Part shown: positions 1 through 64,000 of the stretch, piece by piece
Numbering within the stretch: the stretch's first letter is position 1
How the letters are laid out: the number at the start of each line of letters is the position of its first letter
Assembly: GCA_900315845.1 (NCBI GenBank)
Contig: OOHK01000003.1
Coordinates: 44,820-108,819, forward strand
DNA length: 64,000 nt
Direction: 5' to 3'
Source of the DNA: Candidatus Avelusimicrobium luingense
Lineage (GTDB): Bacteria > Elusimicrobiota > Elusimicrobia > Elusimicrobiales > Elusimicrobiaceae
The notes under the pieces: model-generated
Databases searched by the model: none
The model's input: only the letters and a program-made list of their open reading frames with translations
Told to the model about the DNA's origin: nothing
Position numbers and translations under genes: made by a program

Positions 1-134
1 TGCAGAAAAATTCCGTCAGGAATTTTATCGGAAGGCGATATCTGCCCGCATCTGATTTTGTTTCATAAATCGGGCGTGGCAGCAACACCAACTGCTTGGG
101 CGCATTTGACTAAAAAAAGATACAATAAATCTAT
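1..134. other. Left edge: possible tail of an upstream gene, then the zapA leader
   Basis: The second plus-strand frame is open from the edge to a TGA at 53-55 (18 residues, rich in R, K and E), which could be the end of an upstream gene, but it is too short to identify. A short inverted repeat (GCCCG 44-48, CGGGC 71-75) follows. TACAAT at 121-126 lies 8 nt before the zapA ATG and could be a -10 element; TTGACT at 106-111 is too close to be its -35. No Shine-Dalgarno sequence precedes zapA. Confidence 0.3.
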
Positions 135-425
135 ATGGCTAAAAGAGATATTGTTCAAGTTACCGTTAAAGGTATTGAGTTGGATATGGAAGGCGAAGGG
201 CTCGGCGTGGTAGAAATGTCCGACCTGGCCGGCCGCGTAGAAGCGTACATGGACCAATTAGATGAAATTGATACGCTCAAACGCGCTTTAATGGCCGCCG
301 TCCATTTTGCCGCCCAAAATTATACACAAACCCAAAACGAAGGCGGCAAACACAAAGAAGAAGTTTCACGCTTAAACGATTTAATTTTGAAATTCAAAAG
401 CGCTTTAGACACACCGCAAAAATAA
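135..425 (+). CDS. zapA: ZapA-like cell division protein
   Basis: A 96-residue protein resembling ZapA, the small coiled-coil protein that bundles FtsZ at the division ring. The first ~25 residues form the short beta-rich head (IVQVTVKGIELDM). A helical segment follows (LAGRVEAYMDQLDEI, LKRALMAAVHFAAQNY) and then a charged C-terminal coiled coil to the end. The length matches the family. It starts at ATG 135 with no obvious Shine-Dalgarno site but a TACAAT box just upstream. rarA begins 3 nt after its stop, so it probably heads a zapA-rarA-xseA-xseB-tlyA operon. ZapA sequences are weakly conserved, so the name rests on length, pattern and a cytoplasmic coiled-coil reading. Confidence 0.65.
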   Translation: MAKRDIVQVTVKGIELDMEGEGLGVVEMSDLAGRVEAYMDQLDEIDTLKRALMAAVHFAAQNYTQTQNEGGKHKEEVSRLNDLILKFKSALDTPQK

Positions 426-428
426 TTT

Positions 429-1679
429 ATGCACGACGAAGAAACCACCGTTCCGTTGGCCGCGCGCCAAGCGCCTAAAAAATTGGAAGATTTTGCCGGA
501 CAGCCGCATTTATTGGGAGAGGGCAAAATGCTTCGCCGTTTGCTGGAAGCGGATATGATTAAATCGGCGGTTTTCTTTGGGCCGCCCGGTTGCGGCAAAA
601 CGGCAACGGCGCGCTATATTGCCTCGCGCACGCAAGCCATCACCGTGGAACTTAATGCCGCCGCTGCCGGAGTTGCCGATATCAAAAAAGTACTCACCGA
701 AGCCAAAGAACGCGCGCGCATGGCAACGTTTGAACAAAAACGCACACTGGTTATTTTGGACGAAATTCACCATTTTAATAAAACCCAACAAGATGTTTTA
801 CTGCCGTCCGTAGAAAAAGGCGAAATCATTTTAATCGGCATTACGACGGAAAACCCCTATTTTTATATCAACACGGCTTTACTTTCGCGTTTTTCCGTTT
901 TTGAATTTAAGGCATTGGGCGACAAAGACTTACTTAAAATTTTACACCGCGCCGCCAAAGACGAACACGCACAAATTGACGATGATGCCGCCGAATTTTT
1001 TACCGTTCAGGCTAACGGCGACAGCCGCAAAATGTTAAATGCCGCCGAATTGGCGTTTGTTACTACGCAACCGGGCAAAGACGGAATTAAACACATTGAT
1101 TTGGAAATTGCCAAAGAATGTATCCAACGCCGGCATCTCAATTACGATAAAAAAGGTGACGAACATTACGATATTATTTCCGCTTTTATTAAATCTATGC
1201 GCGGCTCGGATCCCGATGCTACCGCCTATTGGTTAGCGCGCATGCTGGAAAGCGGCGAAGATCCGCGCTTTATCGCACGGCGTATTTTAATTTGCGCCAG
1301 CGAAGACGTGGGACTCGCCGAGCCGGCCGCCATTATGATTGCACAAGCCGCCTTTTCCGCCGCCGAAGAATTAGGGATGCCGGAAGTAAGAATTCCGCTC
1401 GCCCACGCGGCCATTTATGTAGCGTGTTGCCCGAAAAGTAATTCCGCTTATTTAGCCATAGACAGCGCTTTGCAAGAAGTGCGCGAAGGGCGCTACCGCC
1501 CCGTTCCCGATCACTTGCGCTCGGGCGGCAAAAACCGCGGTTACAAATACGCGCATGATTTTCCCAATCATTACGTCAAACAATCGTATATGCCGTATCC
1601 TAAAAAATTTTTTGAACCGGGAACTCTGGGCAAAGAACCTGCCCTTATTGAACGGCTTAAAAAAATCAAAGGAGAATAA
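429..1679 (+). CDS. rarA: Replication-associated recombination protein A (RarA/MgsA AAA+ ATPase)
   Basis: A 416-residue clamp-loader-like AAA+ ATPase that acts at stalled replication forks. The N-terminus carries the family signature PKKLEDFAGQPHLLGEGK. Walker A is GPPGCGKTATARYIA (about residue 50), Walker B is LVILDEIHHFNKTQQD (about 110) and sensor 1 is IGITTENPYF. The C-terminal half has the tetramerisation and DNA-binding region, including KSMRGSDPDATAYWLARML and ICASEDVGLA, both typical of RarA. Length is normal for the family. The start at ATG 429 is 3 nt after zapA, and the stop directly abuts the xseA ATG (TAA then ATG), indicating translational coupling. Confidence 0.94.
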   Translation: MHDEETTVPLAARQAPKKLEDFAGQPHLLGEGKMLRRLLEADMIKSAVFFGPPGCGKTATARYIASRTQAITVELNAAAAGVADIKKVLTEAKERARMATFEQKRTLVILDEIHHFNKTQQDVLLPSVEKGEIILIGITTENPYFYINTALLSRFSVFEFKALGDKDLLKILHRAAKDEHAQIDDDAAEFFTVQANGDSRKMLNAAELAFVTTQPGKDGIKHIDLEIAKECIQRRHLNYDKKGDEHYDIISAFIKSMRGSDPDATAYWLARMLESGEDPRFIARRILICASEDVGLAEPAAIMIAQAAFSAAEELGMPEVRIPLAHAAIYVACCPKSNSAYLAIDSALQEVREGRYRPVPDHLRSGGKNRGYKYAHDFPNHYVKQSYMPYPKKFFEPGTLGKEPALIERLKKIKGE

Positions 1680-2885
1680 ATGGAACCGGAATCTCCCTTT
1701 CGCGGACAAGTTTTTACCGTTACCGCCATTACGCTTGCCGTCAAGCAAATGTTAGAAGGCGTGTTTCGCGGTATTTTTGTGGAAGGGGAAGTAAGCAATT
1801 TACGCACCGCCGCCAGCGGACACATATATTTTGATTTGAAAGACCGCGAAGCCTTACTTTCCGGCGTGATGTTTAGGTGGGATGCCAAAAAATACGGCGA
1901 CCAATTACAAGAAGGTATGCAAGTGCGCGTAGGCGGTGATTTTTCGTGTTACGCCAAGCAAGGCCGCTATCAAATTGCCGCTAAAACCGCCGAACTTTTA
2001 ACCAAGGGAAACCTATTTGCGGAATTTGAAAAACTTAAAAAGAAATTAGAAAGCGAAGGACTTTTTGCCCCCGAACATAAACAAGAAATTCCCGCTTATC
2101 CGCAACGAATTGCCGTTATTACTTCGCCTACCGGAGCCGCCGTGCGGGATATTTTATCCGTGTTAAAACGGCGCAGCCCGCATTTGGAAATTTTAATTAT
2201 TCCTACGCTGGTGCAAGGGGACGAAGCCGCCCCGCAAATTGCGCAAGCCGTGGAAGATGCCAACCACTTTACCCCCAAGCCCGACGTCATTTTGCTGGGC
2301 CGCGGCGGCGGAAGTTTGGAAGATTTATGGGCCTTTAACGAAGAAATCGTTGCGCGCGCTATTTTCAAAAGCAAAATTCCGGTCATCTCGTGCGTCGGGC
2401 ACGAAGTAGATTTTACGATTGCCGATTTCGTGGCCGACTTGCGCGCACCAACACCGTCAGCCGCCGCGGAACTCGTTGTAAAAAATTCGCAAAACACGCA
2501 AGAACATATTGCCGATTTGCAAAAACGTCTGTTACAAGCCGTTCATTTATTTTACGAACGTGCCAAACGCCGCTATGATTTGGCAGTTAACTCGCCTGTT
2601 TTTAAGCGTCCGTCGGTGCTTACGCAAGAAAAAGAATTGCAATTAGATGATTTGACTTCCCGTTTAGAAACCGCTTATGCACAAAAAACTACGCAATTTG
2701 AAACGCGTTTGGAACTTGCTACACAGAAACTCAACGCGCTTGGCCCGCAAGCCGTATTAAAGCGCGGGTACAGTATCACACGCAAAAAAGACGGCTCGGT
2801 CATCAGCCGCGTCGGGCAAACGCAAAGCGGCGAAGAAATTTATGTGCAAGTACAAGACGGTATGATTTATACGCAAGTCAAGTGA
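1680..2885 (+). CDS. xseA: Exonuclease VII large subunit
   Basis: XseA is the catalytic subunit of exonuclease VII, which degrades single-stranded DNA to oligonucleotides together with XseB. The 401 residues show an N-terminal OB-fold (VEGEVSNLRTAASGHIYFDL), then the catalytic core with RIAVITSPTGAAVRDIL and VILLGRGGGSLEDLWAFN. The motif PVISCVGHEVDFTIADFVAD with RAPTPSAAAEL is diagnostic. A coiled-coil region and the C-terminal RGYSITRKKDG complete it. It starts immediately after the rarA stop, with GGAG (1671-1674) inside the rarA end as ribosome site. Confidence 0.96.
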   Translation: MEPESPFRGQVFTVTAITLAVKQMLEGVFRGIFVEGEVSNLRTAASGHIYFDLKDREALLSGVMFRWDAKKYGDQLQEGMQVRVGGDFSCYAKQGRYQIAAKTAELLTKGNLFAEFEKLKKKLESEGLFAPEHKQEIPAYPQRIAVITSPTGAAVRDILSVLKRRSPHLEILIIPTLVQGDEAAPQIAQAVEDANHFTPKPDVILLGRGGGSLEDLWAFNEEIVARAIFKSKIPVISCVGHEVDFTIADFVADLRAPTPSAAAELVVKNSQNTQEHIADLQKRLLQAVHLFYERAKRRYDLAVNSPVFKRPSVLTQEKELQLDDLTSRLETAYAQKTTQFETRLELATQKLNALGPQAVLKRGYSITRKKDGSVISRVGQTQSGEEIYVQVQDGMIYTQVK

Positions 2886-2893
2886 GGTATTTT

Positions 2894-3142
2894 ATGGCAA
2901 CAAAGTTTAACTTTGAAAAACAACTTTCGCGTTTGGAAGAAATCGTCGCGAAATTAGAAGAAGAACAAACCGATTTGGACGCTTCGGTCAAATTGTTTGA
3001 AGAAGGCGTCGTGCTTTCCAAAGAACTCGCGCAAAAGTTGGAAACGGTTAAGTTCAAAGTAGAAGAACTTAAAAAGAAAGGGGCTGAAATGTTCACAGAA
3101 CCTTTTGATACGGAACTCGCGGAAAATACCGATGGCGAATAA
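2894..3142 (+). CDS. xseB: Exonuclease VII small subunit
   Basis: An 82-residue XseB, which wraps the XseA coiled coil in exonuclease VII. The helical signature FEKQLSRLEEIVAKLEEE, then DLDASVKLFEEGVVLSKE, is typical. A GTG at 2882 overlapping the xseA stop is possible, but ATG 2894 is preferred: it has AGTGAGG at 2881-2887 at good spacing, and the protein then starts MATKFNFEKQL as in the family. The 3' end overlaps tlyA by 11 nt. Confidence 0.93.
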   Translation: MATKFNFEKQLSRLEEIVAKLEEEQTDLDASVKLFEEGVVLSKELAQKLETVKFKVEELKKKGAEMFTEPFDTELAENTDGE

Positions 3143-3890
3143 AAAATTACGTTTGGATATGGCCCTTGTAGAGCAAGGTTTTTTTGCAAGCAGAAACCGT
3201 GCGCAAGCGTCTATTATGGCAGGCGAAGTGCTTGTCAACGGCGAGGTAGATACCCGCGCCGACCGAACGATTTTGCCGGAAGATAAAATTTCTCTCAAAG
3301 AAAAATCTTGCCCTTATGTCTCGCGCGGCGGCTTAAAATTAGCGGGCGCACTGAAACATTGGGACATTTCTGTTAAAGATAAAGTGTGTGTAGATATCGG
3401 CGTAGCCACCGGCGGATTTAGTGATTGTATGATTCAGGCCGGGGCCAAAGAAGTGTACGGCGTGGACGTGGGCAAAGGACAACTGGCTGACGAAATGCGC
3501 CGTTATAAAAATTTTCATTTTAAGCCGGAAACAAACGCCCGCTATATGACGGCCGATTTGTTTGAAACCGCCCCGCAGTTTGCTGCAGTAGATGTCTCTT
3601 TTATTTCCTTAACTATGATTATGGAACCCTTATTTAAGGTGATGGCAGATAAAAGCGAAATCGTTTTCTTAATTAAACCGCAATTTGAACTCTCCCCTAA
3701 ACAAGTACCGCACGGTATTGTAAAAACCGACGAAAACCGCCAACTGGCTATCAAACGTGTGAACGATTTCTTTGACAGTATAAAAGAAAAATACGGCGGC
3801 GAGTCGGGCGAAGTAATAGAAAGCCCGATAAAGGGCACGCACGGAAATACCGAATTTTTGTGGCACGTGAAGTTAAATAAACAAAGTTAA
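3132..3890 (+). CDS. tlyA: TlyA-family rRNA 2'-O-methyltransferase
   Basis: A 252-residue TlyA/hemolysin A family protein; in other bacteria TlyA methylates 2'-OH groups of rRNA using SAM. An N-terminal S4 RNA-binding domain (LRLDMALVEQGFFASRNRAQ, AGEVLVNGE) is followed by an FtsJ-like Rossmann fold. The SAM motif is VCVDIGVATGGFSDCMIQAG (about residue 87), with GVDVGKGQL after it and VDVSFISL, FLIKPQFEL further on. ATG 3132 is chosen over the upstream in-frame start at 3105 because it begins directly with the S4 domain and overlaps xseB by 11 nt, as expected for coupling. It is the last gene of the operon; a terminator follows. Confidence 0.93.
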   Translation: MANKKLRLDMALVEQGFFASRNRAQASIMAGEVLVNGEVDTRADRTILPEDKISLKEKSCPYVSRGGLKLAGALKHWDISVKDKVCVDIGVATGGFSDCMIQAGAKEVYGVDVGKGQLADEMRRYKNFHFKPETNARYMTADLFETAPQFAAVDVSFISLTMIMEPLFKVMADKSEIVFLIKPQFELSPKQVPHGIVKTDENRQLAIKRVNDFFDSIKEKYGGESGEVIESPIKGTHGNTEFLWHVKLNKQS

Positions 3891-3920
3891 AAAAAGCGCG
3901 GAAAAAATTCCGCGCTTTTT
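3891..3920. terminator. Bidirectional intrinsic terminator between tlyA and the protease gene
   Basis: AAAAAGCGCGGAA and TTCCGCGCTTTTT form a near-perfect hairpin with an A-run on one side and a T-run on the other. It can therefore end both tlyA (plus) and the convergent protease gene (minus). Confidence 0.9.
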
Positions 3921-3938
3921 ACATACGTTACAGTAAAA

Positions 3939-5075
3939 TTACGGTTGCGTCCGTTGAGTAGCGGCTTCTTCGCCGGCCACCGAACGCACACAAAGCCCTT
4001 TCTTGTAATCTGTACCCATATAACGCTTTAAGAAAGCGACGAAATCATCCGTAAGAAGCGCGGTACGTTCCGTGTTGGGGCCGTCGCTACCGCTGCCGAA
4101 GCCGACCACATATCCGTTAATGATCCGCGAAGTGCCGGACATTCCCCCCACCGCCGTTCCTATCCAACGCACCGTATGATCATCGTTGGGCGTAATTTGC
4201 TCATAGGTAAAATTAAAGACAACCGGCAATTTACGTCTTGTTTCGGGATAGGGGCCTTCTGGCTCAAACCAAAAACTTTTACCCGTTCTGCCGGCCAGTT
4301 CCAAGCGGGCGCTTTCCGGGCTGAACGTCATGAAATGATAATCGTCCAGCGGTTGGCGCAAAAAGCGTTTTTTATCGTTTATCTTGCGGGCCATTTGATC
4401 GCGCGTCGCCATTTGCATAGAATCAAGAGTATTTATAGTTTGTTCAGACGGTAAAGACGCGGTCGCTTTTTTCATCTGGGCATATTGGGTATCTAATTGT
4501 TTTAGATTTTCCGTCATTAAAGAAAGCATCTTGTCTTGTTTATCAAACCCGATAAGCGCAATATCGTCCGCATGGCCGTAAGGGCTATCTTCGGCATAGC
4601 CGTTACGGTAAAAATAAATCGTTGCGTTAGCCGGCATATTGGCTTGCGGCTGCGAAAGGCTGACGCGCCATACCCCGTTAGGTTGTTGCTCTACTCCGGC
4701 GACCACTCTGGGATTGGTATTGGTGCCGAAACCCACCACACAATGTGCGGCCGTTACAATCCAACGCGAATGATAATGCAAGCCGGAACAAACAGCAAAA
4801 TGAACCCCTCCGTTGTTATCTTTCGTCGTCATATCCAATGCCACAATGTTAGTAGAAACTTCCGTTCCGGGATAAGCATATTTAATCGTAAAAGGATCAT
4901 CTAGCGGAGACGTTTTCTTTTGGGCATTTTTTGCCGGTTGTTGCACGCGTCCGGCAACAGACCGCACCGGCGAATCTGCCTTCTTCAAAACAGGGATTTC
5001 TGTTTTGGCCTGAACAGCGGACAGCGCAAACAGTACGTTAAAAAGTATGAAATAAAATTTCTTCCGGTTTTTCAT
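3939..5075 (-). CDS. Secreted trypsin-like serine protease (S1 fold)
   Basis: A 378-residue exported protein with a basic, hydrophobic signal peptide (KNRKKFYFILFNVLFALSAV, cleaved near VQA-K). The chymotrypsin fold is marked by the catalytic His in SRWIVTAAHCVVG, an Asp in HADDIALIGFD and a Ser in GGMSGTSRIINGYVVGFGSG. The Ser motif GMSGTS resembles the glutamyl-endopeptidase-like S1B group more than classic GDSGGP. About 110 residues inserted between the Asp and Ser regions are unexplained. The start at 5075 is favoured over GTG 5081 because AGGAG lies 5 nt upstream of it. It is monocistronic, with a terminator shared with tlyA. The substrate is unknown. Confidence 0.8.
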   Translation of the reverse strand: MKNRKKFYFILFNVLFALSAVQAKTEIPVLKKADSPVRSVAGRVQQPAKNAQKKTSPLDDPFTIKYAYPGTEVSTNIVALDMTTKDNNGGVHFAVCSGLHYHSRWIVTAAHCVVGFGTNTNPRVVAGVEQQPNGVWRVSLSQPQANMPANATIYFYRNGYAEDSPYGHADDIALIGFDKQDKMLSLMTENLKQLDTQYAQMKKATASLPSEQTINTLDSMQMATRDQMARKINDKKRFLRQPLDDYHFMTFSPESARLELAGRTGKSFWFEPEGPYPETRRKLPVVFNFTYEQITPNDDHTVRWIGTAVGGMSGTSRIINGYVVGFGSGSDGPNTERTALLTDDFVAFLKRYMGTDYKKGLCVRSVAGEEAATQRTQP

Positions 5076-5146
5076 AAACACTCCTTTTGTTTTTATATTC
5101 TAACATACTAGTGGTAAAAATCAAGGCCGTCTCTCTACTGAACATC

Positions 5147-5178
5147 CTTGAAAAATCAAGAAAAAAAGACCATACTAT
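5147..5178 (+). promoter_or_regulatory. Predicted pilin promoter with -35 palindrome
   Basis: CTTGAAAAATCAAG (5147-5160) is a perfect inverted repeat that includes the -35 TTGAAA (5148-5153). A run of seven A follows, then CATACT (5171-5176) as -10 at 17 bp spacing. The same TTGA-N-TCAA arrangement precedes three other pilin-like genes in the window. Confidence 0.6.
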
Positions 5179-5202
5179 TAGTAGCAGTAAAAGGAGATTT
5201 TT

Positions 5203-5739
5203 ATGAATAACAAAGCATTTACGTTAATAGAACTTTTAGTTGTTGTGCTGATTATCGGCATTTTAGCGGCGGTGGCTGTACCACAGTATCAAAAAGCCGT
5301 TTGGAAAAGCCGCACGGCCCAATTATATGCCGCAGTTAAAGCAATCACTACGGCTCAAGAAACTTACTTTATGGCTAACGGAACGTATGCCACACGGTTT
5401 GATGAGTTGGATATTGCCTTTGATAATTTAACAACAGCGGACGCGAGTACTACGGGATACGCCACTTCTTCAACCGATGCCATCAGAAAAACCGACTACA
5501 TGGAGTTGGTTCTTAATAACAATTCTCCCCAAGGGGTTTGGTCTACCGCCGTATTTAATAAGGCCCCCTATTCCGGACAGGGCATTGTATTTGTCCACCA
5601 AGGGACGAGTTCTTATGAGAAAAAGTTTTTCTGCGCGGAAGAAACTTCCACTTCTCCCGCCGGAAAATTCTGTAAAAAGGTCATGGGAATATCTGCTTCT
5701 CCCACTACTTATTTAGGAGTACGCTTATATCCTTTATAA
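5203..5739 (+). CDS. Type IV pilin-like protein, family A
   Basis: A 178-residue prepilin: short basic leader (MNNKA), then FTLIELLVVVLIIGILAAVA, the hydrophobic helix anchoring the subunit in the membrane and packing in the filament core, with Glu at +5. The predicted prepilin-peptidase site follows Ala, not the usual Gly. The helix continues as PQYQKAVWKSRTAQLYAAV, then the motif ETYFMANGTYATRFDEL and a variable C-terminal domain with two cysteines (FFCAEE, KFCKKVMG) that may form a disulfide. AAAGGAG precedes the ATG at good spacing. It has its own promoter and terminator. Filament subunit or minor pseudopilin cannot be decided from the sequence. Confidence 0.9.
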   Translation: MNNKAFTLIELLVVVLIIGILAAVAVPQYQKAVWKSRTAQLYAAVKAITTAQETYFMANGTYATRFDELDIAFDNLTTADASTTGYATSSTDAIRKTDYMELVLNNNSPQGVWSTAVFNKAPYSGQGIVFVHQGTSSYEKKFFCAEETSTSPAGKFCKKVMGISASPTTYLGVRLYPL

Positions 5740-5757
5740 GGATGCTATAACCAAAAT

Positions 5758-5788
5758 AAAACCGCCCCCGTTTTACGGGAGCGGTTTT
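5758..5788. terminator. Bidirectional intrinsic terminator
   Basis: ACCGCCCCCG and CGGGAGCGGT pair around a TTTTA loop, with A-rich and T-rich flanks on the two sides. It lies between the convergent pilin gene and the outer-membrane protein gene. Confidence 0.85.
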
Positions 5789-5803
5789 TGCTGAATCTTT
5801 TAA

Positions 5804-6466
5804 TTAGAAACGGTAACTGGCTTTGAAGGCAACAGAAAGATAACTGTAATCTTTCTTTCCGGCGCCATCGCCATCTACTTTTCTCATCATTTTATCGGTA
5901 TCATAGGTAAATGCATTGTAGCGCGCTTCGCCGCCCAGCGACCAGTTGCCTTGCCCGAGGTCAATTTCAAACCCCAAGCCGACAAACCACCCAAACGAAT
6001 TATAGGAAGCACTTTCTGTGCGTTCCCATCCGCCGACCGTTTCTTTAATACTTTGCGTGGCAGAGGTCAACCCCGCTCCAAACGGAATATAAAAACGAGT
6101 GCGTTCTTGGGGATTTAAGTTCGCACGGAAAGACGCCATCAAGTTAAACACGTTCATCGCATTTTCCATTTCGGTTTTGACACCCAAAACCGTAACGTCA
6201 TCCTCTTCGCCGGCAAAAACGCCATCATTTATTTCTACACCGACGCCGAAATATTCAGACGGGAAAAACATATACGATGCGCCGAAGGTAGCGCCAAACG
6301 TACCCCAATCCACATCGTTTCCGTCAAATTGCCAACCGGATTTTTGTAACCCTGCGCCAAAACCAACAGTTCCACTGACCATTTGGTCACCGGCATTGAT
6401 ACCTTCCGCAAAAGACAAGGTACCTAAGCAAAAAACAGCACACAACACAGCAAGTAGTTTTTTCAT
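5804..6466 (-). CDS. Outer-membrane beta-barrel protein
   Basis: A 220-residue protein with a signal peptide (MKKLLAVLCAVFCLGTLSFA) followed by alternating polar/aromatic strands typical of a small OmpA/OmpW-like barrel: VSGTVGFGAGLQ, GATFGASYMFFP, GVGVEINDGVF, FMASFRANL-type and GWFVGLGFEIDLG segments. It ends in an aromatic residue (FKASYRF), the usual outer-membrane insertion signal. A similar gene of about the same size lies at 10601. AAGGAG is well placed before the ATG. It has its own terminator. Function beyond membrane location is not visible. Confidence 0.8.
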   Translation of the reverse strand: MKKLLAVLCAVFCLGTLSFAEGINAGDQMVSGTVGFGAGLQKSGWQFDGNDVDWGTFGATFGASYMFFPSEYFGVGVEINDGVFAGEEDDVTVLGVKTEMENAMNVFNLMASFRANLNPQERTRFYIPFGAGLTSATQSIKETVGGWERTESASYNSFGWFVGLGFEIDLGQGNWSLGGEARYNAFTYDTDKMMRKVDGDGAGKKDYSYLSVAFKASYRF

Positions 6467-6497
6467 GGTTTCTCCTTAATGTTAATTTTTTACAAAT

Positions 6498-7694
6498 TTA
6501 ATTGGCCTGCGGGGGCAACGGACCCACGCCGGTTTCCGGTACTACATAGGGTTTTTTTAATAAACTTTTGGCTTGTTCGTCAAATCCCCATTTATCTTTG
6601 AATGATAGCACATATTGATATTGTTTGCGCGCTTTTTCGCGTTCGCCTAAAATATCATACACTTGCCCCAATCGCAGTTCGTTCCACACGCCCCAGCGGC
6701 TGGGTTCTTGATTTTTAACGGCTTGCCGGCCTTGTTCAAAAAGGTCGCGGGCAGCCTCAAAATTTCCTTGAGCCATTTGCACCGTTCCCAAAGCGGTGTA
6801 GGCGCGGGAAATATAAATGTCTTTATAAAATTGGCTATGCCCGATTTGGTCTAAAAAATATTGGGCTTGCGCGGTAACATCGTTGTAATGGCCCGTTTCA
6901 TACAGACAAATTACTTCCACATAATGCATCAGCGGATTGGTGGGATATTTGGCGCGCAATTCGCGGATAAACTCCAGCGATTTTTGCGGATTATAAAATT
7001 TACTGCCGCGCGTATTTTGCACTTCAATTAAAATCAGTTTAGCACTATCGGAAGTGAACATGGCTTTTTGGCGCGCCATATTTAATTGGCGGACGCCTTC
7101 GTCCGGATCGCCTTTGATAGCCACAATTTTGGCAAGGACTTTAATAACCGTGGGCAGCGTTCCCGCGAAATACTGATAAATTCCCAACCCGAAAAAGGCA
7201 TCATAATACGACGGATCTAACGCCAACGATTTTTCTAAATTGTTAATTGCGCGGCGGCCGGAAAAATAGGCAACGACCCAATTGCGGTTTCGCATGGAAA
7301 ATAACGCGCGAAGCCCATACAAAGCACCGATACCCATATAAGCATTAGGGTCATCGGGGTGAGTTTTAATCCAACGTTTAATACCGGCAATAGAATCGTC
7401 TAAAATTTTTTCAAAGACTTTGCGTTGTTTATCGTCGCTGGTTTCAAACTCGTACTCGTAGCGGCTCCACGCAATCATCGCATTACCGAAGTGCGCAAAC
7501 GGATGATCGGGGTACGCGTCAAATACTTCTTGAATGTTTTTTTGGGCGGTGGGATAATCTAAACTATACACGCCGTTGATGCCTTGTGTAGCGTGGAGCA
7601 TCACATCGGGCGGCAGTTTGATTTCCGCGCGAAGCGGCAAAACGGTGTTGGCCGTCAGCCACAACGCGAGAACGATTTTCCCCCACTTACGCAT
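6498..7694 (-). CDS. Exported TPR protein
   Basis: A 398-residue protein with an N-terminal signal peptide (MRKWGKIVLALWLTANTVLPLRA) and several tetratricopeptide repeats. Repeat-like helical pairs appear at SLDYPTAQKNIQEVFDAYPDHP, ALDPSYYDAFFGLGIYQYFAG, RAYTALGTVQMAQGNFEAARD and RLGQVYDILGEREKARKQYQ. Its start codon overlaps the serS stop (TAATG), so it is translated after serS. TPR proteins act as protein-interaction scaffolds; the partner is unknown. It could be a periplasmic assembly factor, but nothing local proves that. Confidence 0.82.
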   Translation of the reverse strand: MRKWGKIVLALWLTANTVLPLRAEIKLPPDVMLHATQGINGVYSLDYPTAQKNIQEVFDAYPDHPFAHFGNAMIAWSRYEYEFETSDDKQRKVFEKILDDSIAGIKRWIKTHPDDPNAYMGIGALYGLRALFSMRNRNWVVAYFSGRRAINNLEKSLALDPSYYDAFFGLGIYQYFAGTLPTVIKVLAKIVAIKGDPDEGVRQLNMARQKAMFTSDSAKLILIEVQNTRGSKFYNPQKSLEFIRELRAKYPTNPLMHYVEVICLYETGHYNDVTAQAQYFLDQIGHSQFYKDIYISRAYTALGTVQMAQGNFEAARDLFEQGRQAVKNQEPSRWGVWNELRLGQVYDILGEREKARKQYQYVLSFKDKWGFDEQAKSLLKKPYVVPETGVGPLPPQAN

Positions 7695-8983
7695 TATTTT
7701 TTGGCCTCAATTTTATCTGCACCGAAGTACGGGCGCAAGGCTTTAGGGATAATGACAGAGCCGTCGGCCTGTTGGAAGTTTTCCAAAATAGCCGCGAAAG
7801 TGCGCCCGACAGCAAGCCCGCTGCCGTTTAAGGTATGGACATATTCCTGTTTGCCTTGTGCGTTTTTATAGCGAAGCCCCATGCGGCGGGCTTGGAAATC
7901 CAAACAGTTAGAGCAAGACGAAATCTCACGGAATTTATTTTCGCTGGGCATCCAGACTTCAATATCATACGTTTTTGCCGACGAAAAGCCAATATCTCCG
8001 CTGCAAAGTTCCACGACGTGGTACGGAATTTCCAACGCTTTCAAAACATCTTGTGCGTCGGACACCATTTGCTCTAACATTTCGTACGAATTTTCCGGCT
8101 TGGAAAGCATCACGAGTTCCACTTTGTCAAATTGGTGATTGCGAATTAACCCGCGCGTATCTTTGCCGTACGTGCCCGATTCTTTTCTAAAACACGGGGA
8201 ATAAGCCGTCAGTTTAATCGGCAATTCTTCTTCCGGCACAATGCGGATGCGGTTTAAGTTCGTCAGCGGAATTTCCGCCGTGGAAATTAAAAATTGTTTC
8301 GGCTCGCCGGTCAGTTCATACATATCTTCGCGGAATTTGGGCAACTGGCCGGTACCGATTAAAATATCTTCGTTCACAATAACCGGCGGCAAAATTTCCG
8401 TATATCCTTTTTTAGCGTGCATATCTAACATAAACGAAATAATCGCACGTTCCAACCGCGCCCCTTGCCCCTTGAAAAGTGCAAAGCGGCTACCGGACAA
8501 AGCAGCGGCGGCTTCAAAATCTAAAATGCCTAATTTTTCGCCGACGGCTTGGTGGTCAAGCGGCTTGAAATCAAATTTCGGCAAGGGCAAAGAACAAGGG
8601 ATATATTCCGGGTTATCCGCGTCACTAACGCCGACGGGAATTTTCTCGTTAGGCATATTGGGAATAGACAAAAGCAAATCGTTCACTTCCTTTTTAAGCG
8701 GCTCTAAAGCGGCTTCTTTTTCAGCCATTTCCGCTTTGATTTTGCCTACTTCTGCCATCGCGGTTTTGGCGGCTTCGTCGCCTTGTTCTTTTTTGATTTT
8801 ACCGATAGATTTAGAAAGTTCGTTGCGTTTGGCGCGCAATTCTTCCACACGGGCTAGTACGGTTTTGTACGACGTATATTTGGCTAAAACTTCATCAATT
8901 TGTCCGGCAAGTTCGGGCTTGCGCAAAGACAAACGCTTTTTAAATTCTTCGGGTTTTGCAACGATTTGTTTAATGTCTAACAT
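7694..8983 (-). CDS. serS: Seryl-tRNA synthetase
   Basis: A 429-residue class II aminoacyl-tRNA synthetase that charges tRNA-Ser with serine. The N-terminal ~110 residues are the antiparallel coiled-coil arm that grips the tRNA long extra arm (LRAKRNELSKSIGKIKKEQGD). The catalytic core has TGQLPKFREDMYEL, ISTAEIPLTNL, motif 2 FRKESGTYGKDTRGLIRNHQF and motif 3 GSGLAVGRTFAAILE. GAGGA is placed before the ATG. The upstream neighbours are the 81-residue protein and the CsgG-like lipoprotein; the downstream TPR gene is coupled. Confidence 0.98.
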   Translation of the reverse strand: MLDIKQIVAKPEEFKKRLSLRKPELAGQIDEVLAKYTSYKTVLARVEELRAKRNELSKSIGKIKKEQGDEAAKTAMAEVGKIKAEMAEKEAALEPLKKEVNDLLLSIPNMPNEKIPVGVSDADNPEYIPCSLPLPKFDFKPLDHQAVGEKLGILDFEAAAALSGSRFALFKGQGARLERAIISFMLDMHAKKGYTEILPPVIVNEDILIGTGQLPKFREDMYELTGEPKQFLISTAEIPLTNLNRIRIVPEEELPIKLTAYSPCFRKESGTYGKDTRGLIRNHQFDKVELVMLSKPENSYEMLEQMVSDAQDVLKALEIPYHVVELCSGDIGFSSAKTYDIEVWMPSENKFREISSCSNCLDFQARRMGLRYKNAQGKQEYVHTLNGSGLAVGRTFAAILENFQQADGSVIIPKALRPYFGADKIEAKK

Positions 8984-8995
8984 ATAATCCTCTTG

Positions 8996-9241
8996 TTAAT
9001 CAGTTTCTAAATGAATTACATACGGCTCCGGAAACAACGGACGATATGGTTTTAATTTGGATACGGCATATTCCATTCCGTACGTCGTTAAAAGCCGCAC
9101 GCTTATAGGCGCAAAAGCACTCTGCCCGGCAATTAGAACTCCTACCGTTAGCACAACGACCACTATGGCTATTTTTACGGTACCGAAAAATACCTTACAA
9201 ACAAAAGCAATGGCTTGTTGGGCAAAGGGTGTCTGTGTCAT
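8996..9241 (-). CDS. Small single-span membrane protein, unknown
   Basis: An 81-residue protein with one strong hydrophobic stretch (VKIAIVVVVLTVGVLIAGQSAF) near residues 22-45. A polar, proline-rich tail (KPYRPLFPEPYVIHLETD) probably lies on the far side of the membrane. Its ATG overlaps the lipoprotein stop (ATGA), so the two are co-translated, which suggests a shared envelope role. No family is recognised. Confidence 0.6.
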   Translation of the reverse strand: MTQTPFAQQAIAFVCKVFFGTVKIAIVVVVLTVGVLIAGQSAFAPISVRLLTTYGMEYAVSKLKPYRPLFPEPYVIHLETD

Positions 9242-9915
9242 TTTTGTTGTTGCTGTTTGGCTAATTCTTTACGAAAACTTTTGACTAATTTACGCGCCAA
9301 GCGATCCGCCGCTTCTACCGGATTGGAAGACGTATCATCCGCCGAACCAACCCATACGATTTCTGCCGTTTCCACATCTATCATTTTGGCAATCAAACCG
9401 ATATGACCGTCAATGGTATAGGTCGTAGGGCGCACATCGGACGAGCGGGAAACTTCCGTTCCCACGTTACGCAAATATCCGGCGTATGTTCCGTCCGGGC
9501 GGCGCACCACTTCTTGCTGATAAATGGGGCGCGTTTTAAGTTGGCGTTGCGCAGTAAGTGCTAACTCCGTACGCGCCGGTGTATAATTGCTAACTTCCCC
9601 CACCAACAATACATCCACGCCTAAAATTTTTCCGATTTCGCGCGTAGTTTGCGGCGACAAATACCCGGACACGGCAATGTGGTGTTCGCCTAAAATGCTT
9701 TCCAGTTGCGCGCGTTCTACCACCTTAAAACCGCTTTCTAATAAGTATTTGGCAAATAAATTTTCCGCTCCTTGCATTGTTTGCCAAGGGCTGTCAAACG
9801 CCATAATACCGATGCGGTGCATTTGCGAAAAATCATACGTCGGGCTGATGACCGTTTTGGGCATACACCCCGCTAGCAAACATAACACCGCTAAAATTCC
9901 GGCTATTTTCTTCAT
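9238..9915 (-). CDS. CsgG-like lipoprotein
   Basis: A 225-residue lipoprotein with a lipobox (LLAGC, Cys about 17). The body resembles the CsgG/GNA1162-type fold: RIGIMAFDSPWQTMQGAENL, AKYLLESGFKVVERAQLESI, EIGKILGVDVLLVGEVSNY and GLIAKMIDVETAEIVWVGSA. These are the patterns of periplasmic or outer-membrane assembly lipoproteins. It lies in one transcript with the 81-residue membrane protein. It has no Shine-Dalgarno; TATAAT (9922-9927 on the minus strand) ends 6 nt before the ATG, so the mRNA may be leaderless. The residues needed for a CsgG secretion pore cannot be confirmed here. Confidence 0.75.
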   Translation of the reverse strand: MKKIAGILAVLCLLAGCMPKTVISPTYDFSQMHRIGIMAFDSPWQTMQGAENLFAKYLLESGFKVVERAQLESILGEHHIAVSGYLSPQTTREIGKILGVDVLLVGEVSNYTPARTELALTAQRQLKTRPIYQQEVVRRPDGTYAGYLRNVGTEVSRSSDVRPTTYTIDGHIGLIAKMIDVETAEIVWVGSADDTSSNPVEAADRLARKLVKSFRKELAKQQQQK

Positions 9916-9921
9916 ACGCTT

Positions 9922-9961
9922 ATTATATAATTTTTCAAGTTATCTCTATAAAAGATATAAT
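9922..9961. promoter_or_regulatory. Divergent -10 elements for lipoprotein and kdsC genes
   Basis: Minus strand: TATAAT at 9922-9927, 6 nt before the ATG at 9915. Plus strand: TATAAT at 9956-9961, 6 nt before the ATG at 9968. Both -35 regions must lie within the same ~20 bp and are weak. Neither gene has a Shine-Dalgarno site, so transcription would begin at or next to each start codon. Confidence 0.55.
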
Positions 9962-9967
9962 AAATAT

Positions 9968-10564
9968 ATGAGTGAACTTTCCCCCCTTTTCATCCAAAAA
10001 GCAAAAAACTTGCGTGTGTTACTTACCGACGTGGACGGCGTGATGACGGATAGCACTCTCAGTTTTTTTACCGACCATGACGGCACCGTACGCGAGATTA
10101 AACATTTTGAATCTTTAGACGGCATGGGCCTGATGTATTTGGCCCATTGCGGAATTAAAACCGGTATTATTTCACGCGGAGCCAGCCCGACACTGGAGTA
10201 TTGGGCAGCAATTTTGGGAATGGACTTTTTGTTTTATAATACACCGGTTAAACACCACGCACTGGACTATTTACAAGCCAAGTTTGGCGTTCGCCCCGAA
10301 GAAACGGCTTTTATCGGAGACGATTTAATCGATTTGGGTGTAATAGACCGGGTGGGACTTCCGTTAGCGGTAGAAAACAGTATCCCCGAAGTGAAAGAGC
10401 GTGCCCTTTATGTAAGCCAACGCCATGGCGGAAGCGGCGCCGTACGCGATATTGCCGAACAAATTTTGAAAGCCCGCGGTGAATGGGATCGCGTGGTAGA
10501 AGAAAACCGTCAAGGAACTTTCCAAAGTCCTAAGCGACAATTACATATTGTAAAAGGGTTGTAA
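9968..10564 (+). CDS. kdsC: 3-deoxy-D-manno-octulosonate 8-phosphate phosphatase (KdsC)
   Basis: A 198-residue HAD-superfamily phosphatase that releases phosphate from KDO-8-P in lipopolysaccharide core synthesis. HAD motif I is LLTDVDGVMTDS (nucleophile and acid/base Asp). Motif II lies in TGIISRGASPTLEYWA, and the C-terminal motif is FIGDDLIDLGVIDRVGLPLA. RHGGSGAVRDIAEQIL near the end is typical of KdsC. The reading frame stays open far upstream, but ATG 9968 matches the family N-terminus. The -10 TATAAT ends 6 nt before this ATG. It implies an outer membrane with a KDO-containing glycolipid. Confidence 0.92.
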   Translation: MSELSPLFIQKAKNLRVLLTDVDGVMTDSTLSFFTDHDGTVREIKHFESLDGMGLMYLAHCGIKTGIISRGASPTLEYWAAILGMDFLFYNTPVKHHALDYLQAKFGVRPEETAFIGDDLIDLGVIDRVGLPLAVENSIPEVKERALYVSQRHGGSGAVRDIAEQILKARGEWDRVVEENRQGTFQSPKRQLHIVKGL

Positions 10565-10600
10565 AATTTTTACAATATAAGCAAGGAGAAAACAAACCCT

Positions 10601-11221
10601 ATGAAAAAACTATTAGCATTATGTGCGTTACTTATCGCCGTACCTGCCGTAGCGCAAGATTACTACGGTTTACAAGAATACGGCCTTCGCAAAAACACGA
10701 CCCGCGTAGAAATGTACGGAGGCGTGGCTTTGCCCCAAGATAATTGGCAAAAAAACGGCTTTGATTTAGGAACCACCGGTTTTACGGCCGGGCTCGGGTT
10801 CACCCGCAATTTGGTGCCTTTCTTCGGCTTAGGGTTGGACGGGAACTATGCCCAACTCGGTGATGGTGAAAAAAATGCCGCCGGCGATTATTATCGTACC
10901 GGTGTAGTCACCGGGCTCGTAACGGGACGTTTTAGTTTCTTCCCCTCGCAAGCCACCCGTGTATATATTCCGTTTGGTGCGGGGTTAGCCCATACGTTTG
11001 TACGCCAAAAATTGGCGGCAGGCGGACACGTTACCACCGACGGAACCGGCTTGGCCAACATGTTAGGTGCCGGGTTAGAATTTGACTTAGACGACAGTTT
11101 GGTTTTCGGTGTAGAAGGCCGCTACTACTACATCAAAACGGCTGACGAAGTAAAAGACACCTTCGGACGCGGGCATTATCACCATATATTAGTAATGCTT
11201 AAATTAGGTTGCCGTTTCTAA
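10601..11221 (+). CDS. Outer-membrane beta-barrel protein
   Basis: A 206-residue exported barrel with signal peptide MKKLLALCALLIAVPAVAQ. Amphipathic strands include TTGFTAGLGFTRNL, FFGLGLDGNYAQLG, VYIPFGAGLAHTFV and LVFGVEGRYYYIK. It ends LKLGCRF, with the terminal Phe of outer-membrane proteins. VYIPFGAGL matches FYIPFGAGL in the barrel gene at 5804, so the two are probably paralogues. AAGGAG lies upstream of the ATG at a rather long spacing (12 nt). It follows kdsC by 36 nt and a strong terminator comes after it. It has no recognised specific function. Confidence 0.8.
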   Translation: MKKLLALCALLIAVPAVAQDYYGLQEYGLRKNTTRVEMYGGVALPQDNWQKNGFDLGTTGFTAGLGFTRNLVPFFGLGLDGNYAQLGDGEKNAAGDYYRTGVVTGLVTGRFSFFPSQATRVYIPFGAGLAHTFVRQKLAAGGHVTTDGTGLANMLGAGLEFDLDDSLVFGVEGRYYYIKTADEVKDTFGRGHYHHILVMLKLGCRF

Positions 11222-11237
11222 TTCATCAAAAAATGAC

Positions 11238-11268
11238 ATCCGCCGCTTTTATGCGGCGGATTTTTTTT
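11238..11268 (+). terminator. Intrinsic terminator after the barrel gene
   Basis: TCCGCCGC and GCGGCGGA pair around a short TTTTAT loop and are followed by eight T. Confidence 0.92.
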
Positions 11269-11281
11269 GTAGGATAATAGT

Positions 11282-11911
11282 ATGGAAGAAATGTTCTTAA
11301 AAGTATTTTTGGCGCTAGTCTTAGGCGGAGCCTTAGGTATGGAACGCCAATACCACGACAAACCCGCCGGTTATGCCACCAACTGTTTGATTTGCTTGGG
11401 GGCGCTTTTGTTCACAATCTTGTCTGAACAAATGGGCCACTTGGGCGGCGACCCGGGACGTATTGCCGCGCAAGTAGTAACGGGGTTGGGTTTTATCGGT
11501 GCGGGCTCTATCCTGCGCGACGGAAACAAAATCTCCGGCTTAACTACTGCCGCCAGTGTATGGGTGGTGGCGGCTATTGGTATGGCTATCGGTTACGGAC
11601 AATATGTTTGGGCCACGTTAACCGCCTGCGCCATTTTAATTCTGCAATTCGGTATGCGCCGTACCATCGGGTTCGTGGAATTTCTCAAGCACTACGATAC
11701 CATTTATCTGACCTGTGAGCCGCGCTGGGAAGTGGTAGAAAACATCACCGCTGCCATTGAAAAGCATAATGTTAAAGTGCTCAAACAAGAAATTACCAAA
11801 CAAGATAATCAATTTCACTTGAGCCTTGTGGCCACCTTCACCGGAAAAGAATTTTGCAAAATTACGAAAGAACTTTTGGAAATGCCGGAAGTTCATAGTT
11901 TGTATAAATAG
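11282..11911 (+). CDS. MgtC/SapB family membrane protein
   Basis: A 209-residue protein. The first ~130 residues form 4-5 membrane helices with the MgtC signature: [47 protein letters not shown] and [21 protein letters not shown]. The soluble C-terminal domain (from ~140) is ACT-like. MgtC proteins are linked to magnesium limitation and inhibition of F-type ATP synthase in pathogens, but most homologues in other bacteria are uncharacterised. It sits 11 nt upstream of the aminotransferase gene. AGGA is the likely ribosome site. Confidence 0.88.
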
Positions 11912-11922
11912 GAGTTTTTAAT

Positions 11923-13047
11923 ATGGAAGAAAAACCGATACCGCTCTTTAATCTCAAAGAACAACACGATAGTTTGAAAGAACAAATCAACGCGGCCGCC
12001 GCCGAAGCATTAAATTCCATGCATTGGTTGCTCGGCCCGCAAACCGAAAAATTTGAAGAAGAATTTGCAAAAACTATCGGCGTGAAACATTGTATTACCT
12101 GCTCGTCGGGCGCAAGTGCCATTCAAATTGCACTCAAAGCCGCCGGCATCGGCCCGGGGGACGAAGTAATCACTACTCCGTTTACGTTTATTGCTACGAC
12201 TTCATCCGTATCGTTAACGGGCGCACAATTTGTATTTGCCGACATTGACCCCCACACCTACAATATAGATGTTACCGATGTAGAACGCAAAATCACGAAA
12301 AAAACAAAAGCCATTTTGCCCGTCCACTTGTATGGATATCCGGCCAATATGGACGCGATTATGCACTTGGCTAACGAACATGGCTTAAAAGTAATTGAAG
12401 ACTGCGCCCAAGCCCATTTGGCTACTTGCGACGGCGTGATGGTAGGCGGCATCGGTGATGCAGGATGCTTTAGTTTCTATCCGAGTAAAAATTTAGGGGC
12501 TTGTGGGGATGCGGGTTGTATTACCACCAACGATGACGAAATCGCCAACCGCTGCCGCTCGTTACGTCACAGCGGGCGCGCGTTAGGCAAAGCCTATGAA
12601 TATGATTTGGAAGGCTCTACCTTGCGTATGGACGAAATTCAAGCCGCTATTTTGCGCGTGAAATTACCGCATTTGGAAGAATGGACGGAAAAACGCCGCA
12701 AAGCCGCTGCATGGTATGAAGAAGGGCTCTCCGGTGTGCCAGTAATGTTACCGCCGACTCCCCCCGCCGGCTCGTCGCAATCGTACTATGTATTTACGAT
12801 TCGCGCCGAACGACGCGACGAACTGCAAGCGTATTTGAAAGAACATAATATCGGCTCTGCCGTATATTATCCGGTACCGCTTTATAAGCAACCGGCCTAT
12901 GCTCACTTGGGCTTAAAAGCGTCCGATTATCCCAACGCGGAAAAGGCCGCACAAGAAGTGCTGTCTATCCCGATGTTCCCGGAAATCACACAAGAACAAG
13001 TGATGCGCGTGTGCGACACCATCCGCGCGTTTTACGAAGAAAAATAA
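11923..13047 (+). CDS. DegT/DnrJ/EryC1/StrS-family sugar aminotransferase
   Basis: A 374-residue PLP-dependent aminotransferase of the family that adds amino groups to nucleotide-linked keto-sugars for O-antigen, capsule or glycoprotein sugars. Seen are [16 protein letters not shown], the phosphate-binding [43 protein letters not shown] and the PLP lysine in [19 protein letters not shown]-like substrate residues occur in [13 protein letters not shown]. The substrate cannot be read from the sequence. A ribosome site GGAG precedes the ATG. It is co-directional with mgtC and ends at a terminator. Confidence 0.93.
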
Positions 13048-13064
13048 ACTATAACAAAGTAGTT

Positions 13065-13102
13065 AAGGGACGGATCTCTTCAAAAGAGCCCGTCCCTTTT
13101 TC
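13065..13102 (+). terminator. Intrinsic terminator after the aminotransferase gene
   Basis: AAGGGACG (13065-13072) pairs with CGTCCCTT (13091-13098), with an inner CTCTT/AAGAG extension and a T-run. A weaker inverted repeat (CTATAAC just before, GTTATAG near 13131) frames it. Confidence 0.85.
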
Positions 13103-13167
13103 TTGTAGCGAAACTTAACAAAGACGTTTCGTTATAGACTAACTTTGTAGATGATTATATGATTTTT

Positions 13168-13259
13168 CAAAACCGTTCTAAGTTGCGTGGGCTAGTGCCC
13201 CGCATGGGCGTAGCGCTAGCTACGTCAAGGGGCAGGGACACGCAAATTGGCAGGTTTTG
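13168..13259. repeat. Nested inverted-repeat element in the aminotransferase-parB gap
   Basis: Four nested complementary pairs share one axis: CAAAACC 13168-13174 with GGTTTTG 13253-13259; TTGCGTG 13183-13189 with CACGCAA 13239-13245; GCCCC 13197-13201 with GGGGC 13229-13233; CGTAGC 13209-13214 with GCTACG 13219-13224. No ORF and no T-run are associated. It could be a structured RNA, a cruciform-forming extragenic repeat or a decayed small mobile repeat. Confidence 0.5.
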
Positions 13260-13283
13260 GAAAATTGTTTATCCGGAACACGA

Positions 13284-13318
13284 CACAAGGTCACAAATAA
13301 AAAATTTGTGACCTTGTG
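13284..13318. repeat. Perfect 15-bp inverted repeat downstream of parB
   Basis: CACAAGGTCACAAAT and ATTTGTGACCTTGTG are perfectly complementary around a five-A loop. There is no adjacent T-run on the parB side beyond the loop itself, so it is not a classic terminator, though it lies where the parB transcript (minus strand) would end. Confidence 0.6.
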
Positions 13319-13345
13319 CGTGCTTACAGAACTTACCAACAGCTG

Positions 13346-14245
13346 TTATAACATCTTGTGTTTAAGACGGCTGGCAATATTATCTAACTCATCTAACGAA
13401 TGATAATGAATCACCAGCGTCCCTTTTTTGACATTCTTGCCGCATTTGACTTCTACTTTGGTACCTAGCGCGGCTTGCAAGTCGTTTTCAAAACTCGCAA
13501 TATCGGCGGCTTTGGCCGTTTTAGCGGGTTTTTTCGTCGGAAACATCAATGCACGCGCCGCATCTTCGGCTTGGCGCACCGACATTTTGCTGCCGTTCAT
13601 TTTTTTGAATAGCATATCCCGTTTTGCCGGATCGGTTACCATAAGTAGCGCGCGTCCGTGGCCTTCGCTAATGGTGCCGGCTTGCAACGCTTCTTGAATA
13701 GCAGGCTCTAATTCCAACAAGCGAAGGGCATTGGAAACGGCGGCTTTTGATTTGCCGCAATATGACGCCAAATCGGTTTGCGTGATGTAAAACTTACTCA
13801 TCAAATTGCGGTAACCGAGCGCCGTTTCAATGGGGTTCAAATCCTCGCGTTGAATATTTTCAATTAAAGCGAGTGCGCACATTTCTTGGTCGCCCAAATG
13901 TTTATGAACGATGGCGTCAATTTCGGTAAGTCCGGCCAGTTGCGTAGCGCGAAAACGACGTTCCCCGACGACGATTTCATATTTATCTAACCCGGCATCA
14001 TACACCACTACAATCGGTTGTGTAAGGCCGTGTTCTTTAATGGACTGGGCCAGTTCTTGGAGTTTTTCTTCGTCAAATACGCGACGCGGCTGAAAACGGT
14101 TGGGAACAATTTTATTAACTGCAATTTTTGAAACAGTTGTCCCCGCCGGAGCCGCTTGTTGCGCTTCTTGCGTTGTCATTTCGGAAATTTCTTGCGTTTG
14201 TTTAATAAGGGCATCTAACCCTTTTCCTAAAGCCTGTCTTACCAT
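13346..14245 (-). CDS. parB: Chromosome-partitioning protein ParB
   Basis: A 299-residue ParB/Spo0J that loads at parS sites and spreads as a CTP-dependent clamp to organise the origin. After a short ParA-interaction tail (VRQALGKGLDALIKQT) the N-terminal domain has IVPNRFQPRRVFDEEKL and the CTP-binding motif VGERRFRATQLAGL. A helix-turn-helix follows (TQTDLASYCGKSKAAVSNAL), then a C-terminal dimerisation domain. GGAGG, overlapping the parA stop, serves its ATG. Three parS-like palindromes lie 0.9-2.5 kb away on the parA side. Confidence 0.97.
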   Translation of the reverse strand: MVRQALGKGLDALIKQTQEISEMTTQEAQQAAPAGTTVSKIAVNKIVPNRFQPRRVFDEEKLQELAQSIKEHGLTQPIVVVYDAGLDKYEIVVGERRFRATQLAGLTEIDAIVHKHLGDQEMCALALIENIQREDLNPIETALGYRNLMSKFYITQTDLASYCGKSKAAVSNALRLLELEPAIQEALQAGTISEGHGRALLMVTDPAKRDMLFKKMNGSKMSVRQAEDAARALMFPTKKPAKTAKAADIASFENDLQAALGTKVEVKCGKNVKKGTLVIHYHSLDELDNIASRLKHKML

Positions 14246-14247
14246 AC

Positions 14248-15081
14248 TTATCCTCCAAAATCGTAATTTACAGTTCGTTCGCCGGTCATTTGGAACGAGC
14301 GGTACTCTTCCGCATCTGCCCCACGGCGGCTTAAAAATTCAATAGCGAGTTGAATATAGGCATTGGCCCCGCGGCAAGCCGGGTCGTAATCAAAGATAGA
14401 TTGCCCGAAACTCGGCGCTTCGGCAAGCCGGATATTGCGCGGAATAGGTGTTTTATATACTTGGTCACCAAAAAAGCGGCTGACTTCGGAAAACACCTGT
14501 TTGGACAAATTCATACGGGAGTCAAACATGGTAAGGACACCGCCGTCTAATTTGAGTTTCGGGTGGAGAAATTGTTTGATTTTGGCCACAGTACTGATAA
14601 AGTGAGCCATCCCTTCCATGGCGTAATATTCGCACTGGACAGGCATGATCACGCTATCAGCCGCCATCATGGCGTTTAGCGTTAAAAGACCTAAAGACGG
14701 CGGGCAATCAATAATAATATACTTATACATTGCGCGCAACGGCTCTAATGCGTCTTTTAACATATTTTCGCGTCCGCGCACATTGACAAGTTCCACTTCC
14801 GCCCCCGCCAAATGTTTACAGGCCGGAATAACATCTAATAATTCATTAGATGTTTGGCGGACAACTTGTTCAAAAGTGGCTGTTTTTGTAAGCAAATGAT
14901 AAACAGATTTGTCCCCTTCTTGCAAATTGACTCCTAAACCGGAGCCGGCATTGCCTTGCGGGTCAAAATCAATTAAAAGTACTTCTTGGTTCAAACATGC
15001 CAACGCATATGACAAATTGATAGATGTAGTGGTTTTTCCTACACCGCCTTTTTGGTTGGCAACAACAACAATTTCTCCCAT
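14248..15081 (-). CDS. parA: Chromosome-partitioning ATPase ParA/Soj
   Basis: A 277-residue deviant Walker ATPase that forms DNA-bound dimers and moves ParB-parS complexes. The deviant P-loop is VVANQKGGVGKTTTS, with LIDFDPQGNAGSGLGV (A') and YIIIDCPPSLGLLTLNA (Walker B). It starts at ATG 15081 rather than TTG 15093, because GGGAGG lies 5 nt before 15081 and the protein then opens MGEIVVVANQKGG as in the family. It is coupled to parB, and the nearest parS site lies 60 bp upstream. Confidence 0.97.
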   Translation of the reverse strand: MGEIVVVANQKGGVGKTTTSINLSYALACLNQEVLLIDFDPQGNAGSGLGVNLQEGDKSVYHLLTKTATFEQVVRQTSNELLDVIPACKHLAGAEVELVNVRGRENMLKDALEPLRAMYKYIIIDCPPSLGLLTLNAMMAADSVIMPVQCEYYAMEGMAHFISTVAKIKQFLHPKLKLDGGVLTMFDSRMNLSKQVFSEVSRFFGDQVYKTPIPRNIRLAEAPSFGQSIFDYDPACRGANAYIQLAIEFLSRRGADAEEYRSFQMTGERTVNYDFGG

Positions 15082-15140
15082 AGTTCCTCCCAAGTATGAT
15101 ATATATTATTAAACATTATTTACGACTAAAAATCAATCAT

Positions 15141-15154
15141 TTTTCACGTGAAAA
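15141..15154. promoter_or_regulatory. parS-like site 1
   Basis: TTTTCACGTGAAAA is a perfect 14-bp palindrome. It contains the 12-bp core TTTCACGTGAAA of the well-known bacterial parS consensus TGTTTCACGTGAAACA. It sits between lepB and parA. Confidence 0.87.
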
Positions 15155-16126
15155 CTACTGCACTTTACCCATACGCTTTGGCGGCCAGTGAATCAGCCAC
15201 GCTTTTCCTTTGATATTTTTAAGCGGTACCGGGCCCCAAAAACGAGAATCACATGAATTATCGCGGTTATCCCCCATGGCAAAATAGGTATCTTGCGGCA
15301 CCACAACCGGGCCGAATTGGTCACGTAAATAAATACCAAAGACTTGTTCTAACTCGTGATCTTGCCAAAATTGTTGGTAGTTTTCTTTGACAATTACCGG
15401 GATTTCTTCCGGCGCATAATGAACACGTTTTACATCATCAAATTTTTCATAAGGCATAAGCGGCTGAAGTTCTCCATTAACATAGGCACGGGAGTCTTTC
15501 ACTTCTACCGTATCTCCGGGCAGCGCAATGACGCGTTTAACAAAATCACGCTTATATTGACTCCCGCCGCAATTTTGCTGCTCACGAGATTCTGCCGGAA
15601 ATTCAAATATGATAATATCCCCCTTTTGTATGGGTTTGGCCCACAATTTCTTATCCGTAAACGGAATTTGCACGCCATAAGCCATTTTATTGACAAACAA
15701 ATGATCCCCTTCTAATAAGGTATCCCGCATAGAGGCAGACGGAATTTTGAATGCTTGTAAAAAGAAAAACATAACCACAGACGCTACAAATCCGGCAAAA
15801 TATACGGTATTGCACCAATCTAAAGCCGATTTAATAAGTGGGGCTTGTGCTTCCTTTGTAAGAGAACGATTTTTAATAAAACTAAATATAGTATAGCCAA
15901 TTATCGCTAAAGAGCCGATGATGAATTTCCCCCAAGGGAATATCCCCCCCGGCCCGCCGCTCATTACAAATAAGACCAAATACAACGCACTATGTAAAAT
16001 TAACAACAAATACGCCGTATGCCAATAGACAAATCGTTGAGTCAGTTTGTCTTGTTTTATCCAATATTTGCTTATCTTATAAAAGATAAACATAATACAT
16101 GCAATTATAAATAATCGTGCTTCCAT
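15155..16126 (-). CDS. lepB: Signal peptidase I
   Basis: A 323-residue membrane serine protease that cleaves Sec and Tat signal peptides. Four hydrophobic segments occupy the first ~140 residues (LFIIACIMFIFY, LLLILHSALYLVLFV, IIGSLAIIGYTIFSFI, FAGFVASVVMFFFL), more than the usual one or two. The catalytic Ser lies in PSASMRDTLLEGD and the Lys in KRDFVKRVIALPGDTV. Box E is FAMGDNRDNSCDSRFWGPV. The Ser box reads SASMRDTL rather than the common SxSMxPTL. AGGAGA lies before the ATG. It follows the glycosyltransferase by 16 nt. Confidence 0.93.
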   Translation of the reverse strand: MEARLFIIACIMFIFYKISKYWIKQDKLTQRFVYWHTAYLLLILHSALYLVLFVMSGGPGGIFPWGKFIIGSLAIIGYTIFSFIKNRSLTKEAQAPLIKSALDWCNTVYFAGFVASVVMFFFLQAFKIPSASMRDTLLEGDHLFVNKMAYGVQIPFTDKKLWAKPIQKGDIIIFEFPAESREQQNCGGSQYKRDFVKRVIALPGDTVEVKDSRAYVNGELQPLMPYEKFDDVKRVHYAPEEIPVIVKENYQQFWQDHELEQVFGIYLRDQFGPVVVPQDTYFAMGDNRDNSCDSRFWGPVPLKNIKGKAWLIHWPPKRMGKVQ

Positions 16127-16142
16127 TTAATTCTCCTACGGG

Positions 16143-17249
16143 TTAGTTTTCACGTGAAAACTCCCCCTTGATTAGTTGTTGATAAATCTGTTGATACTGT
16201 GTAAAAGGATCCGTGATTTTAGCGGCTTTTTCAAGCGATTTTTTCCCCATCTCCCGACGGAGACCTTCGTTATCCGCCAGCAAACTCAATAGGCAACTCA
16301 GTAGGGTAATATCTCCGGGGTTAAACAAATACCCGTTTGCCCCATGCTCTACCCAAACAGGCATATCGCCCACCCGGCTAACTACACAAGGCAAGCCCAC
16401 CTGTATTGCTTCTAATAAAGCAAGCGGCAAACTTTCTTCTTTGGAAGATAAAACAAACACATCTGCCATATTCAAATAAGCGTTTATATTGTCGCGCTCC
16501 CCTTCTAAAAAAACCGCTTTATCCATGCCGCTTTGATGAATATAAGCCTCTAATTTAGCGCGCTCTTCCCCTTCTCCTACATATACCAGCCGAGTGTTTT
16601 GATTACGCATCCATACATTACGAAAGGCTTGTAATAGAGTTAAAGGATCTTTGACAGCGGCTAATCTTGCCACGCATACAAAAACAACTGTTTTCACGTG
16701 AAAACTTTTTCGGGCACGCATGGCATTTCGTAACGAATCATCTTTATAAAATTGCGTTTTATCTATGCCATTCGGCAAGAGATAAACCTTGTTTTTCGGA
16801 TAGCCTTGATGGTTAATTAAATACTCTGCCGTGGAGAGAGATTCCGCTATGGCCAATGTATCTTTGGCTTCTAATAAACGGTCTGCCAAGCGAAATAAAA
16901 ACGGCTTTTTAGATAAATCAAAGTGGGGGGTAACTACTAATTTTACTCCGGTTCTTGCACAGGCAATTCGCGCATATTCTATCGCACGAAAAAGCATAGC
17001 ATGGACAATATCCGGTTTGAAATCAGCCATTTCCGCTTTTAATTTTTGTATGGTTTTTCCCGGCAGTTTACTAGATATGGTTTTTACTTCCAGTCCGTTT
17101 TGTTGTAATTCTTGGGCAATACGTCCTAATGGTTTGATACATAAAATACGCACCACATGGCCCTGGCGAACTGTTTCTTGTGCTAAAGCAGACAATGCTT
17201 TTTCTGCGCCGCCTGTTTCGGTGGAAGTAATCACATATAAAATCTTCAT
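16143..17249 (-). CDS. Family 4-type glycosyltransferase
   Basis: A 368-residue GT-B glycosyltransferase that probably builds surface polysaccharide or lipopolysaccharide. The N-terminal domain starts MKILYVITSTETGGAEKAL. The C-terminal domain has VCVARLAAVKDPLTLLQAF, LVYVGEGEERAKLE, VFVLSSKEESLPLALLEA and GNGYLF-like ANGYLFNPGD, the nucleotide-sugar site of GT4 enzymes. ATG 17249 is chosen over TTG 17273, which lies upstream of a TATAAT (17256-17261) that ends 6 nt before the ATG; no Shine-Dalgarno is present. Two parS palindromes fall inside it, one covering the last codons. Donor and acceptor sugars are unknown. Confidence 0.86.
   Translation of the reverse strand: MKILYVITSTETGGAEKALSALAQETVRQGHVVRILCIKPLGRIAQELQQNGLEVKTISSKLPGKTIQKLKAEMADFKPDIVHAMLFRAIEYARIACARTGVKLVVTPHFDLSKKPFLFRLADRLLEAKDTLAIAESLSTAEYLINHQGYPKNKVYLLPNGIDKTQFYKDDSLRNAMRARKSFHVKTVVFVCVARLAAVKDPLTLLQAFRNVWMRNQNTRLVYVGEGEERAKLEAYIHQSGMDKAVFLEGERDNINAYLNMADVFVLSSKEESLPLALLEAIQVGLPCVVSRVGDMPVWVEHGANGYLFNPGDITLLSCLLSLLADNEGLRREMGKKSLEKAAKITDPFTQYQQIYQQLIKGEFSREN
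16145..16162. promoter_or_regulatory. parS-like site 2
   Basis: AGTTTTCACGTGAAAACT is an 18-bp perfect palindrome overlapping the stop and last codons of the glycosyltransferase gene, encoding FSREN at its C-terminus. Confidence 0.87.
16690..16705. promoter_or_regulatory. parS-like site 3
   Basis: GTTTTCACGTGAAAAC is a 16-bp perfect palindrome inside the glycosyltransferase coding sequence (SFHVKT). The three sites share the extended form GTTTTCACGTGAAAAC or its 14-bp core. Confidence 0.85.
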
Positions 17250-17255
17250 AGTTGT

Positions 17256-17261
17256 ATTATA
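17256..17261 (-). promoter_or_regulatory. -10 element of the glycosyltransferase promoter
   Basis: A consensus TATAAT on the minus strand, with 6 nt between it and the ATG. The -35 region is weak (TTTAAG at 17 bp spacing). This predicts transcription starting at the start codon. Confidence 0.55.
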
Positions 17262-17310
17262 GTATTTTTTCAATAGAACTTAAACTATTTTTGATTTTGT
17301 AATAACCCCA

Positions 17311-17341
17311 AAAAAACGGGCGTTTTTCGTAACGCCCGTTT
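17311..17341 (-). terminator. Intrinsic terminator of the oxygen-defence operon
   Basis: On the minus strand AACGGGCG and CGCCCGTT form an 8-bp stem around a 10-nt loop and are followed by a run of T. It separates the rubredoxin operon from the glycosyltransferase gene. Confidence 0.88.
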
Positions 17342-17394
17342 GTTATGAAAAAATCCTTAAAATTTAAGCATTTTTTTCAAAACCGCCCCAAAAT

Positions 17395-17556
17395 TTAATT
17401 TTGCGCGGTGAACTGGGCCTTTCCTACCCCGCAAACAGGGCATACCCAATCTTCTTTTACCTGTTCCCAAGCGGTTCCGGCCGGAATTCCGTTTTCCGGA
17501 TCGCCTACTGCGGGATCATACACATAACCACAAATTTCACAAACATATTTTACCAT
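17395..17556 (-). CDS. rub: Rubredoxin
   Basis: A 53-residue rubredoxin. Two CxxCG knuckles bind one iron ([11 protein letters not shown] and [12 protein letters not shown]), with the usual [12 protein letters not shown] between them. It carries electrons to FprA-type flavoproteins and superoxide reductase. AGGAG lies 7 nt before the ATG. It lies 15 nt downstream of the flavin reductase gene; in some acetogens the two domains are fused as high-molecular-weight rubredoxin. Here they are separate genes. Confidence 0.96.
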
Positions 17557-17571
17557 ACATTTTCTCCTTTT

Positions 17572-18087
17572 CTAAAATTGGTGCGTTGCACCGGGCGGCA
17601 CTTTGCCTTTGATGACGTGATGATAATATTCATACGTCAAAGCCGGATGATTAGTTTGAAACACGCCGGCATGTTTTACTTCGCCTACAAAAATAGTATG
17701 TGTTCCCATGTCTAACGTCTGAGAAACTTCCGCTTCCAAAAACGACAAAGTATGGTCGTTTACAATCGGACAACCTAATTTCCCCGTCGTAAAAGCCACT
17801 TTGGAAAATTTATCAAAATTACGTCCGGTACGAAAACCGAAAATACCGATAAAGGGTAATGTCGCCGTCTGATCAAGCGGCATGGCTGCAAAACGACGGA
17901 TGCGTAACAAAATTTCGTGCGTCAAACTTTGTTTATTGACGGAAATTGCCACGCAGGGGGGAGTAGCCGTTACTTGAAAAACGGTGTTCACAATCATACC
18001 GTTTTTTTGTTTTTCGTCGGCAACGGTTAAAATATATAGTCCGTAAGTAATGTATTGCAAGCCTTTATTTATCTCGTTTAGTTCCAT
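17572..18087 (-). CDS. Flavin reductase-like FMN protein
   Basis: A 171-residue flavoredoxin/flavin reductase domain protein. Diagnostic stretches are LQYITYGLYILTVADEKQKN, GMIVNTVFQVTATPPCVAIS and VNKQSLTHEIL, the split-barrel flavin site. Its likely role is to take electrons from NAD(P)H and pass them to rubredoxin, completing a chain to FprA. It begins 1 nt after the fprA stop, so it is tightly coupled in the operon. The reductant specificity is an inference. Confidence 0.86.
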   Translation of the reverse strand: MELNEINKGLQYITYGLYILTVADEKQKNGMIVNTVFQVTATPPCVAISVNKQSLTHEILLRIRRFAAMPLDQTATLPFIGIFGFRTGRNFDKFSKVAFTTGKLGCPIVNDHTLSFLEAEVSQTLDMGTHTIFVGEVKHAGVFQTNHPALTYEYYHHVIKGKVPPGATHQF

Positions 18088-18088
18088 A

Positions 18089-19288
18089 TTATGCGTGTAA
18101 TTTTTCGTTAATTTTTTGCCCGATTTGTACCCCTAATTCATAACATTGGTTTAACATTTTATCGTCGGGGACAAAGGGGGATTTCACTGCAGGTGATATT
18201 ATTTCTACGCCCATTTCTTCTAACATCTTTGTTACGCTATCTATCGGGGCACCGTTCCATCCGTACGAACCGAACGCCGCGCCGATTAAATTTTTCTTAC
18301 GAATTCCTTTCAGGTAACAAAGCACATCGGCCATAGAGGGGAAAATTTGACTATTAAGTACCGGCGTACCGACGATAAGCGCCGCACTGTTTAGTAATTC
18401 AAGCGCGACATCACTCCTGTCGCTGTGGTGCATAGACACCACTTTTACTTGTGTACCGCACGACGATATACCATCCGCAATTTGGCGGGCCATTTTTTCG
18501 CTGCTGCCCCACATACTATCATAGACGATAACCGCTTTATTTGTCGGTTTTTGGGCAGCCCATTTACCGTATAATTCGACGATACGTGCGGGATCTTTGC
18601 GCCAAATAAATCCGTGATCGGGAGCGATCATTTTAGGTGATAAATTCATTTTCTTCAACTGTTCTAAAAACCGAAGTACAATATCCGAATAGGGCATGAC
18701 GATATTGGCGTAGTATTTTTCGGCCTCGGTCATCCAAATTTTTTCATCATTCTCGTCGTCAAACAAACGGGAAGTTGCGTAGTGCATACCAAACACATCG
18801 TTACTAAACAGGATATTTTCTTTTTCTAAATACGAAAACATACTGTCCGGCCAGTGAAGCATGCGCGCTTCCACAAAAGAAATAACGTCGCTGCCGATAT
18901 TGATTTTATCGCCGGTTTTTACCACTTTAAAGCGCAAATCTTGGTGGAAATGACTCATTAAATTTTTCAGTCCCATCGGCGAGACATATACTTCTTCGGG
19001 TTCGGTGGCTTGTACCGTTTGCACGAGCGCGCCGGAATGGTCTAATTCCGAATGATTGGAAATAATAATTTGAATTTTTTTCGGATCAATCACACTTTGT
19101 ATGCGCTCTAACATCTCGTCGTAAAATTCTTTTTTTACTGTATCTATTAAGGTAGGTTTTTCGCCCAACACCAAATAGGCATTATACGTCGTGCCGCGGT
19201 GGGTAGAATAACCATGAAAATCACGCAAATTCCAATCAATGGCTCCCACCCAATAGACGTTATCCGAAATTTTGACCGCTTGTCTCAT
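18089..19288 (-). CDS. fprA: A-type flavodiiron protein (O2/NO reductase)
   Basis: A 399-residue flavodiiron protein that reduces oxygen to water and/or NO to N2O using rubredoxin electrons. The N-terminal metallo-beta-lactamase domain has the diiron ligands ISNHSELDHSG (HxExDH), LHWPDSM and PDHGFIWR. The C-terminal flavodoxin domain has the FMN loop IVYDSMWGSSEKMARQI, then VGTPVLNSQIFPSM and SYGWNGAP. No C-terminal rubredoxin is fused; rubredoxin is encoded two genes on. It is in an operon with desulfoferrodoxin. Confidence 0.96.
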   Translation of the reverse strand: MRQAVKISDNVYWVGAIDWNLRDFHGYSTHRGTTYNAYLVLGEKPTLIDTVKKEFYDEMLERIQSVIDPKKIQIIISNHSELDHSGALVQTVQATEPEEVYVSPMGLKNLMSHFHQDLRFKVVKTGDKINIGSDVISFVEARMLHWPDSMFSYLEKENILFSNDVFGMHYATSRLFDDENDEKIWMTEAEKYYANIVMPYSDIVLRFLEQLKKMNLSPKMIAPDHGFIWRKDPARIVELYGKWAAQKPTNKAVIVYDSMWGSSEKMARQIADGISSCGTQVKVVSMHHSDRSDVALELLNSAALIVGTPVLNSQIFPSMADVLCYLKGIRKKNLIGAAFGSYGWNGAPIDSVTKMLEEMGVEIISPAVKSPFVPDDKMLNQCYELGVQIGQKINEKLHA

Positions 19289-19303
19289 ACTTATTCAAAC
19301 TCC

Positions 19304-19690
19304 TTAATTTTCCGCTTGCCAAAGTCCGTGTAAATTACAATATTCACGTGCAATTACTTTATCCGCCTTTGTGTAAAAAACGGCTTCGGGTTTATCACCG
19401 GGGTTTAAGTGTTTACGCTGGATTTTTCCGCACGACGGACAAATCAGTTCAATCCACTCAATATAATGGGCTTGCGTAGACGGATGTTCCACACTACCTA
19501 CTTTTACTTTATAACCTCCGTCAATTTTTTCAATCACCGGAACGTGTTTTTCAACGGCTCCGTCGGAAGTACCGGGTACAGCGTGTTTCATCGGTTGACC
19601 GCAGCAAACTAATTCTCCGGCGGCTCCTTTTACCACTTCCACCCGGTTTTTACAAACTTCACAAACATAAATATCGTGTAATTGTGTCAT
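19304..19690 (-). CDS. dfx: Desulfoferrodoxin (superoxide reductase)
   Basis: A 128-residue two-centre superoxide reductase that reduces superoxide to peroxide without making oxygen. Centre I (desulforedoxin type, four Cys) is [13 protein letters not shown] plus LVCCGQPM. Centre II (His4Cys) is [25 protein letters not shown] and [18 protein letters not shown] precedes the ATG. It leads the dfx-fprA-flavin reductase-rubredoxin operon, a full detoxification chain of a strict anaerobe. A 7-bp inverted repeat near its promoter may be an operator. Confidence 0.97.
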
Positions 19691-19994
19691 ATAATCCCCC
19701 TAAAATAAACTGGTTATAGTCAAAAGTGTATCATATTTAATGATACCTAACCACCCTTTTATTATAAAGTTCCCTTATTTTTTTCTCAAGGCTAAAAAAT
19801 GGTTAGAAAAACCATTTTCCCCCTAAAATTAGTTTCTTCCCATTTTAATATCATTTTATGCAAACCCGCTCTTTTAACAAAACGCCCCAATTTAAGCAAA
19901 TTTAACGCATTTACACGCATTTTGCCATATTGACCTATAATCAAAATAAGTTGTAAGATATATAAGTCTATTTCATAAGTAGGATGGTAGTTTT
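19691..19994. other. AT-rich dfx-dnaA intergenic region
   Basis: This 304-bp divergent gap is strongly AT-rich. It contains the dfx operator-like repeat (19728-19746) and a perfect 9-bp hairpin (AAAATGGTT 19796-19804, AACCATTTT 19810-19818). TTGACC (about 19931) and TATAAT-like sequences upstream of dnaA are plausible promoter parts. AGGATGG (19981-19987) is the dnaA ribosome site. No clear TTATCCACA-type boxes were seen, so it is less likely than the dnaA-dnaN gap to hold the unwinding origin, though it could contribute. Confidence 0.5.
19728..19746. promoter_or_regulatory. Operator-like inverted repeat upstream of dfx
   Basis: GTATCAT (19728-19734) and ATGATAC (19740-19746) form a perfect inverted repeat with a 5-bp centre. 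It lies just upstream of a TATAAC (-10-like) for dfx, covering the expected -35, the position of a repressor site. The regulator is unknown; a peroxide- or iron-sensing repressor is possible. Confidence 0.5.
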
Positions 19995-21365
19995 GTGGAA
20001 AATAAAGAGAAGTACCCTCAATTAGTACCCGTTTTTCAAGATTTAGAACAGATTATCGGCAAAGACGATTATGATATGTGGTTACGCCCCGCAACCGTTG
20101 AGTTTGACGGGACGAACTTAACTATATTATTGCCTAATGAATTTTGGGGAAAAACCATACGTGACCGATATGAACATACTATTAAAGAAGCATTCTTAAA
20201 ACATATCGGAGTGGCTATTTCGGTTATATATCAAGTGGCTGCACAACCGCCGGTTTCCCCGGTAAAATCCGTCAGAGATATTATTATTGAATCTCAACCG
20301 GTACGTGTTCAACCCGCTGCGGTAAATCCGTTTGCCGGGCGGTTAAATTCGTCTTATACATTTGAAAATTTTATTGAATCACCGTCTAACCGTTTTGCAT
20401 ATAAAGCGGCCCAGGCTGTGACAAAAAAACTCGGCTCGCGGGAAAATAATCCGCTTGTCATTTTTTCTTCTCCGGGATTAGGAAAAACACACTTATTACA
20501 CGCAATAGGAAATCAAATTTCAAAAGATAACCCGTCAGCAAAAGTACTTTATATGTCCGGTGAAGAATTTGTCAGTGAATATATTGAATCTTTACAAAAT
20601 AAAGTACAAGACAGTTTCCGTAAAAAATGCCGCACATTAGATTGTTTCTTAATGGACGATATTCAATTCGTGTCCGGTAAAGATGCATGTATAGAAGAAT
20701 TTTTTAATACATTTAATGCCTTGTTTGAAAGTGGAAAACAAATTGTTTTATCATCCGATAGAACACCCCAACAATTAGAGTGGAACGAACGGCTTTCTTC
20801 GCGATTATTATCCGGTATTACTACCGAAATTAAACGCCCTAATTTAGAAACCCGTATCGCTATTTTACGCCAAAAACGTGACTCAATCAATTTTGATATT
20901 GGTGATGATGTTCTGGCTTTTATTGCCGAAGGCATCCAAACCAGCGTACGTGAATTGGAAGGCTCTTTATTCCGTTTAATGTCATATTGCGGCTTAAACG
21001 GTGTTACACCCTCTATTCCGATTGCAAAAGAATTACTATCCGATATGTTAGTAGTTGGAAAAGATAAGTCAATAAATGTAAATGCGATTAAAAAAATAGT
21101 CGGCAAACATTTTAATATTCGTATGGAAGATTTTAATTCCAAACGCAAAACCCAATCCGTAGCGTGGCCGCGGCAAATTGCCATGTTTTTAACAACCGAT
21201 TTAACAGATTTATCTCTGTCTGAAATCGGACGCGAATTTAACCGCGACCATAGTACTATTGTTCACGCGCGCGATATAGTTAAAGAAAAAATAGATACAG
21301 ATCCGTTTTTCGCCGCAACAATTAACCAAATTATTTTGGATATTAAGACTGTTGACAGTAAATAA
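19995..21365 (+). CDS. dnaA: Chromosomal replication initiator DnaA
   Basis: A 456-residue DnaA that binds DnaA boxes and melts the origin. Domain I (1-75) includes [16 protein letters not shown]. Domain III (from ~115) has [18 protein letters not shown], Walker [18 protein letters not shown], Walker [21 protein letters not shown] and the arginine-bearing [12 protein letters not shown]. Domain IV ends with the signature [19 protein letters not shown]. Walker A starts with Ser where most DnaA proteins have Gly. The start is GTG 19995, with AGGATGG 7 nt upstream. DnaA boxes follow the gene. Confidence 0.98.
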
Positions 21366-21371
21366 ATAATT

Positions 21372-21491
21372 GGTGGATAACTCAAAATAATTGGGGATAA
21401 CATTTTCGGTTGTGCATACTGTGTATAAACAAGTTAGGTTATACACAAGCCGGATAAAAAAAAGGATAGACGAGAAATCACACTATCCACA
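21372..21491. promoter_or_regulatory. DnaA-box cluster, probable oriC
   Basis: Within 120 bp of the dnaA-dnaN gap there are five 9-mers matching or close to TTATCCACA. These are GGTGGATAA (21372-21380) and TGGGGATAA (21392-21400), read in reverse; TGTGTATAA (21420-21428), reverse; TTATACACA (21439-21447); and CTATCCACA (21483-21491). TTGTGCATA near 21410 is a sixth weak match. AT-rich runs lie between and after them. Nearby parABS and the gene orientation support an origin here. Confidence 0.75.
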
Positions 21492-21524
21492 TTATAAACA
21501 AGACATAATAATAGGAATATAAAT

Positions 21525-22633
21525 ATGAAAATAAATATTACTAAAGCCACCCTATTAGAAGGAATTCAGGTTATTTCTTCCGGGGCTTCTTCCCGCACGA
21601 CGCTTCCTATACTGCATAATTTCTTACTGGAAACTTCGGATGGAAAATTAAAATTGGTACGTACCGATATGGAAATGGCTACTATCCATTTTGTAAATGC
21701 TGAAATTGTAGAAGAAGGTAGCATTACCGTACCGATGAAAGAATTTTCAGATATTATTAAAAATTTACCGGATGATAAAGAAATCAATTTAACATTAGAC
21801 GAAAATAATAAAGTTCATATTAAATCCGGTAAGAGTAAATTTTGGGTAATGGGTATGCCTAAGTCGGAATATCCCAGCATTCCCGAAGTACAACGAGAAA
21901 ACAGTGTAGAATTAGATCCGGCTGAATTTTTAGACATGGTGGAGAAAACGGCTTTTTCCGCCTCTACTAAAGAAACCCGGTATATTTTAAATGGTTTACT
22001 TTGGAATAATACCGCCGATAAATTAGAAGTTGTTGCTACTGACGGTGGCCGTTTAGCATTAGCCACTCATAATGCGTTAGCAGGTTCGGCTCCTTTTAAA
22101 ATTATTATTCCAACGAAAATTTTAACGGAAGTATGCCGTTTTATTTCGTTAGTTAAACCGGGAAAAGATGATAAAATTAACGTCTATGTATCGGAAAAAC
22201 AAGTAAGTTTTATTTTAAAAGAAACTACTTTCCTTTCCCGTTTAATTGACGGAAATTTCCCGAATTATAACCAAGTAATTCCTACTAAAAAGAATATTAC
22301 ATTTGAAGTATTTTCTAAAGAATTACAAGCCTCTACCCGCCGTTCTGCGTTATGCTCAGGTGAGTTTGGCAGTGTAGTGAAATATAAGTTAGAAAATAAT
22401 ACTTTAACGGTTACTTCTAACGCACAAAATATGCAATTTACCGATGAAATTTCCGTAGAATATACCGGTGAAGAATTTGAAGTGGCTTTTATTCCGCAAT
22501 CTATTTTAGATGTTCTTAAAAATATCGGTTCGGATAAAGTTTCATTTTCGTTTGTAAATTCATCTCAGCCGGCACTGATTGAACCGGTGGGAGATAATAA
22601 ATTTAAGTATGTAATTATGCCGGTGCGGTCCTA

Positions 22634-22634
<1 letters not shown>
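21525..22634 (+). CDS. dnaN: DNA polymerase III beta subunit (sliding clamp)
   Basis: A 369-residue clamp that rings DNA and tethers polymerase III. Family features are LEGIQVISSGASSRTTLPILHN, EFSDIIKNLPDD, VELDPAEFLDMVEKTAFSAS, ILNGLLWN, VVATDGGRLALA, LIDGNFPNYNQVIP and the C-terminal KYVIMPVR, which ends with the MPxR motif. The gene starts 159 bp after dnaA, across the DnaA-box region. Its stop overlaps the next ATG (TAATG). Confidence 0.98.
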
Positions 22635-25431
<2,797 letters not shown>

Positions 25432-25494
25432 CCGTTGTGGCGCGGTATATAGCCGCGCCGCAAGATGATTTGTCCGTAACAGGAGATTTTTAAC

Positions 25495-28014
25495 ATGAGT
25501 GAAGAAAATACCAACCAGCCGCAAGCCCAGAATGTGAATGTAAATGTGGACTTGTTTGGCAATATTCAACAACGCGATATCGCTAACGAAATGCGTTCGT
25601 ATTATATTGACTATGCGATGAGCGTAATTGTCGGGCGTGCGTTACCCGACGTGCGTGACGGTCTTAAGCCGGTACACCGCCGCGTATTATATTCCATGAA
25701 CGAAATGGGCTTAAAATATAACAAAGCCTACAAGAAATCCGCCCGTGTGGTGGGGGATGTACTCGGTAAATACCACCCGCACGGAGACACGGCCGTATAT
25801 GATACGCTCGTGCGTATGGTGCAAGATTTCTCTTTACGCAAACCTTTAATTGACGGTCAAGGAAACTTCGGTTCTATTGACGGTGACTCTGCCGCCGCCA
25901 TGCGTTATACCGAATGCCGCTTGCAAAAAATTTCCGAAGAAATGCTCGGCGATTTGGATAAAGATACCGTCAAAATGATTCCCAACTACGACGGCTCTTT
26001 ATTAGAACCGTCCGTCTTGCCGGCTAAACTTCCGGCGCTACTTGTTAACGGTTCAGCCGGTATCGCCGTCGGTATGGCGACCAACATTCCCACGCACAAC
26101 TTAAGCGAAGTTTGCGATGGTATTATCGCGTACATTAAAAACCCGAACATTACCGTTAAAGAAATGATGAAGATTGTGAAAGGGCCCGATTTCCCTACGG
26201 GTGCTATCATCCGCGGTACGAAAGGTATTTACGAGTATTTTGAAACAGGCCACGGAAGTGTTAAAGTACAAGCCACCACGGAAATTGAAGAACGCAAAAA
26301 CGGACGTGAAGCCATTATCGTAACGGCTATTCCGTATCAAGTCAACAAAACCTCGCTGATTGAAAGCATTGTGGGGCTTGTGCGCGATAAAAAAATCACC
26401 GATATTTCCGATATCCGCGACGAGTCGGACAGACGCGGTATGCGCCTGGTCATTGAAATCAAACGCGACGGAAATGCGCAGGTCGTACTTAATCACTTAT
26501 TTAAGCATACGCAATTGCAAACGTCATTCCCGGTCAATATGCTGGCGATTGTGGACGGACGCCCGCGCGTATTGTCGCTTAAAGAAGTGATGAAAGCGTA
26601 CGTCAAACACCGCAAAGAAATTGTTACGAACCGCACCAAATTTGACTTAAACAAAGCGCAAAAACGCGAACATATTTTGAACGGGTTGTTAATTGCTATT
26701 GCGAATATGGATGAAGTAGTTGCCATTATCCGCAACGCTAAAGACCCGACGGAAGCCAAATTTACTTTGATGAAACGCTTTACGCTAACGGAAGTGCAAG
26801 CACAAGCCATTTTGGATATGCGCTTACACCAGTTAACGCAACTGTCCGCGCTTGCAATTGAGCAAGAACGTAAAGACTTATTAAAACTGATTGAGGATCT
26901 CAAATATATTTTGAACAATCCGCAAAAAGTATTAGACATTATTGTAGATGAACTGACGGACTTAAAGAAAAACTACGGCGATCCGCGCCGCACCGAAATC
27001 GGCCCGGACATGACGGACTTCTCTATGGAAGACCTCATTGAAAAAGAAGATGTCGTCATCACCATTTCCAATGACGGTTACGCCAAACGTATCCCGCTTT
27101 CCACCTACAAGAGCCAGAATCGCGGCGGCAAAGGTATTATCGGCAGCAAGACGAAAGAAGAGGACTTTATGGAACACCTGTTCATTACGTCGTCTCACGC
27201 TACGATTTTGATGTTCACCAGCCGCGGGCGCGTATTCTCGCTGCGGGCCTTTGAAATTCCGGAAGGCAACCGTATGTCCAAAGGAAAAGCCCTCGTGAAC
27301 TTGCTGCAAATTACGGGCGAAGAAAAGGTCACATCTGCTATTGCTATTGAAGATTTTGACCCGAAAAATTGCGAAAATACCTACTTAACCATGTGCACCC
27401 GCTTGGGTAGCATTAAACGTGTGGAACTGGGCGAATTTGCGCACCTGCGCCGCACCGGTATTATTGCGATCGGGTTGGACGAAGGCGACGTGCTTGTCGG
27501 CGTGCAACTTACGCATGGCAAGTCGGATATTTTGGTGGCTACGAGAAACGGTAAATCCATCCGCTTTGACGAAAACCAAGTCCGCGCCATGGGCCGCCCG
27601 GCACACGGTGTACGCGCCATTAACTTAGGCGAAGATGACGTCGTTGTCGGTATGGAACACGCGCCGAACGACGGCGGCGAACAACCGGATGTGTTATCCG
27701 TCTGTGAAAACGGATTCGGCAAACGCACCGAATTTAGCGAATATAAACGCCAAAACCGCGGCGGTATGGGTGTTATTACCATCAAAACGACCGCGCGCAA
27801 CGGAAAAGTCGTCGGTATTAAACTTGTTGATGAAACGAAAGACTTGATGATTATTACCGAAAAAGGCATGACCATTCGCTTACGCTGCGGAGATATCCGC
27901 TCCGTCGGGCGCAACGCACAAGGTGTAACGTTGGCGAAGATGGAACAAGGCGATAAGATTGCTCGTATCGCTCCGGTTGTTAAGGACGACGAGGAAGAAG
28001 AACAAGCCGAATAA
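25495..28014 (+). CDS. gyrA: DNA gyrase subunit A
   Basis: An 839-residue breakage-reunion subunit. The start of the core is [20 protein letters not shown] and [13 protein letters not shown]. The quinolone-determining region reads [19 protein letters not shown], with Thr at the position that is Ser83 in E. coli. The catalytic Tyr lies in [10 protein letters not shown]. The C-terminal beta-pinwheel carries the GyrA box SQNRGGKGI, which marks gyrase rather than topoisomerase IV, and several related blades ([19 protein letters not shown]). A 63-bp gap follows gyrB; a terminator comes after. Confidence 0.98.
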
Positions 28015-28040
28015 CGGCTGTTAGTAACTTCTGGTTATAT

Positions 28041-28075
28041 ACGAAACCCAAAACTTTATGTTTTGGGTTTCGTTG
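28041..28075 (+). terminator. Hairpin terminator after gyrA
   Basis: ACGAAACCCAAAAC and GTTTTGGGTTTCGT pair perfectly over 14 bp around TTTAT. The T tail is weak (TGTTT). A near-identical stem (AAACCCAAAAC) ends the next gene. Confidence 0.75.
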
Positions 28076-28161
28076 TTTCCAAGGATATAATTTCCTTTTT
28101 TGTTTCAAAATCTATTTACAACCCCGGCAAAAAATTAGTATAAAAAGATAAGGGGGATTCT

Positions 28162-29613
28162 ATGAGAACCAATCCGCATATCTTGGAAATTCACACCCGT
28201 GCTTGGCTAAAACGCTTGGAAGCCAAATACGGTCAAAAATTTACGTTAGACAACATTCCGGAACGATTTTTTGAGACGGCAAAAAGTATGGGTTTTGATG
28301 CCGTTTGGTTGATGGGCGTTTGGAAGCAAAGCCCCAAAGCGTGTGAAATTGCCCGCTCCTCCCAAGATTTGCAAAACCAAGTCCGTGCGATTAAACCCGA
28401 TTTTTCTCCCCAAGATATTGTAGCCTCTCCGTATGCAGTTTATGCGTATGAAGTAGATGATTCGCTGGGCGGACAAGCCGCTTTGGAAATTTTTCGCGGC
28501 AAACTCAAAGCGCGCGGAATTTCGCTTTTGTTAGATTTTGTCGGCAACCACATGGCGTTAGATTGCCCGATGGTTGAAGAAGACCCCGATTTGTTTATCA
28601 ATACCGGAACGGCAGAACCTGCCCATCATAAAGATTGGTTTTTCAAAACGCAAAAAGGCATTTTCATCGCTCATGGACGCGACCCGTATTTCGCGCCGTG
28701 GACGGATACGGCGCAACTGAATTATTTTAATCCCAAAACGCGCGAATTTATGCTTAACAATTTGCGTCGTGTGGCCCAATTATGCGACGGTGTTCGTTGC
28801 GATATGACCATGCTTGCGCTCAATAAAGTACATCGTGATATTTGGTGGGAATTTATCGGCTCTACGCTACCCAAAGAAGAATTTTGGAGCGAGGCCTTAA
28901 ATGCTATTCGCGAAGAACATCCCGAATTTACATTTATCGCCGAAGTATATTGGGGATTAGAGTGGGAAATTCAGGAACTCGGTTTTGATTATACATACGA
29001 TAAAATTTTGTACGACCGCTTGCGCTTTTCCAGCCCGCAAGATATTCGCGGCCATTTAGGCGCGGAACACTTGTATCAGATGCGTTCCATGCGTTTTACT
29101 TCTAACCACGACGAAGAAGAATCGCTTAAAGCATTCGGACGTGAAAAATCGTTGGCCGCCAGCGCTATTATTGCGACCTTGCCCGGTGCGCGGCTATTTC
29201 AATTTTTCCAACTATTGGGACGTCCGGCCCGTATGCCGATTCAATATATTCAAGATTGGTTTGAAAAAGACGAAGACGTTTTTGCCTATTACCGCAAACT
29301 CCTAAACATTGCTTCCGCGCCCGCTTTCCATGGCGGACAATGGAACTTGTGCGACGTTCGCCCCGAAGGCGACGGCTCGTGCGGGAATATTTTGTCGTGG
29401 CAATGGAAGCAAATGAACACCGGCAAATTTATTATCATCAATTACAGCAACGCTCCCGCCAAATGCCGTATCCCGTTAAAAGGCGTGGGCGGCAGCACGG
29501 TAACGGAAGAATTTTCCGGTGCGAAAGTGATGATTACCGACGAAGCGCGCGCGCAAGGGTTGATGCTAGAGTTAAAACCCTACGAAAGTAAAATCTTCAC
29601 GTTCCAAATATAA
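28162..29613 (+). CDS. GH13 alpha-amylase-family glycosidase
   Basis: A 483-residue cytoplasmic TIM-barrel enzyme (no signal peptide) of the alpha-amylase family. The four conserved regions can be traced: LLLDFVGNHMALD (region I), DGVRCDMTMLAL (region II, nucleophile Asp), FTFIAEVYWGLEWE (region III, acid/base Glu) and FTSNHDEEESL (region IV, Asp). The C-terminal ~90 residues form the usual beta domain. It may act on glycogen or maltodextrin, in line with glgC elsewhere in the window; the exact specificity is unclear. A GGGGGA ribosome site precedes ATG 28162. Confidence 0.88.
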   Translation: MRTNPHILEIHTRAWLKRLEAKYGQKFTLDNIPERFFETAKSMGFDAVWLMGVWKQSPKACEIARSSQDLQNQVRAIKPDFSPQDIVASPYAVYAYEVDDSLGGQAALEIFRGKLKARGISLLLDFVGNHMALDCPMVEEDPDLFINTGTAEPAHHKDWFFKTQKGIFIAHGRDPYFAPWTDTAQLNYFNPKTREFMLNNLRRVAQLCDGVRCDMTMLALNKVHRDIWWEFIGSTLPKEEFWSEALNAIREEHPEFTFIAEVYWGLEWEIQELGFDYTYDKILYDRLRFSSPQDIRGHLGAEHLYQMRSMRFTSNHDEEESLKAFGREKSLAASAIIATLPGARLFQFFQLLGRPARMPIQYIQDWFEKDEDVFAYYRKLLNIASAPAFHGGQWNLCDVRPEGDGSCGNILSWQWKQMNTGKFIIINYSNAPAKCRIPLKGVGGSTVTEEFSGAKVMITDEARAQGLMLELKPYESKIFTFQI

Positions 29614-29633
29614 TCACCGTCTTGTTATGATGC

Positions 29634-29668
29634 GCAAAACCCAAAACTGCTGTTTTGGGTTTTGTTAT
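29634..29668 (+). terminator. Hairpin terminator after the GH13 gene
   Basis: CAAAACCCAAAAC (29634-29646) and GTTTTGGGTTTTG (29651-29663) pair around TGCT, followed by TTATTT. Confidence 0.82.
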
Positions 29669-29734
29669 TTGTGGGGGCGTGCTCCGGTAATCAAAAATCC
29701 GTAAAGATTTATCATGCGAATCGGGTAAATTTTT

Positions 29735-29740
29735 TATAAT
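29735..29740 (+). promoter_or_regulatory. -10 element of the ATP synthase operon
   Basis: TATAAT at 29735-29740, with a second TATAAT-like stretch directly after, lies 37 bp before the first gene of the operon. No good -35 is visible. Confidence 0.45.
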
Positions 29741-29777
29741 ATAATTATATACGCACCCATGCGCGCGTACAGACAAT

Positions 29778-30017
29778 ATGGCATTGAACGATTTTTCCAA
29801 ACAAGACCACGTTGCTATTTCTTCGCTGGGGATGGAATTTGCCTTGGCAGAAGTGTTAGGCTGCGGCGTGGGATATTGGTTGGATAAACGCTGGGGAACA
29901 CTCCCTTGGATGTTAATTGCCGGCGTATTTTGCGGATTTGGGCTGGGAATATATATCGTTTGGCGCCGAGCGAAGGAATTGGCCCGCCAAACTAAAACGC
30001 AAGAGAAACAAAAATGA
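29778..30017 (+). CDS. atpZ: AtpZ/AtpI-like F-ATPase accessory membrane protein
   Basis: A 79-residue protein with two membrane helices (MEFALAEVLGCGVGYWLD and WMLIAGVFCGFGLGIYIVW) and a charged tail, the pattern of AtpZ/AtpI genes that head ATP synthase operons. AtpI aids assembly of the c-ring and AtpZ homologues have been linked to Mg2+/Ca2+ transport. ATGA overlap couples it to atpB. Confidence 0.8.
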   Translation: MALNDFSKQDHVAISSLGMEFALAEVLGCGVGYWLDKRWGTLPWMLIAGVFCGFGLGIYIVWRRAKELARQTKTQEKQK

Positions 30018-30775
30018 ACGTCGCCGATACTATCGCACATCACATTTTAGACCATAACTGGGGAATCACGCTGGGCGGCATTTCGCTTCCGATCACTACC
30101 CATAGTGTGATTATTTTTTCTGTTAGCGTTGTATTGCTTTGTTTGTTAGCGTGGATTAGCCGTCCGCATACCAGCCGTGCGGGGCGTTTGTTAACTACGC
30201 TACTGGAAGAATATGTTTCATTTATCCGCGACGGACTTGTTTTGCCTAATATGGGTGCGGAAGGCAAAGGTTTTTTGCCGTACTTCTGCACGCTTTTCTT
30301 GTTCATTTTATCCGTCAATTTAGCGGGGATGATTCCCGGCTTAAAAACCGCTACTTCTAACATTTCCGTTACGGCGGCGCTTGCGTTATGTTCGGGCGGA
30401 ATTATCTTGTATAGCGGACTCAAATTCCATGGTGTTATCGGGTTTATAAAAGGTTTTGTCCCGTCGGGGACGCCGATGTGGCTAGTGCCGCTTATTTTCC
30501 CGCTGGAAGTAATTAGTACCGTTATCAAAGTGTGCGTGTTGGCGATTCGTTTATTTGCCAATATGCTTTCCGGGCACATGGTGCTGATATGTTTGCTTTT
30601 GATTATTTTTATCGTCGGGCAAATGAAATTTTCAGCCGGTGTGTTGTCGGTTTTTCCCGCGATGGGATTAGAGATTTTTATGACGTGTTTGGAGTTGCTG
30701 GTTGCTTTTTTACAAGCGTATGTATTTTCGTTGTTAACGGCTATTTTTGCCGGATCCGTTATTCATACGCATTAA
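30014..30775 (+). CDS. atpB: ATP synthase F0 subunit a
   Basis: A 253-residue membrane subunit forming the ion half-channels next to the c-ring. Hydrophobic helices include FLPYFCTLFLFILSVNLAGM, AALALCSGGIILYSG and the final VAFLQAYVFSLLTAIFAGS. The essential arginine lies in KVCVLAIRLFANMLSGHM. The start overlaps atpZ by 4 nt. Confidence 0.96.
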   Translation: MNVADTIAHHILDHNWGITLGGISLPITTHSVIIFSVSVVLLCLLAWISRPHTSRAGRLLTTLLEEYVSFIRDGLVLPNMGAEGKGFLPYFCTLFLFILSVNLAGMIPGLKTATSNISVTAALALCSGGIILYSGLKFHGVIGFIKGFVPSGTPMWLVPLIFPLEVISTVIKVCVLAIRLFANMLSGHMVLICLLLIIFIVGQMKFSAGVLSVFPAMGLEIFMTCLELLVAFLQAYVFSLLTAIFAGSVIHTH

Positions 30776-30817
30776 CAAATTTTTAATTTACGGGCATTGC
30801 CCAACAAGGAGAAAACT

Positions 30818-31045
30818 ATGGAATTAGCCGTCTTAAAGTACATTGCCGCCGGACTGGGTGCCGGTTTAGTGGTTATCGGTGCGGGTTTCGGGTTAGGTAA
30901 AATCGGTACTGCTGCATTGGAAGGAACCGCCCGCCAACCGGAAGCCGGTGGTGATTTGCGCACCACGATGATTATTATTGCCGCTCTGTTGGAAGGGGCC
31001 GCGATGTTAGGCTTAGTTATTTGTTTATTAACGATGGTCATGTAG
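30818..31045 (+). CDS. atpE: ATP synthase F0 subunit c
   Basis: A 75-residue helical hairpin of the rotor ring. Helix 1 is KYIAAGLGAGLVVIGAGFG, the loop has ARQPEAGGD and helix 2 carries the ion-binding Glu in IIAALLEGAAMLGLV. Aligned to E. coli subunit c without gaps, the positions of the Na+ ligands known from Na+-ATPases (Gln in helix 1, Ser after the Glu) are Leu and Gly, so coupling to protons is predicted. ATG 30818 is chosen because AAGGAG lies just upstream; the longer reading from 30797 would start at TTG. Confidence 0.96.
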   Translation: MELAVLKYIAAGLGAGLVVIGAGFGLGKIGTAALEGTARQPEAGGDLRTTMIIIAALLEGAAMLGLVICLLTMVM

Positions 31046-31064
31046 GTTTGCACGGACGAAAAAT

Positions 31065-31559
31065 ATGGAAGATTTGTTAAAACCCGATATCGGGGTAATG
31101 ATTCTTACCATTTGCAACTTTTTGCTCTTGGCGTATCTGCTCAAACGATTTGCGTGGAAAGGTATTATCGGCGCGTTGGAAAAACGCGAACAGCAAATCG
31201 CGAGCGATAAGCAACAAGCGCAAGAAGCACGCGCCGATGCTGAAAAAATAAAAGCCGAATTGGAAGAAAAATTAAACCGCTTGTCCGAAGAAACGTCCCA
31301 AAAAATAGCACAAGCCGTTGCTTTGGGACAAACCCAACGCGAGCAATTACTCGCCGGGGCTAAAGAAGAAGCCGAACGTATGCTTGCCCAAGCGCGTGAG
31401 CAAATTGCGGCAGAAAAAGATCAAGCCCTTGCCGAGGTACGAGACGAAATCGTTCGTACGGCCGTGTTGGCGGCAAAACAAGTGGTGCGCGAAGATATAG
31501 ACGCTTCGCACGCGCAAGCCGCGGTAGATCGCGTATTAAACGAGATAAAACAAAAGTAA
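31065..31559 (+). CDS. atpF: ATP synthase F0 subunit b
   Basis: A 164-residue peripheral stalk subunit. One N-terminal membrane helix (IGVMILTICNFLLLAYLLKRF) is followed by a long charged coiled coil (EKREQQIASDKQQAQEAR, AEKIKAELEEKLNR) that reaches up to F1. The C-terminal segment is AAKQVVREDIDASHAQAAVD. The operon encodes a single b subunit, so the stalk is probably a homodimer. Confidence 0.94.
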   Translation: MEDLLKPDIGVMILTICNFLLLAYLLKRFAWKGIIGALEKREQQIASDKQQAQEARADAEKIKAELEEKLNRLSEETSQKIAQAVALGQTQREQLLAGAKEEAERMLAQAREQIAAEKDQALAEVRDEIVRTAVLAAKQVVREDIDASHAQAAVDRVLNEIKQK

Positions 31560-31560
31560 T

Positions 31561-32088
31561 ATGAACAGTTCCCAGCGTATAGCGGCACAACGTTACGCCG
31601 CCGCGTTTGATAAAATCAGTTCTTCACCGGACCAAGCCGTTTTGCGTGCGGAAGAATTGTCCAGCGCGGCGCAAGCGTTAGCACAGGCAAAAGCCTTTTT
31701 TACCGCGCCGGAAATTACGCTGGAACAAAAGAAACAGGCCGTTAGCCAAGCCTTGGCGAGTGTGCCGCAAATAGCCTCGTTTGTGCAAGTGCTTTTAGAA
31801 GCCAAACGTTACGATTTGTTACCGCAAATTGTAGAAGAAGTAGCGGCATTGGCTGATGAACGGCAAGGAATTTTACGTGCGCAAGTGGTATCGGCGGAGC
31901 CTTTGTCTGACACAGAAAAACAGCAGACACAAAAAACCCTTCAAGCGCGTTACGGTAAAACCGTAAAAGCCGTTTTTAAGACGGATAAAAATATTTTAGG
32001 CGGCTTAAAAATAACATGCAACGGAGAACTTTTAGACGGCAGTTTGCAAGGACAGTTAGACCGCTTGCAAGAAGAATTAACAAAATAA
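31561..32088 (+). CDS. atpH: ATP synthase F1 subunit delta
   Basis: A 175-residue delta subunit linking the b stalk to the top of F1. Family features are [15 protein letters not shown] at the N-terminus, [20 protein letters not shown] in the middle, and the conserved C-terminal stretch [20 protein letters not shown]. It begins 1 nt after atpF. Confidence 0.94.
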
Positions 32089-32098
32089 CGGAATAAAT

Positions 32099-33625
32099 AT
32101 GGCAATCAGACCGGAAGAAATTACAACAATTATTAAAGAAAAAATAGCCCATTTTGACACGTCGGTAGATGTGAGTGAAATCGGCCGCGTTATCCAAGTT
32201 GGTGACGGTATCGCGCGCGTGCATGGGTTAAGTAACGTCAAAGCCTCCGAACTCGTAGATTTCGGTAACGGTGTAAAAGGGATGGCGATGAATTTGGAAT
32301 ATGACAACGTCGGCTGTGTGTTGATGGGGGCCGATACCCAAGTCAAAGAAGGCGACATTGTCAAACGTACCGGAGAAGTTATCAGCATTCCCGTAGGGGC
32401 AGGTGTTGTCGGGCGCGTGGTCAACCCACTCGGATTACCGCTGGACGGAAAAGGCGAAATCAAAACCGATAAAAATATGCCGCTTGATATCGTGGCTCCC
32501 GGTATTATTGACCGCCAACCTGTTAAACAACCGTTGCAAACGGGCATTAAAGCCATTGACGCTATGGTGCCGATCGGAAAAGGCCAACGCGAACTTATCA
32601 TCGGTGACCGCCAAACCGGTAAGACTGCTATTGCCGTAGATGCTATTATTAACCAAAAAAACATTCCGGATAACGAACGTTGTATTTGTATTTATGTGGC
32701 TATCGGACAAAAACAAAGTACGGTAGCGCAAGTCGTTAAAACATTAACCGATTTCGGTGCGATGGATTATACGGTGGTCGTATCGGCTACGGCGTCCGAT
32801 CCCGCTTCGTTACTCTATATTGCGCCGTATGCCGGATGTGCGATTGCCGAGTATTTTATGTGGCAAGGCAAAGACGTGCTGATTGTGTATGATGATTTGT
32901 CTAAACATGCCCAAGCCTACCGCCAGATGTCGCTTTTGTTGCGTCGCCCGCCGGGACGTGAAGCCTACCCCGGTGACGTGTTTTATTTGCATTCTCGTTT
33001 GTTGGAACGTGCTTGCAAATTATCTAACGAAAATGGCGGCGGTTCTATCACGGCTTTGCCGATTATTGAAACGCAAGCCAACGACGTTTCGGCCTATATT
33101 CCTACCAACGTCATTTCCATTACCGACGGACAAATCTATTTGGAAAGCAACCTCTTTTTAAGTGGTATTAAACCGGCGGTAAACGTCGGGTTATCCGTGT
33201 CGCGCGTGGGGGGAAGTGCCCAACGCAAAACCATGCGCAAAGTAGCGGGAACGTTGCGTATTGATTTGTCGCAGTATCAGGAACTGGCCGGGTTTGCACA
33301 ATTCGGCTCCGAACTGGATAAGGAATCGCAACGTCAAATTGCCCGCGGGCAACGTATGACCGAACTGCTTAAACAAAACCAATACGCTCCGCTAACGGTA
33401 GCGGAAGAAGTGCTTGTGTTGTATGCAGGCACACACGGGTATTTGGATGAAATAGCCGTTGCGGATGTGTCGGCGTATGAAAAACAACTTTTAGCATTTG
33501 CTAAAGCCAATGCGGCTGATGTATTAAATACATTAGGCGCGGCCAATGAATTAACAGAAGAAGTAGAACAAAAAATTACAGGGTTATTAGAAAATTTCAA
33601 AACGGTGTTTCACGCCGGAAAATAG
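32099..33625 (+). CDS. atpA: ATP synthase F1 subunit alpha
   Basis: A 508-residue non-catalytic nucleotide-binding subunit. Walker A is [16 protein letters not shown] (about residue 168). Other family marks are [28 protein letters not shown]-like [51 protein letters not shown] and [15 protein letters not shown]. Length is normal. The next gene is an inserted epimerase rather than atpG. Confidence 0.97.
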
Positions 33626-33637
33626 GAGAAGAAAAAA

Positions 33638-34573
33638 ATGGAAACAAAATCAAAGAAAAAATACTTAGTTACCGGCGGTGCGGGATTTGTCGGCAGTAAT
33701 ATCGCCAAAGCCTTGGAAGCCGAAGGGCATGAAGTTACCGTTTTAGATGATTTTTCCAAAAACGGACACTTCAAAAACTTGATCGGTTTTAAGGGAGATG
33801 TCATTACCTGCGATTTGTTCCAAAGCGTACCGCACGATATGTATTTTGATGCTATTTTCCACGAAGCGGCCATTACGGATACAACGGTCATGGACCAAAA
33901 AGCCATGATGGAACAAAACGTGGAAGCGTTCAAAAATCTGCTCAATTTCGCAGCCGATAACGAAATTAAAAAAGTCATTTATGCTTCTTCTGCCGCGACG
34001 TATGGCAACGGCCCCGTACCTAACGTGGAAACACAACCTACTCATCCGGAAAACGTATATGGGTTTTCCAAAGTAATTATGGATAACGTCGCCCGTCAAT
34101 TTTCCGAAGATAATAACGATATGAAAATTATCGGGCTTCGGTATTTTAACGTCTATGGACCGGGTGAATATCACAAAGGCAAAATGGCCAGTATGGTCTA
34201 TCAATTGTATAACCAAATGAAAGCCGGCAACCGTCCGCGCGTGTTCAAATACGGCGAACAACAACGCGATTTTGTGTACGTAAAAGATATTGTCAAAATC
34301 AATTTATGTGCGCTCAAAAACGGTAAAGAAACGGGTGTGTTTAACGCGGCAACCGGCGTACCGCGCGATTACAATGCCATTATTGCGTGCTTGAATAAAG
34401 AACTCGGTACAAATTTGGAACCGGAATATATCGATAATCCGTATCCGTTCTTCCAACTCAAAACGCAAGCCGATATTACAAAGTCCAAAGAAAAACTCGG
34501 CTACGAGCCGGACTATACGCTTGAAAAAGGTATTGAAGATTACGTGGCAATTTTGGAAGGCCGCCACGAATAA
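33638..34573 (+). CDS. hldD: ADP-glyceromanno-heptose 6-epimerase-like protein (HldD)
   Basis: A 311-residue extended short-chain dehydrogenase/epimerase. The NAD(P) Rossmann motif is VTGGAGFVGSNIAKAL, and the catalytic YxxxK lies in ENVYGFSKVIMD. The family signature FNVYGPGEYHKGKMASMVY, then RDFVYVKDIV, is that of HldD/RfaD, which makes ADP-L-glycero-D-manno-heptose for the lipopolysaccharide inner core. It lies between atpA (12 nt upstream) and atpG (17 nt downstream) on the same strand with its own AGGAG, so it must be transcribed with the ATP synthase. A related sugar-nucleotide epimerase is the alternative. Confidence 0.88.
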   Translation: METKSKKKYLVTGGAGFVGSNIAKALEAEGHEVTVLDDFSKNGHFKNLIGFKGDVITCDLFQSVPHDMYFDAIFHEAAITDTTVMDQKAMMEQNVEAFKNLLNFAADNEIKKVIYASSAATYGNGPVPNVETQPTHPENVYGFSKVIMDNVARQFSEDNNDMKIIGLRYFNVYGPGEYHKGKMASMVYQLYNQMKAGNRPRVFKYGEQQRDFVYVKDIVKINLCALKNGKETGVFNAATGVPRDYNAIIACLNKELGTNLEPEYIDNPYPFFQLKTQADITKSKEKLGYEPDYTLEKGIEDYVAILEGRHE

Positions 34574-34590
34574 ATCAATCAGGAAAAACT

Positions 34591-35496
34591 ATGCAATCGC
34601 TTAGGGACATTCGCCAAAACATCAAGGCCATCAAATCTACGCAGCAGATTATGCAGACGATGAAAATGATTTCAAACGCCCGCATTCGTAAAGCGCAAGA
34701 TGCTATGGTTGCGGCCCGCCCCTTTGCGACGAAAATGTTGGAAATGGTCAGTGATTTTACGCCCGATGTGCTCGCCTTGCCACAACCGCAAGACGGTACG
34801 GAACGTTGGGCAAGCCGTATGTTTATTAACCGCACCGCCGACCCAAACAAAATCGGTTTGTTAGTTATCACCGGCGACAAAGGACTCACGGGTTCGTTTA
34901 ATGCCGTCATTTTGCGCGCGGCGATGCGGTTTTTAAGAGAACACAAAGACCATGAAATTTTTGTGTTTGCGGTGGGGAAAAAAGGACGTGATTTCTTGGC
35001 GCGCTTAAAAATGCCGAACCTGCATATTGTGTATGAAAGTGTAGGGATTTTTCCGAAGGTTTCTTATGCCCATGCGGAATTACTCGGCGAAGCGGTCATC
35101 AAAACATTTTTGGAAGAAAAACTCAAAAACGTTACGCTTATTTACAACGATTTTAAGTCGTTGGCCAGCCAAACGTTATTGGAGCAGGAAATTTTACCGT
35201 TTGCACAACATGCTAAAAAAGATAACATTTCCGCCAAGAAATTTGAATTTGAGCCGGGCCTGTTGGAAATTTTTAAGTTAATGGTACCGCGCTTAATCAA
35301 AGCCAATATGTATCGCGTGCTATTGGAATCGCAAGCGGCCAATTTGGCGGCTACGACCAACGCGATGGACGCGGCCAGTAAAAACGCAGGCGAAATTGCC
35401 GCCGCGTTAGGTTTAACGCTTAACAAGGTGCGTCAAGCCGGTATTACCAACGAAATTTTGGATATTGTCAACGGGGCAGAAGCCCTAACCAATTAA
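34591..35496 (+). CDS. atpG: ATP synthase F1 subunit gamma
   Basis: A 301-residue central rotor shaft. The N-terminal coiled coil begins LRDIRQNIKAIKSTQQIMQ with KMISNARIRKAQDAM. The middle has GLLVITGDKGLTGSFNAVI, and the C-terminal coiled coil contains ESQAANLAATTNAMDAASKNA and LNKVRQAGITNEILDIVNGA. Separated from atpA by hldD. Confidence 0.96.
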   Translation: MQSLRDIRQNIKAIKSTQQIMQTMKMISNARIRKAQDAMVAARPFATKMLEMVSDFTPDVLALPQPQDGTERWASRMFINRTADPNKIGLLVITGDKGLTGSFNAVILRAAMRFLREHKDHEIFVFAVGKKGRDFLARLKMPNLHIVYESVGIFPKVSYAHAELLGEAVIKTFLEEKLKNVTLIYNDFKSLASQTLLEQEILPFAQHAKKDNISAKKFEFEPGLLEIFKLMVPRLIKANMYRVLLESQAANLAATTNAMDAASKNAGEIAAALGLTLNKVRQAGITNEILDIVNGAEALTN

Positions 35497-36924
<1,428 letters not shown>

Positions 36925-36925
36925 T

Positions 36926-37336
36926 ATGGCCAAGAAATTAAAACTCAATCTCGTGACACCCCAAAAGCAACTGCTTACCGATATGGAAGTAGATATGGTA
37001 GTGTTGCCTGCTTTTTTGGGGGAAATGGGTATTTTGCCCGGACACGTGCCGGCGCTTGTCCAACTGACCTATGGAGCGTTGCGTTATAAAAAGGACGGTA
37101 AAGATTTTGATTTTGCCGTCATGGGCGGGTTTGTGGAAGTGGAAGACGATGTGGTGAACGTCTTTGCCGAAGGAGCCGACCTCGCCGACGAGATTGACGA
37201 AGAAGCCGAAAACCAAAAAATCAAAAAAGCAAAAGAAGCCCTTTCCAAAAAAGATGCGGACATTGATTTTGAACTCGCCGAAATTGAACTGAAACAAGCC
37301 ATTACGCGCATGAAGGTAAAACGCCGTAAAGTGTAA
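36926..37336 (+). CDS. atpC: ATP synthase F1 subunit epsilon
   Basis: A 136-residue rotor subunit. The N-terminal beta-sandwich has LVTPQKQLLTDMEVDMVVLP and FLGEMGILPGHVPALVQL. A second part FAVMGGFVEVEDDVVNVFAE follows and an extended charged C-terminal helical domain (EEAENQKIKKAKEALSKK) ends in basic residues. It begins 1 nt after atpD and is the last ATP synthase gene. Confidence 0.94.
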   Translation: MAKKLKLNLVTPQKQLLTDMEVDMVVLPAFLGEMGILPGHVPALVQLTYGALRYKKDGKDFDFAVMGGFVEVEDDVVNVFAEGADLADEIDEEAENQKIKKAKEALSKKDADIDFELAEIELKQAITRMKVKRRKV

Positions 37337-37358
37337 TAAACAGAATGGTTTTGGTTAA

Positions 37359-37394
37359 AACGACCCCGAGCGGTATTTTCGGGGTTGTTTTTTT
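37359..37394 (+). terminator. Intrinsic terminator of the ATP synthase operon
   Basis: AACGACCCCGA and TCGGGGTTGTT pair around an 8-nt loop, followed by a run of T. Confidence 0.92.
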
Positions 37395-37408
37395 AAGGAA
37401 GAATTTTC

Positions 37409-37438
37409 TTGCCAAAAAAATCGGTCCTATGCTATAAT
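37409..37438 (+). promoter_or_regulatory. Promoter P1 of the tRNA-tuf cluster
   Basis: TTGCCA (37409-37414) and a perfect TATAAT (37433-37438) are 18 bp apart. Transcription should start near 37445. Confidence 0.72.
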
Positions 37439-37446
37439 ATATAAAA

Positions 37447-37471
37447 GGCCTCCGGGAAGGGGGCCGTTTTT
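37447..37471 (+). terminator. Promoter-proximal hairpin (attenuator-like)
   Basis: GGCCTCC and GGGGGCC pair (one G-U) around GGGAA and are followed by GTTTTT. The hairpin would begin within a few nt of the P1 start site, so most P1 transcripts could stop after ~27 nt unless antitermination or read-through occurs. Confidence 0.55.
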
Positions 37472-37519
37472 AACGGCAAGAACAGACGAAAAATCTTTTC
37501 TTGTGAGTGGTTTTTTTGA

Positions 37520-37525
37520 TATAAT
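37520..37525 (+). promoter_or_regulatory. -10 element of promoter P2, upstream of tRNA-Gly
   Basis: TATAAT at 37520-37525 lies 15 bp before tRNA-Gly. TTCTTG (37496-37501) at 18 bp is a possible -35. Confidence 0.5.
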
Positions 37526-37540
37526 AAAGTGATGTTTTTT

Positions 37541-37611
37541 GCGGGCGTGGTTCAATGGTAGAACACTAGCCTTCCAAGCTTGTGACGTGGGTTCGATTCC
37601 CATCGCCCGCT
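37541..37611 (+). tRNA. tRNA-Gly (TCC)
   Basis: The acceptor arms GCGGGCG and CGCCCGC pair fully. The anticodon loop is CTTCCAA (anticodon TCC) and the T arm has GGGTTCGATTCCC. The 3' CCA is not encoded. It heads the cluster tRNA-Gly, tRNA-Thr, tRNA-Thr, tuf. Confidence 0.95.
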
Positions 37612-37624
37612 TTGACAATTTTCT

Positions 37625-37697
37625 GCTGGGGTAGCTCAGTCGGTAGAGCATCTCCATGGTAAGGAGAAGGTCGTGGGTTCGATTCCCACTCCCAGCT
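37625..37697 (+). tRNA. tRNA-Thr (GGT), copy 1
   Basis: Acceptor GCTGGGG/TCCCAGC, anticodon stem TCTCC/GGAGA with loop ATGGTAA (anticodon GGT), and T loop TTCGATT. No encoded CCA. Confidence 0.95.
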
Positions 37698-37733
37698 TAG
37701 CAGATTTGCAGTACAGTAGTAAGGTAGTAGAGT

Positions 37734-37806
37734 GCTGGGGTAGCTCAGTCGGTAGAGCATCTCCATGGTAAGGAGAAGGTCGTGGGTTCGATTCCCACTC
37801 CCAGCT
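37734..37806 (+). tRNA. tRNA-Thr (GGT), copy 2
   Basis: The 73 nt are identical to copy 1, 109 bp downstream, with unrelated sequence between them. No encoded CCA. tuf follows 41 bp later. Confidence 0.95.
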
Positions 37807-37847
37807 ATTTTAAGAGAAGTTATATTAAAACAGGAGAACTAAACAAA

Positions 37848-39038
37848 ATGGCAAAGGAAAAATTTTCCCGCAGCAAACCGCACGTAAACGTCGGTACGAT
37901 TGGTCACGTAGACCACGGTAAGACCACTCTTACCACTGCTATTACGAAAGTATTAGCCAAAGAAGGTAAAGCCAAAGCTATGGCTTACACCGATATCGCC
38001 AAAGGCGGTGTCGTTCGTGACGCTTCTAAAATCGTAACCGTAGCCGTATCTCACGTAGAATACGAAACTGACAAACGCCACTATGCACACATCGACTGCC
38101 CCGGCCACGCTGACTACATTAAAAATATGATCACCGGTGCCGCGCAGATGGACGGTGCTATCTTGGTAGTGTCCGCCGAAGACGGCCCGATGCCGCAAAC
38201 CCGCGAACACGTACTTTTGGCCAAACAGGTCAACGTACCGAAACTCGTCGTATTCTTGAACAAATCCGATTTAGTTGACGATAAAGACATGTTGGATCTC
38301 GTAGAAGAAGACGTCCGCGAACTCTTGGGTAAATATGATTTTGATCGCGATAACACGCCGATCATCCGCGGTTCCGCGTTGAAAGCCATCGAAGGCGATC
38401 AAGGCGAACTCGGCGAACCCAGCATTCACCGCTTGATGGACGCGTTAGATTCTTGGATCCCCGAACCCAAACGCGAAACCGATAAACCGTTCTTGATGGC
38501 CGTAGAAGACGTATTCTCTATTACCGGCCGCGGTACGGTAGCCACCGGTCGTATTGAACGCGGTAAGGTGCACGTAGGTGATCCGCTCGAAATCATTGGT
38601 TTCCGCGACACCCTGAACACGGTTGCCACCGGTATCGAAATGTTCCGCAAATTGTTGGACGAAGGTATCGCCGGTGATAACGTCGGTATCTTGTTACGCG
38701 GTATTGAAAAGAACCAAGTAGAACGCGGTCAAGTTTTGGCTGCTCCGAAAACGGTTAACCCGCACAAACACTTTATCGGTCAAGTGTACATCTTGAAAAA
38801 AGAAGAAGGCGGCCGCCATACCCCGTTAACCCCGGGTTATAAACCGCAATTCTACCTCCGCACCACGGACGTAACCGGTGAACTTTCTTTCAAACAAGAA
38901 ATGATCATGCCCGGTGACAATGCGGAAATTGAAGTAAAACTTATTACCCCGGTAGCCATGGAAGAAGGCTTGCGCTTCGCTATCCGCGAAGGCGGCCACA
39001 CCGTAGGTGCTGGTGTAGTAACCAAAATTATTGAGTAG
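37848..39038 (+). CDS. tuf: Translation elongation factor Tu
   Basis: A 396-residue GTPase that brings aminoacyl-tRNA to the ribosome. G1 is [14 protein letters not shown]3 is [13 protein letters not shown]4 is [10 protein letters not shown] and G5 is [10 protein letters not shown]. Domain II has [18 protein letters not shown], and domain III ends with [15 protein letters not shown] 37848 (after CAGGAG) is the family start; the longer frame runs back through the tRNA-Thr. It uses mainly frequent codons. It is placed directly after tRNA genes, as in tufB clusters of many bacteria. Confidence 0.98.
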
Positions 39039-39052
39039 TAAATAAAGATTGT

Positions 39053-39114
39053 TTAGTTCGCTTGGTGGGGGCGCATAACGCGCCCCCACAGAGAACTTTT
39101 TTTCTGCGAACTAA
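39053..39114 (+). promoter_or_regulatory. Nested hairpin between tuf and rpmG
   Basis: An inner GC-rich stem (GTGGGGGCGC and GCGCCCCCAC, 39065-39089, loop about ATAAC) is enclosed by the inverted repeat TTAGTTCGC (39053-39061) and GCGAACTAA (39106-39114). A T-run (39097-39103) lies between the inner and outer 3' arms, so inner and outer folds may be alternatives. It could be a partial terminator or a processing site that sets tuf against ribosomal-gene expression. Confidence 0.55.
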
Positions 39115-39162
39115 CCCTTTTTTGAGCGCAAGAATGCGCTACGTTAATTAAGGATAATAAAG

Positions 39163-39324
39163 ATGGCAAGTGAAAGAATTGCAATCGCGCTGATTTGCAC
39201 ACAATGCAAAAACAAAAACTATTATCAAGTGCGCGGTAAAAAGAAAGAATATAAATTGGAAGTGAACAAGTTCTGCAAAAAATGCGGAAAGAGCACTGTC
39301 CATAAAGAAGGAAAGGCTTCGTAA
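39163..39324 (+). CDS. rpmG: 50S ribosomal protein L33
   Basis: A 53-residue L33 with a zinc ribbon (ICTQCKNKNY and FCKKCGKSTVHKE) and the basic patch VRGKKKEYKLEV. AAGGA lies before the ATG. It sits between tuf and tRNA-Trp, the standard position before secE-nusG. Confidence 0.95.
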   Translation: MASERIAIALICTQCKNKNYYQVRGKKKEYKLEVNKFCKKCGKSTVHKEGKAS

Positions 39325-39335
39325 AATTTTTTTGG

Positions 39336-39410
39336 GGGGGTGTCGGTTAACTGGTAAACCACCGGTCTCCAAAACCGGGACTGAAGGTTCGAGTCCTTCC
39401 GCCCCTGCCA
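39336..39410 (+). tRNA. tRNA-Trp (CCA)
   Basis: Acceptor GGGGGTG pairs with CGCCCCT (two G-U). The D stem is GGTT/AACC, the anticodon loop CTCCAAA (anticodon CCA) and the T arm GAAGGTTCGAGTCCTTC. Unlike tRNA-Gly and tRNA-Thr nearby, its 3' CCA is encoded. Confidence 0.94.
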
Positions 39411-39433
39411 TGTTTTAGTAAGGATAAAATTCT

Positions 39434-39622
39434 ATGAACAAAGCAATAGATTTTGTGAAGCAATCCATAGGCGAACTCAAAAAATCCACATGGCTTTCCA
39501 GACAGGAAGTCATCCAATCTACTATTCTGGTTGCAATCGTAGTTGCGATTGTGGCGGTATATGTAAGTGTAATTGATTGGGGCTTAACGGGTCTATTGGG
39601 TAAAGTCGTTGGGGGGCACTAA
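39434..39622 (+). CDS. secE: Preprotein translocase subunit SecE
   Basis: A 62-residue SecE of the short single-span form. The amphipathic region FVKQSIGELKKSTWLSRQEV is followed by one membrane helix (STILVAIVVAIVAVYVSVID). It stabilises SecY. Its stop overlaps the nusG ATG (TAATG). Confidence 0.95.
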   Translation: MNKAIDFVKQSIGELKKSTWLSRQEVIQSTILVAIVVAIVAVYVSVIDWGLTGLLGKVVGGH

Positions 39623-40155
39623 TGGCTGAAGAAAGAGCATGGTACGTCGTGCATACCCAAACCGGGTACGAAGATAAAGTTTGCGAACGCATTAAAATCA
39701 GTACGGAAATGCGCGGGTTTTCTGACCGTGTGTTTAACGTATTAGTTCCTACGGAAGAAGTAGTAGAAGTTAAACAAAATAAACAAATCAGACGGAAACG
39801 GAAATTTTTCCCCGGTTATGTGCTGGTAGAAATGATTATGACCAGCGAAACCTATTGGTTTATCAAATCTATTACAGGTGCTACCGGATTTTTAGGTGAC
39901 CCTCACCCGGTTCCTCTGCCGCAAGAAGAAATTGTCGGTATTTTGGAACTTACCGAAAATCCGTCCGGTAAACCTAAACGCTTGGTGGAATTTGAACGCG
40001 GCGAAAGTGTCCGCATCACCGAAGGACCCTTCAAACATTTCGTGGGTACCGTAGAAGAAGTCAACGAACAAAAGAACAAACTCAAAGTGATGGTAACGGT
40101 GTTTGACCGCGCCACCCCGGTAGAAGTGGACTTCTTACAAGTAGAAAAGAACTAG
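39622..40155 (+). CDS. nusG: Transcription termination/antitermination factor NusG
   Basis: A 177-residue NusG. The NGN domain binds RNA polymerase ([39 protein letters not shown]). The C-terminal KOW domain ([20 protein letters not shown]) links polymerase to the ribosome or Rho. Overlaps secE by 1 nt. Confidence 0.97.
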
Positions 40156-40196
40156 ATTTTACCGCAGTATTGCAGTAAAAATGGAGTAACAATAAA

Positions 40197-40631
40197 ATGG
40201 CAAAAGAGAAAAAAATTAAAGGATACATCAAATTGCAGATTCCTGCCGGTGCCGCTAACCCGGCCCCGCCAGTTGGTCCGGCTTTGGGTCAACATGGTGT
40301 GAACATCATGGAATTTTGCAAACAATTCAACGCCAAGACGGCGAAAATGGAAAAAGGGATTAAGATCCCGGTCATCATTACTGTTTTTGAAGACCGCTCT
40401 TTCACCTTTATTACCAAGATGCCGCCTATGGCCACGCTGATTATCAAGGAGTTGAAACTAGCCAAAGGCTCGGGCACTCCGCACAAAGATAAAGTCGGCA
40501 AGATTACACAAGCCCAATGTGAAAAAATCGCGGCTCAAAAACTGCCCGATTTGAACACGAAAGACGTAAAAGCCGCCGCGGAAATGGTAAAAGGTACCTG
40601 CCGCAGCATGGGCGTTGATGTAGTCAAATAA
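40197..40631 (+). CDS. rplK: 50S ribosomal protein L11
   Basis: A 144-residue L11 with the N-terminal signature [20 protein letters not shown] and [15 protein letters not shown], and the C-terminal rRNA-binding domain ([29 protein letters not shown]). It forms the GTPase-associated centre. Confidence 0.97.
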
Positions 40632-40681
40632 AATTTAAGTCAGGGAGGGCGTAAGCCCGTTTGAACCTAAGGAGTTTATAG

Positions 40682-41356
40682 ATGGGAAAAAGAATGCAAG
40701 CCGCTGTAAAAGCGTACGATAAAAGCAAAACGTATACGTTGGAACAAGCTGCCGAAATCGTAAAAAATAACGCGAAAGCGAAATTTGACGAAACGGTAGA
40801 ATTACACGTCAAATTGGGCATTGATACCAAAAAAGCCGACCAACAAGTCCGCACGACGGTAGCCTTGCCGCATGGTACGGGTAAAACCAAACGTATCGCT
40901 GTCATTGCCAAAGGCGAACACGCTCAAGAAGCGCAAAAAGCCGGGGCTGACCGCGTTGGAGCCGAAGACATCGTAGAAGAAGTTATCAAAGGCAAAATTG
41001 ACTTTGATGTACTCGTGGCTACGCCCGATACGATGAAAGACCTCGCCAAAGCCGCCAAAATTTTGGGGCCGCGCGGTTTAATGCCAAACCCGAAAAGCGG
41101 AACGGTTACGTTTGACTTGGCTAACACGATTAAAGCCTTAAAAGCCGGCCGCATTGAGTTCAAAGCCGATGCGTACGGTATCGTACACGCCATCATTGGT
41201 AAAGCGTCGTTTGACGCAGCCAAATTGGCGGAAAATGCAAAAGCGGTTATAGACACGATTATTCGTGTAAAACCCAGCACCTCTAAAGGGGTGTATGTGA
41301 AAAGTATCTCGATGAGTTCCACCATGGGCCCCGGGGTATTTGTAAGCAACAAATAA
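40682..41356 (+). CDS. rplA: 50S ribosomal protein L1
   Basis: A 224-residue L1 of the mobile stalk. Marks are FDETVELHVKLGIDTKKADQ, VALPHGTGKTKRIAV, LGPRGLMPNPKSGTV and KPSTSKGVYVKSISMSSTMG. In other bacteria L1 represses its own operon by binding the leader; a 50-nt gap with GGGAGGGCG separates rplK and rplA. The operon ends here; rplJ, rplL and rpoB do not follow. Confidence 0.97.
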   Translation: MGKRMQAAVKAYDKSKTYTLEQAAEIVKNNAKAKFDETVELHVKLGIDTKKADQQVRTTVALPHGTGKTKRIAVIAKGEHAQEAQKAGADRVGAEDIVEEVIKGKIDFDVLVATPDTMKDLAKAAKILGPRGLMPNPKSGTVTFDLANTIKALKAGRIEFKADAYGIVHAIIGKASFDAAKLAENAKAVIDTIIRVKPSTSKGVYVKSISMSSTMGPGVFVSNK

Positions 41357-41375
41357 TATCTCTTTTGCGTGACGA

Positions 41376-41405
41376 AAAACCCACCTTTTCAGGTGGGTTT
41401 TTTCT
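41376..41405 (+). terminator. Intrinsic terminator after rplA
   Basis: AAACCCACCT and AGGTGGGTTT pair around TTTC, followed by TTTTC. Confidence 0.92.
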
Positions 41406-41427
41406 TGGCTAAAATTGCAAAGTATCG

Positions 41428-41547
41428 GTTTTCAAATTTAGCCAATCTAAAGCCGACTTTCGCTTGCGTACTTGCGGTGCTTTGCACCGTCCGCAAGACG
41501 TACGCGGCGCTCAACTTGCGGCGTTACCTTGGCATAAATTTGAAAAC
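41428..41547. repeat. Large nested inverted-repeat element
   Basis: Outer arms GTTTTCAAATTTAGCC (41428-41443) and GGCATAAATTTGAAAAC (41531-41547) pair over 16 bp with one bulge. Inside are GCGTAC (41466-41471) with GTACGC (41500-41505), and the hairpin CGGTGC-TTT-GCACCG (41475-41489). No convincing ORF lies here. It resembles the nested element at 13168-13259 in architecture but not in sequence. Confidence 0.5.
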
Positions 41548-41591
41548 AAGAGAATTAACTTGCGTACCTAGAAGTGAGAATAAAAAGTAAC

Positions 41592-41620
41592 AAAAGCCCT
41601 GCCTTACGGCGGGGCTTTTT
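41592..41620 (+). terminator. Orphan intrinsic terminator
   Basis: AAAGCCCTGCC and GGCGGGGCTTT pair (one mismatch) around TTAC, followed by T. It has no protein gene directly upstream, so it may end a small RNA from the palindromic region or stop read-through from rplA. Confidence 0.75.
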
Positions 41621-41705
41621 CTTTTCTGCCTAATTTGAAAACAGCAAATTCCCTTGTGTTATTCGTCCTTACCGAAGAAGAATTTTGGGAACTGATTGGG
41701 AAAAT

Positions 41706-42248
41706 TTAAGGCAATTTATAAACACGCGAAGAGCCATTGTAAGAGGTTTTTGTTCCTTTGAAAATTTTTTCACAATAACTCCCGGCAGCGAGTTGGAAAC
41801 CGGCCGCATATTCTATACAAAATACTGTATCTAACGGGATTTCTTCTTCGCTATGTCCGGGGAGTCCTTCCCATTGATATTGAAATCCTGCGCCGCGATA
41901 CTTCCCTGTTAAGCGTTCCATCCGTATTTGCTTATCTGAAGTTTGGTTAAATAGTATGTTCCAATCTTGTGTTGAATGTACTTCTGGATATGCTGTGTAA
42001 ACCTTGTCGGTTCCGGTCCAAGAAGGAATTTCTATATCAAAATCGGCCAATGTCTCCGGATAATTGCCGTTTGCCATCTTATATACTTGTCCCGCTTCTC
42101 CAAGAGTTTTTAATAAAGTCATTGCTTGCACGGCTTTAGATTTTTCCACGGCTTTTTGATATTGCGGTACGGCCACCGCCGCCAAAATACCGATAATCAA
42201 AACGACTACTAATAATTCAATAAGCGTAAACGCTTTGTTGTTTTTCAT
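41706..42248 (-). CDS. Type IV pilin-like protein, family A
   Basis: A 180-residue prepilin with leader MKNNKA and FTLIELLVVVLIIGILAAVA, then PQYQKAVEKSKAVQAMTLLK and KMANGNYPETLADFDIEIP. The variable domain carries cysteines in TVFCIEYAAGFQLAAGSYC, then KIFKGTKTS and a C-terminal KLP, the family-A ending. The true start is ATG 42248 (GGAG upstream), not the longer in-frame extension. The promoter has a 10-nt A-run in its spacer. It is closest to the pilins at 5203, 46640 and 55847. Confidence 0.9.
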   Translation of the reverse strand: MKNNKAFTLIELLVVVLIIGILAAVAVPQYQKAVEKSKAVQAMTLLKTLGEAGQVYKMANGNYPETLADFDIEIPSWTGTDKVYTAYPEVHSTQDWNILFNQTSDKQIRMERLTGKYRGAGFQYQWEGLPGHSEEEIPLDTVFCIEYAAGFQLAAGSYCEKIFKGTKTSYNGSSRVYKLP

Positions 42249-42282
42249 AAAAATTCTCCGGTTTGATTTTTTTGCTATGAAT

Positions 42283-42311
42283 ATATTATGGTTTTTTTTT
42301 TGACTTGTCAA
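42283..42311 (-). promoter_or_regulatory. Pilin promoter with palindrome and 10-nt A tract
   Basis: On the minus strand, TTGACAAGTCAA (a perfect palindrome, 42300-42311) contains the -35 TTGACA. Ten A follow, then TAATAT at 17 bp as -10. Confidence 0.65.
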
Positions 42312-42385
42312 AAAAACCTTTCGGTCCGTCAATTTTACGACGTAATGCAATGAGTTAAAAACAAGGAAAGAAAAGAGAAAAGGCG

Positions 42386-42832
42386 TTATTTCCTTAAAAC
42401 TTGCTTAATAATTTTTTCTGCTTGCTTATCCATTTCCGCGCGGTCTTTCGGGTCGTGGTCATCCATACCCGATAAGTGTAATGCACCGTGTGTTACATAC
42501 ATCATCATTTCTTGCAAAATGGTGTGATTAAACTGCGGTGCATTTTTCCGCGCCACTTGGTAGCACACAAAAATATCGCCAAACGCCCACGGCTCGCCGG
42601 GCGGCAAAATGGGCGGGCGTTCATTGTTAAACGAGATAACATCCGTTACGTAATTATGCCCCAAAAATTCTTTATTTACGCGCAAGATTTCTTTTTCGTC
42701 CACAAAAATCACATTAACTTCTATATGTTGACGGGCGAAATTTTTGAGGCCTTTTTCCAAGGCTTTTTTGAACAGTCCGGTGCGGCGCAAATAAGGGGCA
42801 ACGTCGGTGTTATAAAAAATATGACCTATCAT
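42386..42832 (-). CDS. ybeY: Endoribonuclease YbeY
   Basis: A 148-residue YbeY, a zinc endoribonuclease in rRNA maturation and ribosome quality control. The metal motif is VTHGALHLSGMDDHDPKD (HxxxHxxxxxH). The N-terminal fold includes VNVIFVDEKEILRVNKEF and the conserved TDVISFNN. The ATG has no Shine-Dalgarno, because it lies directly after the T-run of the glgC terminator; its expression may depend on read-through. MIGHIFYN is a normal YbeY start. Confidence 0.93.
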   Translation of the reverse strand: MIGHIFYNTDVAPYLRRTGLFKKALEKGLKNFARQHIEVNVIFVDEKEILRVNKEFLGHNYVTDVISFNNERPPILPPGEPWAFGDIFVCYQVARKNAPQFNHTILQEMMMYVTHGALHLSGMDDHDPKDRAEMDKQAEKIIKQVLRK

Positions 42833-42863
42833 AAAAAATGCGCCGCGTTTTTATGCGCGGCGC
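42832..42863 (-). terminator. Intrinsic terminator of glgC abutting the ybeY start
   Basis: GCGCCGCG and CGCGGCGC pair around an 8-nt loop, and on the minus strand are followed by TTTTTT and then immediately the ybeY ATG. Confidence 0.88.
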
Positions 42864-42874
42864 GTGTGTGACCA

Positions 42875-44083
42875 TTAAAACTTACTCTTTCCGCGCGGCA
42901 GTACCACAATGCCTGACGGATCAATATAGTATTTTTGCGAATCGGCTTCTAAATTATGGCCGATTGTTTGGCGGGCCGCCACGTGATTAAAACGGTCCAT
43001 AATCACTTTTTTCAGTTTGGCGCCGGCCTTGATTTCGCAATTATCCATAATGACGCAATCTTCAATTTCCACGCCTTCGCCGATGAAAACACCGTCGCTG
43101 ATGACAGAGTGTTTAATTTTGGCTTTGGGGTGGATGATACAACCGTCGCCGATCATGGAGTTGGTCACCGTGCCGCCCAAAAATTTGGTCGGGGGGAAAC
43201 GGTGCAAGGTGGTGCTGATGGGCCACTCGGGGTTATTCAAGTCCAATTTCGGTTTCGGCCCTAACAAATCCATGTGCGTTTGCCAGAACGATTGAATCGT
43301 TCCTACGTCGCGCCAATAGCCTTGTTCTTCATACGATTTGGCCCCGGGGAGCGTTTGGCTTTGGAAGTTATAGGCAAACGTGCGGTGGTCTTTTAGAATT
43401 TTCGGTAAAATATGTTTGCCGAAGTCTAACGCCGGCACATCGCAAAAGCGTTTTTGCAATACTTGCAGTAATACATCCGCATTAAAAATATAGTTGCCCA
43501 TGGAAGCATAGGCCGATTTGGGATGGCCCGGAATCGGTTTGGGATGGGCCGGTTTTTCGTCAAACTGAATAATGCGGCTTTGTGCATCTACACCAAGCAC
43601 TCCAAACGCGCTGGCTTCTTCCAACGGTACGGTATTGGCGGCCACGGTAACGTCGGCTTTGTTTTTCAGGTGGAAATCAATCATTTGCCGTACGTCCATG
43701 CGGTAGATGTGATCCGCGCCGAAAATCGCTACCAAATCGGGGCCGAAATCTTTAACCAAATTGATGTTTTGCCGCACCGAATCGGCCGTCCCGCGATACC
43801 ACATTTCTCCCAGTCTCATTTGCGGCGGAACGCAGGTTAAAAAGTGATCGGACATAATACCTTCCGACCGCCACGTGGTGCGTAAATATTCAATTAAACT
43901 TTGCGATAAATACTGCACTAACACATAAGACGAGAAAATGCCCGAATTGACAAAGTTGGACAATACAAAATCCACAATGCGGTATTTCCCGCCGAACGGT
44001 ACAGACGGTTTTGAACGTTCTTTTGTCAGCGGATACAAGCGTTCGCCTTTTCCGCCGGCCATAATCATTCCCAGTATTTTCAT
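42875..44083 (-). CDS. glgC: Glucose-1-phosphate adenylyltransferase (ADP-glucose pyrophosphorylase)
   Basis: A 402-residue enzyme making ADP-glucose for glycogen. Signature stretches are MIMAGGKGERLYPLTKERSK, PFGGKYRIVDFVLSN, WYRGTADSVRQNI, FGADHIYRMD and EEQGYWRDVGTIQSFW. The C-terminal half is a left-handed beta-helix (MIGDGCIIHPKAKIKHSVI). AGGGGAA precedes the ATG. This implies glycogen storage; the other glg genes are not in the window. Confidence 0.95.
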   Translation of the reverse strand: MKILGMIMAGGKGERLYPLTKERSKPSVPFGGKYRIVDFVLSNFVNSGIFSSYVLVQYLSQSLIEYLRTTWRSEGIMSDHFLTCVPPQMRLGEMWYRGTADSVRQNINLVKDFGPDLVAIFGADHIYRMDVRQMIDFHLKNKADVTVAANTVPLEEASAFGVLGVDAQSRIIQFDEKPAHPKPIPGHPKSAYASMGNYIFNADVLLQVLQKRFCDVPALDFGKHILPKILKDHRTFAYNFQSQTLPGAKSYEEQGYWRDVGTIQSFWQTHMDLLGPKPKLDLNNPEWPISTTLHRFPPTKFLGGTVTNSMIGDGCIIHPKAKIKHSVISDGVFIGEGVEIEDCVIMDNCEIKAGAKLKKVIMDRFNHVAARQTIGHNLEADSQKYYIDPSGIVVLPRGKSKF

Positions 44084-44106
44084 AATTCCCCTGTTATAAA
44101 CGAATT

Positions 44107-44802
44107 TTATTCCGAACCTAACGGCAGTTGACGGTGTAACTCTTCAAAGGCTTCCCACGACCACGGCATTTTTTGCGCCACGATTTTGGCAATCTCGTCG
44201 GCATAGACGCGGATTTCTGCTTGGGCGTGTTTGTCGGTACGCAGGCATAAAAAGTTAAACAGACTTCTGGCGTTAACGCTCCAGTAAAATTGGGTATATT
44301 GGCATACCGGTAAAACACCGCGTGCCATTTCACGCGCCACGCCGGCTTCAATCAGTTTATGATAAGCGGCGTACGACGCTTCTACACTTTCTTCATATAT
44401 TTTGCGTAATTTTTCGTTATCTAACGAAGAATCGGCCACGGAGCCTTGTTTGTTTTTGGTATCTTGTCCGCGGAAAGAAGAAGGAATATAAAATTCGTCT
44501 TTTACTTCGGTATAGCGCGCGCTGACTTCGTTATACGAACCCCAACGGTGGCGCATCCATTGGCGGGCTACATAAATCGGGCAGCAAATATGAAACTGAA
44601 AATAACAATGTTCAAACGGTGTATGGTGTGCGTGTTGCATTAAGTATTTAATTAAGCGTTTGTCTTGTTCTTCGCCTTTGGAAACGGCGCCGAACGATAC
44701 GCGGGCTGCTTGTACGGCACGGTCATCGCCGCCCATAAAATCAACTAAGCGTACGAAACCTTTATCTAATACATTGATTTTTTCGTTGGTGTCTTGAGCC
44801 AT
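44107..44802 (-). CDS. thyX: Flavin-dependent thymidylate synthase
   Basis: A 231-residue ThyX that converts dUMP to dTMP using FAD and methylene-THF. The ThyX motif is present as MRHRWGSYNEVSARYTEV (RHRxxSxNxxSxRY). Other marks are HAHHTPFEHCYFQFHI and CQYTQFYWSVNARSLFNFL with LRTDKHAQAEIR. A GGAGAA ribosome site precedes the ATG. The window has no thyA. Confidence 0.96.
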   Translation of the reverse strand: MAQDTNEKINVLDKGFVRLVDFMGGDDRAVQAARVSFGAVSKGEEQDKRLIKYLMQHAHHTPFEHCYFQFHICCPIYVARQWMRHRWGSYNEVSARYTEVKDEFYIPSSFRGQDTKNKQGSVADSSLDNEKLRKIYEESVEASYAAYHKLIEAGVAREMARGVLPVCQYTQFYWSVNARSLFNFLCLRTDKHAQAEIRVYADEIAKIVAQKMPWSWEAFEELHRQLPLGSE

Positions 44803-44814
44803 AAGGAAATTCTC

Positions 44815-46122
44815 CTAATTCAAAATTTCTACGACGGAACTATTGCCGTCCGATAATACTTCTGCGGTGAGTAACGCCGCGGGGGTGCAAGCGGTGTCAT
44901 ACATAAAGCCGTCCATTTCAACGGTTTGTGTGGGAGTCAGCCGCCCTTTTGCAAAAGCCAAAAAGTGAATTTTTCCGCCGCTGTATTGCCCGAACGTGCC
45001 GGAAAGTAAGCCGAAGTTGGCCGTATTTTCTACGACAGCCGCTTGCGGGCGGTCTTGCCATTTAAGCACTTGCAGCGCGGGATAAAAACGCACCATTTCC
45101 TGCTTATATTTTACACGATTTGGAGCCCCAACGGAAACATCTTTATAGGTAGCCGTTTTTCCTTTGGAAGGTTCCAATTTAATTTGCCCGGTAGGGGTTG
45201 TGTAAATCAGTTTTTTTTCGTCTTTATCAACGGGGAACATATTTAAGCCGGTCAGCCAATTATGGCGCGTATCAAGTTGTAATTCCCCTGCTACAAATTT
45301 TCTGTCTTTATAGATAATGTTACGTGCGTTGCCCGGGCGCGCACCAAGTATAAAGGGGCGTTGCATCCAAACGGTTTTTTCGTCACACCCTGTTTCTTTG
45401 ACGAAATACGGCAAGGTGGCAAGCGTTGTCCATTGTCCGTTTTCATATGCTAAAACGAGCGTGGAAATGCGGGAAAGAGATTCTTCATATACCGACACAA
45501 AAACTTCGGCCGTATCGTTACCGCGAATTTTTCCGGCCGACACAGAGAGCGGTGTTTTACCGACGGGAAGTTGATAAGAAGTAACTTCTTGTAATTTTTC
45601 TTTATTGCGGTTCCATACGGTTAATTTTCCTTTTGTGGAAAGCGTAATAATGTTGTCGGCATTTGTTGCGGAAACCGCACCGGTGGTTAGCGCGACTACT
45701 TCTTGTTCAATCGGTTCGTAAATAATTTTTTTCACGTCGGAAGTGGCAGGGGCTTGTTCTTTTTGTGCTGTTTTTTCTTGCGGTTGCACGTTTGGTTGCG
45801 TGCTTTCCATCACGGCTTCTTGCCCGATTTGAATTCCTTTTTCCGACGGTAATTTCCCTACCGCATACAGCGGTTGTACTTCGGTAATAACGCCGGGTTC
45901 GGAGTAATTATACAGTAGCCCCAATTCTTTTCCCGTTTTGGGATTGGTCAGTTTTTCCGACGATAAAATCACTTTGAAAGTATCCCCTTTGTGCACAGTT
46001 TGCTGGGCCGAGGACGTATCTAGATATACTTGGTGATTTTGGACGCGCACAACGGTAATTTGTGCGGTGGCGCTAAACGCAAAAAAACAAAAAAAGGTTA
46101 AAAGGAAGAATTTTATTTTCAT
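44815..46122 (-). CDS. Secreted protein with possible beta-propeller, unknown
   Basis: A 435-residue exported protein with signal peptide MKIKFFLLTFFCFFAFSATA. Residues ~20-115 look like an SH3-like or flagellar-assembly-type domain (VHKGDTFKVILSS, GLLYNYSEPGVITEVQPLYA). A Gln/Glu/Pro-rich linker follows (~115-140). The rest has FG-GAP-like repeats (VSAGKIRGNDTAEVFVSVYE, VLAYENGQWTTLATLPYFV) suggesting a beta-propeller. The start is ATG 46122, not the longer frame: a TACAAT ends 6 nt before it. No specific family is recognised. Confidence 0.72.
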   Translation of the reverse strand: MKIKFFLLTFFCFFAFSATAQITVVRVQNHQVYLDTSSAQQTVHKGDTFKVILSSEKLTNPKTGKELGLLYNYSEPGVITEVQPLYAVGKLPSEKGIQIGQEAVMESTQPNVQPQEKTAQKEQAPATSDVKKIIYEPIEQEVVALTTGAVSATNADNIITLSTKGKLTVWNRNKEKLQEVTSYQLPVGKTPLSVSAGKIRGNDTAEVFVSVYEESLSRISTLVLAYENGQWTTLATLPYFVKETGCDEKTVWMQRPFILGARPGNARNIIYKDRKFVAGELQLDTRHNWLTGLNMFPVDKDEKKLIYTTPTGQIKLEPSKGKTATYKDVSVGAPNRVKYKQEMVRFYPALQVLKWQDRPQAAVVENTANFGLLSGTFGQYSGGKIHFLAFAKGRLTPTQTVEMDGFMYDTACTPAALLTAEVLSDGNSSVVEILN

Positions 46123-46128
46123 ATAATA

Positions 46129-46134
46129 ATTGTA
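46129..46134 (-). promoter_or_regulatory. -10 element of the secreted-protein gene
   Basis: TACAAT on the minus strand, 6 nt before the ATG at 46122, with no Shine-Dalgarno between them. Another case of a predicted leaderless mRNA. Plus-strand TATAAT (46122-46127) may serve mazG divergently. Confidence 0.5.
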
Positions 46135-46157
46135 TATTATTTCTAACGGAGTTGCAG

Positions 46158-46538
46158 ATGAAAAATACATTTGACGAGTTAGTGGAAACTTTTGCTATTT
46201 TGCGCGGGCCGAACGGATGCCCGTGGGACAAAAAACAAACACATGAAAGCCTAATTAAAAATATGCGCGAAGAAGCGGAAGAATTAGTGGCCGCTATTGA
46301 AAAAAAAGACGTGGACAATATGAAGGAAGAACTCGGCGATGTGTTGTTGCAAGTCCTTTTACACGCGCAAATTGCCAAAGAAGAAGGGTTTTTCACCATT
46401 GACGACGTGATACAAGGCTTATACGATAAACTCCACCGCCGTCATCCGCATGTGTTCGGCGATCACGCCAAGGCGGCTACCCCCGAAGAAGCCCTTGCGG
46501 TGTGGAAAGAAATGAAGAAAAAAGAAAAAGGGAAATAG
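46158..46538 (+). CDS. mazG: MazG-type nucleotide pyrophosphohydrolase
   Basis: A 126-residue single-domain MazG that hydrolyses NTPs to NMP and pyrophosphate. Marks are LRGPNGCPWDKKQTHESLIKN, the metal-binding REEAEELVAAIEKKD and EELGDVLLQVLLHAQIA (ExxE...ExxD), and YDKLHRRHPHVFGD. It is half the length of E. coli MazG, i.e. one domain. ATG 46158 has GGAG at 6 nt; the TTG at 46152 is less likely. Confidence 0.93.
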   Translation: MKNTFDELVETFAILRGPNGCPWDKKQTHESLIKNMREEAEELVAAIEKKDVDNMKEELGDVLLQVLLHAQIAKEEGFFTIDDVIQGLYDKLHRRHPHVFGDHAKAATPEEALAVWKEMKKKEKGK

Positions 46539-46580
46539 ATACCGTTATTTTGCTTTTTTTGCCCGCCCATCAGGCAAAAC

Positions 46581-46608
46581 TTGACATCGTTTTTTTTTTT
46601 GCTAGTTT
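46581..46608 (+). promoter_or_regulatory. Pilin promoter with an 11-nt T tract
   Basis: TTGACA (46581-46586) is a consensus -35. Eleven T (46590-46600) fill most of the 16-bp spacer, then TAGTTT (46603-46608) is the best -10. The palindrome of the other pilin promoters is not kept here (TTGACATCG). A TTTTGCC/GGCAAAA hairpin lies just upstream (about 46556-46577). Confidence 0.6.
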
Positions 46609-46639
46609 TTATAAAAGGACATGAAAAAGGAGTCTTTGT

Positions 46640-47185
46640 ATGAACAATAAAGCATTTACGTTAATAGAACTATTAGTGGTAGTTTTGATTATCGGTATAT
46701 TGGCGAGTGTAGCCTTGCCGCAATATCAAAAAGCCGTGTGGAAAAGTCGCAATGCACAACTGAAAACATTGGCACAATCTGTTGCGCAAGCAGAGCAAGC
46801 ATACTATATGGCCAACGGGCAATATTCTTTTAATTTTGACGTGTTGGATTTAGATTTGCCGCTTTCCGCGCCCGTTCAAAACGGCTCGGCGGAAGATAAA
46901 TGCGGATTTGCCATTGGCGGTACCGATGCGGTTCGCCGCGGAAAAAATTTTGAAATTGTGTTAGGCGGGCACGCAAATGATCCTTCTTATATAAGCGTGC
47001 AAGCCGTGTGGCTGGAGAATCCCTATAAATGTACGGGGTTTTTCTTTGATAGTATCAATCAACATCTCCGGTGCCGCGAAAAACATTCTTCCGGTGATAG
47101 CACCATAGGTGATTTTTGCGCCAAATTGGAAAAAGGTACTTATACTGACACTACGGGCAGTTGGTATTATTACGATTTGCCCTAA
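46640..47185 (+). CDS. Type IV pilin-like protein, family A
   Basis: A 181-residue prepilin: MNNKA leader, FTLIELLVVVLIIGILASVA, then LPQYQKAVWKSRNAQLKTLA and the YYMANGQYSFNFDVLDLDLP region. Cysteines lie in DKCGFAIGG, NPYKCTGFF, QHLRCREKH and GDFCAKLEKG, so two disulfides are possible. It ends YYYDLP. AAGGAG precedes the ATG. Its first ~60 codons are nearly the same as those of the pilin at 5203, while the rest differs. Confidence 0.9.
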   Translation: MNNKAFTLIELLVVVLIIGILASVALPQYQKAVWKSRNAQLKTLAQSVAQAEQAYYMANGQYSFNFDVLDLDLPLSAPVQNGSAEDKCGFAIGGTDAVRRGKNFEIVLGGHANDPSYISVQAVWLENPYKCTGFFFDSINQHLRCREKHSSGDSTIGDFCAKLEKGTYTDTTGSWYYYDLP

Positions 47186-47199
47186 TTCTTTGCGAACAA

Positions 47200-47229
47200 A
47201 AACTCCCCGTTTGCGCGGGGAGTTTTTAT
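47200..47229. terminator. Bidirectional intrinsic terminator
   Basis: AAACTCCCCG and CGGGGAGTTT pair around TTTGCG with A- and T-runs on the two sides. It ends the pilin (plus) and the agmatinase (minus). Confidence 0.92.
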
Positions 47230-47242
47230 TTCTACCAAACTT

Positions 47243-48130
47243 TTATTTCTTCTTTTGGTCTTTAAGCGCCAGATATCCCATTAAGCGGTAAATCAGTTTG
47301 GATACGTTGAACTCCGTAATCGTATCGGCGCTGCGTTTGCATGATTCCACCACGTCAATGGCCACAATTTTTTTGTGTTTGATGACTTCGCGGAACAAGT
47401 CCAACGCTTCATACCACATAAATCCGCCCGGTTGCGGGGTGCCCGTTGCCGGAATGACCGACGGATCAAAGCCGTCCACATCAATGGTAATATAAACGGT
47501 GTCCGTCAGTTTTTTAACCACTTGCGGAATCAGTTTTTTAATGTCGCGGTGTTCGTGCATTAAATAGGTGGTTACGTTGCCCGCGTTGCAGAATTGCTTT
47601 TCTTCGCTGGCGACGCTTCTGATCCCTACTTGCACTACTTTGACTTGGCGCGACGCCGGATATAACGCGCACGCATGGCTTTTGGGCGTTCCTTCAAACG
47701 TCGGGCGCAAATCGGCATGTGCGTCAAAGTGCAAAATGCTTAAATTCTTATATTTTTCAATATAAGGTTGAGCAAGGGCTTGCGTGACGGTGTGTTCTCC
47801 GCCGATATAAAACGGAATGGCCTTATATTGCATTAAGTTACGCACCGTTTTATCAATGTTTTTGAAAACGGTGTTAGTGGAACCTTTGCAATTGATTGCC
47901 GGTTGGGTATTGATGCCGAGTTCCCACGTTTCGGTTTTGGTTTCTTCGTCCCATAACTCAATTTGGGTGGAGGCTTCAATAACGGCGGCCGGGCCTTTGG
48001 CAGTACCGTGTCCGTAGCAGACCGTTTTTTCAAACGGCACGGGCACGACTACGAATTTACAAAGGGGCAGAGAACTTGTTTTGCTCTCTAACCCCATAAA
48101 CTTATCAGTCTGTACGTTGTCTTCGCTCAC
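47243..48130 (-). CDS. speB: Agmatinase / arginase-family ureohydrolase
   Basis: A ~295-residue binuclear manganese hydrolase that probably cuts agmatine to putrescine and urea. Metal motifs are IGGEHTVTQAL, LHFDAHADLRPTFEG and ITIDVDGFDPSVIPATGTPQPGG (the last spans the SxDxDxxDP-type site). It lies directly after a pyruvoyl arginine decarboxylase, which supports agmatine as substrate. The start is uncertain: the open frame reaches back to 48184 inside the decarboxylase; GTG 48145 would overlap its stop; GTG 48130 is taken here; ATG 48097 (MGLESK) is also possible. Confidence 0.88.
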   Translation of the reverse strand: MSEDNVQTDKFMGLESKTSSLPLCKFVVVPVPFEKTVCYGHGTAKGPAAVIEASTQIELWDEETKTETWELGINTQPAINCKGSTNTVFKNIDKTVRNLMQYKAIPFYIGGEHTVTQALAQPYIEKYKNLSILHFDAHADLRPTFEGTPKSHACALYPASRQVKVVQVGIRSVASEEKQFCNAGNVTTYLMHEHRDIKKLIPQVVKKLTDTVYITIDVDGFDPSVIPATGTPQPGGFMWYEALDLFREVIKHKKIVAIDVVESCKRSADTITEFNVSKLIYRLMGYLALKDQKKK

Positions 48131-48144
48131 AAAAATACCGTTCA

Positions 48145-48699
48145 CTATCTGACAAATACAGCAGCGGCAAGAACCGTCGTCCACATACCATCTACACAGA
48201 TAGCAGATTGTGTGATGTTAGTGGTGCGGACAATTTTACCGCTCATTTTCCAAATTTCTTCTTTTTTATCCCACGTGGTATCGTTATCAAAATCAATACC
48301 GAGCGTGGTGGAAAGCATCAAGGCCGCCAAGTCTTCGGCGTAGTCGCCGGCTTGTTTATCGGTCTCGCCGAAACTATGGTGTTCGGACAAATAGCCGTAG
48401 TTGTTTTTGCCGTCTTTGGGAATAGCCACACCGACGGACGCTGCAATCATGCGGCGATATTCGTTGCTGGTGTTGCGGCTGATGACGCAGTGCAAAATTT
48501 GCCCGGGTCTTAATTTTTCGCGGCCTTTGCTGGCGGGAATAAGTTTGCAACCGGGCGGAAAAATGCTGGACACCGGCACAATGTTAAACGGCGCAATGTG
48601 TGCATCGCGCAAGGCCTCTTCAAAACTGGCCAGTTTTTCTTTGTGACGTCCGATCCCCTTGGTAAGGAAGATCTCTTTTGCTACAAACGGTTCGTACAT
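48145..48699 (-). CDS. pdaD: Pyruvoyl-dependent arginine decarboxylase
   Basis: A 184-residue proenzyme that cleaves itself to form a pyruvoyl cofactor and decarboxylates arginine to agmatine. The cleavage site is the Ser-Ser pair in NIVPVSSIFPPGCKLI (about residue 45). Other conserved parts are GRHKEKLASFEEALRDA, SVGVAIP and GYLSEHHSFGE, with DMTTGI-like LMLSTTLGIDFD. It forms a polyamine pathway with the agmatinase downstream. A palindrome overlaps its presumed promoter. Confidence 0.93.
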   Translation of the reverse strand: MYEPFVAKEIFLTKGIGRHKEKLASFEEALRDAHIAPFNIVPVSSIFPPGCKLIPASKGREKLRPGQILHCVISRNTSNEYRRMIAASVGVAIPKDGKNNYGYLSEHHSFGETDKQAGDYAEDLAALMLSTTLGIDFDNDTTWDKKEEIWKMSGKIVRTTNITQSAICVDGMWTTVLAAAVFVR

Positions 48700-48762
48700 G
48701 TTTGTTTTCCACAGTTCCTTTTTGTGTGAATTTTCAGTGCCTAAATCGGCTACATAAAATTA

Positions 48763-48796
48763 TAACAAATAAATATGGGTAACACATTATTTGTTA
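48763..48796. promoter_or_regulatory. Operator-like palindrome between divergent genes
   Basis: TAACAAATAA (48763-48772) and TTATTTGTTA (48787-48796) form a perfect 10-bp inverted repeat with a 14-bp centre. A minus-strand TATAAT (about 48759-48764) for the decarboxylase overlaps its left arm. Two small hairpins (TACGGT/ACCGTA near 48805-48820 and ACACT/AGTGT near 48821-48834) follow before the peptidase gene. Confidence 0.5.
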
Positions 48797-48845
48797 CAAT
48801 TTATATACGGTTCCTACCGTACACTAAAGAGTGTAGTATATTACT

Positions 48846-50885
48846 ATGAAAAAAACAAAAATAATTTTAATTGCGGCATTGTTTTTTGCCGTAACGGGAG
48901 TGCAAGGTATGCCAAGTATGTTTAACGAAAAAGGAGTTTTACACTTTAATTATAAGGCCGAAGACCTTGCCCCTACCGAAGCCGCCGCCCGCAAGCAGTT
49001 AGAAAAAGAACTTGCTGAATTTGTGGCGATGCCCGCCGAAAAACGCACGTTTGATAATACCATTTTGGGGTATTATCGTATCTTTCAAAAATATCACGAT
49101 GCGCTTGGTGTCAGCGGATTTTTAGGATATGTTTCCACCGATAAAAAATTGCGCGACGCCGTGGTGGAATTGGAAATGCAAACCAGTCAGTATTTGGTGG
49201 ACGTTGCCGCCCGACGCGATATTTACCGTGCGATCCGCCAATATACGGACACCAACCCGCAATTAGATCCGGTGCAGGCTAAACTCGTTAAAGAAATGCT
49301 AATCGGGTTTAAGTACAAAGGGATGGATCTTAACGACGAAGATTTAGAAAAATATAAAGCCCTTAATAAAAAAGAATCGCAAAATGCGATTTCCTTTGAC
49401 CAAAATATTCGCGAATATAAAGATCCGCTTTATGTAACACGCGAACAATTAAACGGTTTGGACGAAGATTATATCCAAAAACTCCAAAAAACAGATGACG
49501 GAAAATATATTGTTACGTTAGATTATCCCGACGTTATCCCGTTTATGAAAAGTGCCGAAGACGAAAACGCACGCAAGGAACTTAACTATAAATATAACCG
49601 CCGCGGCGGAGAAAAAAACGTAGCGTTATTAGAAGAGTCTCTTACGCTTCGCCGCGATGCTGCGCACCTGCTCGGTTACAAGACTTATGCCGACGTACAA
49701 TTAGAAAACCGCATGGCTAAAAATCCCAAAAAAGTGATGACGTTTTTGAAAGATCTGCAAAAGAAATTAACGCCGCTGGGAAAAGAAGAAACCAAAAAAA
49801 TGGTGGCCTATAAAAACGAAAAAACCGGTAAAAAATCACGCGAACTTTTCCCGTGGGAAAGTGCCTACTGGGGTTATAAATACAGCAAAGAATATTTGAA
49901 TTTAGACAGTGAAAAAATCAAAGAATATTTTCCGTCGCAAGTAGTGGTGGACGGTATGCTGGATTTATTCGGCAATTTGTTTGGCATTACGTTTGAGCCG
50001 GTAAATATTCCCGTTTGGCACGAGGATGTTAAAGCATTTGCCATTAAAGACAAACAAGACAAACATTTAATTGCTTACTTTTATATGGACCTTTACCCGC
50101 GCGAAGGGAAATATAAACACGCGGCCTGTTTTGATTTAGTCGGCGGAGAAGAAAAACAAGACGGCACCTATCAAACGCCGTTTGTGGCGATTGTGGCTAA
50201 CATGAATAAGCCGTCTAAAGATACACCGTCTTTATTAAAACACAGCGAAGTGGAAACCTTGTTTCATGAGTTTGGTCACGTCTTGCACAATGCTTTAACG
50301 CGCGCTAAATATGCGCCGCAAGCAGGCACCAGCGTCAGTTGGGACTTCGTGGAAGCCCCCAGCCAACTTTTAGAGCGTTGGGCATGGAATCCGACGGTGC
50401 TTAAAAAAATCAGCAAGCACTACAAAACGGGTGAGCCGCTGCCGGATGATATTATCAAACGTATGATTGATGCTAAAAATTTCGGTACGGGCAACGCTTA
50501 TTTGCGCCAAAACTTTTTTGCGCAATATGATATGACGCTTCATACGATGGATAAAACACCCGATACCACTAAACTTTACTACGATATGACCAAAAAAATC
50601 TGTCATATCCGGTTACAGAAAGATACCATTCCGCAAGCCGCGTTCGGGCATATTATGGGCGGGTATGATGCGGGATATTACGGATATTTATGGTCGGAAG
50701 TGATTGCGGAAGACTTCTTCAGCGAGTTTGAAAAAAACGGTATTTTTGACACGAACACCGGCTTAAAATACCGCCGCGAAATTTTAGAAAAAGGCAGCAC
50801 CATAGAAGAAGAAGATATGGTTAAAAACTTTTTGGGCCGCCCGGTCAGTAACGAGCCGTTCTTAAAATCTATCGGGTTAAAATAA
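48846..50885 (+). CDS. Exported M3-family oligopeptidase
   Basis: A 679-residue zinc metallopeptidase of the thimet oligopeptidase/Dcp family. The zinc motif is ETLFHEFGHVLHNAL (HExxH, about residue 475), with the third ligand Glu in WDFVEAPSQLLERW about 28 residues on. YLRQNFFAQYDMTLH and GGYDAGYYGYLWSEV, the substrate-binding glycine/tyrosine loop, are also present. A signal peptide (KKTKIILIAALFFAVTGVQG) suggests a periplasmic location. TAGTAT ends 6 nt before the ATG and no Shine-Dalgarno is seen. Transcribed divergently from the decarboxylase. Confidence 0.92.
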   Translation: MKKTKIILIAALFFAVTGVQGMPSMFNEKGVLHFNYKAEDLAPTEAAARKQLEKELAEFVAMPAEKRTFDNTILGYYRIFQKYHDALGVSGFLGYVSTDKKLRDAVVELEMQTSQYLVDVAARRDIYRAIRQYTDTNPQLDPVQAKLVKEMLIGFKYKGMDLNDEDLEKYKALNKKESQNAISFDQNIREYKDPLYVTREQLNGLDEDYIQKLQKTDDGKYIVTLDYPDVIPFMKSAEDENARKELNYKYNRRGGEKNVALLEESLTLRRDAAHLLGYKTYADVQLENRMAKNPKKVMTFLKDLQKKLTPLGKEETKKMVAYKNEKTGKKSRELFPWESAYWGYKYSKEYLNLDSEKIKEYFPSQVVVDGMLDLFGNLFGITFEPVNIPVWHEDVKAFAIKDKQDKHLIAYFYMDLYPREGKYKHAACFDLVGGEEKQDGTYQTPFVAIVANMNKPSKDTPSLLKHSEVETLFHEFGHVLHNALTRAKYAPQAGTSVSWDFVEAPSQLLERWAWNPTVLKKISKHYKTGEPLPDDIIKRMIDAKNFGTGNAYLRQNFFAQYDMTLHTMDKTPDTTKLYYDMTKKICHIRLQKDTIPQAAFGHIMGGYDAGYYGYLWSEVIAEDFFSEFEKNGIFDTNTGLKYRREILEKGSTIEEEDMVKNFLGRPVSNEPFLKSIGLK

Positions 50886-50893
50886 GGAGAAAT

Positions 50894-51730
50894 ATGAGCA
50901 TAGTTATCGGTATTGATGTCGGTGGTTCTACCACAAAAATCGTGGGTTATACAGACGACGGAAAGCCTGTTTCTTTTCTCAAAGTGGAAGCGGCTGATCC
51001 GCAAACATCCGCGTACGGTGCCTTTGGAAAATTTGTGAGCGAAAACGGACTTTCGCTTACGGACATTACCCGTATTATTTTAACCGGGGTTGGCGCTTCG
51101 CTTTTTACCAAAGACATTTACGGAATCCCTACCGAAAAAGTAGATGAGTTTTTGGCAATCGGTTTGGGCGGATTGGAATTATCCGGTAAAAAAGAAGGGT
51201 TGATTGTCAGTATGGGTACCGGAACGGCATTTGTCCGCGCCGGGCAAAACGGCATTTCCCACATCGGCGGTTCGGGTATCGGCGGAGGAACGGTGGTAGG
51301 TTTGTGCGGTAAAATGTGCGGGGCCACTTCGTTTAAGACGGTGACCGAACTTGCCAAAACCGGTAAGTTGGGCAAGGTAGATTTGAACATTAAAGATATC
51401 AGCTCGGCGGAAATTCCCACCTTGCCGCCCGATACAACCGCATCCAACTTCGGCAAAATGGAAGACGGCGCAACCCCGGCCGATATCACGCTGGGCATTT
51501 TGAATATGACGTTCCAAACGATCGGTATGTTGGCTGTTTTTGCTTGCCGCAACGATCGGGTAAAAGATGTCGTGCTGACGGGTACGCTGACGCAAGTACC
51601 GTTTGCCAAAAAAGTATTTGATGCGCTTTACAAAATGCATGGTGTCAAATTTACTATTCCGCAAAATGCGCTGTATGCTACGGCCACAGGGGCGGCCTTG
51701 TCGTACTTAAAAAAACATGGAAGAAAATAA
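50894..51730 (+). CDS. coaW: Type II pantothenate kinase
   Basis: A 278-residue ASKHA-fold kinase for the first step of coenzyme A synthesis. The phosphate loop is IGIDVGGSTTKIVGYTDDG. Other motifs are ILTGVGASLFT, the Glu-bearing VDEFLAIGLGGL, IVSMGTGTAFV and HIGGSGIGGGTVVGLC, then VVLTGTLTQVP and the final ATATGAALSYL. This pattern fits type II (eukaryote/Staphylococcus-like) rather than types I or III. AAGGAG precedes the ATG. It overlaps the next gene by 14 nt. Confidence 0.9.
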   Translation: MSIVIGIDVGGSTTKIVGYTDDGKPVSFLKVEAADPQTSAYGAFGKFVSENGLSLTDITRIILTGVGASLFTKDIYGIPTEKVDEFLAIGLGGLELSGKKEGLIVSMGTGTAFVRAGQNGISHIGGSGIGGGTVVGLCGKMCGATSFKTVTELAKTGKLGKVDLNIKDISSAEIPTLPPDTTASNFGKMEDGATPADITLGILNMTFQTIGMLAVFACRNDRVKDVVLTGTLTQVPFAKKVFDALYKMHGVKFTIPQNALYATATGAALSYLKKHGRK

Positions 51731-52550
51731 ACCGTCTGTAAATACGTCCTATAAAAAATCCAGTTTCGGCCCGGCGTTTTTCTTTGTATCCAAACGCCGC
51801 CGGACGGCTTTGGCGGCCTATTACGAGTTTTGCCGTTTAATGGATGATATTGCCGATGAACCGAATGTCAAGGATCCGCTTAAAGAATTAGATTTTTGGC
51901 AGGAAGAAGTAACGCACATTTTTAATCATACGCCGCAAACCCCCTTGGGCCAACAATTAGCGCAAGCGGTGGATGAATTTGCTATCGGTAAAGAAAGTTT
52001 TGTGCAACTGATTGAAGGCATGCGCGATGATCTAAAAGGCAAAATTTATCATACGCAAGAGGAACTCAATACCTATTTGTACCGAGTGGCGGTGGTGGTG
52101 GGGCTGGCTACATTGGATATCTTGGAAGTTTCTAAACAGCCCGCTCGCACCTTGGCCGAAAATTTAGGCCGCGCGGTACAACTAACCAATATTATTCGGG
52201 ATGTTTGCGAAGATGCCAAATTAAATCGCGTTTATTTGCCCGTAGATTTGTTGACGAAATACGGCTTAACGCGTGATGATATTTTAGCCGGAAAATCACA
52301 AGAAAAAACATCGCAAGTGCTGGCCGAATTGGCGCAAACGGCGCGTGCATATTATCAAAAAGCCTTTGCCCAAATGAAAACGTTACCCCGCCTGAAAATG
52401 CTTCCTTGCCGGATGATGGGGTGCGTTTATGCTAAAAATCTTGCTAAAATAAGTAAAAGCGGTTTTATCGTTTCTCGCAGCGTAAAACTGACCAAAGCCG
52501 AAAAATTGATAGGAGTTGTTTATGCGTGTAGTCAAACCGTTTTGGGTTAG
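51717..52550 (+). CDS. Squalene/phytoene synthase-family protein, paralogue 1
   Basis: A 277-residue head-to-head prenyl transferase. The two Asp-rich motifs are YEFCRLMDDIADE (DxxxD) and LTNIIRDVCEDAKLNRVYLP (DxxxD). KRRRTALAAYYEFCR is the typical first helix. Members join two farnesyl or geranylgeranyl diphosphates; the size suggests the HpnD/CrtB group. A second, longer paralogue lies at 62578, so an HpnC/HpnD-like pair is possible. The product (presqualene, squalene or phytoene) is not decidable here. Confidence 0.88.
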   Translation: MEENKPSVNTSYKKSSFGPAFFFVSKRRRTALAAYYEFCRLMDDIADEPNVKDPLKELDFWQEEVTHIFNHTPQTPLGQQLAQAVDEFAIGKESFVQLIEGMRDDLKGKIYHTQEELNTYLYRVAVVVGLATLDILEVSKQPARTLAENLGRAVQLTNIIRDVCEDAKLNRVYLPVDLLTKYGLTRDDILAGKSQEKTSQVLAELAQTARAYYQKAFAQMKTLPRLKMLPCRMMGCVYAKNLAKISKSGFIVSRSVKLTKAEKLIGVVYACSQTVLG

Positions 52551-53865
52551 CGGATTATTATTTTTAGGTGCCATATCTTGGACGTATGCGGCCCAAAATT
52601 TTACGAACATGCAATCTTGTTTGGAACAAGGCAAAAAAGAGTTTAATGCCCAAAATTATCAAGCGGCTAAAACTACTTTTACCCAATGTGTTCAATTGGA
52701 TCCTAAAAATTCCGATGCGCAATTATCGTTGGGCGGAGCCCTTTTAACGCTGGATGATTTAGACGGAGCAGATACCGCTTTTCGTGCGGCCCTTGCGGAA
52801 ATGAAACGCACCTCTCCGTATTTTTCTTATACCTATTCTATGTTGGGGGATATCGCCCTGAAACGCCAGAAAAACGACGAAGCGTTAGAGTGGTACAGCA
52901 AGTCGCTCGTGTCCAACGCGGCCAACGTTAATTCTTTAGTAGGCAAAGGTGTTATTACCGAATATAAGGGCGATAAAAAAGGCGCCGCGGGCTTTTACCG
53001 CTCGGCACTGGCCGTAGAGCCGCTTAACTTAGTAGCGCGTCAACGGCTTATCAATTTAGAGCCGGATTACATGAGTGATGAAGAAATTTTAGATGCCTTA
53101 AAACAACGCTATGCCATCCAACCGGATGTTACAGAACTGACCGATTCTTTGCGTAAATTATTTAGTGAAATTCACCTTGCCGAACAACGCATGGGTGTTA
53201 GTTATTTACATAATAAATATCCTAAAGTCCCCGGTGATTATTTGGTAACGCTTAATAAAGGAACGGCTTTTGAGCGTGAAATTTTAACGTTAGCCGGCTA
53301 TCAAGCCTTACAAAAACATATCGGCCAAGATGCCATTGCCGTTTTCCAACGGGCGGGCGTTCCGGTGCAAGATGTGTTCAAATTACGCGATTTGAAAGGG
53401 TATAAGTTATTTAAAAAAGATAATACGCTTACGCCCAGCGGTTTCTTTGCTTATACGGAAGCGTTGAAAAACCGTAAAGTGTTTTTACTCCCTAACGAAT
53501 CTACCCCGCCGAGCCAAGAATTACTCAAACAAATGGCGCGGTTGGAAGAAGAACTTAAAAAAGCCGGCTATGTGGAAATTTCTGCTAAAGAATTAAAATT
53601 TTTAAAGAAAAATACCAAATGTTCCGATGAAACCTTACGTGAACAATTGGGCTTGTATTTAATGCCGGTTAGTAAAACCGAAAACCGGTATTTTATTATT
53701 TCTCGCCAAACTCCGGATCCGAAAAAAAGCGCATTGTATTGTTTGCTGATGAAAGAAAAATCAAAATACGATAAAACCGTAACCGTTCCGCGCAATTCAC
53801 TCGTGGAAAGTTATGCATATTATGGTTATTCGTTGTGTTTAGGTGACGGAAAACTCGTCAAATAA
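52522..53865 (+). CDS. Exported TPR protein
   Basis: A 447-residue protein with signal peptide RVVKPFWVSGLLFLGAISWT (cleavage near YAA-Q). Tetratricopeptide repeats cover ~25-190: CLEQGKKEFNAQNYQAAKTT, AQLSLGGALLTLDDLDGADT, YTYSMLGDIALKRQKNDEAL and VGKGVITEYKGDKKGAAGFY. The C-terminal ~250 residues have no recognised domain; the segment after ~210 has four or so Cys. ATG 52522 has AGGAG at 6 nt and overlaps the synthase gene by 29 nt. Function unknown. Confidence 0.78.
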   Translation: MRVVKPFWVSGLLFLGAISWTYAAQNFTNMQSCLEQGKKEFNAQNYQAAKTTFTQCVQLDPKNSDAQLSLGGALLTLDDLDGADTAFRAALAEMKRTSPYFSYTYSMLGDIALKRQKNDEALEWYSKSLVSNAANVNSLVGKGVITEYKGDKKGAAGFYRSALAVEPLNLVARQRLINLEPDYMSDEEILDALKQRYAIQPDVTELTDSLRKLFSEIHLAEQRMGVSYLHNKYPKVPGDYLVTLNKGTAFEREILTLAGYQALQKHIGQDAIAVFQRAGVPVQDVFKLRDLKGYKLFKKDNTLTPSGFFAYTEALKNRKVFLLPNESTPPSQELLKQMARLEEELKKAGYVEISAKELKFLKKNTKCSDETLREQLGLYLMPVSKTENRYFIISRQTPDPKKSALYCLLMKEKSKYDKTVTVPRNSLVESYAYYGYSLCLGDGKLVK

Positions 53866-53910
53866 TCTTATTTACGGATTAAAGATGTTGTTCTAAAAGG
53901 TAAAACTTGT

Positions 53911-54609
53911 ATGCCCCAGTATTTTGCGGATATCAAAGAAACCGAATTTTTCTTACTAGATGACGAGGCCCACCACGCGGCTACTGTTCAACGCCATAAA
54001 GAAGGCGACACCATACTTGTGTTTGACGGTACAGGCCGCCAATACGACGGGCGCATTGATAAAATCCAAAAAAAATTTGTGCGCGGCACACTTCTTAAAA
54101 AGCATGACGTGCGCCGCGTTCCTTTGCAAATTACGCTTTGTTTTGTGCCTAATTCGCGCGTTGGGTTAGAAGAAGTATTGGATAAATGCACGCAGTTGGG
54201 CGTCACGTTTTTTCAGCCGGTTTCTTCCGCGCGCAGTGAATATGATATTTTCAAAAAGTGGGAAGAAAAACAAATCCGCTGGGAGCAAATTATGCTTGCC
54301 GCGTGCAAACAGTGTAACACACCTTTTTTACCGAAATTAGTAAAACCCGCGCCTTTTTCGCAAGTCATTACGGAGCAAAAAATACCGTCTTTGCTCGCTT
54401 ATGAAGCCGAACAAAATCACACGCTTTCGTGGGGATTAGCACAATTAAATCACCCGCAACACGTTCGCCTTTTTATCGGCCCGGCGGGCGGTTGGACGGC
54501 GGACGAAGTTGCGCTGGCGGCCTCGCATCATACGCCGGCGGTAACTTTGGGTGTAAATATCTTGCGGGCCGAAACGGCTTGTATCGCCGCCTGTGCTAAA
54601 CTTTTATGA
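53911..54609 (+). CDS. rsmE: 16S rRNA m3U1498 methyltransferase RsmE
   Basis: A 232-residue SPOUT-class enzyme. An N-terminal PUA-like part (HHAATVQRHKEGDTILVFDG) is followed by the knotted domain with KCTQLGVTFFQPVSSARSE, LFIGPAGGWTADEV and LGVNILRAETACIAA, the SAM-binding trefoil knot. AAAAGG lies upstream. ATGA overlap couples it to mtaB. Confidence 0.93.
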   Translation: MPQYFADIKETEFFLLDDEAHHAATVQRHKEGDTILVFDGTGRQYDGRIDKIQKKFVRGTLLKKHDVRRVPLQITLCFVPNSRVGLEEVLDKCTQLGVTFFQPVSSARSEYDIFKKWEEKQIRWEQIMLAACKQCNTPFLPKLVKPAPFSQVITEQKIPSLLAYEAEQNHTLSWGLAQLNHPQHVRLFIGPAGGWTADEVALAASHHTPAVTLGVNILRAETACIAACAKLL

Positions 54610-55850
54610 CCACTTTTTTTATTAAAACGTTCGGGTGTCGCGTCAACCAAGTAGAAAGCCAAGCGCTTTTAGAAGATTTTTTACGCCATCATTTTACGCC
54701 TGCGGCCGATTTTGAAACGGCGGATATTTGCGTATTAAACACGTGTACCGTTACTCATCAGGCCGATAAAGATGTAGAAAAATTAATTCGCCAAATTCTG
54801 CGTCGCAATCCAAACACAAAACTGATTTTAACCGGGTGTTATGCTGCGGCGCACCGGGCGCATATTCGGGAGATTTTTCCCACCGCGCGAATCGTAGGAA
54901 AATACGATTTGGGCCGCGTGCTTTTTGATGAAGAAGATCTTTGTTGGACCGTGTCCGGACATGAAGGCCATAGCCGCGCGTTTATTAAAATTCAAGACGG
55001 GTGTGACTGTTTTTGCTCGTACTGCATTGTGCCGTTTGCACGAACGGAAAAACGCTCTAAACCGTTGGCGGATGTTTTAACGGAAATCAAAAATCTCGTA
55101 CAAAACGGGTTTGCCGAAATTGTACTTACGGGTATCAATATCGGTAATTTTTGCTGCCCGAAAACGGGGGCCGATTTAGCGGCACTCTGTGAAGAAATAA
55201 CCAAACTGCCGGGCAATTTCCGCGTGCGATTTTCGTCCATAGAACTCCAAACAGTAACGGATGGAATTATCCGCGCCATGCAAAATTATCCTGCGCGGTT
55301 TTGTAATTATTTGCACTTGCCGTTGCAGGCGGGGAGCGACCCGGTATTACAAGCGATGAACCGCCATTACAATACGGCGCAGTACGCCGCGCGCGTGGCG
55401 GACTTACGTAAAAACGTGCCCGGTATCGGCATTTTTGCAGACGTAATTGCCGGGTTCCCTACGGAAACAAAAGATAATTTTGAAGAAACGGTTGCTTTTA
55501 TCCGTGCCCAAAAATTGGCGGGGCTTCACGTGTTTAGTTATTCGCCGCGCCCCGGCACCAAAGCCGCCAAACTGCCGCAACTGCCCGCGGAAGAAATCAA
55601 ACGCCGCGCGGAAATTTTGCGCGCGTTGGATAAAGAGTTGCGGGGGCAATTTGCCGCATCTTTTGTAGGAACGGAACAAACGGTATTTGTGGAAGAATAC
55701 AAAGAAGGCCAAACGCGCGGGCTAACTTCCAATTTTCAAACCGTATTTATTGAAAACGCCCCGAAAGATTTACACGGTTTGGCGCATGTGAAAATTACGC
55801 ATGCCGACGCAAACTCCTGCTATGGGAAAGTTGTGCCTTTTACGGTTTAA
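54606..55850 (+). CDS. mtaB: tRNA t6A37 methylthiotransferase MtaB
   Basis: A 414-residue radical SAM methylthiotransferase converting t6A37 to ms2t6A in tRNAs reading ANN codons. The N-terminal UPF0004 domain binds a second 4Fe-4S cluster (FGCRVNQVESQALL, VLNTCTVTHQADKD, LTGCYAA: three Cys). The radical SAM motif is GCDCFCSYCIVPFARTEKRS. A short C-terminal TRAM-like domain follows. The 3' end overlaps the convergent pilin gene by 4 nt, with no terminator between them. Confidence 0.94.
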   Translation: MTTFFIKTFGCRVNQVESQALLEDFLRHHFTPAADFETADICVLNTCTVTHQADKDVEKLIRQILRRNPNTKLILTGCYAAAHRAHIREIFPTARIVGKYDLGRVLFDEEDLCWTVSGHEGHSRAFIKIQDGCDCFCSYCIVPFARTEKRSKPLADVLTEIKNLVQNGFAEIVLTGINIGNFCCPKTGADLAALCEEITKLPGNFRVRFSSIELQTVTDGIIRAMQNYPARFCNYLHLPLQAGSDPVLQAMNRHYNTAQYAARVADLRKNVPGIGIFADVIAGFPTETKDNFEETVAFIRAQKLAGLHVFSYSPRPGTKAAKLPQLPAEEIKRRAEILRALDKELRGQFAASFVGTEQTVFVEEYKEGQTRGLTSNFQTVFIENAPKDLHGLAHVKITHADANSCYGKVVPFTV

Positions 55851-56389
55851 GGTAATAAATAATATCTACCGGAGGCTCCGGTTGATAAAGTTCCTTTGAA
55901 TAACTTTACGCAATAATCTCCGGCTGATAAATTGGTATCAAACAAAAGATCTGCGCTGCTTGTTCTTTCAAAACATAAAATTTGTTGTTTAGGTGCTCCG
56001 GATGTTGTTTCAAACACCCATTCAAATCCGGCCCCGGCATATTTCCCGCGGGTTCGACAGATGTGCGTATTTACATAACCACCATTATTTTGAATTTCTA
56101 TTGTCCAATCGGCATTTGATCTGGGGTCTTTTGAGCCGCCCCAACAAGCGCTTCCGGTTGCCCACGGAATTTCTAGGGCCAGTTCATCAAAATTGGTGGC
56201 ATAATCGCCGTTAGCAATGTGATACGCTTCTTGGGCTTGAACAACTGACTTTAGCAAACTTAATGCTTGGGCTCCGCGTGATTTTTCCACGGCTTTTTGA
56301 TATTGCGGCAGCGCAACGCTCGCCAATATACCGATTATTAAAACTACTACCAATAATTCAATAAGTGTAAATGCTTTATTATTTTTCAT
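55847..56389 (-). CDS. Type IV pilin-like protein, family A
   Basis: A 180-residue prepilin: leader MKNNKA, FTLIELLVVVLIIGILASVA, LPQYQKAVEKSRGAQALSLL, then EAYHIANGDYATNFDELALE. The variable domain has Cys in TGSACWGGS, THICRTRGKYAGAGFEWVF, QILCFERTS and GDYCVKLFKGT. The GKYAGAGFEW stretch matches GKYRGAGFQYQW in the pilin at 41706, so these two are the closest pair. It ends RYYLLP. AGGA is upstream. Stop region overlaps mtaB. Confidence 0.9.
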   Translation of the reverse strand: MKNNKAFTLIELLVVVLIIGILASVALPQYQKAVEKSRGAQALSLLKSVVQAQEAYHIANGDYATNFDELALEIPWATGSACWGGSKDPRSNADWTIEIQNNGGYVNTHICRTRGKYAGAGFEWVFETTSGAPKQQILCFERTSSADLLFDTNLSAGDYCVKLFKGTLSTGASGRYYLLP

Positions 56390-56419
56390 AAAAAAGTCCT
56401 GTTTGATTTTTTACTGTTA

Positions 56420-56449
56420 TAGATATTGTATATATTTTTTGATTTTCAA
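56420..56449 (-). promoter_or_regulatory. Pilin promoter with -35 palindrome
   Basis: Minus strand: TTGAAAATCAA (56439-56449, TTGA-AAA-TCAA) contains -35 TTGAAA. A 6-nt A-run follows, then TATCTA at 18 bp as a probable -10. Confidence 0.55.
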
Positions 56450-56508
56450 GAAAAATTTAATACTTGCCGTATAAGACACCCAGTTCCACCGAAAAAACAG
56501 ATGGCCGC

Positions 56509-56537
56509 TTGTATGGTTTGTTTTGATTTGTTATAAT
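56509..56537 (+). promoter_or_regulatory. Promoter of the glmU operon
   Basis: TTGTAT (56509-56514) and a perfect TATAAT (56532-56537) are 17 bp apart. The predicted leader is ~27 nt. Confidence 0.7.
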
Positions 56538-56570
56538 ATTTCTATACTTTTTAGGCAAGAGTTAAACAAA

Positions 56571-57971
56571 ATGGTAGCCCAAAAGAATTTGTGTGTGTTA
56601 ATTCTCGCGGCCGGAAAAGGCACGCGAATGAAATCTTCTCTCCCCAAACCACTACACCCGGTTTGCGGGTTTCCGATTATCTCATATATTTTAAAAGCCG
56701 CCCATGCGTTGCGCCCGGCGGCCATTGGCATTGTAGTAGGAAACGGGGCCGAACAAGTTATGCAGACCGTGAAAGACGGTTTGCAAGCATGGGGCGTAAA
56801 TACACCGTTAGTATTTGCCGAGCAAACCGAACTGACCGGATCCGGCTCTGCAGTTAAAGCGGCTGTGCCTCTTCTAAAAAAATTTGAAACCGTACTTATT
56901 CTAAATGGCGATACGCCGTTACTTCGCGCCGAAACATTAGAAAAAATGGTCACTGATTTTACTAACCGCCAAAGCGGAGCGATGGTATTGGGTGTCAATG
57001 TGCCTAACCCGTTTGGATACGGACGCGTTGTTCGTAACGCGCAAGGCGGGTTTGAGTCTATTGTAGAACAAGCCGACGCGGATGAAGAAACCCAAAAAAT
57101 TACCGAAATTAACAGTGGTATGTATATTTTTAAATCGGATTTATTGCAAACCGCGCTGACACAATTAACTCCGCAAGGGCCGAAGAATGAGTATTATTTA
57201 ACCGATACCCTTTATCTGATTAAACAAATGAATCAGTCGGTAGATGTCTTTTGCGCAGATGACTTTACCGAAGCATTAGGTATTAACAGCAAAGCACAAT
57301 TGGCCGAGGCCGGACAAATCTTATATGCCCGCACCGCTGCTCGTTTAATGAACGAGGGCGTTACACTTATCCAACCCGAAAATACCTTTATTGATGAAGG
57401 TGTCCAAATCGGGGCCGATACCATTATTTACCCCGGTACTTATATATTAGGGAAAACGACTATCGGCAAAAACTGTGTGCTGGAAGGCGGCGTGTATGTA
57501 AAAGATTCCGTACTTGGCGATAACGTAACCTTAAAAATGGGAACGTACGTGGAAGAATCTACGGTGGAAGCAACGTGCCAATTAGGGCCGTATGCACATT
57601 TGCGTCCGCAATCGGTACTTAAAAAAGGGGCCAAAGTAGGTAATTTCAGCGAAGTAAAAAAATCAGTCATCGGTGAAGGCTCCAAAGTAAATCACTTAAG
57701 TTACATTGGGGATACCCAAATGGGGGCCGGCGTGAACGTCGGTGCGGGAACGATTACCTGCAATTACGATGGTAAAAATAAACATCAAACGATTATTGAA
57801 GACCATGTGTTTGTGGGATCTAATGTCAATTTTGTGGCACCTGTAACGGTGCATGAGTATGCAAAAATCGGTGCGGGCTCTACTATTACCAAAGAAGTAG
57901 CAGCCAAATCGCTGGGCATTGCCCGGGCGCGCCAGGTCGTATTAGAAAACAAAGGGGTCAAAAATGACTAA
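56571..57971 (+). CDS. glmU: Bifunctional GlcNAc-1-P uridyltransferase / GlcN-1-P acetyltransferase
   Basis: A 466-residue GlmU making UDP-GlcNAc for peptidoglycan and lipopolysaccharide. The uridyltransferase half opens with LCVLILAAGKGTRMKSSLPK, with LNGDTPLLR and VEQADADEE. The acetyltransferase half is a left-handed beta-helix with PYAHLRPQSVLKKGAKVGNF, HLSYIGDTQMGAGVNVGAGT and CNYDGKNKHQT. ATG 56571 is used; the frame extends 16 residues further up, past the promoter. It leads glmU-prs-rplY-pth. Confidence 0.97.
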   Translation: MVAQKNLCVLILAAGKGTRMKSSLPKPLHPVCGFPIISYILKAAHALRPAAIGIVVGNGAEQVMQTVKDGLQAWGVNTPLVFAEQTELTGSGSAVKAAVPLLKKFETVLILNGDTPLLRAETLEKMVTDFTNRQSGAMVLGVNVPNPFGYGRVVRNAQGGFESIVEQADADEETQKITEINSGMYIFKSDLLQTALTQLTPQGPKNEYYLTDTLYLIKQMNQSVDVFCADDFTEALGINSKAQLAEAGQILYARTAARLMNEGVTLIQPENTFIDEGVQIGADTIIYPGTYILGKTTIGKNCVLEGGVYVKDSVLGDNVTLKMGTYVEESTVEATCQLGPYAHLRPQSVLKKGAKVGNFSEVKKSVIGEGSKVNHLSYIGDTQMGAGVNVGAGTITCNYDGKNKHQTIIEDHVFVGSNVNFVAPVTVHEYAKIGAGSTITKEVAAKSLGIARARQVVLENKGVKND

Positions 57972-58908
57972 AAGTGTAAACGGTGATTTGCGGATTTTCT
58001 CGGGCAATTCCAACATTGCATTAGCGCAGAAAATTTGCGGACATTTGAATATGGACTTGGGCAAATTGCGTGTGGAGCGGTTTGCAGACGGCGAAATTGA
58101 TGTGCAGATTTTGGAAAGCGTCCGCGCGCACGATTGCTATATCGTACAGCCCACCTGCCCGCCCGTCAATGAAAATTTGATGGAACTGCTGATCACTATT
58201 GACGCGTTCAAACGCGCCAGTGCCGGAAAAATTACGGCGGTAATTCCGTATTTCGGTTATGCCCGTGCAGACCGGAAATCTTCCCCGCGCGTGCCGATAA
58301 CGGCTAAACTGGCCTGTAATTTAATTACCGAAGCCGGAGCCGACCGTATTATGACGGTAGATTTACATGCCGGACAAATTCAGGGTTTCTTTGATATTCC
58401 GGTGGATCATTTGCGGGCACGCAAAGTATTTTTAGACTATTTTTCACAATTTGACCACAAAGACATTGTGGTCATCTCTCCCGATGTGGGCGGCGTGGAA
58501 CGCGCCCGCAAATTTGCCGCACGCATGGATGCGGGGCTCGTGATTATTGATAAACGCCGCCCCAAACCCAATGAAGCGGTGGTGTATAACGTCATCGGGG
58601 ACGTGCAAGATAAAGTAGCCATTATTTTTGATGATATCGTGGATACGGCCGGAACGCTGACGACCGTAGCCCAAAAAATCAAAGAACGCGGCGCGCGTGA
58701 AATCTATGCGGCTTGTACGCATGGCCTTTTGTCGCGCAATGCAATAGAACGCATCAATAAATCCGATATCAAGAAGTTGGTCATTACCGACTCTTTGCCT
58801 ATCCGCGATTTAGGGCCGAAAGTGGACGTGTTGTCGGTTTCGTATTTGCTGGCCGACGCTATCAAACGTAACCACGACGGACGTTCAATCAGCGATATGT
58901 TCAATTAA
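57964..58908 (+). CDS. prs: Ribose-phosphate pyrophosphokinase
   Basis: A 314-residue PRPP synthase feeding nucleotide, histidine and tryptophan synthesis. Marks are FADGEIDVQILESVRAHDCY, PYFGYARADRKSSPRVPITA, MTVDLHAGQIQGFFDIPVDH and the PRPP loop IFDDIVDTAGTL. Overlaps glmU by 8 nt, with AAAGGGG as ribosome site. Confidence 0.97.
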   Translation: MTKSVNGDLRIFSGNSNIALAQKICGHLNMDLGKLRVERFADGEIDVQILESVRAHDCYIVQPTCPPVNENLMELLITIDAFKRASAGKITAVIPYFGYARADRKSSPRVPITAKLACNLITEAGADRIMTVDLHAGQIQGFFDIPVDHLRARKVFLDYFSQFDHKDIVVISPDVGGVERARKFAARMDAGLVIIDKRRPKPNEAVVYNVIGDVQDKVAIIFDDIVDTAGTLTTVAQKIKERGAREIYAACTHGLLSRNAIERINKSDIKKLVITDSLPIRDLGPKVDVLSVSYLLADAIKRNHDGRSISDMFN

Positions 58909-58938
58909 CCCTTTTGATAAAGGAGTTGGAGGAAAAAA

Positions 58939-59628
58939 ATGGAAAAAGTAACTATACAAGCCGAAAGCCGTGAAGGTATCGGCGTCAAAGGAACGCTCTC
59001 GCAAATCCGCGCAGAGAAAAAAGTTCCGGCCGTAGTTTATGGCGGTCATAAAGAACCCGTAAGCATTACCGTAGCCGTAAAAGATTTAGAAAAAATCATG
59101 AAAGCCGGTAAAAATACTTTGGCAGAAATGGACTTGAACGGTGCTAAAGAATTAGTGCTCGTTAAAGAAGTACAATTCCACGCCGTAACCGATAAACCGA
59201 TTCACGCCGACTTTCAACGCGTCAGCATGAAAGACAAAATGGACGTTGTCGTTCCGCTTAAATTGGAAGGTATGCCTGCCGATGTGGCCCAATACGGTGC
59301 TATTATTGAACACATCTTGCGCGAAATTGAAGTGCGCGCTTTGGTCAGTGCTATCCCGCACGAAATCGTGCTTGATATTACGCCCATGACCATTAACAAA
59401 GGTCTTTTGGCCGGGGACATTAAACTGCCCGAAGGCGTAGAACTCATTACCGATGCGCAAGCGCCTGTGGTGCACTTGGCTATCCCGAAAGATGATACGC
59501 CGGCGCCCGCTCCCGCTGCCGATGCGGCTGCAGCCCAACCGGAAAGTTCTTCTACCAAAGGTAAAAAGGACGAAGAAGGGAACTTGGCTAAAGACAATAA
59601 AGACGCCGCCAAGGACGCTAAGAAATAA
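58939..59628 (+). CDS. rplY: 50S ribosomal protein L25 (long TL5/CTC form)
   Basis: A 229-residue L25. The N-terminal 5S-rRNA-binding domain has IGVKGTLSQIRAEKKVPAVV and VYGGHKEPVSITV. The C-terminal CTC domain has FQRVSMKDKMDVVVPLKL and LVSAIPHEIVLDIT. A low-complexity tail of Ala, Pro, Lys and Asp follows (KKDEEGNLAKDNKDAAKDAK). GGAGG is well placed. The rplY-pth neighbourhood with prs and glmU is common. Confidence 0.95.
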   Translation: MEKVTIQAESREGIGVKGTLSQIRAEKKVPAVVYGGHKEPVSITVAVKDLEKIMKAGKNTLAEMDLNGAKELVLVKEVQFHAVTDKPIHADFQRVSMKDKMDVVVPLKLEGMPADVAQYGAIIEHILREIEVRALVSAIPHEIVLDITPMTINKGLLAGDIKLPEGVELITDAQAPVVHLAIPKDDTPAPAPAADAAAAQPESSSTKGKKDEEGNLAKDNKDAAKDAKK

Positions 59629-59631
59629 TCT

Positions 59632-60192
59632 ATGGCCATTCTCCTGGTGGGGCTGGGAAACCCCGGTGACCAATATGCACGTACGCGCCACAATGCCGGT
59701 TTTCGGGTGGCAGATGCGTGCGGAGCAAAATGGGGAGCCGAGTGGAAGGACTGGCAAAAACTGGGAGAATATGCCAAAGTTTGTGTGGGCGGAACAGACG
59801 TATATTTGTTAAAACCGCTTACCTATATGAACGAATCGGGCCGGGCTGTTAGCAGCCTGGCCCGGTTCTATAAAATCGCGCCGCAAAATTGCGTGATTTG
59901 TTTTGATGAAGTTGCGTTGCCTATCGGGCAACTACGCTTACGCAAAAGCGGATCGGCCGGCGGTCAAAAAGGCATGAAAAGCGTGATTGAGCAATTAGGC
60001 ACGCAAGATATCGTACGTTTGCGCGTAGGTATCGGGCCGAAACCCGAAAAAATAGACCTTGTCAATTTTGTGCTCGGCAAATTTTCTGCCGCCGACGAAG
60101 AAATCCTAAAACCCACCCTTGAACGCGCTGTCGGCGCATTGGAAACATTTCTTACCCAAGGCATTGAAAGAGCCATGGGCCAAATCAATTAA
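59632..60192 (+). CDS. pth: Peptidyl-tRNA hydrolase
   Basis: A 186-residue enzyme that recycles tRNA from abortive peptidyl-tRNA. The N-terminus is LLVGLGNPGDQYARTRHNAG, with catalytic His in RHNAGF. Also LLKPLTYMNESGRAV, the Asp-bearing CVICFDEVALPIGQLRL and GSAGGQKGMKSVIEQLG. It starts 3 nt after rplY. The gap to the convergent pilin gene is only 31 bp and holds no clear hairpin. Confidence 0.96.
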   Translation: MAILLVGLGNPGDQYARTRHNAGFRVADACGAKWGAEWKDWQKLGEYAKVCVGGTDVYLLKPLTYMNESGRAVSSLARFYKIAPQNCVICFDEVALPIGQLRLRKSGSAGGQKGMKSVIEQLGTQDIVRLRVGIGPKPEKIDLVNFVLGKFSAADEEILKPTLERAVGALETFLTQGIERAMGQIN

Positions 60193-60223
60193 ATTTTTCA
60201 TACAACACTATTTTTGCGCCAAG

Positions 60224-60742
60224 TTATTGATTAAGCGTGTAGTACATATATCCAGTTTTTTGGCCTTCGGGCGTGAACGCACCCCACCCCGCTCGTTGAA
60301 CTCCCAAGGATTTACATAATTTAACGGCCTGCTTATTTGCCAGATTGGCTACACAATACGCCGCACCGTCTTCTACTGTCATGTGATGAAAAGAAAAGGA
60401 TAGATCGGATCTCCCACATACGACTGCCGGTGTGAAACCGCTGCTATGTATAATACAACAATACATTTCGTTATTTGACCCACAAGTGTTGCCATCTACT
60501 TGTGAGGAAGTGAATCCGGCGGGCAAATCTACGGCTAAAGAATCAAAATCGGTGGCCCAGGTACCATTGGCGGTAAAATATATTTCTGAGGCTTTAACTA
60601 ATGCGTTGGCGGTACTGCGCAAGTTGGCAAACCGCGATTTGTTGACGGCTTGTGTATATTGCGGCAAGGCCACGCTCGCTAAAATACCGATAATCAAAAC
60701 CACTACTAATAATTCAATAAGCGTAAATGCTTTTGTGTTCAT
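60224..60742 (-). CDS. Type IV pilin-like protein, family B
   Basis: A 172-residue prepilin with leader MNTKA and FTLIELLVVVLIIGILASVA, then LPQYTQAVNKSRFANLRSTA and KASEIYFTANGTWATDFDSL. The C-terminal domain has family-B marks: NTCGSNNEMYCCIIH, CGRSDLSFSFHH, AVKLCKSLGV and an ending GQKTGYMYYTLN. These recur in the pilins at 60931 and 63619 but not in family A. AAGGAG is upstream. The promoter has an 11-nt A-run. Confidence 0.9.
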   Translation of the reverse strand: MNTKAFTLIELLVVVLIIGILASVALPQYTQAVNKSRFANLRSTANALVKASEIYFTANGTWATDFDSLAVDLPAGFTSSQVDGNTCGSNNEMYCCIIHSSGFTPAVVCGRSDLSFSFHHMTVEDGAAYCVANLANKQAVKLCKSLGVQRAGWGAFTPEGQKTGYMYYTLNQ

Positions 60743-60779
60743 ATAAAATTCTCCTTACTGATTTTTTGTTACTATAATT

Positions 60780-60807
60780 ATTATCGTTTTTTTTTTTGAT
60801 TTGTCAA
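60780..60807 (-). promoter_or_regulatory. Pilin promoter with palindrome and 11-nt A tract
   Basis: Minus strand: TTGACAAATCAA (60796-60807, TTGA-CAAA-TCAA) contains -35 TTGACA. Eleven A follow, then GATAAT (60780-60785) at 16 bp. Confidence 0.65.
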
Positions 60808-60894
60808 GGGCGATTTGGCAGAGTGCGCAAGTTATTACGTATTTGCGCGTTTGTATTGCCCCGAAATTCAATTAGATAGATTCTTTATTATAAA

Positions 60895-60928
60895 ATATCC
60901 CCCGGATATTCTGCCGGGGGACATTTTG
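60895..60928 (-). terminator. Terminator after the pilin gene at 60931
   Basis: TCCCCCGG and CCGGGGGA pair around ATATTCTG, with an AT-rich 3' flank on the minus strand. Confidence 0.75.
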
Positions 60929-60930
60929 TG

Positions 60931-61485
60931 TTAATGAATAGTGTAGTAATTATAACCCGTTTGATTTCCGGTAGGAGAATTGGTGGAATCGGTTTTGATA
61001 AAAGTGGAGCCCACCAAACTTTTACATAATTTATCGGCGTTGGCATTAGTGGCTTTGGCTGCGCATAAATCTTTTTCTTTCAAAGGATTCACTGCCTCAA
61101 TGGTATCTAACAAGTAAATATAAGAGAAAGAATAGTCTGCCCGACCGCAAGTTACACTGGTGGCCCAAGAAGCATCCTTTTGGCGCAGACAACAAAAGAA
61201 ATCATTATTATAAGCGCAAGAACGGTGGGGACTGTCTGTATGTACCATTGTTAACCCGGCAGGAGCATCCACACTTAATTCATCAAAATTGTCGGACCAT
61301 TCTCCGTTAGCCAAATGATAGGCTTCCATGGCTTTGATGTATGGTTGGGCCATACTTCGCAAGTTAGCAAAGCGCGATTTATTGACGGCAAGCGTATATT
61401 GCGGCATGGCCACGCTTGCCAAAATACCGATAATCAAAACCACTACCAATAATTCAATAAGTGTAAATGCTTTTGTATTGTTCAT
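60931..61485 (-). CDS. Type IV pilin-like protein, family B
   Basis: A 184-residue prepilin, leader MNNTKA, FTLIELLVVVLIIGILASVA, then MPQYTLAVNKSRFANLRSMA and MEAYHLANGEWSDNFDELSV. The C-terminal domain has SCAYNNDFFCCLRQ, CGRADYSFSYIYLLD, KLCKSLVG and GNQTGYNYYTIH. No Shine-Dalgarno or palindromic promoter is seen; it lies 32 nt after the secreted-protein gene at 61518 and is probably its operon partner. Very similar to the partial pilin at the right edge. Confidence 0.9.
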   Translation of the reverse strand: MNNTKAFTLIELLVVVLIIGILASVAMPQYTLAVNKSRFANLRSMAQPYIKAMEAYHLANGEWSDNFDELSVDAPAGLTMVHTDSPHRSCAYNNDFFCCLRQKDASWATSVTCGRADYSFSYIYLLDTIEAVNPLKEKDLCAAKATNANADKLCKSLVGSTFIKTDSTNSPTGNQTGYNYYTIH

Positions 61486-61517
61486 AATTATTTATTCGCT
61501 TTATTTTTTATAAAAAA

Positions 61518-62033
61518 TTATTCTAACACACAACCCAAATCTTTTCGTTTTTCTCCGCCAAACCATTGGCAAACTTCCAATGGGGCTGGATACGTTTGTT
61601 CCATCATAACGGTGGTCTCTTTTTTTTGCAGAAACCAAACGGTACGCGCTTCCATAATGATTAACGGGGCCGTTTTATTACCGTTGACGGTCAAACGCAA
61701 AATCGGGGTGATGCCTTCCAAATCATCCGACCCGTAAAATTTTCGTTTGCGCTCGGCATCTACTTTGCATTGTTTGGCAGTACATTTGAAAAAATAGTCC
61801 CAAGGCGTTTTTTCGGGCAAAGAAATTCCCAACAGAAAAAATTTTGTTTCGGAATCGTTTGTATAGGGCATCTTTTTGTGAACGGTATAAAAGCGTTCCA
61901 GTTGTTTGCCGATGGCTCGTAATGTTTTGGTGGCTTGTTGCACTTGCAGACGTGTTTGTTGCGGAGTAACTTCCGCATGAAGGGCTGCCGTCGCAACTAC
62001 AAAACAAATTAAAAGAATGATTTTTTTGAACAT
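61518..62033 (-). CDS. Secreted protein with a pilin-like body, unknown
   Basis: A 171-residue protein with a normal Sec signal peptide (MFKKIILLICFVVATAALHA) instead of a prepilin leader. The next part, QVQQATKTLRAIGKQLERFY and TVHKKMPYTNDSETKFFLLG, has the spacing of pilin helix plus the ANGxYxxxFDEL region. The rest has Cys in FFKCTAKQCKVD, EVCQWFGG and DLGCVLE. It is upstream of and probably co-transcribed with a family-B pilin. No family is recognised; a soluble pilin-like partner is a guess. GAGTAGG is its ribosome site. Confidence 0.68.
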   Translation of the reverse strand: MFKKIILLICFVVATAALHAEVTPQQTRLQVQQATKTLRAIGKQLERFYTVHKKMPYTNDSETKFFLLGISLPEKTPWDYFFKCTAKQCKVDAERKRKFYGSDDLEGITPILRLTVNGNKTAPLIIMEARTVWFLQKKETTVMMEQTYPAPLEVCQWFGGEKRKDLGCVLE

Positions 62034-62084
62034 AACCTACTCTTAAACATAGTATAGTATTTTTTCTGTTTATTGTCTTAAAAT

Positions 62085-62241
62085 GCAGGGCCGGGTGATG
62101 CGCGTGTGCCGGATTTTGCAAATTAAATTACTGCAGGACTAGGCCTACCCCAGTTGCAGGATTTTTTGAGTAAAATTTAGTGCAAGGCTAGGCGACAGGC
62201 ATATGCCGGATTTTGCAAACTAAATTACTGCAGGACTAGGC
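62085..62241. repeat. Degenerate ~48-bp repeat array
   Basis: A 38-bp unit is nearly identical at 62107-62144 and 62204-62241 (one mismatch); it begins TGCCGGATTTTGCAAA and ends CTGCAGGACTAGGC. A diverged unit at 62156-62193 lies between them. The stretch just before the first unit (TGCAGGGCCGGGTGATGC) resembles the end of another. The period is about 48 bp. No ORF is associated. Confidence 0.7.
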
Positions 62242-62326
62242 ACGAACGAAGGAGTAATACTGTAGGAACTCGCGCGTTAGCGCGGAAGTATGCGACTGAG
62301 TGAGTAACAACGTCCTGCAGCAATTT
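62222..62326. repeat. Inverted repeat overlapping the last repeat unit
   Basis: AAATT-A-CTGCAGGAC (62222-62236) is complementary to GTCCTGCAG-C-AATTT (62312-62326), enclosing 75 bp with an internal CGCGC-GTTA-GCGCG hairpin (about 62271-62284). A long stem-loop in RNA or DNA is predicted. Confidence 0.6.
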
Positions 62327-62334
62327 AGGACGCA

Positions 62335-62366
62335 AAATAAACCCCCGCGTATTATTTCGGGGGTTT
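62335..62366. terminator. Strong intrinsic terminator of the minus-strand RNA
   Basis: AAACCCCCG (62339-62347) and CGGGGGTTT (62358-62366) pair around a 10-nt loop. On the minus strand it is followed by ATTTT. Confidence 0.85.
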
Positions 62367-62504
62367 AGCTCATTGTCGTTTTCATTTGACGTATGTTCCT
62401 CTTTCCGCCGGGGGCTACAATTCCGGGTCTTCACGCAATCGGGGGATACGCCGTACCCGCCACAACTGCAACCAAGGAAAAATGTGCATTCCCTGCGTAC
62501 TTGT
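62338..62504 (-). ncRNA. Free-standing small RNA gene, family unknown
   Basis: This ~167-nt region has a consensus promoter (TTGAAA-16-TATACT, minus strand) predicting a start near 62504 and ends in a strong hairpin. It is GC-richer than its flanks and has internal pairing, e.g. GGGTAC-GGC-GTATCCC with one bulge and a CCGG-to-CCGG stem. A 69-codon frame crosses it but has no ribosome site and runs on into the repeat array, so it is unlikely to be a protein. The size fits 6S RNA, but the 6S fold could not be shown; signal-recognition and tmRNA signatures are absent. Confidence 0.62.
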
Positions 62505-62510
62505 AATGAT

Positions 62511-62538
62511 AGTATAAACGATTTGTAAAAAATTTCAA
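62511..62538 (-). promoter_or_regulatory. Promoter of the small RNA
   Basis: TTGAAA (62533-62538) and TATACT (62511-62516) on the minus strand, 16 bp apart. It lies 40 bp downstream of the squalene-synthase-like gene stop. Confidence 0.75.
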
Positions 62539-62577
62539 GGGGTATTTTGAAAAAATTTTTCTCGTCGGAAAAATCAA

Positions 62578-63585
62578 TTATTTATTAAATTTTTCCAATT
62601 TATGCGCGAGCCATTTTTCAAATAAACGGTTGCTCAGCCACAACGGTGGGGTGGCAAGCAGTGTCAAATAAATAGTACTGCGCGGAATTTTTACACGTTG
62701 TGTTACATCTAACAAACAAGTTGTTTTATTTATTTTTTGTAACGTGTCGGCGGCCCATAATACCGGCCATGCTACGGCGGCACGTTGCCCCGGATGTGTT
62801 TTAGGCAGTAACCGGAAATACTTTTTCCCGGCTTGCAAACGGTTGATCCCCCAGGAAATCCACTTTTGTTTAATAGGTTCAAATCGCGCACTGTTTTTTG
62901 TATCCAATAAATCATGGGGGGTTAAATTGTATTTTTGTAAATCTTCCAGCGGAAAATAACAACGGCCGATTTGTAAATCTTTGGGCAAATCGCGCAAAAT
63001 ATTGACGATTTGTAAAGCATCCCCGATGTGCTCGCCGAGTTCAAAAAATGTTTCTTTGTCGGCGGGAATTGTAGCGGTTTGATAAATTAACTGACTCCAA
63101 AATTTCCCCGGTTTTCCGCCCATTAAACGGCAATAATTTTCCAATTCTTGCTCGGTTTGAAAAGCAACGACGGACGCATTTTTCTCTTGCGGAAAAGTTT
63201 GTAAATCAATTTTCATTCCGTTGCACACGGCACGGGCTACTTCCAAAATAAACGGCTTTTGTTCTTCGGAAATTCGGTTGAATGCGTTTAGGCACGGGCG
63301 TAAGTTTTCAATCAAAATTTTTTCGTATGGGTTTTCGCTGCCGCCTTCAATTTCGTGAGCGAGTTGGGTGATATCGTCCGCAGGTTGCTTTTCAATAATA
63401 ATCGGGAATTTTTCTATCCAAAACAAGCGGCGTTCGGCGGGGAGCAAAGGCGTATCGGCAATCGTGTCGGCATACCTACATAATAAATAGGCCACCGAAA
63501 ACGCCGGGCGCATCGCTCGCGGAAGCGCTTGCACGCTTAAATATAAACTGCGTGACGTGTTTTTTAATAACGTTTCCAAGTCCAT
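62578..63585 (-). CDS. Squalene/phytoene synthase-family protein, paralogue 2
   Basis: A 335-residue head-to-head prenyl transferase. Asp motifs are LLCRYADTIADTPLL and IVNILRDLPKDLQIGRCYFP. VARAVCNGMKIDLQ and ENYCRLMGGKPGKFW match farnesyl-diphosphate farnesyltransferase. A hydrophobic segment near the C-terminus (IYLTLLATPPLWLSN) suggests membrane association, as in squalene synthases. It is clearly diverged from the paralogue at 51717. No hopanoid cyclase or carotenoid gene is in the window. Confidence 0.88.
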   Translation of the reverse strand: MDLETLLKNTSRSLYLSVQALPRAMRPAFSVAYLLCRYADTIADTPLLPAERRLFWIEKFPIIIEKQPADDITQLAHEIEGGSENPYEKILIENLRPCLNAFNRISEEQKPFILEVARAVCNGMKIDLQTFPQEKNASVVAFQTEQELENYCRLMGGKPGKFWSQLIYQTATIPADKETFFELGEHIGDALQIVNILRDLPKDLQIGRCYFPLEDLQKYNLTPHDLLDTKNSARFEPIKQKWISWGINRLQAGKKYFRLLPKTHPGQRAAVAWPVLWAADTLQKINKTTCLLDVTQRVKIPRSTIYLTLLATPPLWLSNRLFEKWLAHKLEKFNK

Positions 63586-63618
63586 ATATATAAGGATAGC
63601 AAAATATGGATAACGTTG

Positions 63619-64000
63619 TTACATATTCATGGAATAATAATTGTAAGCAGATTTTCCGCCGTCCGGCGTCCAAAGCCCTTGAGCAGAAGCAAGTTTGGTC
63701 CCGCCGAAACTTTTGCACAATTTTTCAGCGTTGGGGTCAGTCGTTTTGGAAAAACATAAATCTTTGTTCAGGATAGTTGCTCCCGCATTATCAAAAACGT
63801 ACACGTAAGCAAAAGAGTAATCTTTCCGTCCGCAAGTGAACGAATTGGCCCATGACCCTTGCGTATATTTTATACAACAAAAAATATCATTATTGTACGC
63901 GCACGAACTAACCGTTCCCGCGTTGGTTTGTACGGTTAATCCAGCCGGCGCTTCCACGCTCAACTCGTCAAAGTTGTTAGGCCAATCTCCGTTAGCCAAG
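63619..64000 (-). CDS. Type IV pilin-like protein, family B (5' part beyond the window)
   Basis: The C-terminal ~127 residues of a family-B pilin; the frame is open to the window edge, so the prepilin leader lies outside. Seen are MANGDWPNNFDELSVEAPAG, SCAYNNDIFCCIKY, CGRKDYSFAYVYVFD, EKLCKSFGG and the ending GGKSAYNYYSMNM. It closely follows the pattern of the pilin at 60931, suggesting a recent duplication. Confidence 0.88.
   Translation of the reverse strand, partial: LANGDWPNNFDELSVEAPAGLTVQTNAGTVSSCAYNNDIFCCIKYTQGSWANSFTCGRKDYSFAYVYVFDNAGATILNKDLCFSKTTDPNAEKLCKSFGGTKLASAQGLWTPDGGKSAYNYYSMNM

What the first reader, a model, noticed from the sequence alone, without database searches (positions are those of the whole stretch)
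5147..5160. Shared TTGA-N3/4-TCAA palindrome over the -35 of pilin genes
CTTGAAAAATCAAG here, TTGACAAGTCAA at 42300-42311, TTGAAAATCAA at 56439-56449 and TTGACAAATCAA at 60796-60807 each overlap the -35 of a pilin-like gene. The palindrome could be the site of a common regulator that blocks or replaces RNA polymerase contacts, coordinating an otherwise scattered pilin regulon.
Basis: seen in the sequence. Interest (0 to 1): 0.7.

Follow-up and report, generated by a model that had tools for sequence, protein, structure and literature searches.

The report
Homopolymer-spaced promoters of pilin genes
The palindrome is only the -35 box plus the next few bases of a promoter that this gut bacterium (an uncultured Elusimicrobium relative) places in front of dozens of its roughly 125 pilin genes, and the promoter's real hallmark is an unbroken run of about 9-14 A or T between its two boxes, the kind of run that in other bacteria lets single genes be switched or tuned by replication slippage.

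Summary
The four motifs exist as stated, each about 45-55 nt before a pilin's N-methylation segment. TTGA-N4-TCAA is truly enriched there genome-wide (13 of 35 sites; 0.2 expected); the N3 form is not (1 of 30). The operator reading fails: only 15 of 127 pilins have the palindrome, and in relative G004 35 of 39 listed copies of the same promoter lack it (mostly TTGACAAACCAA). What is kept is TTGAC, a pure A or T run (modes 11 or 12), about 16 nt between the boxes, and a -10.

In this genome 38 of 41 A/T runs of 9 or more lie before pilins. TTGAC followed by a run of 8 or more is found at 41 of 48 pilin promoters and 0 of 993 other TTGAC sites. In relative G011 promoters differ by about 1% while fourfold sites in adjoining codons differ by 35-54%, so the promoter is selected, not freshly copied. 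T-tract versions occur in 50 of 61 genomes of the genus. Run length offsets flank length, and near-identical orthologues can differ by one or two T.

Best reading: a dedicated sigma70-type pilin promoter whose spacer run makes each gene individually tunable by slippage, like porA/opc/fetA but family-wide. Slippage itself is not shown.

The parts
5148..5176 (+).
   Evidence: sequence read; pilin start at 5203
5203..5739 (+). Pilin gene, MNNKAFTLIELLVVVLIIG..., 178 aa
   Evidence: PF07963 match G000:C6:50022, ORF
42285..42311 (-). A-class promoter: TTGACA 42311-42306, AGTC, A10 42301-42292, C, -10 CATAAT 42290-42285; spacer 15
41706..42248 (-). Pilin gene, MKNNKAFTLIELL..., ATG at 42248
   Evidence: PF07963 match G000:C6:86990, sequence
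56425..56449 (-). Degenerate A-class promoter: TTGAAA 56449-56444, ATC, A6, possible -10 TACAAT 56430-56425; spacer 13
55847..56389 (-). Pilin gene, MKNNKAFTLIELL..., 180 aa
   Evidence: PF07963 match G000:C6:101128
60780..60807 (-). Canonical A-class promoter: TTGACA 60807-60802, AATC, A11 60797-60787, C, -10 GATAAT 60785-60780; spacer 16
60224..60742 (-). Pilin gene, MNTKAFTLIELL..., 172 aa
   Evidence: PF07963 match G000:C6:105484
46581..46608 (+).
   Evidence: G000:C6:91400-91423
46640..47185 (+). Pilin gene, MNNKAFTLIELL..., 181 aa, behind the T-class promoter
   Evidence: PF07963 match G000:C6:91459

Best explanation
The motif is the -35 hexamer TTGACA plus the first spacer bases of a sigma70-type promoter dedicated to the pilin family. 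The promoter is TTGAC, 2-5 flank bases, a pure A or T run of about 11-12, 1-2 bases, then a -10. The run fills most of the -35/-10 spacer and so sets its length, about 16 nt at the mode. I infer that the run is kept because replication slippage in it changes the spacing by whole bases, which would raise or lower each pilin gene independently and reversibly: a family-wide set of contingency promoters built like Neisseria porA, opc and fetA. Shown: the promoter design, its near-exclusivity to pilins, selection on the element, length variation mostly confined to the run, and conservation of total spacing. Inferred: that slippage happens often enough within a population, that it alters transcription, and that this is why the run is kept.
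For: 38 of 41 A/T runs of 9 or more in the genome are before pilins. TTGAC plus a run of 8 or more: 41 of 48 pilin promoters, 0 of 993 other TTGAC sites, Fisher P 1e-66. In G011 72 of 73 such runs are in this promoter context. Promoter p-distance 1.2% and 0.4% against 54% and 35% at fourfold sites next to it. Most copies have 5 non-run spacer bases while the run varies from 5 to 14. Total spacing is conserved by compensation: 4 flank bases go with T11, 3 with T12. Orthologues with 98% identity upstream and 95% downstream have T11 and T10; another orthologous set has T12, T12, T10. No A/T-mixed stretch of 10 or more replaces the pure run among 133 relatives' promoters, a set partly chosen by run. 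T-tract form in 50 of 61 genomes, reversed control 0. Precedent: PMC2791445, PMC4081817.
Against: Run length is sharply peaked (11 in about 88% of G011 copies; 12 in most others), and most close orthologue pairs have the same length, so hypermutability is not shown. MutS is intact. In G011 the bases flanking the run are as fixed as the boxes, which slippage does not need. No within-population variation or expression data were available.
Confidence: 0.55

Rival explanations
1. A fixed promoter in which the A/T run is a structural or protein-recognised spacer element. The element C-A11-C(G/A)AT, read in either orientation, would be bound by a dedicated regulator or favoured by the local sigma factor. 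All pilins would be co-expressed and slippage would be only a by-product.
For: The same core C-A11-CGAT occurs in A-class promoters (sense) and T-class promoters (antisense), and AAATC-A11-CGAT in a T-class variant. Length and flanks are nearly invariant in G011. Total spacing is under selection.
Against: Flanks differ between species (TCG, ACG, TTG, TGG, TA, CG) while the run stays. An A-tract need not be a pure homopolymer, yet mixed A/T runs were not seen. Avoidance of such runs elsewhere in the genome fits their being mutable.
Confidence: 0.3
2. One reading: TTGA-N3/4-TCAA is an operator for a common pilin regulator that competes with or replaces RNA polymerase at the -35.
For: N4 form enriched at pilins, P 2e-20; TCAA kept in nearly all listed copies in G011 and in 28 of 29 in G031.
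Against: Only 15 of 127 pilins carry it. Lost in 35 of 39 listed G004 copies with -35, run and -10 intact. Absent from the T-class promoters. N3 form not enriched. The left arm is simply the -35 hexamer.
Confidence: 0.05
3. No constraint: the promoters look alike because pilin genes were duplicated recently together with their promoters, or are homogenised by gene conversion or mobility of a short promoter segment.
For: In the own genome promoter class goes with pilin N-terminus type (19 of 20 A class with AFTL, 22 of 30 T class with GFTL; P 1e-6, counted, tested), so promoters were duplicated with their genes.
Against: Strong synonymous divergence right next to identical promoters in G011 excludes recent duplication. 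Conversion confined to about 29-54 nt at well over 100 sites is possible but unusual.
Confidence: 0.1

Closest known systems
Neisseria porA / opc / fetA promoters (homopolymer between -35 and -10; PMC2791445)
   Same: Unstable homopolymer inside the -35/-10 spacer of a surface-protein gene; length sets box spacing
   Different: Poly-G or poly-C there (general knowledge) and one gene each; here poly-A or poly-T, dozens to over 100 copies per genome, one gene family; switching not shown
Helicobacter pylori sabA T-tract rheostat (PMC4081817)
   Same: A/T homopolymer close to the core promoter of an adhesin; the paper reports T- or A-tracts next to -35 elements that modulate output by length
   Different: [quoted passage not shown] lies outside the -35/-10 spacer; here it is inside it
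Ordinary sigma70 promoters of Firmicutes and others
   Same: -35 and -10 boxes at about normal spacing; chance sites elsewhere share TTGACAAATCAAAAA
   Different: Ordinary spacers are neither conserved nor homopolymeric; these are, and almost only at pilins

Membership tests
Phase-variable promoter with homopolymer in the -35/-10 spacer (porA/opc/fetA type) | Homopolymer of about 9 or more inside the spacer of a recognisable promoter | tested here: met
   -35 TTGAC, run, -10 in order
Phase-variable promoter with homopolymer in the -35/-10 spacer (porA/opc/fetA type) | Drives a surface-structure gene | tested here: met
   PF07963 pilins downstream
Phase-variable promoter with homopolymer in the -35/-10 spacer (porA/opc/fetA type) | Run length differs between otherwise near-identical loci | tested here: inconclusive
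   T11 vs T10 and T12 vs T10 in two orthologue sets, same length in most others
Phase-variable promoter with homopolymer in the -35/-10 spacer (porA/opc/fetA type) | Reversible length change within a clone, with change of expression | not testable with these tools
   no reads, no cultures, no expression data
Operator of a dedicated DNA-binding regulator (TTGA-N3/4-TCAA palindrome) | Both arms conserved across copies and related species | tested here: not met
   right arm lost in 35 of 39 listed G004 copies; absent from T class
Operator of a dedicated DNA-binding regulator (TTGA-N3/4-TCAA palindrome) | A cognate regulator gene | not tested
   no candidate was sought
sabA-type T-tract rheostat | Tract outside the core promoter, changing alignment with UP-like elements | tested here: not met
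   tract lies between -35 and -10
Type IV pilin-like proteins (PF07963 N_methyl) | N-terminal prepilin methylation segment over the curated cut-off | tested here: met

The most novel reading that the evidence does not exclude
A genus-wide system in which up to more than 100 pilin genes per roughly 1.5-Mb genome each carry their own slippage-set promoter, so that one lineage can sample an enormous number of pilus coats without any regulator: the largest single family of promoter-type contingency loci known to me.
Probability: 0.35. Interest if true: 0.8.

Novelty: new variant of a known kind. Interest (0 to 1): 0.62.

Why it matters
Members of this gut Elusimicrobium-related genus carry 22 to well over 100 pilin genes in genomes of about 1.5 Mb, and I found nothing published on how they are expressed. 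A shared promoter with a mutable spacer would explain how a small genome uses such a repertoire. It makes a direct test possible from existing metagenome reads: count run-length variants at these sites against control runs. It would also extend spacer-homopolymer promoters from single genes of pathogens to a whole gene family in a little-known phylum.

Tried and rejected
Palindrome as operator: rejected on the G004 copies, the T-tract class and low coverage. The N3 form: not enriched. Recent duplication: rejected by the synonymous-site test. Promoter inversion between A and T classes (shared core in opposite orientation): no hybrid products among 73 G011 runs, left as a curiosity. The first extraction of pilin upstreams had some loci in the wrong orientation and was redone. 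The E. minutum genome paper (PMC2681670) is not held; searches of the held library found no description of these promoters or of pilin regulation in the phylum.

Full report
What the window is. It is bases 44820-108819 of contig C6 of a 1.46-Mb genome in 8 contigs. It has 128 PF07963 matches, about 125 over the cut-off.

The observation. In the whole genome TTGA-N4-TCAA occurs 35 times, 13 of them at pilin promoters (P 2e-20); TTGA-N3-TCAA occurs 30 times, 1 of them there. So the association is real for the N4 form.

What it is part of. I read the upstream DNA of all pilins. A rule-based sort finds about 20 A-tract promoters (TTGACA-AATC-A11-C-GATAAT) and about 30 T-tract promoters (TTGACA-TCG-T11-GC-TAGATT or TTG-T11-GT-TAAATT). 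A few of these are weak or mis-parsed: C7:131536, C6:101128, C8:54182 and C4:90213, whose true spacer is 17. The palindrome is a subset of the A class, and its right arm is TC followed by the start of the A run.

The run is the hallmark. Runs of 9 or more A/T are nearly absent from this genome except before pilins: 38 of 41 genome-wide. By eye the other three are one intergenic and two probably coding runs. Taking promoters by TTGAC position only, without asking for a run, 41 of 48 pilins have a pure run of 8 or more, against 0 of 993 other TTGAC sites in the held DNA (these include coding sites). In 280 kb of G011, 72 of 73 runs are in this promoter context.

It is under selection. In G011, 17 A-class promoters differ by 1.2% and 16 T-class promoters by 0.4% over 28-29 nt. 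This sample was chosen by a motif that already fixes most of the element, so the within-element figure is a lower bound; but the flank contrast is large: fourfold sites in the conserved N-terminal codons differ by 54% and 35%, and the 30 nt upstream by about 65%. Recent copying cannot give this pattern. The unselected list of all runs of 9 or more in G011 shows the same near-identity.

It is genus-wide. TTGAC-N1-5-T9+-N0-6-GNTA is in 50 of 61 genomes, up to 117 copies, with no match to the reversed control. Of 103 such sites read with flanks in seven relatives, 98 match a pilin start downstream by rule; of the other five, four show pilin-like sequence by eye and one is cut by a contig end. The A class is common only in G000, G004, G011 and G031. 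In G004 the commonest form is TTGACAAACCAAAAAAAAAAACAATAAT, so the palindrome is gone but the promoter remains.

How length behaves. In the own genome non-run spacer is usually 5 nt and the run 5-14, so parsed spacers run from about 8 to 18 with mode 16; the shortest may not be true promoters. Across the genus four flank bases go with T11 and three with T12, keeping the sum near 15: selection acts on total spacing. Orthologous loci with 98% identity upstream and 95% downstream have T11 and T10 (G020 L434, G012 L453). A second orthologue set has T12, T12 and T10 (G020 L437, G023 L448, G012 L455). Most other good pairs are T12/T12.

Mechanism. Unstable homopolymers between -10 and -35 are the known device of porA, fetA and opc (PMC2791445), and A/T tracts near the core promoter tune sabA and other H. 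pylori genes (PMC4081817). By analogy I think the run is kept as a tuning or switching device for individual pilins. The sharp peak at 11 or 12, intact MutS and invariant flanks in G011 also fit a fixed promoter whose run is recognised structurally. I put the first at 0.55 and the second at 0.3. No read-level data were available to decide.

Beyond the finding. While reading relatives I met a structured RNA leader before many pilins of G040, G060 and G044, and before other genes in G000 and G011. It has 58 predicted nested pairs, 29 with compensatory changes, and a long-range pairing of 9-11 bp whose sequence is different in every copy. No Rfam family matches. It is described under Noticed in passing and deserves its own study.

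Noticed in passing
L328, L331-L333, L335-L341, L344, L358 (relatives); own genome L121:6563-6788(-) = G000:C2:26563-26788, and a weak, probably degenerate L092:174-391(+); G011 L193:7083-7311(-), L196:16890-17087(-): A structured RNA leader of about 200 nt (TCTGTTTTTGGAACCGTA...TCCAAAAACAG...GTGCCGAGTGTTT...ACCACGGCTGTT...AGCAGCCGTTTTT) ends about 30-90 nt before pilin starts in relatives and also stands before other genes (a helicase-like gene in the own genome, a phosphodiesterase-like gene and a lipoprotein-like gene in G011). 58 predicted pairs, 29 with compensatory changes; a long-range pairing of 9-11 bp found in 12 of 13 copies (7 bp in the other by eye) with a different sequence each time; 3' hairpin plus U-run like an attenuator; no Rfam match at E up to 1 in six copies.
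   Followed up: partly
whole genome G000 and 60 relatives: Extreme pilin expansion: about 125 N_methyl genes in 1.46 Mb here, 22 to more than 112 (candidates up to 257) in relatives.
   Followed up: partly
L160, L169, L171, L173, L176, L179, L183, L185 just downstream of A-class promoters: A dispersed inverted-repeat element (about TGTCATTCCAAACTTGATTTGGAATCTC...GGTGAGATCCTGAATCAAGTTCAGGATGACA) sits between some promoters and the following DNA in G011, G031 and G004, apparently interrupting the 5' leader or start of the pilin gene.
   Followed up: no
G011:C12:2, G011:C31:2, G043:C8:298133, G011:C28 end: Several contigs end at or within a few dozen bases of these promoters, probably because promoter plus leader plus N-terminus is a repeat; pilin loci may therefore be under-assembled in short-read MAGs.
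   Followed up: no
G011 runs in L188-L207: The core C-A11-CGAT is the same in A-class promoters (sense) and T-class promoters (antisense); a T-class variant even shares AAATC-A11-CGAT, as if the spacer interior had been inverted between classes.
   Followed up: partly
window 37541-37806 and 39336-39407 (+): Three tRNA genes in a row and a fourth nearby.
   Followed up: no

What the first reader, a model, noticed from the sequence alone, without database searches (positions are those of the whole stretch)
62338..62504. Orphan small RNA gene with consensus promoter and terminator
On the minus strand, TTGAAA-16-TATACT predicts a start near 62504 and a strong hairpin ends the transcript near 62338. 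No ribosome site or plausible protein is present, and the sequence is GC-richer than its flanks. The size fits 6S RNA, but the conserved 6S shape could not be shown; it may be a lineage-specific RNA.
Basis: partly seen in the sequence, partly recalled or inferred. Interest (0 to 1): 0.75.

Follow-up and report, generated by a model that had tools for sequence, protein, structure and literature searches.

The report
New conserved small RNA of Elusimicrobiaceae
This is a real, previously uncatalogued small RNA gene shared by three genera of gut bacteria of the family Elusimicrobiaceae; it has a conserved rod-shaped fold, its own strong promoter and terminator, and an unexpected ribosome-binding site with a very short (about five-to-eight-codon) reading frame at its 3' end.

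Summary
Window 62504-62336 (minus) is a stand-alone RNA gene in an Elusimicrobiaceae genome. The block from the -35 box to the terminator is conserved while its flanks and neighbours are not. Strong matches occur in 60 of 66 genomes of the genus, 3 of 3 of a second genus (including a 1,643,562-bp genome whose size fits Elusimicrobium minutum) and 14 of 18 of a third, and nowhere convincing outside the family. Seven of the third genus's members were held out of the model and scored 72-80 bits. A 92-nt rod is supported by covariation: 20 of 42 pairs change on both sides, and no shuffle reaches this. It is not 6S: no Rfam 6S match, and the region is a base-paired rod without the open bubble. It is not SRP RNA or tmRNA, and no Hfq or CsrA gene was found. 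New here: every homologue examined carries a Shine-Dalgarno-like site, an AUG and a 5-8-codon frame whose stop lies at the base of the terminator stem. Chance in this window is about 0.5% per site. The encoded peptide is not conserved. Best explanation: a trans-acting structured RNA whose rod binds a partner and whose 3' tail engages ribosomes. Transcription and ribosome binding are untested.

The parts
62533..62538 (-). -35 box TTGAAA
   Evidence: TTGA conserved in the genus; TTGACA/TTGACT in most members of the two other genera
62511..62516 (-). -10 box TATACT, 16-nt spacer
   Evidence: TATANT conserved
62336..62504 (-). predicted RNA, about 167-169 nt, start near A62504
   Evidence: conserved block bounded by promoter and terminator; no transcript data
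62406..62497 (-). 92-nt rod (single long hairpin with internal loops)
   Evidence: 97.9% of cells paired, 20/42 pairs of the whole structure with changes on both sides, 0/500 shuffles; same fold independently in the third genus
62463..62473 (-). 5' strand of the most conserved helix, GGUUGCAGUUG
   Evidence: pairs with 62425-62441 around a 5-nt bulge; 9 core pairs 99.5% formed over three genera with covariation
62425..62441 (-). 3' strand of the most conserved helix, with the 5-nt GUGAA bulge, near-invariant
62444..62458 (-). apical hairpin GGGUAC-GGC-GUAUCC, freely covarying
62395..62404 (-). purine stretch AAAGAGGAAC outside the rod, Shine-Dalgarno-like
62365..62385 (-). mini-ORF AUG AAA ACG ACA AUG AGC UAA (MKTTMS); the stop overlaps the first bases of the terminator stem
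   Evidence: start, frame to a stop and SD-like site kept in all homologues checked in three genera, peptide not kept
62336..62366 (-). intrinsic terminator AAACCCCCG-N10-CGGGGGUUU-AUU
   Evidence: z = -2.6, 0/200 shuffles; stem sequence invariant in 48 homologues

Best explanation
The locus is an autonomous gene for a structured small RNA of the family Elusimicrobiaceae. Shown by comparison: it has a housekeeping-type promoter, a conserved rod with a near-invariant bulged helix, a tail with a Shine-Dalgarno-like site plus a tiny reading frame, and a terminator that directly follows the stop codon. Inferred: it is made abundantly and acts in trans; the invariant helix and bulge of the rod bind a protein or RNA partner; the tail lets ribosomes initiate and stop within a few codons, with translation itself, not the peptide, being what is selected. 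A ribosome stopping at this UAA would cover the base of the 3' hairpin, so the RNA's 3' end stability or partner access would report on translation capacity. That last step is a hypothesis.
For: Conservation with diverged flanks; covariation repeated independently in the third genus; homologues in three genera with promoter kept; neighbours differ and the downstream gene is often convergent, so it is not a leader. Mini-ORF: present with an SD-like site in the homologues and in held-out ones, against about 0.5% of random positions and 0.06-5.8% of shuffles. Small indels are tolerated because stops lie in more than one frame (TAACTAACTAA), and the stop is UAG instead of UAA in two species yet remains a stop. 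No Hfq and no CsrA, which argues against the standard sRNA routes.
Against: No transcript, protein-binding or ribosome-profiling data exist here. In most genomes of the window's own genus the SD-to-AUG spacing is long (10-12 nt) and the AUG lies in a small hairpin, so translation may be weak or absent. The AUGAC and GUCAU segments pair with each other, so part of the AUG conservation could come from the hairpin.
Confidence: 0.45

Rival explanations
1. A trans-acting base-pairing small RNA: the rod stabilises it and the unpaired purine-rich tail (AAAGAGGAACA...) pairs with target mRNAs. The start and stop codons are incidental.
For: Stand-alone gene with a strong promoter and a rho-independent terminator; highly conserved tail outside the rod within the genus.
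Against: No Hfq in six genomes tested. The tail sequence is not conserved between genera; what is shared is SD, AUG and stop. A purine-rich seed is the wrong sign for masking ribosome sites.
Confidence: 0.22
2. A functional counterpart of 6S RNA: a rod that mimics DNA and sequesters RNA polymerase.
For: Size, a closing stem near the 5' end and a long rod; no 6S found above cut-off in 61 genomes, so the slot is vacant.
Against: No Rfam 6S match listed for the locus or its homologues and none above cut-off in 61 genomes. The mid-rod region is base-paired with covariation in the window's genus (helix 2), so no conserved open bubble. About 70 nt of 3' tail and terminator lie outside the rod.
Confidence: 0.1
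3. A messenger for a very short bioactive peptide with a structured 5' leader.
For: Conserved SD-like site, AUG and stop; the third genus keeps MTxxSITN-like peptides in most members.
Against: Peptides differ between genera (MKTTMS, MSKLTN, MTKESITN, MTKVYN) and vary freely at several codons.
Confidence: 0.13
4. A cis-acting leader or attenuator (riboswitch or leader peptide) controlling the gene downstream.
For: Leader-peptide-like ORF next to a terminator.
Against: No conserved same-strand gene downstream; the next gene is often on the other strand, and neighbours change between genera.
Confidence: 0.05
5. Chance match of promoter and terminator patterns, not a gene.
For: The single-sequence statistics are weak.
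Against: Covariation and conservation across three genera.
Confidence: 0.01

Closest known systems
6S RNA (Rfam RF00013)
   Same: stand-alone RNA gene of similar length, rod-like hairpin that starts near the 5' end
   Different: no covariance-model match, no conserved open central bubble, extra tail with SD-like site, AUG and stop
Dual-function bacterial sRNAs (SgrS/SgrT, Spot 42/SpfP, RNAIII), from general knowledge
   Same: regulatory RNA that also carries an SD and a small ORF
   Different: the ORFs of those are many codons longer and the peptide is the product; here 5-8 codons, peptide not conserved, stop at the base of the terminator; no Hfq
tmRNA (RF00023)
   Same: structured RNA combined with a very short reading frame
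   Different: no tRNA-like domain matched; the genome has a separate ordinary tmRNA (136 bits)
Signal recognition particle RNA (RF00169, RF01854)
   Same: structured RNA of similar size class
   Different: no domain IV motif or match; the SRP54 M-domain was not found in six genomes of the phylum, in line with published loss of SRP in Elusimicrobia (PMC7987157)
Leader-peptide attenuators
   Same: short ORF directly upstream of an intrinsic terminator
   Different: no conserved regulated gene downstream

Membership tests
6S RNA | match to RF00013 covariance model | tested here: not met
   not listed at E<=10 in the locus, none over cut-off in 61 genomes, not listed at E<=1 for homologues of two other genera
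6S RNA | large single-stranded central bubble between closing and apical stems | tested here: not met
   in the window's genus only small internal loops; mid-rod helix 21-25/90-95 is 97.9% paired with changes on both sides in all 5 pairs. The third genus has a larger internal loop
6S RNA | binds RNA polymerase and templates pRNA | not testable with these tools
   needs biochemistry
SRP RNA | match to RF00169 or RF01854 / domain IV with GNRA loop | tested here: not met
   apical loop is a 3-nt NGY or a GAGG-like 4-nt loop, not GNRA
SRP RNA | Ffh (SRP54 M domain) in the genome | tested here: not met
   PF02978 absent in 6 genomes, controls 14/14
tmRNA | match to RF00023 | tested here: not met
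   locus has none; tmRNA is on another contig
Hfq-dependent sRNA | Hfq in the genome | tested here: not met
   PF17209 absent in 6 genomes of three genera
CsrA-sequestering RNA | CsrA in the genome | tested here: not met
   PF02599 absent in 7 genomes
cis-regulatory leader | conserved downstream gene on the same strand | tested here: not met
stand-alone structured bacterial sRNA gene | own promoter, terminator, covarying structure, independent of neighbours | tested here: met
stand-alone structured bacterial sRNA gene | transcript of the predicted size | not testable with these tools
   no RNA data held

The most novel reading that the evidence does not exclude
A new kind of RNA: a structured non-coding domain fused to a minimal ribosome-engagement module (SD, AUG, 5-8 arbitrary codons, stop, terminator), selected for the act of translation and not for a peptide, so that the RNA's fate or binding reports on ribosome availability.
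Probability: 0.35. Interest if true: 0.8.

Novelty: new variant of a known kind. Interest (0 to 1): 0.62.

Why it matters
I found no description of non-coding RNAs in Elusimicrobiota in the literature searched. No 6S above cut-off and no SRP RNA were found in the genomes tested, and no Hfq or CsrA in those tested, so an RNA gene with a near-consensus promoter kept in three genera is a good entry point to this phylum's RNA biology. One member probably lies in Elusimicrobium minutum (genome-size match), a cultured species according to general knowledge, so expression and knock-down tests may be possible. The covariance models (R1, R2) could be turned into a new Rfam family.

Tried and rejected
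Single-sequence folding and pattern statistics were uninformative. Rfam at gathering and relaxed thresholds gave nothing for the locus or its relatives. BLAST to plasmids gave only one weak partial match; the core pattern was absent from viral contigs. 6S, small and large SRP RNA and tmRNA were tested and rejected. The idea that it is the missing SRP RNA was dropped because the SRP54 M domain was not found either, as published (PMC7987157). A leader/attenuator role was dropped because the downstream gene is not conserved. Weak extra model hits at about 20-35 bits, a 39-bit one in the E. minutum-like genome, and the isolated hits in unrelated taxa look like shared terminators or chance. Literature searches for 6S, small RNA, noncoding RNA or RNA motifs in Elusimicrobia found no description.

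Full report
What is there. On the minus strand a TTGAAA-16-TATACT promoter (62538-62511) precedes about 167 nt that end in a C5G/CG5 hairpin followed by a U-rich tail (62366-62336). The upstream neighbour is a squalene/phytoene synthase gene on the same strand (PF00494). Rfam has no match at gathering score in the window beyond four tRNAs, and only weak chance-level ones at relaxed thresholds at this locus. On its own the sequence is unremarkable: fold z = -1.5, promoter count within chance.

Relatives. A DNA search found the RNA in 32 of 61 genomes (the window's own included), all in one genus. A pattern scan of the named genome collection gave 53 contigs, mostly Elusimicrobiaceae/Elusimicrobiales MAGs, several named as rumen or gut samples, including Candidatus Avelusimicrobium. 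The alignment shows conservation starting at the -35 box and stopping at the terminator, with diverged flanks. A covariance model built from 48 sequences was run over 341 genomes of the phylum: 60 of 66 genomes of the genus match strongly (the six without are MAGs of 72-91% completeness), and weaker full-length matches appear in two other genera of the same family. One of these is a single 1,643,562-bp contig, which fits my recollection of the size of the Elusimicrobium minutum genome. A second model that includes those genera (A4) scored seven further members of the third genus, not used to build it, at 72-80 bits, giving 3 of 3 and 14 of 18 genomes. Nothing convincing was found in the roughly 145 other genomes of the class, in viral contigs or in plasmids.

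Structure. RNAalifold gives one 92-nt rod plus the terminator. Counted on 48 distinct sequences, 97.9% of cells pair, 20 of 42 pairs have changes on both sides, 191 cells are doubly changed against 55 in shuffles, with 0/500 shuffles as high, and slid structures collapse to 35-53% pairing. The nine core pairs (GGNUGCNGU / AUNGC-[G/A]NNAA-GNCC) hold at 99.5% over three genera with the variable positions covarying. The third genus on its own supports the same rod, with 20 of 43 pairs doubly changed. Sequence invariance of the core helix beside its 5-nt bulge suggests a recognition site; this is inference.

An autonomous gene. Promoters are near consensus in all three genera: TTGACA or TTGACT with TATACT/TATATT in most members of the second and third genera. 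In the second genus the promoter lies further upstream and the RNA carries 5' hairpins. Neighbouring genes differ between genera, and within the main genus the downstream gene is often convergent. So it is neither a 3' UTR product nor a leader.

The mini-ORF. Just before the terminator every homologue examined has an SD-like stretch, an AUG and a short frame closed by a stop that lies at the base of the terminator. Examples are AAAGGA-ACAGAGA-AUG ACC AAA GAG UCA AUA ACU AAC UAA (third genus), GGAG-UCGUA-AUG AGU AAA CUA ACG AAC UAA (E. minutum-like genome), and in the window AAAGAGGAAC...AUG AAA ACG ACA AUG AGC UAA. One member (L136), and four of the held-out ones, stop at the preceding UAA of the same run. 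Shuffles of the region give this in 0.06-5.8% of cases depending on the sequence and cut-off. In the real window sequence about 0.5% of positions have such a frame ending there. All seven held-out members of the third genus and one further copy in the main genus pass; two of them have UAG in place of UAA. Peptides are not conserved, and small indels are absorbed by stops in more than one frame. I read this as selection for ribosome engagement and early termination. The criterion was set after seeing the first sequences, so the held-out members are the fairest test. Caveats: spacing is long in the window's genus, and the AUG also takes part in a small hairpin.

What it is not. 6S: no model match in the locus or in its relatives, or above cut-off in 61 genomes, and no open bubble in the main genus. 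SRP RNA: no small-SRP match in 16 genomes and no large-SRP match in the window's own, and the SRP54 M domain is absent from six genomes including members of other families, in keeping with the published scarcity of SRP in Elusimicrobia (PMC7987157). tmRNA: an ordinary one exists elsewhere in the genome. Hfq and CsrA were not detected, which lowers but does not exclude a base-pairing role.

Verdict. A real, new RNA family apparently restricted to Elusimicrobiaceae; confidence in gene and fold is above 0.95. The proposed mechanism, a trans-acting RNA whose rod binds a partner and whose tail engages ribosomes, is the best-supported reading but remains inferred (0.45).

Noticed in passing
G000 and 15 other Elusimicrobiota genomes: No small SRP RNA was found in G000 or in 15 other genomes of the phylum, and no SRP54 M domain in six of these genomes (G000 included), though controls ring; matches a published remark on SRP loss in Elusimicrobia (PMC7987157).
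   Followed up: partly
window 62084-62144, 62181-62241 and 62312-62338: Just downstream of the RNA terminator: a 61-nt direct repeat 97 nt apart (84% identical) and a 27-nt inverted copy of its end (85% complementary) ending at the terminator tail; possibly a small mobile or palindromic element.
   Followed up: partly
window 60224-61485 and 63619-63999 (minus): Several pilin-like genes near the RNA, with the N-methylation motif (PF07963 tested for the one at 60931-61485); such genes recur beside the RNA in several genomes.
   Followed up: partly
L173 (G005:C129:12545-12691) and L019 (G005:C25:275-418): One genome carries two full-length, different copies of the RNA; paralogue or mixed-strain assembly not resolved.
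   Followed up: no
L171, L143 (E. minutum-like genus): In the second genus the RNA has an extra 5' part with hairpins and lies near tRNA genes, so the RNA is predicted longer (about 245 nt in L171).
   Followed up: partly
L167 (G102:C1:516654-516796): A 39-bit secondary hit of model R2 in the E. minutum-like genome; looks like shared terminator features, not a paralogue with the conserved core.
   Followed up: partly
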